A DNA stretch of 64,000 nt from Branchiostoma floridae. Taxonomy: Eukaryota; Chordata; Leptocardii; Amphioxiformes; Branchiostomatidae. The notes below the pieces were generated by a model that was not told where the DNA came from, did not search any database, and worked only from the letters and a program-made list of their open reading frames with translations. The stretch lies in assembly GCF_000003815.2 (NCBI RefSeq), contig NC_049983.1, forward strand, positions 8,318,157 to 8,382,156. Reading direction: 5' to 3'. The position numbers and the translations under genes were made by a program. Positions 1 to 64,000 of this stretch are shown here, one piece after another (positions within the stretch are counted from its first letter, which is position 1; each line of letters starts with the position of its first letter).

Positions 1-651
1 ATCGATCTAGATCTAGTCTAGCATAGAAGTTCTGCTTCTTCCCGCTTCTAGGTTAGGTCACAGGATGGTAAGGTCACGAATGACATCCGCGGGCTCATTA
101 ATTTTTGCCTGATTTCAGAAAAAAATTTTTTTTTCTTCTTTGGAGATGTTTATCATGACGAAAAATTACCAAAATGAGCAAATATGTTGTGTTGTAGCCT
201 GTGATTGTAGAAGTGACACTAGCGAGGTCGTCAGGGCTGTAGTTGTAGAAGGGAAACTAGTTAGATAGTTGTAAAAGTGGCACCAATATGGAAGCCATGA
301 GTGTAGTTACCAGCTTTGTTAGTAATACCAGTCTACCTCACAAGCGTTACTTTCCCTACACCAGTACATGTCTTCAATACAGGAATGAATGCTTTGTTGG
401 CTGTGATACCATGTTTTTTCCCTTCAAATGTTGTTACAACATTTATGGTGTCTGTTTTGGAAATGTAGCAATGTTGTTTTTTGTAACCGTTTTTCCGCCC
501 CATTTCCTCAACCTGAAAAGGATGTCATCCACAGAATTTGCTGTGGCCTTATGGCGAAAATGTAGGATTGTATTGGTTTAGCATTAGTCGCTTTGTCAAA
601 TAACTTTTTGTGGTGTAAAATCTTTGTTGACACATATGAGTCTTGACCCAG
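1..651 (+). other. Non-coding sequence upstream of first visible GH31 exon
   Basis: No exon is recognisable. It is probably an intron of the GH31 gene, because the next exon starts after a clean acceptor at 650-651 and encodes an internal part of the protein. A short motif near 521-550 (GGATGTCATCC followed by a GTGGCC-like stretch) belongs to a dispersed repeat also seen near 4770, 5575, 24060 and 24435. Confidence 0.5.
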
Positions 652-14771
<14,120 letters not shown>

Positions 14772-14887
14772 TGATACTTCATCGTCATAGTCATAGAGTC
14801 ACCAAAGCATAGACATAGTGTTAAAATGTCATATAATGACCGATGTGGTTTACATGGTCATCCAAATGATGATTAGAGTCTTCCTTT

Positions 14888-14893
14888 AATAAA
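14888..14893 (+). promoter_or_regulatory. Polyadenylation signal of the GH31 gene
   Basis: Canonical AATAAA 117 bases downstream of the GH31 stop codon, the first canonical signal after it. Confidence 0.65.
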
Positions 14894-14948
14894 TCTGTGT
14901 GCGAAGTCTTTGCACAAAAGAAGTACAATGTCGTTCGTCGTCAGATAG

Positions 14949-14954
14949 TTTATT
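14949..14954 (-). promoter_or_regulatory. Candidate polyadenylation signal of the NB-ARC gene
   Basis: AATAAA on the minus strand about 620 bases past the stop codon of the NB-ARC gene. If used, the two convergent 3' UTRs end about 50 bases apart without much overlap. No other feature was recognised between 14894 and 15575. Confidence 0.4.
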
Positions 14955-15575
14955 TGCATAGAAAACTAGACTCCTAAAAACATCGGAATTCGCTTCCAGC
15001 TTAAAAACATCGGAGACACAGAAAAATACAAGCAAAGGTATGATGTTTGTGGATGCGAGAAAAACATAAAACATCAAAGCATAGACATGCCGCTGAATTT
15101 AAGACAGTTTATAACAAACATATACAGTGCAAGCAGAGAAACGCGAAAGCAAGTTTTAAAGACACTTTGATATAATTTATATCCATACAATCCATGATAG
15201 AAATAATGCTAGCAGTTTCGTAAAATAAAACCCACATTGAACTGCAAAACAATTAGCTAGTAAAACGTATCAGTAGCCATACCTACCCCTACAGCTAGTC
15301 ATTGGCATATTGCACCTAGGATACTTACAAATCCACACGTTTTTCTCCTTTACGAAATAAGTCATAGAAATACATGCCTCCGCTGCTAAGGCGTAGCCAA
15401 AAATCAAGGGACGTCATTTGGTCATTTCTGTTTTCCTTACACTTTTTAGTAAAAAAACACAATTCTATGGACTGAAATAAAATTCCAAACTTATATACAA
15501 TTAAAACGGATAAAAGATATGTTAAGAAGCTCTAGAATCAAAGTACAGCTGGATAATCTTCACTGCATCGTGTCG

Positions 15576-18500
15576 TCATAGCCACACTGTCCAATCATGT
15601 GGATAAACTGCAAATGCAATTACAAGGGGAAAGTCAAACAATGGAAGTGAATAATTTTGGAAAATCACAAAATAAAGAATCTGTGTGCAAGCTATGAAAA
15701 GGATGAAACAGGAAGAGTAAAATATTAAAAATAAATCAAAAGTAAATGAAAATAGAAACATTGTAAGCACGCTATGAATACAAAGGCCAAAGAAGGAAGA
15801 GTGAAAAAAGTAAAAAAAGGAAATATTCAAACACATCCTCAAAATAAAGATAATGTAAGTATGGTAGAAAGGCTGAATTAGGAAGAAACGAAAAATTCAC
15901 ACACATCTTTACAAAATACAAACACAGTAAGTAAGGCCGCAGCAGGAAGAGCAAAAACATCTGCAGCAACTTACGTTCGAAGAAATTGGATGTGTTGTCC
16001 TCCAGTTTTTGTACGAACTCGTTGTTCTGGTCATACTCCATCAGTTCCTTTAGATATTCCCCAGCCTCAGCTTCCTGCCCCATCTCTTTGTATATTCGTA
16101 CAAGGAAGTAGAGAGCTGGAAATGGTATGGGTTGGTCATTCAGAAATCTTGCCAAATGAAGCTGTTTTCTAGCAAGTGCTATTGTTGAACAAGCAAATAA
16201 GCAAAGCTCGCGGTCAAACAACTCATGACATAAAATGTTCAAATTGACTGAAGGCAGGGGTATGTTATTTGTACTGTGTATTTCTCATGCTAAAGCGCCA
16301 GACTTGACGAGGAAGTCTGCAATGACCATACCAGTGAAAGAAAACTATTCAAGTCCTATAAAACACACTTAGGCTCCAAGCAGATGATGGGATAGAAAAT
16401 CGTCATGCTATCTGCCTGCCCCGTTTTTCTGACAGGTAACTAATTGAAACACCGGGCTAGAAAATGTAAGGTATATTAGAATCGACCTAAAATGGAAGCT
16501 AGCCTTTTAAGCATTAGTATGTTCTCTTGGTCACTTTCCTTGCTATCTGGGCACCAGAGAGAGCAAACTAAAGCTAACAAGGCTAGAACTTACCTAGTTG
16601 GCACGCTCTGTGCCTCTGTGGGAGCACCTTCTTCTTCAGCTCCAGAGACAGTTTGGTCAGACGGGCGGCTTCCGTCAAGTTGCGATTGTCGCCGAGCAGG
16701 TAGTTTCTCGCCAGCTTGTTCAATACTGTTGTTCAAAATAATGCTAACATTAGAAATGGAATCCAGGGCAATCTCTGTAGCAACAATTGTACGATAGATC
16801 AACGACAGAGAATTGAGGACAGTTTTGTGACAGTCATAAGTTGTAGTACAAAATTTATCTGTTTGTGATGCGATAGGTTGTCGCGGACTTGCGTGGATCC
16901 TTGTCGATGGTCGGTCCTTAATAAAACCGCACAGCACAAAAATTGTACAATATACGTGACTACGCCTCTAGTACATGTAGGAAATAAGACCGATTAATGA
17001 GGGAATGTACTTTTTAAAAATAAATAAAAACGATATTTGTATCATTAACATACATACATAGCACTCGTATACAATCTTCGACGAAATTCACTTCATCCTC
17101 TAATGTGTTGGAGGTACAATATTGGCAGATTCTTTGTTCTAGAGGAGTGAGGTTATTATGCCTTCTTGATTCAATTCAAAGTTTGTCGCAACCGATTCTT
17201 AGTTAAGCGATGAATAAATAGTGCGCTCACCAATAGCCACGCTGATATGCTCCTCACCAAACACTGCCCGCTTCATCTTCAGACTGGCTTTGATGAGTAT
17301 TTCTGACTCTTCCAGACGGCCGAGCTCCTGATAGAGCGCCCCAAGGTTATTGTAAGCTGGAAAATATGCCAAATTATTTTACAATATACAAATGTATGAA
17401 TTCATTCTATATTTTTGCTTTGGTTTCAGGATTAGTATATTGCTGATTTGAAGTGACAAAAGTACCTTCATATCAGGATTTTTTAGTCAATACAATTTTT
17501 AAGACATAAAAGGCGATTCTATGATCATTGACAAAACTTTATATAGTTACTTTTTGTTGAGTATTAACATAACAAGAACCAGAGCAAAGTGGCGTTGCAC
17601 TTACATATTTTTTCAGCGCAACTTAAAATTAAACATTTATCATAACTTTGTCATCAAAAGAAGAGAATGCTAACGACATCAAGAGTAGACTACAAAAAGG
17701 TACGATATAGTAGCACAAATAAGAATAAAGGGTCGGTGTACATATTGGTATATAGATGTTTTTAACACAAACGAATAAACTTTTGACAAACGTAAACTCA
17801 CCCACGGCGATCATGTAGTGGTTGGAGATATTTCGTTTCTCGTGGAAGGTTTTCTTTAGCCTGAGGGCTGTCTGCAGCATCCTCTCTGTCTCTTTGACGT
17901 AATCTTCGCCCATCTCCGTTAAATTCCGGCGCTGCCGAGCACGCGCCACGGCCTGGATACCTGAAATTATAAAAATCGATGAAAACGTACACAACACCAT
18001 GTTCTTCAAATACAATTCAATCACTACAACTGGATAAAAAAACGGATATTTACTTCCGGACGTTTCGAGAGACATCCATCTCTCTTCTTCAGCGTCACTA
18101 GACTGAACTAGCAGAACAATTCAAACCAAGTACAGTTACATAAGCAATGAAAGAGAAATGTGGAGCACATGATTGTAAACATTAACAACTGCAAGATAGT
18201 AAAGTACTAATGCTGTGTAAAGATATTCTCATACCCACTGAGCGATCAAAGATATTCGACAGATCGCGCTTTCATGGTGTGTTCTGTCATCTTTTAAATC
18301 ATATTTTTACATCTTGCCTCATACTAGTATTCAAATCATTAAATTACGGGTCACGCAAATCCAATTTTGGTTTCTCAGCGACCGTCCTCTAGTGGACTAG
18401 GGGTCTTACCACAGGCGACTTCAATATGGTCCTGTGGATACAGCTGTCTGATCAGTCTCAGGGACTCTTCAAACTCCCGCTCGGACTTGTCCAGCTCCAG

Positions 18501-21500
18501 CAGTTCAAAGTAGGCCTTTCCAAGGTACCGTTTTGCTGAAGTAAAAGTGAAATAAAAAAAAAAAGACATTTCGTTTGCTGTATCTTTTTAGCTGGAGGCT
18601 AGCTATAGTATGGCCCAATGGTACTGATATTCATAAGGATAGCATATATTATGTCCATCCCATGAATTGGAAAAGCGATTAGTGGATACGATTCTTGATA
18701 TGTTGTATTTGAGATATGACTAACGTCTGCAAATTGCAGAATACACGTCTTCATCAGATTTCTAGATCATTATGAGGATGTGGCGCGTTGTTTACACCAA
18801 GTGACATTTATCTAGTGCAAAGCCACATACCTATTGCCAGTTGATATTTGTCTTCTCTGTTCAGAGCCTCGGTAGCGCGCACTGCCAGTTGGAAGATCTC
18901 CAATGCCTGCTCCGACTGCCCGTCCCTTCTAAGGTACATCCCGACAGCGTTGAACAGAGGAGTTGGGTCTTCGATTTGTTGTAAGCATTCCTCCTTCCTC
19001 GAGCACGTCTCGACGTCGGCTGTGCTCGTTTTCTTCCTCGGGAATTTCCGGACGACCTCGGAGACGGTCTGCCCGACGATGAGTGTGTTGGTGACGATGG
19101 AGTTGTACTTGATGTGTTTGTCGCGATCGTTGAAGGACACGAACATTCCAAGAGACACGGACGTGGCGTTGGGGAATATCGCCTTCAAGATTCTGATGCC
19201 GTTACTCAGAGCTAAGGTCATCTTCTGCGGCTTTTCCTTCAGGTCAGACCGAACAACCGTCTGTAAGAGCCTTGGTATAGTGAAGTACATCTTCTCCCTT
19301 TGGACGTCATCATTTTCTTCGGTTGGCATCTCGCCTGTTTCTTCCCCTTGGTGTCTTTTGATGAGAGAGTACCTCTCTAATCTCATTAGGATCGTGTTCA
19401 GGTTGTCCGAAATCTCGATTTCCGATACAGAGGAGCTGTTCTCTCCTCCTAGTAGCTCGTCTCTGAGTCTTGAGTCGGTCAGATTCACGGCTGCACGCAC
19501 GAAAATCCACTCCGGAATGGCCAAGTCAAGAAGGGAGCAGATCTCCAACAACTGGATTGCTGCAGGATGGTCCTTTTGCAGCTTCTCGGCACTGAGCAGC
19601 ATGCTGCTTTTCACGTTGATCGGCAGATCGCCGTGTTCCTCGCCAAGAAGGCCCGTGGTTTTCCGCCGGTACAGCTCTAGATATCGCGCGAAGGAGTACT
19701 TGTTGTACCTCATGTAGGCACCGGCTTTTTCTAACGCTAGAGGCAGTCCGTCGAATCCGTTTTTTCCTACAAGAGTCTGTAACGCTTTGTATTCGTCGGA
19801 TTTGGACTCTTTCAGTTCTGTGCGTTTAGATACGGCCTCTTGTAGAGTGAGGTCCCAACGGCGTCGGATCAGGAACAGTTCTGCTTCTGACTGGTTCAAA
19901 CCGGTGACATCGTATACCGCGGTGACTGTGCCGTCCCATACGCGCTTCCAGTCGGTGTAGTCAGAAGCGATGATGATGTGTCCGCCCTTCGGTAGGGAGG
20001 GGAAGTACTCCCGCACCAGGTCGGGACTGCGCACCCCGTTCAGGACCAGCATCCAGTTGTGGTTGGTCAACAGCCATTTCGTCACGACCCGCAGGATATT
20101 CTCGTGGGTGTAGTCTTTTAGTTCCAGAGACAGGCCGATATTGGCCATCTGGTGTGACGGACAAAAACAAACGTACAAAAATAATGAATATGGATCGGTT
20201 TAGTAAAAATGATACCAAAGTCTTCTGCAAGTTAAAATGGAGATGCCGTAAATCTATTGATTTGTATATCGTTTTATCCAGTGATATTTATCTTCAAGCT
20301 TGACTGTAACATTGAAGAGAGTTAGATATCTAGGTGAAAAGATATTCAAGCTAACACATACCCAAGCAACTGGACAGATTTATAAGCAGTTAGACGTTTC
20401 AGGTTGAATCCAATACCATCAGTGACAGAGAAAGCTTGAATGTGTTCGGCTATTACTATTCCGAACACCGCTACATGAAAATGACAGTTAAGAGGTGATC
20501 GGATTGTATGTAAGATTATCAAAGGACCGTACCATTTTCTCCAGCCCAACGTTGAGCCGTTGTCTGGAGGAGCAGGTGAGCCAGAAGATGCCTCCCCGAA
20601 ACCTGCCCTGGTGGTAGGATCTCAGCGCGTACTGGATCGCGATTTCCGTCTTACCGTACCCGGGCAGACCCGTTAGTACCTGCGGGAGACACATACATGG
20701 TGTTACATCATGAACCTGCCCTGGTGGTAGGATCTTAGCGCGTACTGGATCGCGATTTCCGTCTTACAGTACCCGGGCAGACCCGTCAGTACCTGCGGGA
20801 GACACAGAACATGGTAAACATTACATCATGAACCTGCTCTGGTGGTAGGATCTCAGCGCGTACTGGATCGCGATTTCCGTCTTACAGTACCCGGGCAGAC
20901 CCGTCAGTACCTGCGGGAGACACAGAACATGGTGTTACATCATGAACCTGCTCTGGTGGTAGGATCGCAGCGCATACTGGATCGCGATCTCCGTCTTACC
21001 GTACCCGGGTAGACCTGTTAGTACCTACGGAGACACAGAACATGGTGTTACATCATGAACCTGCCCTGGTGGTAGGTTCGCAGCGCGTACTGGATCGCGA
21101 TTTCCGTCTTGCCGTACCCGGGCAGACCCGTTAGTACCTACGGAGACACATACATTGTGTTACATCATGAACCTGCCCTGGTGGTAGGTTCGCAGCGCAT
21201 TCTGGATCGCGATTTCCGTCTTACCGTACCCGGGCAGACCCGTTAGTACCTACGGAGACACATACATTGTGTTACATCATGAACCTGCTCTGGTGGTAGG
21301 ATCGCAGCGCGTACTGGATCGCGATCTCCGTCTTACCATACCCCGGCAGACCCGTCAACACATGCGGGAGACACAACATGGTGTTACACCCAAAGAAGAA
21401 TAGTAATTACAAAATATATTTGTTTTTTTTTAATCAATTTTGGCTCTATGGCTCACAATGAGTAAAAATTAAATCTTCACCTTAACATTGTGCATTCAGG

Positions 21501-24500
21501 CCGTTTTGTTCCATACACATAAAGCAGTTACGAATGTAAATGTTTATCTTTCCATCAACTTTGTCTTTCCTTGTCATCTCTCGATATTTTTATTTTCAAA
21601 TCTCTGTAATACTTTTTATTTCATTTTACAGGGTATCAATTATTATCTCGGTATTTTGACTAACTTCTGCTTCTGTGCAGCGGTATAATTTTGCTTCTGT
21701 GTTGCAAATACTATATTTCAATGATGACTCAATACAACTAAAGACTTACCTGAACCAAAGTGTGACTTTTCATCTGCCCGTACCACATGGAGAAAAACCT
21801 GTCGTGCTCCGACTGCAACTTGCTGAGGTAATCCTCGTGGCCGGTGAAATAGGGCGTGGGGTAGGGCACTTCACTGAAGGGAATCCCAATACCTGGAAAG
21901 GTATAAAGTACGAGAGTGATTTATCAAAAATACCAAGATCGGTGTAGAAAAATATGCTCCAAGAACTTATATTTAGTAGTCTGGGAGGAAAAAACTTACA
22001 AAATTCCTAGCATACGTAGTCTCGTAGCATATCCTGTACATAATATACTAGTAGCCCAATATAAAAGAATGATAGCTTGAAGTCTCCTAATCATTTTGAT
22101 TAAGATATGTTGTTCTATAATTTTGTGAAGAACTTTCGATTTGTATAAAGAGACAAAGGAGGAATTTAGCTGACTAGTTCAGGAACGAATATCCTACCTT
22201 TAGGAACCCCCAAGACACTTCTCAAGCGCTCCTCCTCGGGAATGAAGCGTCCTATGAGGAAGACGGAGCACACAAACACAAGAGCAGCAAGAAAGGACAA
22301 GAGGACCACCCTCAGAACAGTGGGCGCGCTGGGAACAGGTAGTGGGTCCTCTGGTACCGGGGCGACAGGGACTGCAGGGGCGGGAGGGAGATCGTCTACA
22401 ACCGGTAGTGGTCGATCTCCCTCGTCGTACCGTGGTAACTCCGGCTCGGCGTCCGTGGTGAGATCTGCTGCGTCCGTCGCTACAATCAGATCCCACTCGC
22501 GCTCGTATCTCTTCAACGTCCACAACGGCACTCTCAGAGACAAGTCTCTACACGTGGTTTTCAACTCGCAGACGTTGTCCTCGGATATGACGCCCTTTTT
22601 GTCCAGCACCGTGAACAGTTCCCTGCCGTTGGTTACGCGTTCGAACTCGCCGACATGCAGGTGTGCTTTACACACGAACTTGAGTCTCTGGAAGTCTTCA
22701 CTGGTCAGGTTCTTACTGATGTAGTCCAGACAGAGCCTGTAGGAGACTGGTCGCGATCTTGAAGGAGAGTGTTGAGGATGTCCTATGCCAAGGTGACCTG
22801 GGAAACGGACAAAAGCTCATGTAACGCTAGCTCACCTTTTTCCGCGGGTAACCTATGTCCGTTGTTTCTGCAAACAGGGTGTGTAGGGGTACCAAATCAA
22901 CGAACGATGGTTTCAATTTAGAATACTTTCAAAATATCACAGTTTAAAAGCACCGTCCCTAGAGTTGATATCCCCAAATACCCTGTTTTAAAAAACAACG
23001 GACATAGGTTAGCCCGTGGATAAAGGGGAACAAGCGTTAACCTCTATGTCGGTTATCTTATAGATGCAAGTGCATCAGTATTACGTATTCAGGATTAGTA
23101 ACATTTGCCATCTTGATTATAGAGTATTTGATAAGTAATAAACTCTTGTCGTTCTTTTGGTACATTTACAATCAAGAGTTTGCGTATACCAGAACAAAAC
23201 TAAAAGAACCATTGCTGAATGTTGAACGTTAACTTACACAGAGCTAAGCTTATGCATCACAGATTGTAGAAATGAGTCCGAACTAATACATAAGATTAAG
23301 TTCTGCCAATGTATGAAGACGGTGTTGTACATAATTTAGTTATAAAAGTCGTTGGAACCTGTCTTTGTATTACCACTGTGCATGGTTGAATTCTGAAAAC
23401 AAGGAGCTAATAAAGTTGAGATGATTGGTGGAAAAGAAATGTACAGTAGCAAGAAAACAGCTGAAATGTTGGACAGCAAACGACCGTTTCTGATTTCGGA
23501 CAGTTACCGTTGCTGAGCGTTCTGAATGCCTCCTCCTCGGAATAAACATTCTCCCCTGTGTCCCCTTCCCGTCTGCGTGCAGCACGTACTCTGTACGTGA
23601 CGTCAGGTTCCAGGTTCTGTAGTCGGACGTTTTGTGATCCTGCGTGCATAGATACAAACATGTAATGTATCCGTAACGTAAAACCACAATCATGGTGCAG
23701 TTTGACAAATGGCAAATATCACCGTCCAAGATAAAACACATATCCAAGCGCTTATTTGTTTTGGCAATATTTGTCTGAATCATGATCAGTTCAGGTGTCA
23801 TACTTGGTGTCAGCCTTCTTATGGAGTTCCTACAGCATTATATCTGAAAGCATATACGTACGTGCAACCAAGACACTTGCTGGACTGACTGATGATGTGT
23901 CGCCTTCTCCAAGCAGATGCGGGGATAGAAATGCGTTTCTGACTGACTCGGCTTCTGACAGTCACTACCCTCCCGGTTTGTCTTGGGGTAAATAAGGATT
24001 GCCACAAAGCCCGGCCGATTAGAAACGTTCCACCATCTACCCAAAGATCTGCGTGTACATTAGGCCACCCTTATTCAATTTTATGGATGACATCCATGCG
24101 CGCATTGATTTTCGTCTGTGGCCACATGTGACCCAATAGCATACCCGGCCAATCAGATTTTTTTATGCTTGCCAGAAGATCTGCTCCCCATTATATTAAG
24201 GGGCACATGGTCATGGCATGGGGCCACCGTGCCCTTGTTCCCCTCTTAAAGAAGTATGGCAATAAAACACTATTGAAATGGCGACGATTGTCTAGTAGTA
24301 GTACAGCATTACTATAGATGATATAAACCAAGCCTGGAAAAGAATGGACTGGATGTGTAGTCCCGTGGTTTAACAACATTTTTTTGCCGGATTTTTCTTT
24401 TTTTTCGCCCACACGCATTAGCTTTGGGGTCTCCAGAGGATGTCATCCATAAAATGAAGTCAGTGTGGCCTTCGCTGCAAGTGTCGTACATACCTGCGTG

Positions 24501-26246
24501 TTGTACCTCTAACCATTCCGCAGTACCACTTTTCCGGTACTGTAGAATGAAATCGTCGGCCCCAATCACAGTCAGGGTGACGGAGGAGTACGTCAGTCGG
24601 GAAAACGTGATCTCCAGGGTGGTCTGCGCGATTATCGTTGTTCTCACTGCTCTCTGAAACTTAAAAAAAAAAACATACAGTATTTTTTAAGCATACAGTA
24701 TGTCAAAAAGAAGTTTAGTCAGTAGAAACTTGTAAGTATGTGTATAGTTGCTCTGAGGCCCTTCGGGTGGACTTTTGTTGGATATATCTCTTTGGATAAA
24801 TCTACAAACAGTAGCTTTTATACCCAAGACCCTTGGGAAGACCTCCCAACTGTTCCAAAGACTAAACAGTAAATGATATTGGATTAAGTCAAAATAGGCA
24901 GCTGAAGCTAGGGCACGGGACCGTGAAATATGGGGAGACCTCACAGCACTTAGACAGGTACATGTAGGAATATGTCGACTACTAATCTATTCAAATTGGG
25001 CCAGATCTATGAATCCAATAGTTATGAATAACGTTATCAAAAACAATACTTTACGTTGATAATACTTTATTAGTGATTTGAATAAAATTCTTAGGCCATA
25101 CGTAAATCATTGGACTTGACAAGTATATGGGTGTCTTTTGTACCTGAGTTTTCTTCTCCTGCCTCCTCTTGCCCCTCATGAACAGCTGTCTCGTAGGAAG
25201 GCGTTCTAAAAGAACGTAGCTAGAATAACAATTAGAGCTATCAAGTCACTGAATGTATGGAGAAAAATACTTCTGATTAATGTTGCTATTCTACATTTCC
25301 AAACTGGGGTGCGACCGGGTAGTTTTCGGGAAAGAAAAGTATGACACAAAAGACACCAAAAGAGAACGTTAACAGTCGTTGGTATTATTTGAGTAAATTT
25401 TTACGTATACATTTCTATTTTTTGTTTCCACAAACAGCTCGGCCGGGCCCTGGTTTGGAAATGCGGCATTACACTTGCCACTTCAATCTTGGAGGCATGC
25501 CTGGTCCCTGTCAACCAAGATGTCGATCATTTGTTATCTTAACGTCTATTTGTATGAGACATTTGCGATACCCAGGCAACTCGATACCTTGTTAACGTTG
25601 AGCTGACCCATTGCCAATCGGGACAAACTGGGTACCGTGACTAGGAATGTTTCAAGACTATGAGTATTGACCCTAGTCCCAAGACTACTACTTAATCCTC
25701 AACCCTAATCCTATTTCTAACCCTAGCCATAGACCTAAATGAAGTCGTCCTTGGCATATGCGTGTGTGAGTTGTCCTGACTGACTACTGGCTGAGTTGTC
25801 CTGATCAGACATAGTGGAATAAAAGCTCTTACAATTGTCCATAATCCCAAAACGTAAGTCCATAATTCATTATTCATAATTCATTCATACCAGTCCACAT
25901 ACCCTAATTAAGATCCACCGTCTATCTAGTACTGTCAGGACATATCGGCCCATACTCAGTCGGGACAAATCGACAACATGCCCTAAGTAGGACGGTTTCA
26001 CTCTGACCCAAATCCCAATCCCAGCCCTTAACCCTAACTAGAGTCGTCCTGGGCATGGTCGCCAGTTGTCCTGATTGACTAGGGACTGAGTTGTCCTGAT
26101 CCGATTTCTATATTGAAAGCTCTTACTCGTGGTCTCCTTTCGTCAGTGGCAGTCTCACCATTATTGCCATCATCAGTGACAGTGTCGTCGTCGTGTGTTT
26201 GGTGCAAAAACAGACCGTCCTCGTCCCCAGCCTGTTCTCCCTCCAT
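15576..26246 (-). CDS. FN3-DED-transmembrane-NB-ARC-TPR protein (NLR/Apaf-like, about 1121 aa, 14 exons)
   Basis: STAND-type ATPase, probably an innate-immunity or cell-death sensor. Coding exons in transcript order: 26246-26159, 25205-25144, 24653-24494, 23639-23508, 22797-22198, 21892-21750, 20679-20533, 20148-18831, 18535-18410, 17960-17802, 17356-17231, 16725-16594, 16115-15975, 15607-15576. All have GT-AG borders and the phases fit without a stop. Order: acidic N-terminus (1-50), fibronectin III (about 51-146), death-effector domain (about 166-250; YRLCLDYISKNL start), Pro-rich linker, one hydrophobic segment (about 307-330), NB-ARC (about 350-700) with P-loop GLPGYGKT (399-406) and GLPLAL, then TPRs. 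Several TPR exons are symmetrical phase-1 exons, two of exactly 42 codons (AYNNLGALYQ repeat). The Walker B position reads LVLNGV instead of LVLDDV. No signal peptide is visible. The start ATG at 26246 has an acceptor just upstream, so a 5' UTR intron is likely; the N-terminal two exons are the least certain. Confidence 0.85.
20713..21385 (-). repeat. Six extra tandem copies of the P-loop exon head
   Basis: Units of 112-118 bp start near 20713, 20831, 20945, 21058, 21170 and 21282, directly upstream (in transcript sense) of the true exon 20533-20679. Each holds the end of the preceding intron plus the first roughly 80 bases of the exon, encoding VLTGLPGYGKTEIAIQYALR, then runs into TTCATGATGTAA, a stop. 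The first five keep an AG at the acceptor; the outermost reads CGCATGTG there and has lost it. Confidence 0.95.
22821..23041. mobile_element. MITE with AACCTATGTCCGTTGTTT arms
   Basis: Inverted arms of about 50 bases: GTAACGCTAGCTCACC then AACCTATGTCCGTTGTTT on the left, with the inverse at 22998-23041. It is non-coding and sits in the intron between the FN3 and DED exons of the NB-ARC gene. Confidence 0.8.
24040..24480. repeat. Dispersed GGATGACATCC repeat, two degenerate copies
   Basis: The motifs TTATGGATGACATCC (about 24080) and GGATGTCATCCATAAAAT (about 24437), linked to GTGGCC, match copies at about 521, 4769 and 5573. The copies are short and diverged, so element borders are not claimed. 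Confidence 0.4.
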
Positions 26247-29065
26247 GCTTGATAGTCCACCTGAGGGAGGAAACAGAAAGATATGTTTCACTTTTCATTA
26301 GACTATCGGATCAATAATACTCAGAAAGATTACCTGTGCGTATTTCCGGTTCCCTCCCACTTTTATGTGACCTTCTATGCAAAAACAGACCTTAGAGGCC
26401 GATTTTTGCATCCTTGTTCCTCATTCGTCAGAGCTGCACCCTTGTATAATTTTCCTATCATCAAATAGTTCATGGGGAGTTTGGGCTATACGATTCAAAT
26501 GTCATAGCACTGTACGTGCACGCACATCGTGGACTGTGTCCTAAGAAAGAATACATCCTGAAGTGACGCAACCTGGAACACACACCTTGTGGTATACTGG
26601 ACAGGTAAGAAAAAAATCGTTACCTGTCGTGTTCAACGAAACTAGCTAGACTTTTACAACCTTGCCCGGACACACAAACGTATAACACACGATTGTACAC
26701 GATATGCAGCCTTAGTACTGTACCTGTTGTATGAGGACATGGACCCAAACGTGGCTATTTGGGTCCTATTTGGCTTGGTACATCGCTGAACCCGGAAGAG
26801 ACGCTCGGCAACTTGAAATAGCTTAACCTTTGACCTCACAAGTGCCCTTACCTGTTACCCGTCGTGCGTAGCGCTGAAGAAAAGCGACTTGTTTGTTTTT
26901 TCTCCAAGTTCGGATCCTGTGGTAGCATGAGATAAATTGTTTTTTCGCCAAGAAGATCCTACGGTAGCATAAGATAATATCAAAAGCTGCCATAGGAGTG
27001 AAGCTGGCCTAGGAATGTGATTGGCTACATGGCAAATGGACACCTCTTGGCTGACTACACTCCTTGGCCAATTTAGTACTATCTGTTATCTTACGCCATG
27101 GTAGGATCTGCTTGGAGATTAATTCCAGTTGGCGTTGTAAAGAAAATATAACCAGTTGGAACGTGCCACATTTAATGGACACAACATGTCTTTAGAATAT
27201 ATCAATATTACCTGGAGCAAAGTTTTATTGTCTCAGTAGAGCACTTTCATATAAATGCTTTTACAATGTTAATATTTAATATCAATCAATATAATTTTCA
27301 TTACATCCCTTTCCTAATCATCTTAAAACTTCAACATTAGTACTCATATGATATTAATGTGGCATTTCTCTGTGCGTGTGTATACCTTTATTTGCGATCT
27401 CGCAAGAATGCCAATGTAGAAACTCATCACGATTGAGAAGCATGCCTAAGCCGCCCTCTAGCGGTCCTACCAAACACTGCATGTACTTGGCCACCTGCAA
27501 CTTGCTATATTGGAAGTTGATATATATATGTGTTTTGCTAACCTATGTCAATTGTAACCAATACATTGTTTCTTTCGGCTACGTATCTCTCTTGAATGTT
27601 TAGCCTTTCGAACCTATGTCAATTGTAACAAAGAAATGGTTTCTTTTGGCTACGCAATCCCTCTTGAATGTTTTAACTTTTAGCCTTTCGAAAATGAATT
27701 ATCATAAGCACGTATACACCACAGTATGAATACAGTTACTGACTTTTATTGGAACAACATGGAGTGAAAGGAATGAAGTTTAAAACATGCATCACTACAA
27801 CTTGTTTACATGTATGTACATTCTGGTATGTATACGTTACATCATGGTACAATTTGAAACTGAGAGAAAATTGTTACCGACCTGAATTCATAGACATGTG
27901 TTGTTATGAGACGAACTTTATACCATCATTATTGTACCATCTAAGTAAACTTTACAGGTATTTTCATAAGCAATAGCTATGCGAACGAAAAGACTGTTCC
28001 ATACACTCCAACTAACAGCAAAAGTCATGACAAAAAGCTGACCTAATGACAATGTAATCATATCAATGGAGACCTAGAATATCATAAATGTAACATGTCA
28101 ACACCACATGTTTCCAATACCATATCCAGTTGCTGGAGTAACTACTTTTTGGCGAACACGTCTACACATTTTGTACTGAGAGCATGGACAAGATCTGTGG
28201 ATATATTTACTCAGAGTTGACAACGTCGAATGAAACCAAATAGGAATCTTATGATACTTACAATAATCTATATCGAACTTTCAACACTGTATTGTAATTT
28301 TCTACATAAACTCGAGCTCGTAACATACCAGAACACTTCTGTCTTCTATAATCTGTACCCTGTTATTAAAATTCTCAATTGTACACTGAATAATTCGTAA
28401 CTGATTATCCTAATCTACACTACAAAAAAGTAACTACTGCCAGTTATCTACAAATCTACAAGAGATAAATTGTCTTATAGGTCTGCTGATACATCCAAGG
28501 AGGTTAACCTCCTTGATACAACGAACATATATGGTATCACCAAAGATCTTGTAGCTGAAAACTTAAAAATTTTTTTTAGTTTAAGGTATGACAGCATTCC
28601 TCGCACCAGGCAGTTGCAGATGAAACTAAAATGGCATTACGAAATATGTTTGGTCCGAGACAGTCGGTGACCCTTGACATATATAGCTGTATCTTTTCTT
28701 GTAACTCTTTTCTTGATATATATAGTCAAACTGTTCTCCCTCGTCCCACCAGACGTTTGTGAAGATGAAACTAAAATCAGTAAAAGTTCTGACCGGATTA
28801 TCTTCATAATTGGTATGTGGGTAAGTCTTGATGAGACCACAAAATTTTTAAATTTTGAGGCACCTAGCGGCTTGTTATGGTACTGAAGCGGATTTCCGTA
28901 TTTGTTATCTCGTGTTCCGCGGAAGCTATGATCACGACTTTTGGTTGGTAGATAGCTCTTTGATATCTTAAGGTACAGTTTGAGCCCTCTGGTCTTGTGT
29001 AATGATATCTTATTGCCTAGATGCCTAATCTACATTGAAGTAAGACCCCTAAATGTTTTTGTTTA
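26247..29065. other. Intergenic region between NB-ARC and SAM genes
   Basis: I recognise no coding exon here. 26263 onward should include the 5' UTR exon and promoter of the NB-ARC gene, but no clear TATA box or initiator was found. A direct duplication of about 80 bases lies at about 27541-27690 (CCTATGTCAATTGTAAC ... CTCTTGAATGTTT appears twice). The remainder is AT-rich unique-looking sequence. Confidence 0.5.
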
Positions 29066-29310
29066 AAGGTGGACTCTCTCTGCACTTGGGACACCGGTGC
29101 GGCACTGCGGGGTTGATGACTCAACGAATTTCAGAGATAAAAACGATTTTTTTCCGTTTTGTGTATTTTGTTGTCTTCTTAGTCATCCTTTTACGTATTA
29201 CGCAATATCTAAATCATTACAGATCGCGAAAATAACACAACAGTGCCGCAGTGAACGAACCCCGCAGTGCCGCACCGGTGCCCCAAGTGCAGTGAGTGTC
29301 CACCTTAACT
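29066..29310. mobile_element. MITE with about 50-bp arms, next to the SAM gene stop codon
   Basis: The left arm AAGGTGGAC...GGTGCGGCACTGCGGGGTT is inverted at 29259-29309 with about four mismatches. TAA flanks both ends (possibly part of a TTAA). The interior is AT-rich and non-coding. Its right end is 18 bases from the SAM gene stop codon, so on the minus strand it is the start of that gene's 3' UTR. Confidence 0.88.
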
Positions 29311-29327
29311 CTTAACCATGACATTTC

Positions 29328-32300
29328 TCAGTTGTACTTCCAGTAGTCTTCCTTCTCGTGCCAGGCGTTCCAGCAGTTGCGCTTGGAGGTGACGCACAGG
29401 TGCACGTTACAGGTGCCGCACTTCAGACAGCTGCGCGGGATGTGGGGCATGCGCGGACGCTGCTCCTGGAGTAGGTGGCCGTACTGCTTGAAGTAGTCAG
29501 TGCGCACGCGCCGATTACATACCTGATGTAGAGAAGATATGACAATACGAAATGTTAGCAAGCAATGAATAAAATTGACGCGCCCGCAAAAGCATATCGT
29601 ATAGTCAGATTTATTCATTTTAACAGCTTTTCATTACTACATAAGGAGCGTTGGTGTACATTTGTATAATTCATACATTTATAACTTTGCAAAACCTGGT
29701 GCTATTTGTAAGAGTTTAAGTGTATAAAGCATTCAATACCTATACTCTTCCAAAACCATTTGAGACGAAAAATCAAACACATGATTGACTGATGTAGTAG
29801 AACTTTTCAGTCATAATATAAATCTCTTTTCATAACGTAGTTGTAAATGTGATACTGTATGTATGAAAACCAAATGTCATACTCTGGAACACTTTTGGTT
29901 TTTTGCGTTGGCAAGGATAAGTGCTAAAGGCTCTGTATATCTTCAACACCTTGCTCCAGAAACATCAGGGGTAAGTTTCTGCCGCAGTACATTGTCACGT
30001 TTTACCACTTACACGAACTTGGGTGAACCAAACAACAACAACAACACGAGCAAATATCCAATAGGATGTCCTTACTTTGCATTCCTTGTTCCTATCGAAG
30101 ACGGGTTTGTGGCCGCCCAGGTTGCCCATCCTACCCGGGTCTCCCGTACTCCTGGTGCCGACTGACGAGAAACTGTCCGCCGTCCTAACTCGGGAGCCCG
30201 TAGAACCTGGACGAGATTGTTGACAATACAGTTCATACGCGAATGCGATATCAAAATAAGAAACCTTATACTTGCTACGCTGTTCTATCGTCTGTCTCAG
30301 TACATTCACCACACACAGTTATTCTTTTACAATTTATCATCTATGGGCTTCACTTGCAAATAGTCACATGTACGTACGTACACGTGCATGAATTTGCAGT
30401 GTTTAGTAAGATAACTTGTCATAGGCCTGATTGACTCTATACCACAGCAAATAGACAGCAAAGCGGTTTTTTGACATCTGTTTTAGGCTAACTCGCAAGA
30501 ATACCCGCTCACTAGTTTTTGTGTTCAAAAATTCGAATGTTCAATTCTCGGAGTAGCAATGCCGAAAAGGTTTGCACATTTAGTTCTTGATTTCAACGTA
30601 AGTAGTCTCTGTTAGCAATTGATACCACAAAACATTGCCTATGCTTAAATAGAGACATACATTACCCTACCTGCTTCTGATGGCGGTTTGACGCCGATCT
30701 TGGGTAGCTGCCCGATACTGCTGGGCCTGCTGTACAGGCTCCCCACACTGCCCACCCTCCGGAGGGGGGCCGGGGTGGGGAGACCGTTAGCAATGGTACG
30801 TGGTCTCATGTGCAGCTCACCTGGAAAACATAAACGGTTACATAATTTAATTCATTTGTATAAGAAATGGTTGATTGATCCAAGCCCCGGTATTGCAAGG
30901 AATGGTAGCAATACGAATACGTTCGATGTCAAAGAATATTTCTCCTTGACAAATGCCTGGATCACCTTTTTCTTACAAAATACATCTTTGATGCGATATC
31001 ACTACAGCCATAGACAACAGCCTAACCAACATCAAAACATAGGGCATGGATTTCTGGGATGAAAACTCACTTGTTTTGTACTCGCGGACAGCTTTCAGAA
31101 TCGTGGTGATGGGTCCCAGCTTCAGTTTAAAGTCGTCTCTCAGTGTCTCCTTGTCGTACGCCAGGAGCGCCGCCCCGTTTACACTTTCTCTGTACAATCT
31201 TCACGGAAAATGTTGAAATGGACAAACGGACAGGGGACATTTGATTCGTGCCCTTGAATGTTTGATATTTTAAAAAATCATCAGAATTCTATAATACAAC
31301 AAAGCCGCTAATAAATTAACACAAGCTTTATTGGCACGACAAAAAGTACAGTCACTTCTGTATGGCAAACTATAAACTATAACAAAAAAGAGAAAGAATA
31401 CAGAATATATCTTACAATTCTACTAGTTAAACCGTATAATATGATTCTACTAATTAGACAATAACGTACGTGATGAGCAAAGCATTATTGAAGATTCATA
31501 ACTAGGCAATGTTCTTTTGATTACACATTGTACAATTTTCAGTTTGGTCGGGAAACTTTTATTTTTGGAAACGGACGAAAACTCATCCATGTCATCCAAT
31601 GTCCTAATGATATAACATGCATGGACATGGCCAGTAGTAGCCGAAAACTAAAACAAAGATAACTCAGTGATTATGTGAATAACAAGACTTGTATATCGTC
31701 TATGTAAACTTTTGTGTTTTCCTTACATTGCCAAATATTTGTTTAGTCACTAACATTTATTGCTTGGGATATTGGAATAGAATGTAATTCTGGAGACGAG
31801 AAGCATGCTTTTAGCTAATATCGTCCTATCAATTTCATAAAATATACGATGATAAGAATGTTCAATCTTTATGAAAACCATGGTTACGTACCTGTTGACG
31901 TCAGCCACACCGACGCCTATCTCCTGCATGTTCGCGGTGAGCCAGGTTCTGACGTCATTAGCGGACCAGTCCTCTACTTTAGAGGGGAGAGTCGCCGCCT
32001 CACCCTTAGCAACGTCCGTCCCTGGAGAAAGTACATTTAAAATAGAATATGTTCAGTGCTAGAATCTTCTATATTTCTATATAACTACAAGCATGATGTA
32101 CATATGACCTTAAGCTTGCTTTGTAACAGACTTGAGTCAGCTTTAAACTTCAGAGGTTACATATGCACCAAAGACTATCCTTATCGAATAGGACTAGTAC
32201 TCTTTAGTCATAGCCGATACTATAGGAATTGTGTTAATTAGGATTTTACCATGGCAAATATTGACAGACGGAGACCATCTATAAGATCTACACAATAACC

Positions 32301-34093
32301 TACGTGACACCATGTACGAGTACAGATTAACACTCTGTATGCATGCGATATTCGGCGAACAGAAAGTTTACGACACGAGTTGCCGCTTCACCCATAGCAA
32401 CGACAGCCGCTCAATGAATTGTACTTAGAGTATGTTGATCCTGTTGGTTTAGTTTCTCAATGTAATCGCTGGAAGTTACAGCGTTTTGAGCATCGTTTTG
32501 AGCATGGTCCATAAAAGTGTGCACAAATAAATACGTTGGTATATCGATGGAATGTGATATACGCGGCTATGGCATATATTTTACGACGCTCTAGCAAGAA
32601 TGCATACAATTAAGATACCGGACTGTCTCGTAGAATAGTTGTAGCAATTACTGTATGAAACAAGAGATGTAGACATAAATAGCAACAGATAGATTTGGAG
32701 ACAGTTTACGTAACTGGTACGTGCATGCGCGACACTTTTGACACCTGTTTTTCCCCAAGCAATGACAAGAGCCTGAACAGGTGGTTTTTATATGATCGAT
32801 GTCACATTGTTTTTCTTGTGTAAGGTCCAAAATAGAGTTTATAACTCATGAAAAGGTAATTGTTTATCGAAGCATAAGGTTTTGACGATGTTATTTCGTA
32901 AGAATGAAATTACTACGGGAGATTTCCCTGGTACGTGTAGCCTTGTTAAGGTGTTGTACCATCAAAAAACCTTTGTTGTAAAAACTTGCTACTCGCAAAT
33001 ATGGGGCGGAGCGTGATGTGATAATATCTGGGCCCGCCTTCAACGTAGGCGATCGTAATTGTGTCTGGAGAATGCTGAACAATGGGCGACCCAGGGGTTT
33101 GTAAAGAGCAGCGGGTTCTAATTTCTAGTATATACAGAACGTACAGGGATTGTAAACAACACGCGCATGGTTCCCTGGCGTACCCTTACAGCCTTCGTCC
33201 TGGTAACGCATTACGCACTGAGAAAAACACGCTGGTCAATGGTCTCTTTAAGAAAACAAACTCACATCTAAGCAGCTTTCCCGCGTGCATGAGCTGTTTT
33301 CTCTCGTACTTAGTCACCATTTCTGGTAGCTTGATGGATACGGACGATCCTCGTGAGACGGAGCGGTCTCCAAGTCGCCCGCTGACGTGACCGTTTGGTA
33401 CGGCGTTCGGTAGACCTAAACTCTTCTTGGAAGCATGACTTCCCCGGTTGTCCGAAGGCACCATAGATTCCCTTAAACTGGTGATGGGCTCTCGTGGCTT
33501 CCCATTTGTCGCCACGCTGTTTATAAAAAGAAAAGATGGCAAAAAATTATCATCATCCTCGATTGTTTACGTTCATGTAGTTTTGTTTAGGTGTAAACAA
33601 GGCGATAAACGCAACATCAAAATAAAAGGGCCGCTGCTCGAGGTCGAATTTCGTGACCCTTTTTTCCAGCTGTACACGTCGACCAAGAAATGGTCTGTTT
33701 GCTAAACACGGAATTTGAAGGAACTCTTACTTCTCGCTCCCTCGAGTATGCAAAACAAAATAGCAACGTCGGTTAAGTTACTTTTACAACAGACACGCTT
33801 ACAACGTGTTTACATTGTCCCCGCAAAGATTGGGAAAATGTTACAAAGTCAACACTTGCAAACTCTAGCCAAGTGCACTGGCAAAAATTAACCAAGTTCA
33901 ATGCTTTAATCGTTTACCGTGATCATATTCAATATCATCGCTACACTTAAACACAACCAAGCAGATTAGGGTTGAAAGAAGAAAGGAAAATGATATAAAG
34001 AAAATTTGTGAACACTCACCTGTAAGTACCGGGAGTTTTAGTGTTCGCATGGTGGTAGAAGGTACCGATTGTGGTAGGCACAAGTTTGACCAT
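29328..34093 (-). CDS. SAM-domain protein with piggyBac-type Cys/His-rich tail (352 aa, 7 exons)
   Basis: Exons in transcript order: 34093-34020, 33516-33266, 32021-31892, 31198-31071, 30820-30671, 30206-30076, 29522-29328; all GT-AG with matching phases. Residues 1-110 are a basic, low-complexity N-terminus. A SAM domain follows at about 125-195, split over two exons (VEDWSANDVRTWL ... LYRESVNGAALLAYDKETLR), then a Ser/Gly/Arg-rich linker (about 200-280). The last about 70 residues carry KECKVCNRR ... SCLKCGTCNVHLCV ... NCWNAWH. The C-x2-C, C-x2-C-x2-C and C-x3-H spacing resembles the zinc-binding tail of piggyBac transposases. SAM domains mediate protein oligomerisation; the tail may bind DNA or protein. 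No catalytic domain is present. The family name is unknown to me and the tail assignment is inference. Confidence 0.78.
32378..32440 (-). repeat. Degenerate duplicate of the SAM exon head and acceptor
   Basis: GCCGCTTCACCCATAGCAAC here matches GCCGCCTCACCCTTAGCAAC at the start of exon 31892-32021. The similarity continues across the acceptor into the intron (AATTGTACTT versus AAAGTACATT, then TATGTT). The acceptor itself is not preserved in this copy. Confidence 0.6.
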
Positions 34094-36832
34094 CTTCCAC
34101 TACCACATCACAGGACCTAACAGTTCACAAAAGGCAGACAGTTGCGATGCACAACGATTCTCTTGACCAAGGTACGCTGCGACTTTCGCGTGCGGTCATC
34201 GGTTGGTGTATCTGGCTATGGATGAAGCGATGGAACCGATCGCTGGGCTACTAACACATCAAGCCTTTACAACTGAAGCGACTGTAACGGGGATGTAATT
34301 GCAGAGGGTGTTTGGTTACGGGTGAGTCGCCGTCAGAGGGGGGCCTTTCAACCTCTCTCTAAACTCTCCTTTGATTGGTTGACTCGGAGGGCAGCGGGGA
34401 TGGTATAAGCTTTAACATTGGCCGTGTTTTGATAGTGTGACTTTTCAGCAAATGATATTTTCTTTGGTTAGCAAAGTTGCAACAATGTTTTTCAGGGTCT
34501 AAGGGTAAATTTTGCCTTTAGGTGCAGTTTTTGCCTATGAATGGAATTAAACACACTTATAAGCTCTTAGGAAAGGGGTATAAACTATTTAGAATTCTGT
34601 ATCGGCAGACAGAATTTAACAATTATGATTGAATAATTGATTAAAGAAATCTTACGATTGTAATTAAGGGCTGTTCTTTGTAGACCAAATGTAATACAAA
34701 TATCATACCCAAGCGTAATAAAAGTCGTACTAAGAATTCGGAGGCGTGCGATGTCTTCATGCCTTGGCTAAAACACAATGTCACTGTTTGCGCGCCTCGG
34801 TAAGTTTTAAAACGTCCCACATCTGATACGTCTTTTTGTTGACCCTGGCCACTCCGTTGTCAATGGCGACGCTTACAGGTGCAGTCGCCCAGAACATATA
34901 TACAACTCAGGCCGGAATGGACGGGGCAAAACACTGCAAACACCATAGAATGTTGTAAGGATAGGTACATTGTATCTAGAATCAAAACATGTGCTACGCG
35001 AGTGTAATATAATACAGAAATGTTTAAAGGTTGACAGAGTGTAACTAGTTGATAGGTTGGTGTCCATTGTGACGCGATTATGTATGTTTTGAACGTAACT
35101 CTTTTTGAGATAAAATCTTTAAGAAGAACGTGTCTTATTTACTAATTGTGCCTTTACATGTTAAGGGTTTCTCACTGAAGTTGAGGTACGTTGGCGTCGT
35201 CGTTGTGTTCTAAATCAAATTTGTGTTATTCTTGAATCTATGATGGAAATATCTTGCAAAGCGTTCAAGTATGGTTTGAAAGACAGCAAAACACACAGAA
35301 CCTAAAAAGATTAAAATAATAATTTTTTTTTTATCAATGAAGTTCTTAAGACGGGGAACAACGGACGCTGAACCGTTTTATAATGAGTGTGTATGTGAAG
35401 TTAGAAGCCGCCAATTTACCCAATTGATTTAACGTTCAGGCACCAAATGCGACCGGTATGCTACCGTTGTGATTTGGTGATTTATTTATATTCATCTAGT
35501 ACGTACAACAGATGAAAAAAATCATCATACAGAAGAAGAAAGTATACAGGAGGAGGGCAGAAGCCTTATTATCTTCTTACATATTAGTTTCATGTGATTA
35601 GGTACATCATTAGTTTTCTAGTATCTGGATATGTCTACACTCAATAGCTTTTATTTGTTCTAAACGTACTTTGTATAGGAGTAAATTTGTATAGGAGTAA
35701 ATTTATTTCCGATTTGTATTGTATTTACATAGGGGTGACTAAAACTCTTTTTTTTTCTCGCTTTAAGCTTTTATTCAACATTATTATATAACACGCGCGC
35801 ACGGAACACCCGCCGCCTAACACCCGCCGGCCCACGAACCAGCTGGCCCCAACTATCACTTGCCTCTTTCGGATAGTTGGGGACCGGCGTATAAAGTGGG
35901 GCCAGCTGGTAGTGGGGCGGGTGCATAGAGGCGGGAGGGCGCGCGTTAGGCAGGGGATGGGTAACTCTTATTTGCGAAGCTTCTCGATCTGGTTTCCCAG
36001 GGTAAAGAAGTACATACATTTCAACTCCGAGTTCTCACTTATTTGCTTAATGGGCGCATACTGTCATTGATGAAGATAACCAGTCACACACAGACATACA
36101 CGTCCTTGGTGCTGAACACGATCTGCACATAGACAAACACACCCGTCTCTGGTGGTAATGACCACCATCTACATACAAGTAGATCGACCTATTAGCCCGA
36201 GTCAGGGCTGTAGAACTTCAGTTATCAATGTCAATTTTGGGGACACTTTCTACGTAATAAGATGAAGCAACTCTATTCCATTCCATACCAACATTCAAAG
36301 AGCAAATAATCGATGCTTCAGTGGCACGAAGACGTCGTGAAGTCTAAATCATGTGGGTTACAATATTTAGGGATTCCTAGCGCAGCTTGTTTCTGCACCG
36401 TTTTAACCAATCAGTATGAAGTATGAAATAATGATACATATGAAATAATTCATACAGATTGCCTCATCCATAATATTTCCTTTTAACGCTCTTAACGTTA
36501 TATTGCTTAGGTTGCCTTAAGTTTATTATTGCACCTTATTTCCACCACACCGCTGGCCAAATCCTGCTGACGGGGCAAAACTGTTTGTGTTTACTGACCC
36601 TGAAACGAGCCAAGTAGCTTGGCCTAGGTTTTCTGTAAACCCACTGACCTTTTACCTTTCAATGATTACCCATCATCCATATTGAGTTGCGTGCCAGCGT
36701 TTCGAGCTGGGTGTGTCTGACATAATTGTCTGAGACATAACAAACGAACGACGCATCAGCCAGTGTTCCAGGTGACACAAAATATTGGGGAAACATTGGA
36801 AGAAGAACAGAGGAACCCGCTATACTGCCATA
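34094..36832. other. Intergenic region between the divergent SAM and RIC3-like genes
   Basis: No exon was recognised. 34094-34450 should hold the SAM gene promoter. A 3' part of a GC-rich inverted-repeat element lies at about 35785-36005: GCGGGTG-type arms, TAGTTGGGG core, right end CTGGTTTCCCAGGGTAA. It is related to the complete element at 61704-61920. The rest is AT-rich with no visible gene. Confidence 0.5.
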
Positions 36833-38008
36833 ATGAAGGGATTGGACAACAGAGCCAGGAACAAGTACGCCTACGCACCCGAACATGTGCAGAGTATGCC
36901 ACCATTCAGCGTTTTGCTTGTTGGGGCTCTTCTTGTTATTCTCATAGCCGTTGGACTCCCATGGCTGTATTCCTCTCGATATCCTGATTCGTTGAAGAGC
37001 AAAGCAGCCGACAACATCAGGGCAAGAAATGCTCGCAACGAGCCGTCAGTCCACACGCATGTGGTGAGAGATGGTCGGCCGGGGCCGTTCCCCGGGGCGG
37101 CAGCACAGAGGGTGACCCGGCAACCCGCTCCCAAAGGCGCCCGGAGCATCATGGCGACCGTGCTACCGATCTACGGCATCGGCATTGGCGCGTATGTGCT
37201 GTTCACCATGTACAAGGTGTTCGGTGGGAAAGCTCAAGAAAATGACCCTTCTAGCAGCACGAAGAATTACAACAGCGTCAATGAGAGAGTGCGACGAAGA
37301 CAAGATAACAGTTGCAACAAAAGAGGCTTCTCCTTGTTTGGACAGAGGAAGAGGAAACAGAAGGGACGATTCAACCAAGAAGATCTAATGAAACTGAAAG
37401 AGAAGATAGCCGAGACAGAACAGCTGATGCAGAAGGCTCTAGCTGACATGGCCGCGACGGTGGAAAACGTAGCTGCAGAGGAGTTGAAGGGACAGTTTGA
37501 CAGTACACAAGGGGGTGGGGAAGGTGCTACACAAGGGGGTGGGGAAGGTGCTACACAGGGGGGTGGGGAAGGTGCAGATACAAAATCATCCTCTGAACAG
37601 GTGCAAAACAAAACAGCAGATACTAGTAGCCAGAGCCCTTCCAGAGCTGGGCGTGAGAGAAGGGATGAGATGGGATCAGATAATAGCTTATCATCTGCCA
37701 GAGATGTCAGTCAGATAAAGGGGGAGTTGGAAGAAGATAGCCCAGAGTTCGACCCTGCTACAGGTGAAACCCTTGCTACCAATAAATGTGATGAGGAAGT
37801 CAAGTCAGGTGTGTCAGATGATCATGACATGGAAGCATCTAGTGATGCAGCTGATAACAGCACAGATAAACCTGACATTGCATGTTTGGATGGTAAAGAA
37901 ATTATTGACGTGGAAGATTTAGGTTCAGACTCAGAGGGTGATGCTGTTTTAAGACATCGGAATGTAGATAAGTCAGAGTTGGACAAGTCCACTAGCCAGG
38001 GCAAGTAA
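36833..38008 (+). CDS. RIC3: RIC3-like acetylcholine-receptor chaperone, intronless
   Basis: RIC3 family members are ER membrane proteins that help nicotinic receptor subunits fold and assemble. The ATG at 36833 gives 391 residues. A hydrophobic segment lies at about 22-45 (MPPFSVLLVGALLVILIAVG; this internal Met could be the conserved start). A second, with the family signature LPIYGIGIGAYVLF, is at about 108-130. A basic stretch and a coiled coil (about 180-222, EDLMKLKEKIAETEQLMQKA) follow, then an acidic, low-complexity C-terminus. TQGGGEGA is repeated three times at 225-248 (24-bp DNA units, 37505-37576). Only one exon is seen although all neighbours are intron-rich, so it may be a retrocopy or have lost introns. 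The last ten codons and stop lie inside a transposon end. Confidence 0.82.
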   Translation: MKGLDNRARNKYAYAPEHVQSMPPFSVLLVGALLVILIAVGLPWLYSSRYPDSLKSKAADNIRARNARNEPSVHTHVVRDGRPGPFPGAAAQRVTRQPAPKGARSIMATVLPIYGIGIGAYVLFTMYKVFGGKAQENDPSSSTKNYNSVNERVRRRQDNSCNKRGFSLFGQRKRKQKGRFNQEDLMKLKEKIAETEQLMQKALADMAATVENVAAEELKGQFDSTQGGGEGATQGGGEGATQGGGEGADTKSSSEQVQNKTADTSSQSPSRAGRERRDEMGSDNSLSSARDVSQIKGELEEDSPEFDPATGETLATNKCDEEVKSGVSDDHDMEASSDAADNSTDKPDIACLDGKEIIDVEDLGSDSEGDAVLRHRNVDKSELDKSTSQGK

Positions 38009-38095
38009 AAGTGCTAACCAGGCAAGTGCAGGTCCTAGCCCACTTGCTCGATCGGGCAAGTAAGAGTTTTCCATAGAGTGAGATTTTGATATACT
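37974..38095 (-). mobile_element. Partial MITE forming the RIC3-like gene's C-terminus and start of 3' UTR
   Basis: From CAGAGTTGGACAAGT onward this aligns with the inverse of the right end of the element at 59718-60015, including GGCAAGT blocks, CGGGCAAGTAAG and TTTTCCAT(A)GAGTGAGATTTTGAT. There is one 9-base gap and scattered substitutions. The opposite end of the element is not found after 38095, so the copy is partial. Confidence 0.82.
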
Positions 38096-38736
38096 TCAAT
38101 ATTACTTGTTACTTTTTACAGTCATGACATCAAGCAATGGTCAGCATAGAAATACAGAAGCAAATAACAACTCCATTGCTGGAAGTGAAAATTTAAGTGA
38201 CATCCACACTGATGAGATGGGTCCCCATATCCTTTGTGTAAACAAAGGAGCAAAGTGGAATCAAATCAGCCCAAAAGATAGTGCTGTGAGGCCTAAGTTG
38301 CTTTGTTTAGTGATACAGATAACATGCATACAGCTTCTTCTCAGTCTATATTCAAAACAAACGTCTGGATCTTACTTGGGGACCTGTAGTCTCTGTAAAA
38401 AACTACTAGAGGCAGTACTAGTGCTTAAGATGCCACTAAATGTTTTGCCCAACAGTCAATATCATAATGTATTAAAAAGCCTTGTATTATACTTCATGTA
38501 AATATTATGTATCATTGTACTTGACTATATATTTTCCTAGGCCAGCCCTTTGTAATAGCTTTGGCTGGGTGACCTGGTACTGGTAGCCTGTATTGTCATT
38601 GTTATTTATTATAGATAAATGACACAGATGAACAGAAGCATTATTCTCATATTTTTGTTCCAGCACAGGGAAATGTAAATTTAAGCATAGGTGTTGCTAC
38701 TTTTGAATGCAGTTCCAACCGTAAAGTGTTTACATA

Positions 38737-39285
38737 CGAGGGGCGTTCAATAAGTAATGCCCCTGACCCACTTCCAGTTATCTGATCTAAATGAAATTTT
38801 GCATGTGTACTGATTCATATCTCTATGGGTTATGTTGCAAAAAATAGCTCTGAACTAATTGTGGTTTCTGATTTACTGGTGTTTGAACTGAGTCAGGTGT
38901 GAAATGGACCAGGTGTGAAATGGAGCCAGGTGAGTGTCGCGCAGTGATGCGGTTTTTGTATTTGAAAGGACGCACACCAAAGGAGACTTTTGATGAAATG
39001 AAAGAAACTTATGGTGATGATGCCCCATCATATGACCTTGTAAAACGCTGGCATCTTGAATTCAAACATGGCCGGAAGTCTATGGAAACAGCTCCCAGAC
39101 CTGGTCGTCCCTCTTCTGCCATTGATGAGGCTATAAAAATGGTGTCCAGAGCTGCATCAAACAATGGGAGAAATGCAAAACTCTGGGTGGTTCCTATGAA
39201 GAGAAAGACTAATAACTGTGCCAAGTTTCATTAATCTCCTGCTATGGGAAATGGGTCAGGAACATTACTTATTGATTGCCCCTCG
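38737..39285 (+). mobile_element. Internally deleted mariner element keeping the transposase HTH domain
   Basis: The ends are CGAGGGGCGTTCAATAAGTA (left) and the inverse of TACTTATTGATTGCCCCTCG (right), matching at about 34 of 39 positions. Both are flanked by TA, the mariner target duplication. Inside, an open stretch to 39234 encodes the paired-like N-terminus (VMRFLYLKGRTPKETFDEMK ... LVKRWHLEFKHGRKS ... RPGRPSS). The DDE catalytic part is absent, so it cannot be autonomous. Confidence 0.92.
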
Positions 39286-40517
39286 TAACATGGATTGCTA
39301 TTGCGGTGTTTACAGTGCAAACATAACAGAGTGTGTTATGAACAAAGTATGTTTCCATGTGATAACATTTTGTTGCTGCAACTTCATTGATTATTCATGA
39401 CCATAGGAGACATCTACTAGACCTTAAATAAAAGAATAACAACGCAATGTGACGTCATGATCAAGTGGTATATTGTACAAATAGTTTTACCCTCGCTTGA
39501 AGGGTGTACAGCGTTCAGCCAGGCAGTATATCCTATGGCACAACATATGGCATGATACACACTGGGCATATCTTCACAAGTTGAATGGTTCTATTGCACA
39601 CAGCTATCAATCAAATCAAGTGGAAGCAAATCAAAGAGACATACAATTTGTATAACATAATTTGTCAGAAATAGATACCTTATACTGGTACTATATGGCC
39701 TGATTGAGTAAATAAACATTATTGTAACTCCATGAATACTTATGAGTTGCAGCATATGAAATACAACAAAAATATTGTTACTTTAAGAATTTTTTACAAT
39801 CGCCAGAAAGCAACAGAATGTTATAATCATAATAACTGGAAACAGTTACAGAAAATAAAATAAAAACAACTTTGCTGGCATTTTGTGGCACATGAAAATT
39901 TAATACCTCACCAAAAAACTCTAGCAATATTCATTTGCAAAGGTAGGTTTTTGGACAGTATGAAAAATAACTACATGTACTGTATTTGATATTCAGAGTT
40001 TTTAATGATTGTATAGCCAGGTTTTCTCTTTCTTTGGCACAAAGTGTCATGCATAAACAGTCATGGTAACATGCCGAACATTTTCTTACTACCTCTACTT
40101 CACTTTTGCATGTACATTTTCTGCTTCACTTGGGGCATTATGGAAAATTGAGATGAGAAAGATAATGCCATAGAGGGTCAAATAAATAAATGTTGGTACA
40201 TTCTCAAGCGCACACAAAGTACAATACACATACATGGCCAACATACAATGTAAGCAAAACTGTCTGCTACAAAAATGTCTACTTTTGCATCAAAGCATGT
40301 ACCATAACTCTGAAGGCTGTAGAATTGAACAGTGTAGGACATCTAAGAGAAAACATATTACAGTATTCGCTTCTTAGGCCTCAATGTAAACTTATCTATT
40401 TCTGATCAGGAAAAGGAAAGGCACTTTTCAATTATTTTTTGGTGACTTTATAGAAAAGGTACAATTCCTTATGGAAAGTACTGATCCAATCCATTTCTAG
40501 AATATTCTAGAGAACAG

Positions 40518-41366
40518 TTAACATGCATTGGCATAATACCGGTCATAAGCCTTATACCGGTCGATTAAAAATAGTGGAACTTAAAGAGATCTACACATGC
40601 AACAATAGTTATTTCTGAGGTATGCACACTTCAGACATCTAGGTGTCCAATACATAATTTACAAAGCATCGATAACAATGCATTCGAAGACAACAAGGCC
40701 AAAAGTTTTCAGGTCATTTTCGGGGCAGGCGAGCTCGTCGTGGGACAAACACACTGTCACGTTCATCGCCAGATTTGTAGATAATAATCACATGTGCTCA
40801 CGGCACAAGACGAGCATGATTCAACAGCAATCTTGAATTTCTTTTGGTGACCTACAACTCGTGTAAAAGTGTGAGGAACCGTTGCATTATCGCCCGGATC
40901 TACGGCTGAATGGGTCAAATTGAACGTACGCCGCCATTTTCCCGCCATTTTTAATGCTACGGCCAGCAGTAAAGTTTTACGTCATAGCGGTTGTGACGGA
41001 TCAAAATTAAATGAAAATTCTTGTCAGTATACGCCCATTTTCTCATGACTTTTTGTATGCTCATGCAGATTTTTGTTTTGTGCAACTACTAACAGGAAAG
41101 AAAGGAACAACAGAGGATGTATAAAGGTACATAGCGGCAGTTAATTGTGCCGTGTTTCGTTCGACTGGTATAGTGCACCCCCTTCCAACCACGCGCCTGT
41201 TCTCCGTGCAATTCCGCGGTGTGTTCCAATTGCGATATTATGTTTTTAGCAGGACTAGAGTAACTGGTAACATGTAACTGGAGAAAATGACGCGTTGATC
41301 ATTTGCCAAATTAGCATTGCTTGAGAAATTGCAGTAAACCGACCGGTATTATGCCAATGGATGTTA
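40518..41366. mobile_element. Terminal-inverted-repeat element, about 850 bp, non-coding
   Basis: TAACATGCATTGGCATAATACC at the left (40519 on) is inverted as GGTATTATGCCAATGGATGTTA at 41345-41366. ACCGGTC motifs follow at both ends. No ORF or transposase similarity was recognised inside and no clear target duplication was identified. Confidence 0.6.
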
Positions 41367-42010
41367 CACCATACACTGTGTAAAGTTAGAGTAAAGCCTT
41401 CACCAACGTATATACACTCCTAAATGAATGAAGAACAAAATTTAATTTACTTTCCCTATTTCCACACAAAGGAAATGTGAAACAATAACACACATCACAG
41501 TATTCAAGAGGTATATGCATACATATGTCAACAACACAAACTTTCTGTCCTTTTCTTCATGCTGTACATACAGCCTTGTTTGAATATAAATATCTAGATC
41601 TGTATGTTCTGAAACAGCTCAATCGTTTGTCCATATATCTAATGCCTTTGAATTAATCCTCAAATAAACTTTTAAATTAGTGATGTAATGAAATCTGTAG
41701 ATTCACATCAAAACACATCAACATGTTTCAAAGTGGTTTGCCTTGAAGGTAGCAAAAACACACAATGTGTTACACATAGAGTCATGATCAATGCAAACAT
41801 AGGCAAACTTTTACAGGTTTAGACCTCATGATTATCATTTCCATACAGACTTCTGGTTTGCCTTTGTGTACAAGTGGAACTCAAATTGAATGGCTGACTA
41901 TCTCGTCTGGAAAATTATTTGGCAAATCCTCTGGTAGTTATTTCAACAACCCAAGGAGTTTTGTAGAGACTTAAGACAATGACACATATCAATCAATCAT
42001 TTTGTTATCA

Positions 42011-45000
42011 TCAATAGAACTCCTCCTCTGATGACCCACTGTCCTCCGGCCTTGTGCCTGTTACGGAGTAGTACACTTCCGTCATCAGCCTCTCGAAGGC
42101 ATCGTCCACATTCTTAACATCTGCTGCCGAGGTCTCAAAGAAGTGCAGGGAGCTCTGTTTGGCGAAGTCCCTGGCTTCTCTGATGGGCACTGTTCTGATG
42201 TGGGACAGGTCACACTTGTTCCCAACTGGGATGAAGGAAAAGATACAATATAGATAAATCTTCACCACTTATTCCAGCTCCTATGACCACCACATCTGTA
42301 TCTACCACTTCCTTCTTCCCTCCAGTTTCAAAACTACCATTGATTGTTCATTCTTTATTTAAGGCGCCAATTGCCCCATAGTAAAACAAAAACATACATA
42401 ACTGTTACAGCAATGTGAATATATAAATATGTACAACATTTAAGAAAACAGAGAAACATCTATCTATATATTCCATCTTTGAAAATGTCTATGAAAATGT
42501 CTTTGAAAACATCCATGAAAAATCTTTGGAATAGAACATTTAAAATCAGTGGTGTTGTTAAAGTTTTAATCTGCTGACACAATGTCACAACAGTTTCTAC
42601 TGACAAACTAACATAGGATAACACAGTATATAAATGACGTAACTAGGTTTTTGAAAATATCCGTGAAAAAAAATGGAGTTCTAAAGAATTGTTAAAAAAT
42701 CTATTTCATTATATTCAGTTTTACCTGACTGACAGCTATCGCTATGTCTGGTGAGGCCAGAGGTTTAGTAGAAGAGTAGAGTAATTTTGCTATAAAAATT
42801 ATGTATCATCCATACATCATCTGTACATTTACATAAGGTCAGCTATCAAGACTGGCTGAAGACTGCCAGAGGACCTATGGGACTGGTGATGATAATATGA
42901 TATAAACTAATTTACAACAGAAAGCGTATACGTCAAGTCATTACCTAACATGACCACAATGCCCTGATCATCAGCATCTTCCTGTAGCTCCTTGAGTCTG
43001 TTCTGAGCATGCTCAAACGTTCCATGTCTGGTGATGTCATACACCAGGAAGGCCCCCACCGCTCCTCTACAGCAGGCACTGATGATGGGCCTACAGGACA
43101 CAACAGTACAGGTTAGGCTACAAGATGTCATACACCAGGAAGGCCCCCACCGCTCCCCTACAGCAGGCACTGATGATGGGCCTACAGGACACAACAGTAC
43201 AGGTTAGGCTACAAGATGTCATACACCAGGAAGGCCCCCACCGCTCCCCTACAGCAGGCACTGATGATGGGCCTACAGGACACAACAGTACAGGTTAGGC
43301 TACAAGATGTCATACACCAGGAAGGCCCCCACCGCTCCCCTACAGCAGGCACTGATGATGGGCCTACAGGACACAACAGTACAGGTTAGGCTACAAGATG
43401 TCATACACCAGGAAGGCCCCCACAGCTCCTCTACAACAGGCACTGATGATGGGCCTACAGGAGAGGGGAGATAACTACTGATTAATAACCTTTGACAAAG
43501 GACGTCCCTGTAGCTCAATTGGTAGCAGCCTCACAGTTATTGAGTGAAGCTCCTAGTTACATTTACTCTGCAACTGCTTCAATCCTGGGTTGGGCATCTC
43601 GGTTGGGGCTGCACCTGTCTTTTGGAGGGGATGTAAAATGTGCTCCCGTGTTCCAGGAAGTGTCTCAAGCATGTTAAGGGGAAAGTGCTAGCTACCCCTC
43701 CATGTGAAAGCATGCTCTGCTATTGAAACAGTAAGGAAACTTGCTTCCCTACATGTACACGTATTGGCCACCAGGGCTAGGCACTACAAAGGCTTGAAGA
43801 AACGAACAAATATTTAATAGGTTTCCAAGGATTGGTAGAAGAAAGCCATTCGGAGTTCCAGTGCATTCTTCATTCTGTGACTTAGACTATTTGCAACTGA
43901 AAACCAAACAAAATCAGATTGTTCATGGTCAAATTCCTCTCACATGGCAGAAATCACTGCACCACAGAAATACAAACTGTACGTGAACATAAAAAAATAA
44001 AACTGCACACGAAACAAAACAGCCAATCTTAATGTCAGGAGTTACAGGTATAATGAAAAAGATAATTGTAGACAGAGGTTTATGATTTTGATCAAGTTAT
44101 TGATTCCTACACAATTGAGAGTACATGTCCAGTAACAGCTGTGTAACTAACCTGTATCTGTCATCCCCTGCAGTGTCCCAGATCTGAGCCTTGATGGTTT
44201 TCCCTTCTATCTTCATGGTCTTAGTGGCAAACTCTATCCCAATGGTGGGCTTACTACCTGAGTCATACCTGCTAAATGCAAACCTGGGTGGGAAGAACAA
44301 CTGCATCATTTAAGATATAACAATATAACATACACATGTATGTGCAAAGGTATGCACACATAAAGGAGACATTACAAAAACTACATACATGCATGCTAAC
44401 ATAATGTATCTCTACTATTTCTTGTTTACAAGTAAAGCTCATTTGATGCAAAATTGGCTTTCACTGTTAGTATGAGATTCATAGAATTCCAACTACAACA
44501 ATATTTTAAACTAATGTACATTCATTCACATTGCGCATGATGTCACATTACGTATGGATCTTTGGGGTAAACCCTTTAGTTTATTGAGAAACTGATTTTC
44601 AAGTGAACTAGGGCTGGGAACCGGTACAGAAAATTCAGGTCCAGGTCCAGTTCAGGTCCATAGGATCAGGTCCAGGTCCGGACCTGAACCTGGACCTGAT
44701 TCAGTATGACTCATACCAATGGCCCATTTCACTACAAAGAAATCTGTTGGGTGGAGTATTAGACTTACACTGGCATTTTAAAATCCTACAACGCTATTTG
44801 CAACTGTGGAATTGGCTGTAAAATTTAGTAGAAGTTATTATAAACTCTACTCTACTTCACTCTTGTTATTTTCTTCCACCTACAAGTGAATGCCTGATAA
44901 AATAATCTGTTAATTTTCTAATCGGTCCAATATCCGGTCCACCTAATTTTTTCAGGTCCGGTTTTTCTGGACCGGTTCAATAAGAAAAAAACGGTTTTGT

Positions 45001-48000
45001 ACCGGTTCGTTGTACCGATACCCAGCCCTAAAGTGAACTCTACACAAACTCATATAGGGTTATGTAGATACAGGTTTTAGAATCTAAGAACAGACATAGA
45101 AAGCTTTCTACAAATTTGGCTAAAAAAAGATTTAGTTACCTTGAGAGAAGATTACTCTTGCCAACCCCAGAGTCTCCCACTATGACTATCTTGAAGGTGT
45201 GATCAGGCTCTGGGGGTGCTGGGCTCTCATAGTCAGCTGTCTCCGATTCTGTTCATAGAAAATATAACATTACCAATTGCCATATAATGTAAATTTTGTA
45301 CATGTACCATGAATTTATTATACAAGCAGTTTCTATGCGTAGAAGTCCACTAGACACAAGTTCAGGATCATCAGAATCTTGTTCTTCACATTCTATCAAT
45401 GTACATGTACTATCATTTACACCTAGAGCAGTACATGTATATCCAGAATATCACATTGGTACAAGTCACCTGCAGGTTGCTCCGGACTCTCTACAGCTGA
45501 GTTGTCCCACTCAAGTCCTACTGCCTCATCCTCGGGCATTTCTCCTGGAAAAATGATTATCATTTACATAGGATACAGATTATAATCAGGAAGAGAAGCG
45601 ATCCCTCGTCTACAGAAACTCTAATCAGGATAATGGTAGAGTGATTCTGACAGCTTACAATCTCTATCGTGACATATGGATATGAAATTTCAATGTGTAA
45701 CAGTTACAGATTAAAACACAGAAGTCCCCATCCATACCTTCCATGAAGTCCAGCGAGTCCAACACCTCCCTGACCTCCCCCAGGTCCACATTGACAGGGC
45801 GGAAGTGTTCAGTGATTCCAGCGTGCAGGGGGTCTGGGGAGGCCACGTCAAGGATCCTGGCAAGTGGTAATATAGGAACATATTATAACTGTGACTACTT
45901 ACATGTAAGTAACATACTTCCCAATTAAGATGTAAATGACAGCTACCAGCAAAATGTGAATTAGATGAGGCTAAAAAATCATCCCCACACTACACATGGT
46001 GGTGTTGATGGCAGCGCCTATCTCTGATTGGAAGCCCTTGGGCCACACAGCTTTATGCAATGACTACAACAGGGGGTTACTCCACTGGTAGTGGTGTGTG
46101 TTTGACTACCATACTCTTTCCCAAATGCCGAGCGCTAAGCAGAGAAAGCAGAATGTACTAAACTACATAATATAGCAAAATCTTAGGCAGTCTTTGGACG
46201 GGAGACCTGGCACATCCCCGTCTTGTAATTAGCCAGCGAAAGGGCGGTATAACCCCGTCGTGTGTAAACATGTGCGAACATGTGTGATCACGTCGACCGA
46301 TGATGATGATGATGAGTCTTTGGTATGACTTGGCCGGGAATCAAACAATTACCTTCCATTGACAGCTGCTGCTGTCTGTAAGAAGCAGGCGGGGTCCTTC
46401 TCCTTCAGAACCATGCCTCCCAGCGCCACCACACCTATCCCATGGTCCATCTTCTCCTGGTAACGCTCGATGTGCGACTTCAGCACTGACAGCTTCTCGT
46501 TACGCTCGTGGTCGATCGTGTCCCCAAGGACCTGCAACACGGAAAAACTTAAGAACTGAGAAACCAAAGACAAATAGCCTGAAGAAATCCTTCACATATA
46601 CAGTGTGCAAAATACCCACTTGCACACTTACACATTGCAACCACTTTTTGCTTGGTGCAACTTACTTCTAAACTCAGGTTGCACAGGGTGCAACTTAGAT
46701 TTTGAGCCTCAGACCTCGATTTTGTTGTCAATTTACTAATAGAAGGAATCAACCGGACCGAGGCAGCTCTGTTTCATATCAGCCAAACATGTCAGTAATT
46801 GCAGATTTCTTGGCAGATGGACATTTTTAATAGTGAATTGTATGTGGTGCAACTTGAAATTCAGTTGTGCAACCTAGTTTTTGCCCCAGGTTGCACACTG
46901 TGCAACCCGGATCAGAAAAGTATTTTGTACTCAGCATATAAAGCAACATCCGAACTAGCACATGTGTTACAAACTGTGAGTACATCCAAGATGTTTAGAC
47001 AACAGCTAGTGAAACACATGCAAAACCCAGCTAGTGGCACATGAGGGACTTGATAACTTTGATAAGGCACATGCGTTTTTTTTAATGATTTTTGAATGAC
47101 ATGTTATATGCTGTGTATGTCGTGTGTCCAAGTGTTATGTGGAATTATTACTCCTGGAGGAGTAGATGTTGCGGTGGTAAGCTGTCAACAACTAAAGGAG
47201 TAAATAAACAATAAACAATAAACCTGCTTCTTCTTCTGTAGTGTAGAGATGAGCGAGTCGAGTTCCACGAACAGGGACGACTTGTGACGGGAGGCGTTCT
47301 CCTGTAAATCAATGGAAAACGGATCAATTAGCTTCTAAATGAGGATATAATGCAATTATGTTATCATTAGCTGAAATAATGACATCTGATGGTTGTAATA
47401 CAGTGTTCTACAGTCTTGTTGTTCTGCCATTAATTCTTTTATCGAAAAATAAAACGTATCTGCATTATTACCTTCGACAGTAAGTTGTGGCTGTGTATGG
47501 ATTGTTCTTTGTAGAAAAAAAAAGCAGTTTAACTTGAAGGCCTGACACGTGATATTCTATCATGGGCCATCTGTCCTTTTTTTCTTAATTATTTACAGTT
47601 ATGTTACTTAAGATATGTTGCTTCATTTGGGACTTACTTCAATGCCAATGATATGTTTTTAACACAATTACATAGTATATACCATGCTTATGTGCAACAT
47701 CCCTACATAACATAGTCAATGTATCTGGCTCTTGACTGGTGGCAAGTTTATTGCATTTAAAGAAACTGATGAAGGTTTGAATATTCACAGGTTAGTGATT
47801 GCATAGCTTAGCCAAGGAGATACGTAATCCTGACTGCCTATCACAATTATCAATTTAGGCAATAAGAGGATGGCAATTAGTGGTTTGACCAATGAGAAAG
47901 TGGCTGCATGTCCATGAAATATTTTCATTGCTATTTTGTTGCTCTTCATTATGACAAAGGTGGGATAGGCTATATGACTACAGTATTGCCAATACCTACA

Positions 48001-49279
48001 CAGACAAGCTGGTACATGGCCTGTAGCAGTTGTATTCCCTTCTCATAATCTGTGATCCTCCAGGCCAGGTTCTCTACACTGGTCCTCAGGATATCCTGTT
48101 GGGCAGGGAACAATGTTTCCTAATGATAGTGCAGCAGCAAATCAAAGTAACAAGATTCTACAACAGTTTTGGCACATAAAAATACATCTATCATTACAAG
48201 CTTGTCAATACGAGCAAATACTGTGTTGATTACCCTAGTATAAATAGACATGATTAGATACACTAGATTGGCTATTTGGCACACCAAGTTTAAACTTTAA
48301 TTTAGGACGCATATATGATGACGAGAAACAAAAACTACAGTCCTTTTACCTAATCATATACTTACTGGTGCACAAGCAGTGCCTTGGGACCTCCAAACAC
48401 CAATTGACAAAAGAAGGAATGTATTGCCAAAGGGTAGTCATACCGGTTTAGAGACTGATAGTGATAACGTTAGAGATAAACTTTCCTAACGACCATATTA
48501 CTTTTCAAAGTGTTCTGAATCTTTTAATGTCACGTGAAATTAGTATTGGCAAATTCATCAATGGATACCTCTTGCAATTAATACAACATAGAATAATAAA
48601 TGAAAATTTTAATATTTTTAGAGTTTGTACATTAAAAATACCATGTTACCTTCATTTCCTGGTACATCTCGGGCAGTTCTACCACAGGGTGGGCGGAGTG
48701 CCTGCCGTCCGACTCCGTACACCGCGGACAGATGATGGTCTCATCCGACACGCAGTACAGACTCAGCTTCTCCTCGCCGTGGTCCTGACACTTCGGCGTC
48801 TTCGGTACCGTCACTGTCAGCGGGTCTACAAGACGGTGCTTCACGAAGGCTTTTCTCGAGTGCACCGCCGTGAGACATTTGTCACAGAAGGAGAGCTCGC
48901 ATGTGACGCAAGTTTTCACCGCGTCTGCTGCCGGGCTTTTCTCGCAGACTTCGCAGGCAAGGTTGCCGTCAGAAGAGCGAGCTGTAGCGGCTTCGGTACC
49001 TTTAACTCTTTCGATGATATTTTGGAGGGTAAGGTTTGGGCACAAGCAACGCAAACCCCTGTCGTCTAAAAACACGGCGTTTTTACACTCGGGGCAACTG
49101 AAACATCGGTCGGTTTCTTCGGATGATTCGGGGTTAGCAGGGGTTTTGGATGTACCGGAGGAAGCTAGGAGGTTGTAGGCACACTTGCAGCATACGCTGT
49201 GTCCACAGGGAAGGAGAAGCGGCGAGGAAAACAGATTGTTGCAGTACGGACAGGAAAGCTCCCGCTCAAGCGCCTCCAT
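42011..49279 (-). CDS. TRIM9-like E3 ligase fused to a Rab11-like GTPase (592 aa, 10 exons)
   Basis: Exons in transcript order: 49279-48650, 48095-48000, 47301-47224, 46531-46353, 45856-45738, 45544-45470, 45248-45140, 44283-44152, 43090-42945, 42225-42011. All are GT-AG, phases fit, and one frame is open throughout. RING (Cys from residue 10, CPYC ... CGHSVCCKC ... CPEC, with the long inter-Cys insertion and LDDRGLR of TRIM9/67); B-box 1 ([13 protein letters not shown]); B-box 2 ([14 protein letters not shown]); coiled coil (about 211-330; [11 protein letters not shown] matches TRIM9); COS box (about 330-378); acidic linker; then a Rab domain at 409-580. Rab motifs: GDSGVGKS (417-424), [38 protein letters not shown] proteins transfer ubiquitin; COS boxes bind microtubules; Rab11 acts on recycling endosomes. 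The usual FN3-SPRY end is replaced by the Rab. The C-terminus SSEEEFY has no prenylatable Cys. Confidence 0.88.
43091..43461 (-). repeat. Four extra tandem copies of the Rab exon head (91-bp units)
   Basis: Units start at 43127, 43218, 43309 and 43400 and match the head of exon 42945-43090 plus the intron end and acceptor CTGTAG. Each keeps coding sequence for [19 protein letters not shown], then reads TTG TAG, a stop. The three inner units are almost identical; the outer one differs at several bases and is probably older. Confidence 0.95.
43497..43640 (+). repeat. Possible tRNA-derived SINE head
   Basis: CTGTAGCTCAATTGGTAGCA resembles a tRNA A-box arm (TAGCTCAATTGG). The B-box region is degenerate and no cloverleaf is evident, so this is at best a SINE relic, not a tRNA gene. 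Confidence 0.35.
44609..45030. mobile_element. hAT-like MITE with 8-bp target duplication (opposite orientation)
   Basis: Same family as 7810-8242, inverted. The ends are TAGGGCTGGGAA and TACCCAGCCCTA and it is flanked exactly by AAGTGAAC at 44601-44608 and 45031-45038. It sits in the intron between the two exons that encode the P-loop and switch I of the TRIM-Rab gene. Confidence 0.93.
45990..46345 (-). repeat. SINE-like sequence with a nested insertion
   Basis: AGTCTTTGG occurs at both edges (about 46191-46199 and 46314-46322) of an inserted segment that starts ACGGGAGACC and ends in a GAT repeat, consistent with retroposition into an older element. The older part ends GGCCGGGAATCAAAC, which resembles an inverted tRNA B-box. 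Confidence 0.45.
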
Positions 49280-49539
49280 TTTGGAAGTTGATGTGTCAGC
49301 TGTCGGGTCAAAAGTTGCTCGTAAGTCAAAACGGCGAGGGGGTGTATAATAAAAATAGTGATAGAGAAAAATTCATTTTATCGTAAATATGGAACATAAA
49401 CTTCCAAATTTATTGAAAAGATGGTCTGAGATGTACGTTTACTTATTATACGTAAAGTGGAATGAATGATTATATATACTGTTTGATATAAAAACTGTTT
49501 CACCCATTGTCCCCGAATGGTACCGTCCACTGTAGCAAC
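49280..49539. promoter_or_regulatory. Probable bidirectional promoter, TRIM-Rab / quinone-oxidoreductase-like
   Basis: Only 260 bases separate the start codons of the two divergent genes, so both 5' UTRs and core promoters must lie here or inside the genes. I saw no convincing TATA box. Shared regulation is inferred from spacing alone. Confidence 0.5.
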
Positions 49540-52500
49540 ATGGCCGCCTTGCAAAGAAGTTTTTCGGCAGCACGGTCACAAGTTTGTGTTCTGAGGTTTG
49601 TGCACGATTACTCGTTTGTGTTTTTCTTTGGAAAATAGTGGAAACGTTTGTATCCATAGATTGTATAGGTTTTATCGGCCACTTGTACCTTAAAAAAAGT
49701 GTCAACTTGTTCTAGCATGTGTGGCACCACGCCCCCCTCCCACATGAACTTGCCTTTTTTTTGCCAAAATAACAAATCGCTGTAACGTTATACTTTCGTG
49801 CAACTGTTTGCAAATCAGCAGCACGCAGGCTCGATTAACATAAACACAGAATTGGCTGCTTACCCTACTACATGCATGTAGATGCCGGTGTGGTGAATTC
49901 CTTTGAAACCAAATTATGGTCATCCTATGGTTCCTTTTCTTTTTCCTATCGATCCAGGTCCTGGCAAAGTTGCAAGCAGTACAGAGGCCAAAGATGGGTT
50001 AAACCACTCAACCTACAGCAGAGGGGGTACAGGGCAGCAGTCTGCCACAAGATCAAGGCTCCAATGGAAGTGGGGGATCTTCCGTCGGTAGAGAAAATTC
50101 CCAAAGGCATGGTAGGTCTTCCCGCCTCTACTAGCCTGGAGTCCAGCCTTGTTCACTTTTATTTAATAGTCCATGGGCCATGGCCAGAGGGGTTTTTGGT
50201 ACCACCAAGAGGGACAAGTGCTACCATTGATTTGTTTAATTAGCAGGAACCAAAGTTTATTTTAACTAATTTAAGCTATGATAACCAGCTGTCATGCCCA
50301 GCTTTCGTACTGTAATCACGTGACCAAGTGACGTCATCAAAATTGGCCTGGCCGTTTGGTCCTTTATTGAAAAGGATGGGATGAATATATAAAATATCAA
50401 TAATTTCCAGTAAAAATTGGTTTACAGGTGAAACATACTACAGGAATTACAAAGTATCAATTTTTTTGTGGGTTTTTACATCTTTAGGAAGTTATGAGTC
50501 TTTAAAGGGGCATTCCACTCCACACGGGAGTGTTATTTTCTGATGGATACTAATTTTAGGAAGAAATAAATGCATACTACTTCACATTATACGATAAAGT
50601 ACCCAGTTGATTCACGTGCCCCAAAAGTATTCAGTCTTCTACTAAACTCCCCAAGTACCCTCTAATTCAATTAATCCTATGGCTGAATACAATGCAAAAC
50701 TTTTAGGTAAGGTTGCAAGACTAATGTCAGGTTCGCTAAGAAATCTCGTCTTGTTATTGTATTCTTTGCTATCTTATGAGTAATTTGCCTTCTTGGTGTG
50801 CTTAGCGAACCTCGTTTATTCCGAAAATATGCACGATAAACAAAGTGTCTATGCATATTGAGAATGCATGGGTAGGGTCTGTATGGGTTTAGTGAGTGTC
50901 CTATTGTTTTACAAAACACACATCGCGCAATTAATCCCAAGGTGAATTCCACAAAATTTGGCTGATTATGTATTCATTGACACATTATCTGTTGGAAAAC
51001 ACCACCCCTTCTGGAGTGGAATGCCCCTTTAAAGGCTGATTTTTACTTTAGTCTGCTCCCGAAGGTTGGCGGGTAGCGACCTTTGGGAGCAGACTAAAGC
51101 GAACAAGGCTGGACTCTAAGCTAGCCTCTACTGTTTTGGCGTTATAATATTTAATATATTCCATAATTCAACAGTTTGTTTTTAGAAGCACCTGTATTTA
51201 TACAATGAGGAAAGTCTGATAAGGAACTCTGTATCTCTACTGAAGGTGTCAACATGCTGCTGTTTAAACCCACCAATGTGATCCTCTGGGGATTCAAATG
51301 ATATAGATATAGTAGTAGTCGGAAAAATTAATCGGGCGCTGTTCTTACGACTACTACTACATTTTTTTGTATATCTGCGCGACTCGACCTCTGCTTGGAG
51401 AGTAACTATGATGTCATCTATTGTGATGTTACAGGTGAAAGTTGCAGTCCACAGTACTGGTATCAACTTTGCAGACATCCTAATGGTGGCAGGTGCATAT
51501 CAGGAGAGACCTGAACTGCCATTTGTACCAGGTAAATCATTGCAATACAAGAATCCTCTTATTACACATCCTTGACAAGTTGTCTTCAAAAGGCATACTC
51601 AATCCTTTTCTCTCCGGATACTTGATACATTTTACTTTTCTTTTTTTTTACACATGTGAACAGTTAATGGTAATATACTATGTGGAATTTTGACAGCAGT
51701 CAAGACAGTCTAGATATTAAACCTTCAACGACAGTCAACACATTTACTTGATTGTCGTTTTTATCATGCCATTAGTCAAATATGTTCTTTGCTTGCAGGG
51801 TTTGAAATGGCTGGAGAAGTCATGGCAGTTGGAGAGGGTGTGACAGCTTTTAAGGAGGTGTGAGCAAGTCTGTGATTGATCCCATATCATATATATATAT
51901 ATATGTGTATATATAATATATATATACATATAAACACACATAGTGCTAGCTAGTAGAAACTACAAAACACTTCTTATTAAGGATGTGTTAATCTATGGTA
52001 GACAGGACAATGAAACTCCCAGTATTAGGTTCTTTACAGTGCTCAGAAATACTCAGTAGTGCTGATGTCTCTCTACGTTAACGTATTATTATTATTATTA
52101 TTTATTGTTTTCCACATGTTTTCAGGGACACCGAGTGGTGGGACTCCTCCAGCCACCTGGCAGCTATGCTGAAGAATGCCTGGCTAATGAAAAGGTATGA
52201 AACATTCGTCGTACTCACGTATAACTTCATGTGCCATGTCATATTGTATGTCAACAAACATTAAGTTTGCAAAGTGATATGGAGAGAGACACTGTGATCC
52301 ACGTATGATCAATCTTAAAATCAGTCTTCACAAACATGCAAATGTGCCTTATTCTGAGGTAATACTGTATCTACTTTTTCAGCTCTCTTTGATACTGGTT
52401 TGTCTTTGGGTAATACAAAGAATGCAATGCTGCTGATGTTTGAATATATACATGCACACTAGTCTCTAGCACCAGACTCCAAGTTAGGAATAAAAGCCTA

Positions 52501-55500
52501 GTAAGAGTTGATTGGCCTAGGAGAGAACTGGCCGGCCGCAAATAAAAGACTGACTGAGATCCCACTGCAACTTATTTGTCCCTATTGGCCAAATTCTTCT
52601 CTTTTGTCATCCAGCTGACACGTCTGCTTGGAGACTACATGTACACATGCTTCAAAACATTTGACACAATGTACAGCATCCTAACTATTTTGTATCATGT
52701 TTATCATCTCTGTACCTTGTATCATGTTTATCATCTCTGTACCCTGTATCGTGTTTATCATCTCTGTACCCTGTATCGTGTTTATCATCTCTGTACCTTG
52801 TATCATGTTTATCATCTCTGTACCTTGTATCATGTTTATCATCTCTGTACCTTGTATCATGTTTATCATCTGTGTACCTTGTATCATGTTTATCATCTCT
52901 GTACCTTGTATCATGTTTATCATCTCTGTACCTTGTATCATGTTTATCATCTCTGTACCTTGTATCATGTTTATCATCTCTGTACCATGTAGATGCTGTT
53001 CCACCTGCCTGACTCAGTGACGTACACAACAGCAGCTGCGNNNNNNNNNNNNNNNNNNNNNNNNNNNNNNNNNNNNNNNNNNNNNNNNNNNNNNNNNNNN
53101 NNNNNNNNNNNNNNNNNNNNNNNNNNNNNNNNNNNNNNNNNNNNNNNNNNNNNNNNNNNNNNNNNNNNNNNNNNNNNNNNNNNNNNNNNNNNNNNNNNNN
53201 NNNNNNNNNNNNNNNNNNNNNNNNNNNNNNNNNNNNNNNNNNNNNNNNNNNNNNNNNNNNNNNNNNNNNNNNNNNNNNNNNNNNNNNNNNNNNNNNNNNN
53301 NNNNNNNNNNNNNNNNNNNNNNNNNNNNNNNNNNNNNNNNNNNNNNNNNNNNNNNNNNNNNNNNNNNNNNNNNNNNNNNNNNNNNNNNNNNNNNNNNNNN
53401 NNNNNNNNNNNNNNNNNNNNNNNNNNNNNNNNNNNNNNNNNNNNNNNNNNNNNNNCTATGGGGCCCTGCTATCTCATGCCCTATCAGTGGTTATTATGAT
53501 TGTCGCCACAAGCCAGCTGTCAACCAATCAGAGAATAGGCTTTTCTTGGACTTTTTGTTGTCGCAAGCTGTCTCGCAAAGGCCGCTGGGAAGCTATCAGC
53601 CAATCATGTTACGTATTACATGGCTCCATCCTCCTATACGCCCGATCCCTAATGGCTGACTGCCCATATAAGGGTAAGCTCATTAATATTTATAAGTAGG
53701 ACGGTCCCTAACTGGTCTGAGTGCACAGGATAGCAGAGGTAAACACAGGGAGTTTTGACACGACTGTGGTCCCTCTGCGTAGGAGAATGCCAAGGCCTGC
53801 GTTCGATTCCTGGTGTGGGAACCTCTGAAACACAAGGGTGAGTAGAAACAGTCTCCTGGCTCCTGGGATTCAAACCCGTGTCAAATCCGGGCCACCAGCT
53901 CACAAACCCAGTGCCGCTAACCACTATGCCAAAACGTCGGACCCGTTGGCATCAGAGTAAACAGTGTGAAATGAAATGAATTTCATATACAGTCAAACCT
54001 GCCCAAGCGACCACCTCTTCTCAGCAACCACCTGGCCATTTCGACCGCTTTTTCTCGGTCCCGATTTTTTTGTCCTATTGACATAAGCATTAAGCGACCT
54101 TTTCTCAACAACCACCTGCCTAACGCGACCGCGACCGGCCCAAATTGGGACCCATAACGACCACATACTTTTCAAAATTGAGGTTTTCATCGATTTTTGA
54201 TGATAACTAGGGCGATTTGCTTGGGGTTAAATTTACAATTTACAGTGTTTGTGTTGTATTTAACATTAAAGACCTTGCTTCTTTGCGTGCATGCAGTGTG
54301 CTTGCTATTTGCCATTAAACACAACAGAAACCATTTATACCTTGCATCGGGCATGTTTTGAGTCGATACTCTTCTCAGCGACCACCTGTCCAAATCGACC
54401 GCTTTTTTCCGGTCCCCCATGTGGTCGTCTTGGGCAGGTTTGACTGTATATAGGTCTTTATAGGATGGTATAGTTGTAAATGTTTTAGCAAAGTAATCAG
54501 TGTTCTTACATTGTAAGAGTACACATAACAAAGTTGTGGAATGAAGTTACTGAGGAGCACAACTTGTAGTGACAATGCACAAGTAAAATTAATAAATGTT
54601 TATTGTTTTTACCAGAGAGACTGTGTTAGTGACAGCTGCTGCAGGTGCTCTGGGTACAGCTGTAGTGGACCTGGCAGCACATGCACTAGGTGCTGCTGTA
54701 AGTCTGCAATTTTTCTGTAACAACTCTGCTTAAAGATTCATCTGTGTTGTGAAACAACCAGAGGGGCGAGTAGAACAGAAAGAAACAACATCCCGACTCC
54801 CGGGATTCGAACCCGTGCCGAACCGGGGCAGCCGGATCACAAATCACGACTGCTATCGCTGTCGCCACAAAAACACTAGTGCCCTTGGGCAAGGACGATA
54901 GGCAGTACTTGAACACCACTGTTACAGTTGTTAAAAATCATTCTGAAACAAAGTTGAATGGCTACAGTAATGTACAACACAAAAATTGGACAAGAGACTG
55001 TCCGACTCCAGTCTTAGTCATTGCTCTGTGACATCATGTTATGCAGAGTCACAGAGTCACGTGTTCTATCCGTATATAGCATGACGTCACACAAGCATTG
55101 AATTGCTCATTCCTTGACAGAGACTGAAGTTGAACAATACGATTTTGAGTTGAAAAGTATGGCTCAAGAAAATAAATTCAAAAGCCTTTCGGGAAGACGT
55201 CTGAGAAGATATCCTCAAGATACCACATTTTTTATCAAAATATAATAATGTGACATCTTCTGGAAGGGTGTTAGGTAAACTGATAGAAGAAGAAGAAGAA
55301 GAAGAGTGAACAAGCAAGTGTAAACATGACATGAATTTTCCTTCCCCTATATGGTCAATTAGGAAATGTTTGTTAGTTTGAATGTAAATGACAATCTAGT
55401 ATTTTGCTGAATATCTATTTCTTTTTATAATAATGAAAAACCATAACTGTACATTCATGCCTCTAGGTACAGGTCATGAATTTTCTAACTTAACAAACAT

Positions 55501-57919
55501 ACGATAATGTTTACCGAAAAGTTTACACAACAATGCATGAGTTTAACATACATTTTATACCAAAGTGTTATGCTAAGGTAACCAAGTGGAGTCAGCTTTT
55601 TCAAAACATTAAGTGTAACCCTCCATGTAATTCATTACCCAGGTGATAGGGGGAGCAGGTAGCCAGGAGAAGTGTGAGTTTGTGAGCAGCAGAGGTGCAC
55701 AGCACACCATCGACTATAGTCAGGACAGCATCAAGGACAGGGTGAAGGTCATCACCCAGGGGAGGGGGTGTGACGTCGCCTTTGATGGAGTCGGGGGAAA
55801 AGTGTTCGAAGACTGTCTGAAGTGGTATGCATCTTAAACCATATACTTGTACCTTTTTGTTATGATCAGCCTGTTTTTGGATCAATTGAATGAATTACTT
55901 GTTCATATCAGATCGTGGTTAGTAAATATTGTCATGACAGATTTAAGAAGTGCATGTATGATTGTATGTATGATAGCCTTATAACATCAAGGATACATGT
56001 ATTTGCCTTGATTACTTGACACAAGGACGAACTGAACTGCACTGAACTGAACTTGACACCCTCTTTCCACTGAAGGCTGTAACCACTGCTGTCAGTGATT
56101 AAGATTTGATGGATCACTCGGTGACTTTCATAGATAAAGAACTTTTTTTCTTTATGTTTTGTATGTTTTCTTGTCTTTTCAATCATACTTTTATTACATC
56201 TTGCATCATATTCCAATTACTTTTTGTATGAAATCACAAGGATCTCACAAGTCCAATTTTGGTTGCTCTATGGTTGCTTTTCAATTAGTAGTAGGCCGCG
56301 TAGCACGGTGGTAGTGTATTCGGCCCGTGACCGAGAGGTCGCCGGTTCGAATCCGCCTGCCGTGTTGCCGGTCTTGTGCCCTTGGGAAAGGCACTTTACA
56401 CGACTTTCCTCACTTTACTCAAGTGAAAATGAGTCGTCCCTCGGATAGGACGTTAAATGGAGGTCCCGTGTTTGGGGAGAGCCACACCCCGGGCACGTAA
56501 AAGAACCCGCCACATGTGCGATGTGGCGGATCAAACCATTCCGGCCAAAATGGGGTAGGTAATTTCCCAAGCAGCCTCGTAACCCCTGCTTCGCCTATTG
56601 AGTCAGTGAAGTCAAGCTTGCCTAAGCTTGATGTTTCTGACTTAGGGAGAAGAGATGCTGCTACAGTTATCGCTTTGGGCCGCTCTTCATCACCATGATG
56701 GTAACATCAGGCCCTACGAATATGATTCAGAAAAAAAAAAAAAAAAAAAAAGTAAAAATTAGGTAGAATGCTTTAGAACACCCTGCTGAGTTTGATAACT
56801 ATGTATTTCTTGCAGCCTTGCCTGGGAGGGTCGTATGTTGGTGGCAGGGTTCGCTGGAGGAGACATTCCCAAAATCCCAGCCAACCTTCTTCTGGTGAAG
56901 AACATAAGTGCAGCCGGACTGTACTGGGGAAAATATGCCATGTGAGTTTAACTTTAAGTCAGTAAAGGTGGTATTAGAACTAAGATCCTATGCAAATATC
57001 TTTACTTTGTATACGTTTTAGAAAGAGAGCACACTTTGAGCCTTTTCATAAAAAACATAAGGGGATTTTTTTTTTTCAAAAGCAAGGAGGAATAACATGT
57101 ATCAATATTATCCAAAAATCTTCTTAAGTTTGGGATATCAAGACTGTTACATTACGTCAAGCATTGGAAAAAGGCTTCAATAGCTTTTGAATAACACAGC
57201 ATTTCCTATATAGGTCTGACCAATTTGATAAATGCAGTTGTGTTTTGACACTGCAAAGTTCTTATAATGTTCCACGTTTGATACACACAGGCAGAATATT
57301 GGAGTGTTACGACAGACGGTAAAAGATACCTTGACACTGATGGAAGAAGGGAAAATAAAGGGACCACCACAACCTACAACATTCAAGCTGGAACAGGTGA
57401 AACCTTCAATTTTTTTCCAAGTCTAATCTGTTTACATCTTTTTCTACTTCAGTTGAATTCGAATCAAGAGTATCTGTCATGCGATATCAGTAGCTCAGTT
57501 AGTACAATGCAGCTTCACAATGGCTTGTATATGTAGCGAAGTCAGATTTCCCCTACTTTTGATGAGTGTGTTGGGTTTTTGTATGTGCAGATGCTTAATT
57601 CTTGATGTCTAATACTCCCTCATTCACAGGACCTACAATATAATATTGCAGTCAGAAATTCCTTTAGATATCTAAATTATTTGATTTCAAGAGTTAATTG
57701 TTGCAGTATGTTGCACTTTGAAACTACATGTGCCTATGTAACCTTTTCCTGATGACTTATGCAACCAGTAGATATGGTACATGATCAAACCCACAACATG
57801 GAGGGTAAGTTAGATTCCTGATGGGATTCTGTACTTGTTTTTATCTGCAGGTTAACGAGGCCTTCAAGTTCATCATGGACAGAAAATCAATCGGCAAAGT
57901 TGTGTTGGAGATAAGATAG
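49540..57919 (+). CDS. Quinone oxidoreductase-like protein 2, mitochondrial (gap in middle)
   Basis: Zinc-independent medium-chain dehydrogenase/reductase of the zeta-crystallin type, expected to reduce quinone-like substrates with NADPH. Exons: 49540-49595, 49958-50111, 51435-51531, 51799-51857, 52126-52194, 52993-into gap, 54616-54697, 55643-55824, 56816-56941, 57291-57396, 57851-57919 (TAG). Phases fit on both sides of the gap. The N-terminus ([20 protein letters not shown] and the following basic stretch) lacks acidic residues and looks like a mitochondrial presequence. Family motifs: [41 protein letters not shown], then [18 protein letters not shown] (nucleotide-binding turn) and [10 protein letters not shown]. 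The end [20 protein letters not shown] is typical. At least one stretch between the [10 protein letters not shown] exon and 54616 is lost in the unsequenced bases. A possible AATAAA lies at 58314. Confidence 0.9.
50136..51130. mobile_element. Outer inverted-repeat element containing a nested MITE
   Basis: TGGAGTCCAGCCTTGTTCAC (about 50150) is inverted as GCGAACAAGGCTGGACTCTA (about 51096-51115). Both are bordered by CCTCTACT-like sequence. The right arm also contains a local palindrome, TAGTCTGCTCCCGAAGGT with its inverse, at 51050-51100. The element at 50506-51028 is inside it. Confidence 0.6.
50506..51028. mobile_element. piggyBac-like MITE flanked by TTAA
   Basis: The ends AGGGGCATTCCACTCCA and TGGAGTGGAATGCCCCT are exact inverses, with TTAA on each side (50502-50505 and 51029-51032), as piggyBac insertions show. 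The interior has no transposase. It is nested inside the element at 50136-51130. Confidence 0.85.
51885..51940. repeat. TA-rich microsatellite
   Basis: Alternating TA with occasional G/C, directly after the donor region of the exon ending 51857. Confidence 0.8.
52690..52986 (+). repeat. 27-bp minisatellite, about 11 units, ending at a splice acceptor
   Basis: The unit is TGTATCATGTTTATCATCTC followed by TGTACCT, with few variants. The last unit merges into CTGTACCATGTAG, the acceptor of the next exon (52993). Because 27 is divisible by three and the unit lacks stops in several frames, long spurious ORFs appear on both strands. Confidence 0.97.
53041..53455. other. Assembly gap (415 N)
   Basis: Run of N immediately after the start of the exon at 52993. 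Part of the quinone-oxidoreductase-like coding sequence is lost here. The gap lies just beyond the minisatellite and next to another repeat copy, a likely cause of assembly failure. Confidence 1.
53456..53710. mobile_element. Partial relative of the MITE at 2295-2482
   Basis: Shares CAATCAGAGAATAGGC and ATAAGGGTAAGCTCATTAAT in the same order. The left end is in the gap and the right terminus is not preserved. Confidence 0.6.
53755..53945 (-). repeat. tRNA-derived SINE fragment
   Basis: On the minus strand, GGCATAGTGGTTAGCGGCAC (A-box-like) is followed about 45 bases later by GGGTTTGAATCCC (B-box-like). The stem pairing is poor, so this is a retroposed tRNA-like head and not a functional tRNA. 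Confidence 0.55.
53988..54448. mobile_element. MITE with ACAGTCAAACCTGCCCAAG termini, TA-flanked
   Basis: The left end TACAGTCAAACCTGCCCAAG and right end CTTGGGCAGGTTTGACTGTA differ at one position and are flanked by TA. CGACCAC motifs recur inside both arms. It is non-coding and in the intron upstream of the exon at 54616. Confidence 0.88.
54755..54905 (-). repeat. tRNA-derived SINE fragment
   Basis: The minus strand contains GGGTTCGAATCCCGGGAGTC, a good B-box. Upstream is GTGGCGACAGCGATAGCAGT where the A-box should be. It is related to the fragment at 53755-53945. No intact cloverleaf. Confidence 0.55.
56288..56752 (+). mobile_element. Full-length tRNA-derived SINE with poly(A) tail
   Basis: Starts with a tRNA-like head: A-box region GCGTAGCACGGTGGTAGTG, B-box GGTTCGAATCC at about 56343. 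A long conserved body follows (CCTTGGGAAAGGCACTTTAC, then GGTCCCGTGTTTGGGG) and it ends in about 21 A. It lies in the intron before the exon at 56816. Confidence 0.85.
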
Positions 57920-57971
57920 AAGTCAGAGAGATGATGCCACATTTGTGACGTGTCAATTTAAAGTGTACCAT

Positions 57972-58162
57972 CCAGCTGGCTACTCTCCAAGCAGAGGTTA
58001 GGCTGCTTTTATCGGGCTTTCCATTTTGTATAGTTTTCTACTGTTTTCTTGATGTCTGGTGGCCTAACATCAAGAACACAGTACATAATATAGAAAGCCC
58101 AATGAAAATGACTAAACAAAAAACAGCCGGAGCCTAACCTCTGCTTGGAGAGTGCCAGTTGG
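57972..58162. mobile_element. Fold-back MITE in the 3' flank of the oxidoreductase gene
   Basis: CTCTCCAAGCAGAGGTTAGG on the left is inverted as CCTAACCTCTGCTTGGAGAG on the right; GGGCTTTCC and GGAAAGCCC-like blocks continue the pairing. It starts about 50 bases after the stop codon, so it probably sits in the 3' UTR. Confidence 0.85.
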
Positions 58163-58849
58163 CTACAACCAGCAGTGATAGTTCAAAACATTTATTTTAT
58201 ATATTTTATTGTGCACTTGAATCTGGACAGGAATTGGACTTATTTTCCTTGAGTACCTTTAAAACCAGTCTGGCTTCACTAAAGGAATTACCCAGTTGTA
58301 TCCAAAATCAAGAAATAAATACTGTAAATGCATTGTGTTGCAGTGTGAGCTACAAAACTTTATTGTACCTTTTTGTTTGGACTTAAGTCAGATCTGACAA
58401 TACATAATTATACATGTTCATGACTAGAATACAATGTAATTTTGTACACTTCTTTTAATATTTTCAGAATTGGTCAATTACACTTAAGTATTCAGTGTCA
58501 TATTTTAGCATAACCTTGTGAGCTACCTAAACAAGTGTTGTCCTTTTTAGGTTTAAGTTCCAGATTCTTTGTACAAAATACTACACATAATCTCATAGCA
58601 ATTATACCTTTTTGTACAGTTGCTACACGCATTCAAGTGAGGAAAAAAGAAAGTATTAACTTTAATACAGGTGCTCTATTTCTTCTGTGTGAGAATACAG
58701 CTTGAAAATAAAAAATAGAAGAAATCCTATACTATAGCAGTCTCTATAATAGCATTGTTCACCAAAGCTGGTAAGGTACCAAGGAATGGGGAGAGTGCTC
58801 CAGTTAACTTTCACATGAAAATGCACAAAGGTACAAGTGACCACAGAGG
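58163..58849. other. Intergenic sequence between the convergent oxidoreductase-like and TIMM17 genes
   Basis: AT-rich sequence without a recognised exon. A possible oxidoreductase polyadenylation signal is at 58314-58319. Confidence 0.45.
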
Positions 58850-59345
58850 TAATTCTTCTAACTTCTGATACAGAAAACAGCTCAAAAAAAAGTTCCCTGA
58901 ATGTGGACATGTTCATTCAGAATTTGCTGAATCTGACATTTTTACATTAAAGATACTGAACTGTCCCAGTGGTGAGTTCAAGTGACCACATGTTTATCCC
59001 AACCTCTAATACACAGAACAGCTCAAAAGCTGCACGCCTTCATCTCGAACAAATTTTCTTGGAACGTCGACACGTTCTTCCAGCATTTGTTGAATGTGAC
59101 ATCCATACACAAACAGAACCCCAAAATCTTCCACACAAAACAGGTCAAAAGTTTAACAAATTTTCCTGAACGTCGAGACGTTCTTTCAGCATTTGTTGAA
59201 TCATACAGAAACCTCCAGAACTGTCCCAGTGGCGAGTTGGGGTGACCACAGTGTCCCTTTTCATAAAAAGCTTCATGTCTTCTCTAACAAATTTTCCTGA
59301 ACGTAGACACGTTCTTTCAGTAAATGTAACGTCTATACACAAAGG
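58850..59345 (-). repeat. Degenerate tandem array in the TIMM17 3' region
   Basis: Four diverged copies of a roughly 55-base motif (AACAAATTTTCCTGAACGTC ... ACGTTCTTTCAGCATTTGTT) lie near 58893, 59040, 59155 and 59287. They are interspersed with CTGTCCCAGTGG(T/C)GAGTT blocks at about 58961 and 59220. The spacing is about 115-150 bases. The array is non-coding and ends about 55 bases from the TIMM17 stop codon. Confidence 0.7.
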
Positions 59346-59398
59346 TCTTCCCTCATACCAATACTTAAAAGTTAAAACCCTAAGTAACAGTTCAGTGA

Positions 59399-62300
59399 TC
59401 ATTGGTACGCCGGCTGTCCCCCGAAGGGCGGGGCCTGTTTGGGCGGGAGCTGGGTGGGGTCCTCCATCTCGGTGGGACTGATGGGTTTGAACTGTTCCGC
59501 TGACATCCTGGTGATGAGGATCCCCACGCCTTCTATCAACGCCAGCAGCACTCCACCAATCACAGCAGACCCTGCCATGGCTGCCCAACCACCTGGGGTC
59601 AAGACAATATCATCATGTTAGATGTGTAGAAACATTTACGATGATGATAATAGCAATAGTCTTTATTGCACATATGATCACATGATTTAGTGCCTGGATG
59701 TAAGATACTAGTACTAGCAGGGTTGGACAAGTTTGATCAAATTCACTTGTACCGACTTTTCTCTTGCCCGAAATTTAAATAACATTGTTCTATGTATTTT
59801 CACTTTCAGCAATGGAATCATTTTTATATTGGCTCTAGTTTTCTATGGTGACCAAAGCTTGATGCCATGGTTGTGAAAACTAGCAAGTTTATCAAAATCT
59901 CACTCATGGAAAAATCTTACTTGCCCAATTGGGCAAGTGGTGTAGGACATGCGCTTGCCCAATCAGCACTCACACTTGCCCGGGACAATCGGACTAGTGA
60001 ACTTGTCCAACCCTGACTAGTAGAAAGTATGGAACACTATGCATAAAAACACTACACTATTGGTAACCTATATACCTAACAGTTTCTTTTCTCTTATTGA
60101 AACACATGGAAATATAACTACATGCTGTAAATGTTTCCCTCGTTCAACCTAAAGATGGTAAAGGATTGTTGCTGATTGGTTTTAAAACCAAAACACACAA
60201 CCATCTACCATGTTACCAAATGGTGCATCATTAGGTTGCTACGGTTTGCTAATTCACCTAAATCAATCATATGCCATGTCCAACTGCAGGCCTTGGCTGT
60301 GACCTCTAAATTTTGGGCATTTATTGACAAGAAATATCAATACTACTGATGACAAAATTTCTGTAGGTTTGTGCATTTAACGAAAGGGATAGATGGTGCA
60401 TAGTACAACAGTGCATGACAATGACATACCCTGTGTGTGTGAGCAGTTGTGCTACCATTCAGCCCATGTTAACATAGTCAATAGGAAGTTTCCACACAAT
60501 TTGATAACATTAACAACAAAGTACAACTCACTTCTTGCTGCCAAAACTCCCCCTGTGACTGCACCACTAGCTATAGAGTTCCACGGGTCCTCCTTTTTTC
60601 TTAGATACACCATGCCGCAATCAAACGTTGAGAACAAGCCTCCCCAGATGGCAAAATTTCCTGGAAAAAGAAAACACAAAATGTGATAGACATCTCAATT
60701 GTTACTGTCAATCCAACTACTAACTACATGTATGTCCAACAGTAGTATATGGAACAACATTATAAAAGTAATATGTTGTCACATGATGAAAAGCCACCAT
60801 TCAGGATTAAATGAAAGCACAACAACATAGACCCTTTTTCTGTGCAAAAAACTTCACAAACCCATAGGAACTGCAGTTCTTGTTAGCTACTTGACAATAC
60901 CTTGAAATACAGGTTAGTTGTTGCTCAAGTTTCCCTTTGAATTTGCAGGTCATCGCATCACGATCAGGCGTTAGTTACTCACCCCCTGTAATTGGTGCCC
61001 TCATCTTCACAGCTGTCAGACTCCCCAGTGCTCTGTGCCTCCAGCCCTGTGAACCAAACAAGTCAAGTGAATATCATAAACACAGCATAGAGAATTCAAA
61101 ATGGTAGAAGAAGAACACTCCCATGGCAGTTTACATTATCCTCATGGACTCTTACACTTACAGTGCTTACACTTACAAAGTTACAGTGTAAGAAAAGCAT
61201 GTTGTAATCTACTGAAGAGGTTTCTGTAAATTTTGAGGATCTACTATTAAAGTATTTATGCTTTTATGGTTTAGGCTTGTCAATTACCAGACCATTGCCT
61301 TTCCTGGTAATACCACATGTGTCAGGCAAATTTGCATTGGATTTGGATACTAGTGCCAGATCATGCACAATGACCATCTGTGATCGGATATGCCTTCTTA
61401 CAGATCCAAGCCCCTGACATGTTAACATTTCTTGTCTCCACCATGCTAATTTATGTGTCAGGGGCCTCAGTTGGATCATTCAAAGGGCTTTTGCCCAACA
61501 CTATGACATGAAGGATGGTTCGATCAAGCGTCTACAAAGTACTCACTGCTGGAGCGTTTCTGAAGCCCTTGATACTCTGGAACACCCCTCCCCCGATGGC
61601 ACCCATAGTGAAGGCACCACCACAGTCATCTACGATTCTGTACGGGCTGAAGCAAAGATGATAATGTAAATGTTGGAACGATCAAAACAAATTTATACAT
61701 GTAGTTACCCTGGGAAAACCAAACTCATATTTCTAAGAAGCAATACGTGCCACACGCGCGCCCGCAACTATACACCAGCCCCATTATCCAGCTGGCCTCT
61801 CACGATAGTTGGGGACAGCTGGATCGTCTGGCGGGTGTTAATTGCGGGGGCACGTGTGGCGGGGATCGGTAGCGAACCCTTTCCGCACAGGCTCAAATCA
61901 GTCTGGTTTCCCAGGGTAACATCAACTGGATTACATGATTTGGCAGATTTTGAAAGATTTACAAAGCTATTCTGTTGCTTGAGTAACTGTTATCTCAATG
62001 AGGTTAGTTACCTTGTGTACCTTACAATCTATCTGTAACTTACAGTGTAAGCCTATTTTGAACCATCTTCGTTTATACTTATAGTCTCCATATAACGTTA
62101 TGACTGTTTTGAGACACCAGATATACAAATATGGGGACAGTTGCCAGACACCATAAAATGACATGAAAGATATAGAGTATGACTTTACAATAGAAAATGT
62201 GCTGTATACAATTATACCGGCATAAGGTTATACCGTATATCATTGATTTCACATGTTGCAATCGAAAAATTTATGAGTACCGACCCTGACGTCATGTACA

Positions 62301-62511
62301 TGCACTCCGGTGAGGTCACCAAACATCACGACTTTCAAACCGGTCTTACTCAAAATACATAACATCTGACGTCCTAAAATTCCTCCCATTCAATCCCTGT
62401 TACCTTCGGTACTATTCCGTATCATTTTATTTCTGAAACACCGTTTCTAACGGTAGAAATCGTGGAAAATGTAACCCGAACTCACCATGGCTCACGTGCG
62501 TACTCCTCCAT
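59399..62511 (-). CDS. TIMM17: Mitochondrial import translocase subunit TIM17 (170 aa, 5 exons)
   Basis: Core membrane subunit of the TIM23 complex, which passes presequence proteins across or into the mitochondrial inner membrane. Exons in transcript order: 62511-62486, 61646-61547, 61046-60983, 60660-60532, 59592-59399; all GT-AG, phases fit. It begins [20 protein letters not shown], almost the vertebrate start. The glycine-rich first membrane helix ([17 protein letters not shown]), [39 protein letters not shown] and [17 protein letters not shown] follow in the family order. The N-terminal Cys and the DC before GGAF are conserved, as is the later FDC. The length is within one or two residues of the human proteins. 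It cannot be assigned to the vertebrate A or B paralogue, which probably split later. Confidence 0.96.
59718..60015. mobile_element. MITE with CAGGGTTGGACAAGTT ends
   Basis: The left CAGGGTTGGACAAGTTTG is inverted at the right as GAACTTGTCCAACCCTG. CTTGCCC/GGGCAAG blocks fill the right half. ACTAGTA occurs on both sides, a possible imperfect duplication. A partial copy overlaps the end of the RIC3-like gene at 37974-38095. Confidence 0.85.
61704..61920. mobile_element. MITE with GTTACCCTGGGAAA ends
   Basis: GTTACCCTGGGAAAACCA on the left is inverted as TGGTTTCCCAGGGTAAC on the right. GC-rich inner arms (CACACGCGCGCCCGC and GCGGGGGCACGTGTGGCG) surround a TAGTTGGGG core. It is in intron 1 of TIMM17, with a partial relative at about 35785-36005. 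Confidence 0.85.
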
Positions 62512-62691
62512 CTTGGTGACCTTACGCAATTCCCTGCATTCATTGCGAGTCTCGTCTTGATCAAAATCTCGCGAGATGTCGAAACGAGAGTTCACGAATT
62601 TGAGCTGAGATTTCGCGCCAAATTTTGCATTGGCTGATCAGGGAGTCTGGTTAGGTAATCTTGTAAGGTTTGAGTGTATTTACACCTCATC
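62512..62691. promoter_or_regulatory. Probable bidirectional promoter, TIMM17 / RAD18
   Basis: The start codons of the two divergent genes are 180 bases apart. The interval contains two TCTCGCGAGA-like motifs (ATCTCGCGAGAT at about 62566-62577 is a palindrome). This motif is known from TATA-less bidirectional housekeeping promoters of animals. No TATA box is evident. Confidence 0.7.
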
Positions 62692-64000
62692 ATGTCATCG
62701 TTTGCCAGTTCTGGAGACTGGCCTGAGAACTTCAAGCAGTTGAAGGTTTGTCTTCGACTTTTTGTAATGAGTTTGATGTGAAACTTTGATATCGGGGGAC
62801 AAGCCAAGACAGACCGGCTAGCAGAAAGGGGGAGGGGGGGCCGTACCCATTCATCATCCTATGATGATGTTACGAGACCTTACGAAAGTCATGATTTGTG
62901 AGGAAAATGGGTGAGGATGATATATAAGTTTGAACTTAAGTTCTATCTTGTCTTACATAACATATTTGCTGTCAAACATCATTTTAGCTTGGGGATCACA
63001 GAATCACTATGTTATGAAGATGATGATAACGTTAAAATTTATACATCTATAATTATGAAGGAATAAGATGTTGATCATGTAACTTGTTACAGATTTAGTT
63101 GAAGATACACTATGACATAGTAGCATGTTGACCAGTTAATCATTTACTTTACATCGCAATTCTGATGTTATAAGAATGTAACGTTAACAGTTAAAGAAAT
63201 AGATATAGAATACATCACAGTGTGATCATGTGAATAGGATCATCCGAATGCCGTCTATCAATGCAAAATGTGCCAAAAGTTGAAAGAATTTGCTATCTTC
63301 AAGGATATAACGTCCTTGGTATTTTGAAGCAAAGTACCAATCATTGTCAAAATCTCATATTTGAATTTTCAACATTAGTGCATAACTGTGTTGTAACCCA
63401 AAACATCACCCTGTCTGCATCATTACATTATCAAATGGCCCAGGTATGACATGATTTATGTTACATATCATTATGTCATCTGTGCTGTTGACTTATCACT
63501 GGTAATGTTGTTATAGACCATAGACGACCTGCTGCGCTGCCCGATCTGTTACGAGTACTTTGACATCACCATGATCATTCCTCAGTGTTCACACAACTGT
63601 AAGTACACAATCAAACATTTCAAGATTGAACATAATATTGTCCTTTTTGAAGACTGTGTGACTTTTATAAGGTTTCCATCTCCAGCTTTTGCCCTCATCA
63701 TCATATCTTGCCTCTGGCTCCAACCGTTCCAGTGATGGGAAGTGATATTGGACTTGCAGCATAGATTTTGCGCTGGCTTGGATGTGCTGCCTCTTTTTAT
63801 GTATCCAAGTAATTTTGTTGTTGTCTCTTTTCTTTTTACATATAGACTGTTCCCTGTGTATCAGAAGATATTTAAATTACAAGACCCAGTGTCCAACCTG
63901 TGGAGTGGTGAGTAGAACTTGGTTCATGATTGCCTAACCATGTTTTTTTGTGAACAGTATACAATGTAAGACACAGTTCAGGGTTCTCACGAGGACTTTT
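62692..64000 (+). CDS. RAD18: RAD18 E3 ubiquitin ligase, first three exons (3'-partial)
   Basis: RAD18 with RAD6 mono-ubiquitinates PCNA at stalled replication forks and so starts translesion synthesis. Exons: 62692-62745 (MSSFASSGDWPENFKQLK), 63517-63598, 63846-63907; GT-AG borders, phases fit; the gene continues past the right edge. The start of exon 2, TIDDLLRCPICYEYFD, then MIIPQCSHNYCSLCIR and YKTQCPTCGV, give a complete C3HC4 RING almost identical to vertebrate RAD18. The zinc finger, SAP and RAD6-binding parts would lie downstream. The remaining sequence to 64000 is intron. Confidence 0.95.

What the first reader, a model, noticed from the sequence alone, without database searches (positions are those of the whole stretch)
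42011..49279. TRIM9-like RING/B-box/COS protein fused in frame to a Rab11-like GTPase
Ten exons join through matching phases into one 592-residue frame. The first about 380 residues follow TRIM9/67 motif by motif (LDDRGLR after the RING, two B-boxes, a coiled coil with [14 protein letters not shown] box). The FN3-SPRY half is replaced by a whole Rab domain closest to Rab11 ([36 protein letters not shown]). The only TRIM-GTPase fusion I know is TRIM23 with an ARF domain. A Rab version would be an independently evolved ligase-switch coupling, possibly linking ubiquitination, microtubules (COS) and recycling endosomes. I know of no description of it, but could not search.
Basis: partly seen in the sequence, partly recalled or inferred. 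Interest (0 to 1): 0.9.

Follow-up and report, generated by a model that had tools for sequence, protein, structure and literature searches.

The report
Lancelet ubiquitin ligase fused to Rab11
This lancelet genome carries two related genes that each join a microtubule-type ubiquitin ligase to a Rab11-like membrane-traffic switch lacking its usual lipid anchor, a combination that resembles the human protein TRIM23 but appears to have arisen separately.

Summary
The fusion gene is real. Ten minus-strand exons (49279-42011) join with GT-AG borders and matching phases into 592 codons: RING, two B-boxes, coiled coil/COS, linker, Rab. The decisive evidence is a second gene of the same architecture 3.2 Mb away on the same chromosome (C5:5189187-5179969; 592 codons, 45% identity), so the fusion predates the duplication. 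No third copy appeared among the scored matches. In the window gene the Rab exon cannot start alone: a stop lies just upstream in frame and no Met precedes the P-loop. The Rab half belongs with Rab11/Rab25 (99/98 support). The TRIM half is a COS (C-I) TRIM; it scores closer to MID1 than TRIM9 (226 against 144 bits), but its place is unresolved. Likely mechanism (inferred): a GTP-gated, lipid-free Rab11-like arm replaces SPRY in a COS-TRIM E3 ligase. Transcripts and other species could not be checked.

The parts
48650..49279 (-). Exon 1: start codon, RING (C10 C13 C25 H27 C30 C33 C62 C65), B-box 1 and B-box 2; ends phase 0
   Evidence: 8 of 8 RING and 8 of 8 B-box 1 ligands shared with the paralogue, 7 of 8 in B-box 2 (ligands assigned by pattern, from recall)
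48000..48095 (-). Exon 2: coiled coil, 96 bp, phase 0-0 (the lancelet MID-like gene also has a 96-bp, phase 0-0 exon here)
47224..47301 (-). Exon 3: coiled coil
46353..46531 (-). Exon 4: coiled coil and start of COS ([19 protein letters not shown])
45738..45856 (-). Exon 5: COS box second half (..[13 protein letters not shown]); ends phase 1
45470..45544 (-). Exon 6: linker exon, acidic, 75 bp, phase 1-1
   Evidence: the paralogue has a 78-bp phase 1-1 linker exon in the corresponding place
45140..45248 (-). Exon 7: end of linker and Rab P-loop GDSGVGKS; no Met before the P-loop; in-frame TGA just upstream of the exon
44152..44283 (-). Exon 8: Rab switch I (PTIGIEF) and G3 WDTAGDD (Asp at the Rab11 catalytic Gln position)
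42945..43090 (-). Exon 9: Rab from RYR^PIISA to V^GNK
42011..42225 (-). Exon 10: G4 NKCD, G5 ETSA, acidic C terminus SSEEEFY without cysteine; stop
43033..43462 (-). Tandem array, period 91 bp, 4.7 copies at 98% match: intron end, 3' splice site and first ~60 bp of exon 9. The four upstream copies run into an in-frame TAG; only the last continues as exon 9

Best explanation
A fusion gene encodes a COS-type (C-I) TRIM E3 ubiquitin ligase whose FN3-SPRY arm has been replaced by a Rab11-derived GTPase; a paralogue shows that the fusion was fixed before a duplication. Proposed mechanism: the TRIM coiled coil dimerises the protein and the COS box holds it on microtubules. The Rab domain binds GTP but cannot be prenylated, so it does not act as an ordinary membrane Rab. 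[quoted passage not shown] The window copy, with Asp for the catalytic Gln, is predicted to hydrolyse GTP slowly and stay 'on'; the paralogue keeps Gln and may cycle. Shown here: gene structure, architecture, second copy, Rab11 descent, no C-terminal prenylation motif, the Gln-to-Asp change, zinc ligands and G motifs in place. Inferred: that one transcript is made, E3 activity, microtubule binding, nucleotide binding, effector capture, GTP gating.
For: Ten GT-AG exons in phase, 592 codons. Paralogue on the same chromosome: 11 GT-AG exons, 592 codons, 45% identity. Identical intron positions and phases after B-box 2, on both sides of a 96-bp coiled-coil exon apart from none shifted there, at the COS R^ site and at RYR^P; same phase (1) on both sides of the linker exon, though there the positions differ by about one codon at the COS border and about 11 residues at the Rab border. 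Searches of the whole assembly with each protein listed only these two places with both halves close together (76 and 75 matches; only best candidates are scored). Join introns of 221 and 148 bp. Frame upstream of the first Rab exon closed by TGA with no ATG between, in both genes. No FN3/SPRY found at either locus. Third codon positions differ more than first and second in the RING, B-box, coiled coil/COS and Rab stretches (overall 0.62 against 0.41 and 0.34). Rab tree: FUS1+FUS2 97/96, with Rab11/Rab25 99/98; best solved relative Rab11B 211 bits, Rab1A 140. TRIM23 precedent: PMC5794181 passages. C-I TRIMs bind microtubules through COS: PMC11359181 passages.
Against: No RNA evidence. One AATAAA lies in the 221-bp join intron of FUS1 (45319; about 1.08 AATAAA/ATTAAA per kb on this strand), none in the paralogue's join intron, so a truncated TRIM-only product is not excluded. 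The paralogue has Met codons in its linker exon and a split ATG at the linker/Rab join, so a Rab-only product from it is not excluded. In FUS1 all three RING models score below their cut-offs; in FUS2 two of them pass. The linker is not conserved in sequence (13.8%) and, like it, shows little third-position excess (0.79 against 0.76 and 0.62). FUS2 has one cysteine 17 residues from its end, not in a known Rab prenylation position (recalled rule). COS function, E3 activity and effector binding are untested.
Confidence: 0.5

Rival explanations
1. Two neighbouring genes: a truncated COS-TRIM and a Rab11-like gene, wrongly joined by the exon chaining.
For: One AATAAA in the join intron of the window copy; linker not conserved in sequence and the linker/Rab border about 11 residues apart in the two copies; paralogue linker exon contains Met codons.
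Against: Same order, and same phases at the borders of the linker exon, in a 45%-identical paralogue 3.2 Mb away. Join introns of 221 and 148 bp leave little room for a promoter and first exon. In the window copy no in-frame ATG precedes the P-loop on the Rab side. No AATAAA/ATTAAA in the paralogue's join intron. Chance of at least one such hexamer in 221 bp at the strand's rate is about one in five (my arithmetic).
Confidence: 0.04
2. The Rab half is a degenerate pseudo-GTPase that acts only as a fixed scaffold, with no nucleotide switch; the COS-TRIM half does the work.
For: Q to D at the catalytic position in FUS1; P-loop GDPGVGKT and DTSGQQ in FUS2; YYRGA of Rab11 is CCRGA or FCPGA; no terminal prenyl cysteine in either; longer branches than Rab11.
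Against: All five G motifs (GxxxxGK[ST], switch I Thr, DxxG, NKxD, ETSA) are kept in both copies. The Rab half is the best conserved stretch between them, 56% against 38-46% for the three TRIM stretches counted. IGIEF of switch I is identical in both.
Confidence: 0.25
3. A membrane-traffic ligase: the Rab domain takes the protein to recycling endosomes as a Rab would, and the RING ubiquitinates endosomal cargo there.
For: Rab11 descent; FUS1 switch I close to Rab11's ([13 protein letters not shown] against SKSTIGVEFATRS).
Against: No cysteine in the last 15 residues of either copy, so the normal membrane anchor is missing; endosome binding would need effectors or other contacts.
Confidence: 0.2

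Closest known systems
TRIM23 (ARD1), with a C-terminal ARF domain
   Same: RING, two B-boxes and coiled coil followed by a small GTPase of the Ras superfamily at the C terminus; the normal lipid anchor of the GTPase is absent (for TRIM23 by position, recalled).
   Different: GTPase is a Rab11 relative, not an Arf (Pfam Ras 170.7 bits against Arf 45); the TRIM part is of COS type; the Rab part shares no intron position with the lancelet Rab11 exons read, whereas TRIM23's ARF part has virtually Arf1's exon structure (PMC8358228 passages).
MID1/MID2 (TRIM18/TRIM1) and other C-I COS-TRIMs (TRIM9, TRIM67, TRIM36, TRIM46; list recalled)
   Same: RING-B1-B2-CC-COS order; best solved relative of the TRIM half is Midline-1 (88.8 bits); 36% identity to recalled MID1 over a 386-column match; introns after B-box 2, around a 96-bp exon, and (FUS2 only) FLQ^T shared with the lancelet MID-like gene.
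   Different: No FN3 or SPRY found; Rab domain instead.
Rab11 / Rab25
   Same: Clade with 99/98 support. Rab25 also departs from Gln at the catalytic position (Leu; recalled sequence).
   Different: Fused to a TRIM, no terminal prenyl cysteines; FUS1 58-60% and FUS2 49-51% identical to human and lancelet Rab11.
Large Rabs: Rab44, Rab45/RASEF, Rab46/CRACR2A
   Same: Rab domain in a large multidomain protein with coiled coil (PMC8303950 listing and passages, PMC7645795 and PMC7893075 listing).
   Different: EF hands rather than RING/B-box; Rab44 and Rab45 are placed among Rab8 duplicates (PMC3425129 passages), not Rab11; a prenylation site is reported for mouse RASEF-S.

Membership tests
TRIM/RBCC ubiquitin ligases | RING, one or two B-boxes, coiled coil, in that order | tested here: met
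   Pfam B-boxes over cut-off in both; RING below cut-off in FUS1 (3 of 3 models), over cut-off for 2 RING models in FUS2; 8 of 8 RING ligands present in both; TRIM_CC E 9.8e-05 in FUS2, below its cut-off, and not listed for FUS1
C-I (COS) TRIMs | COS box after the coiled coil | tested here: met
   Alignment to human MID1 runs to MID1 residue 379, through the COS region as I recall it (recalled sequence); [13 protein letters not shown] and the downstream block are kept in FUS2. No COS profile was run
C-I (COS) TRIMs | FN3 and SPRY at the C terminus | tested here: not met
   tblastn with three C-terminal queries: none in window or paralogue locus, found in the lancelet MID-like gene
TRIM9/TRIM67 | Groups with TRIM9 in a tree | tested here: inconclusive
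   Lancelet and human TRIM9 pair at 99/99 without the fusions; forced grouping not rejected, p-AU 0.22
MID1/MID2 | Groups with MID1 in a tree | tested here: inconclusive
   MID1 is the nearest row outside the pair, by path, and scores above TRIM9; forced grouping with MID1 and the C10 gene marginally rejected, p-AU 0.0475
Rab11 subfamily | Clade with Rab11/Rab25 against other Rabs | tested here: met
   99/98 on 16 rows, nine of them human sequences from recall; PDB ranking Rab11B 211, Rab25 172, Rab1A 140 bits
Rab GTPases | Five G motifs | tested here: met
   Kept in both copies
Rab GTPases | C-terminal prenylatable cysteine(s) | tested here: not met
   C termini SSEEEFY and DVDSMFD; no cysteine in the last 15 residues of either; FUS2 has one 17 residues from its end
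TRIM23 | C-terminal ARF-family GTPase domain | tested here: not met
   Ras profile 170.7 bits against Arf 45 in FUS1; 177.8 against 55 in FUS2
TRIM23 | E3 activity coupled to GTPase cycling | not testable with these tools
   needs biochemistry

The most novel reading that the evidence does not exclude
An old and so far undescribed family of ligase-switch proteins: a COS-TRIM whose substrate arm is a lipid-free Rab11 domain, evolved independently of TRIM23, duplicated and kept in lancelets as one slow/locked (Asp) and one cycling (Gln) form, coupling ubiquitination on microtubules to Rab11 effectors.
Probability: 0.4. Interest if true: 0.78.

Novelty: new variant of a known kind. Interest (0 to 1): 0.64.

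Why it matters
TRIM23 is described as unique among TRIMs in joining an E3 ligase to a small GTPase (PMC5794181 passages). A second, separately built TRIM-GTPase, with a Rab in place of an Arf and without the lipid anchor, would show that this coupling can be reached more than once. It gives a natural comparison for how a GTPase gates a ligase, and a pair of paralogues that differ at the catalytic residue.

Tried and rejected
Rejected: TRIM9 as the specific parent, for lack of support (the tree test does not exclude it); a local misassembly or chance chaining (second locus); FN3-SPRY exons nearby that could be an alternative end (none found); a third or haplotype copy (none among the scored matches).

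Led nowhere: paper searches for the fusion (0 papers in five of them, and 1 coral-annotation paper that I judged irrelevant from its title and abstract start and did not open). One search (MID1 with Rab11) gave 17 papers; I saw the 10 listed, then passages of one (PMC11359181). A guessed DOI returned a plant paper. Of Marin 2012 (PMC3503706) I saw the abstract and passages; of Sardiello 2008 (PMC2533329), Klopper 2012 (PMC3425129), PMC8303950, PMC5794181, PMC8358228 and PMC11359181 the listing where listed and passages. The whole word Rab does not occur in the main text of the two TRIM surveys. Klopper's B. floridae 'RabTitan' is described as only very distantly related to Rabs. Klopper says three Rabs have an additional domain and names two in the passages seen; I did not find the third. 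Structure prediction was not run, because a spliced protein is not given letter for letter by the window. Genomes of other animals are in none of the collections I could scan, so the phyletic spread is untested.

Known flaws: the 593-residue query and the 225-residue query carry one extra Leu from my first exon 8 border, corrected; one search is unaffected. One search returned nothing because the locus files are bundled; it was repeated correctly. misread one lancelet Rab11 exon border; one search uses the corrected one. In one search two of six lancelet GTPase loci tried (L005, L007) gave no usable frame and were dropped, and two others of the eight held (L002, L008) were not tried. In one search eleven lancelet TRIM loci were pieced from tblastn matches; hits at C1:9.29 Mb and C17:7.22 Mb and many weaker ones were not included. 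That no other place holds both halves was judged by eye from the lists.
Full report
The observation. The window lies in a 513-Mb assembly of 431 contigs. On the minus strand, ten exons from 49279 to 42011 join with GT-AG borders and matching phases into 592 codons. My first pass gave 593 because of a wrong exon 8 border. Pfam places two B-boxes and a Ras-family domain over their cut-offs in the one protein, with three RING models below theirs. By pattern all eight RING ligands are present, and they are invariant in the paralogue described next.

The second gene. Searching the whole assembly with the protein gave 76 matches. Two lay 7 kb apart on the same chromosome at 5.18 Mb: one to the TRIM half (43% identity) and one to the Rab half (60%). 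Reading that stretch gives an 11-exon, 592-codon gene on the minus strand, C5:5189187-5179969, with all borders GT-AG. I call the window gene FUS1 and this one FUS2. They are 45% identical overall: RING 38%, B-boxes 46%, coiled coil and COS 45%, linker 14%, Rab 56%, tail 24%. Intron position and phase agree exactly at the end of exon 1, after the 96-bp exon 2, at the COS R^ site (phase 2) and at RYR^P (phase 2). The linker exon is phase 1-1 in both, but its borders do not align exactly: about one codon apart at the COS side, and about 11 residues apart at the Rab side, where FUS2 has a shorter lead into the Rab domain. Other introns have moved or been gained or lost. At 104 four-fold sites of shared residues 74 differ, near saturation, so the duplication is old or fast. 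A search with FUS2 gave 75 matches and, judged by eye, no third place holding both halves; the tool scores only its best candidates, so a faint copy could be missed.

One gene or two. The introns at the join are 221 bp in FUS1 and 148 bp in FUS2. In both genes the frame above the first Rab exon reaches a TGA without an ATG. In FUS1 no Met precedes the P-loop on the Rab side. In FUS2 an ATG is split across the linker/Rab junction and the linker exon has internal Met codons, so there a Rab-only product is conceivable. FUS1 has one AATAAA in its join intron, against about 1.08 AATAAA/ATTAAA per kb on that strand; FUS2 has none there. No FN3 or SPRY was found in the window or in the 18-kb FUS2 locus, although the same queries find both in the lancelet MID-like gene at C10:16.24 Mb. 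I conclude that the fusion is a real gene (about 95%), with no RNA evidence available.

The Rab half. The best solved relatives are Rab11B and Rab11A (211-203 bits), with plant RABA1a among them, then yeast Ypt31/32, Rab25 (172) and Rab1A (140). In a 16-row tree FUS1 and FUS2 pair (97/96) and join Rab11 and Rab25 (99/98); nine human rows were typed from recall. FUS1 is 60% identical to lancelet Rab11 over 157 columns, FUS2 51%. All five G motifs are kept. Two departures matter. Neither protein has a cysteine in its last 15 residues (FUS2 has one 17 from the end), so ordinary Rab prenylation is not expected. FUS1 reads WDTAGDD where Rab11 reads WDTAGQE, replacing the catalytic Gln with Asp; FUS2 keeps Gln (WDTSGQQ). 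Lancelet Rab11 (C3:12.149 Mb) has introns at V^VLIG, TSA^YY, FA^EKN and LT^EIY, none shared with the fusions. That fits capture of an intronless copy or a long separate history; I cannot tell which.

The TRIM half. The best solved relative is Midline-1, B-boxes 1-2 (88.8 bits); B-boxes of other C-I TRIMs may not be in that collection. Against recalled human sequences FUS1 scores 226 bits to MID1 and 144 plus 52 to TRIM9; FUS2 scores 214 to MID1 and 124 plus 39 to TRIM9. The lancelet has a clear TRIM9 of its own at C1:9.27 Mb. The tree of 15 rows pairs FUS1 with FUS2 (100/99) but does not place the pair: forcing it with TRIM9 gives p-AU 0.22, with MID1 and the C10 gene 0.0475. Intron positions shared with the C10 MID-like gene mark it as C-I, but the first is probably common to TRIM9 too, since the lancelet TRIM9 match ends at the equivalent residue. 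So 'TRIM9-like' should read 'C-I (COS) TRIM, nearest MID by score, position unresolved'.

How it may work. C-I TRIMs bind microtubules through COS (PMC11359181 passages). TRIM23 ubiquitinates its own ARF domain, which drives GTP cycling and partner activation (PMC5794181 passages). By analogy I propose a microtubule-held E3 in which a lipid-free Rab11-like domain replaces SPRY as a GTP-gated partner-binding arm. FUS1 would be slow to switch off, FUS2 would cycle. Steps shown: architecture, descent, missing anchor motif, catalytic change. Steps inferred: everything about expression, activity, location and partners. I give this explanation as a whole 0.5.

Known or new. TRIM23 is described as unique among TRIMs in having both activities, and the ARF domain is reported in only one human TRIM (PMC2533329 passages). 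A survey of ARF proteins notes other fusions of ARFs with ubiquitination-linked domains, BTB and F-box (PMC8358228 passages), so the kind has precedents outside TRIMs. Six full-text searches for a TRIM-Rab or lancelet Rab11 fusion gave no paper in five cases and one unopened, apparently unrelated coral paper in the sixth. The whole word Rab is absent from the main text of two TRIM family surveys. The library holds only open-licence papers, and automatic database annotations were not searched. I file it as a new variant of a known kind: a TRIM-GTPase fusion, Rab11 version.

Noticed in passing
43033-43462 (-): A 91-bp tandem array (4.7 copies, 98% match) duplicates the 3' splice site and first 60 bp of exon 9. 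Upstream copies, if spliced in, would end the protein at an in-frame TAG before the NKCD motif; copy number may vary between individuals.
   Followed up: partly
36776-38005 (+): Open frame with a RIC3 domain (Pfam E 1.8e-14): nicotinic receptor chaperone homologue near the fusion gene, on the other strand.
   Followed up: no
22169-22816 and 18811-20199 (-): Open frame with a death effector domain near a 463-residue open frame that looks to me like an NB-ARC-type protein, though Pfam gave no match for it.
   Followed up: no
L043, about 6281-6398 and 7977-8114 (C3:12.151 and 12.153 Mb): Lancelet Rab11 may have two alternative last exons, each with a cysteine pair near its end; the first was read by eye only.
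   Followed up: no
C9:13.643-13.658 Mb (L022, L023, L029, L035-L037): A cluster of four closely related COS-like TRIM genes (100/100 in the tree) with open frames of 247 to 569 residues.
   Followed up: no
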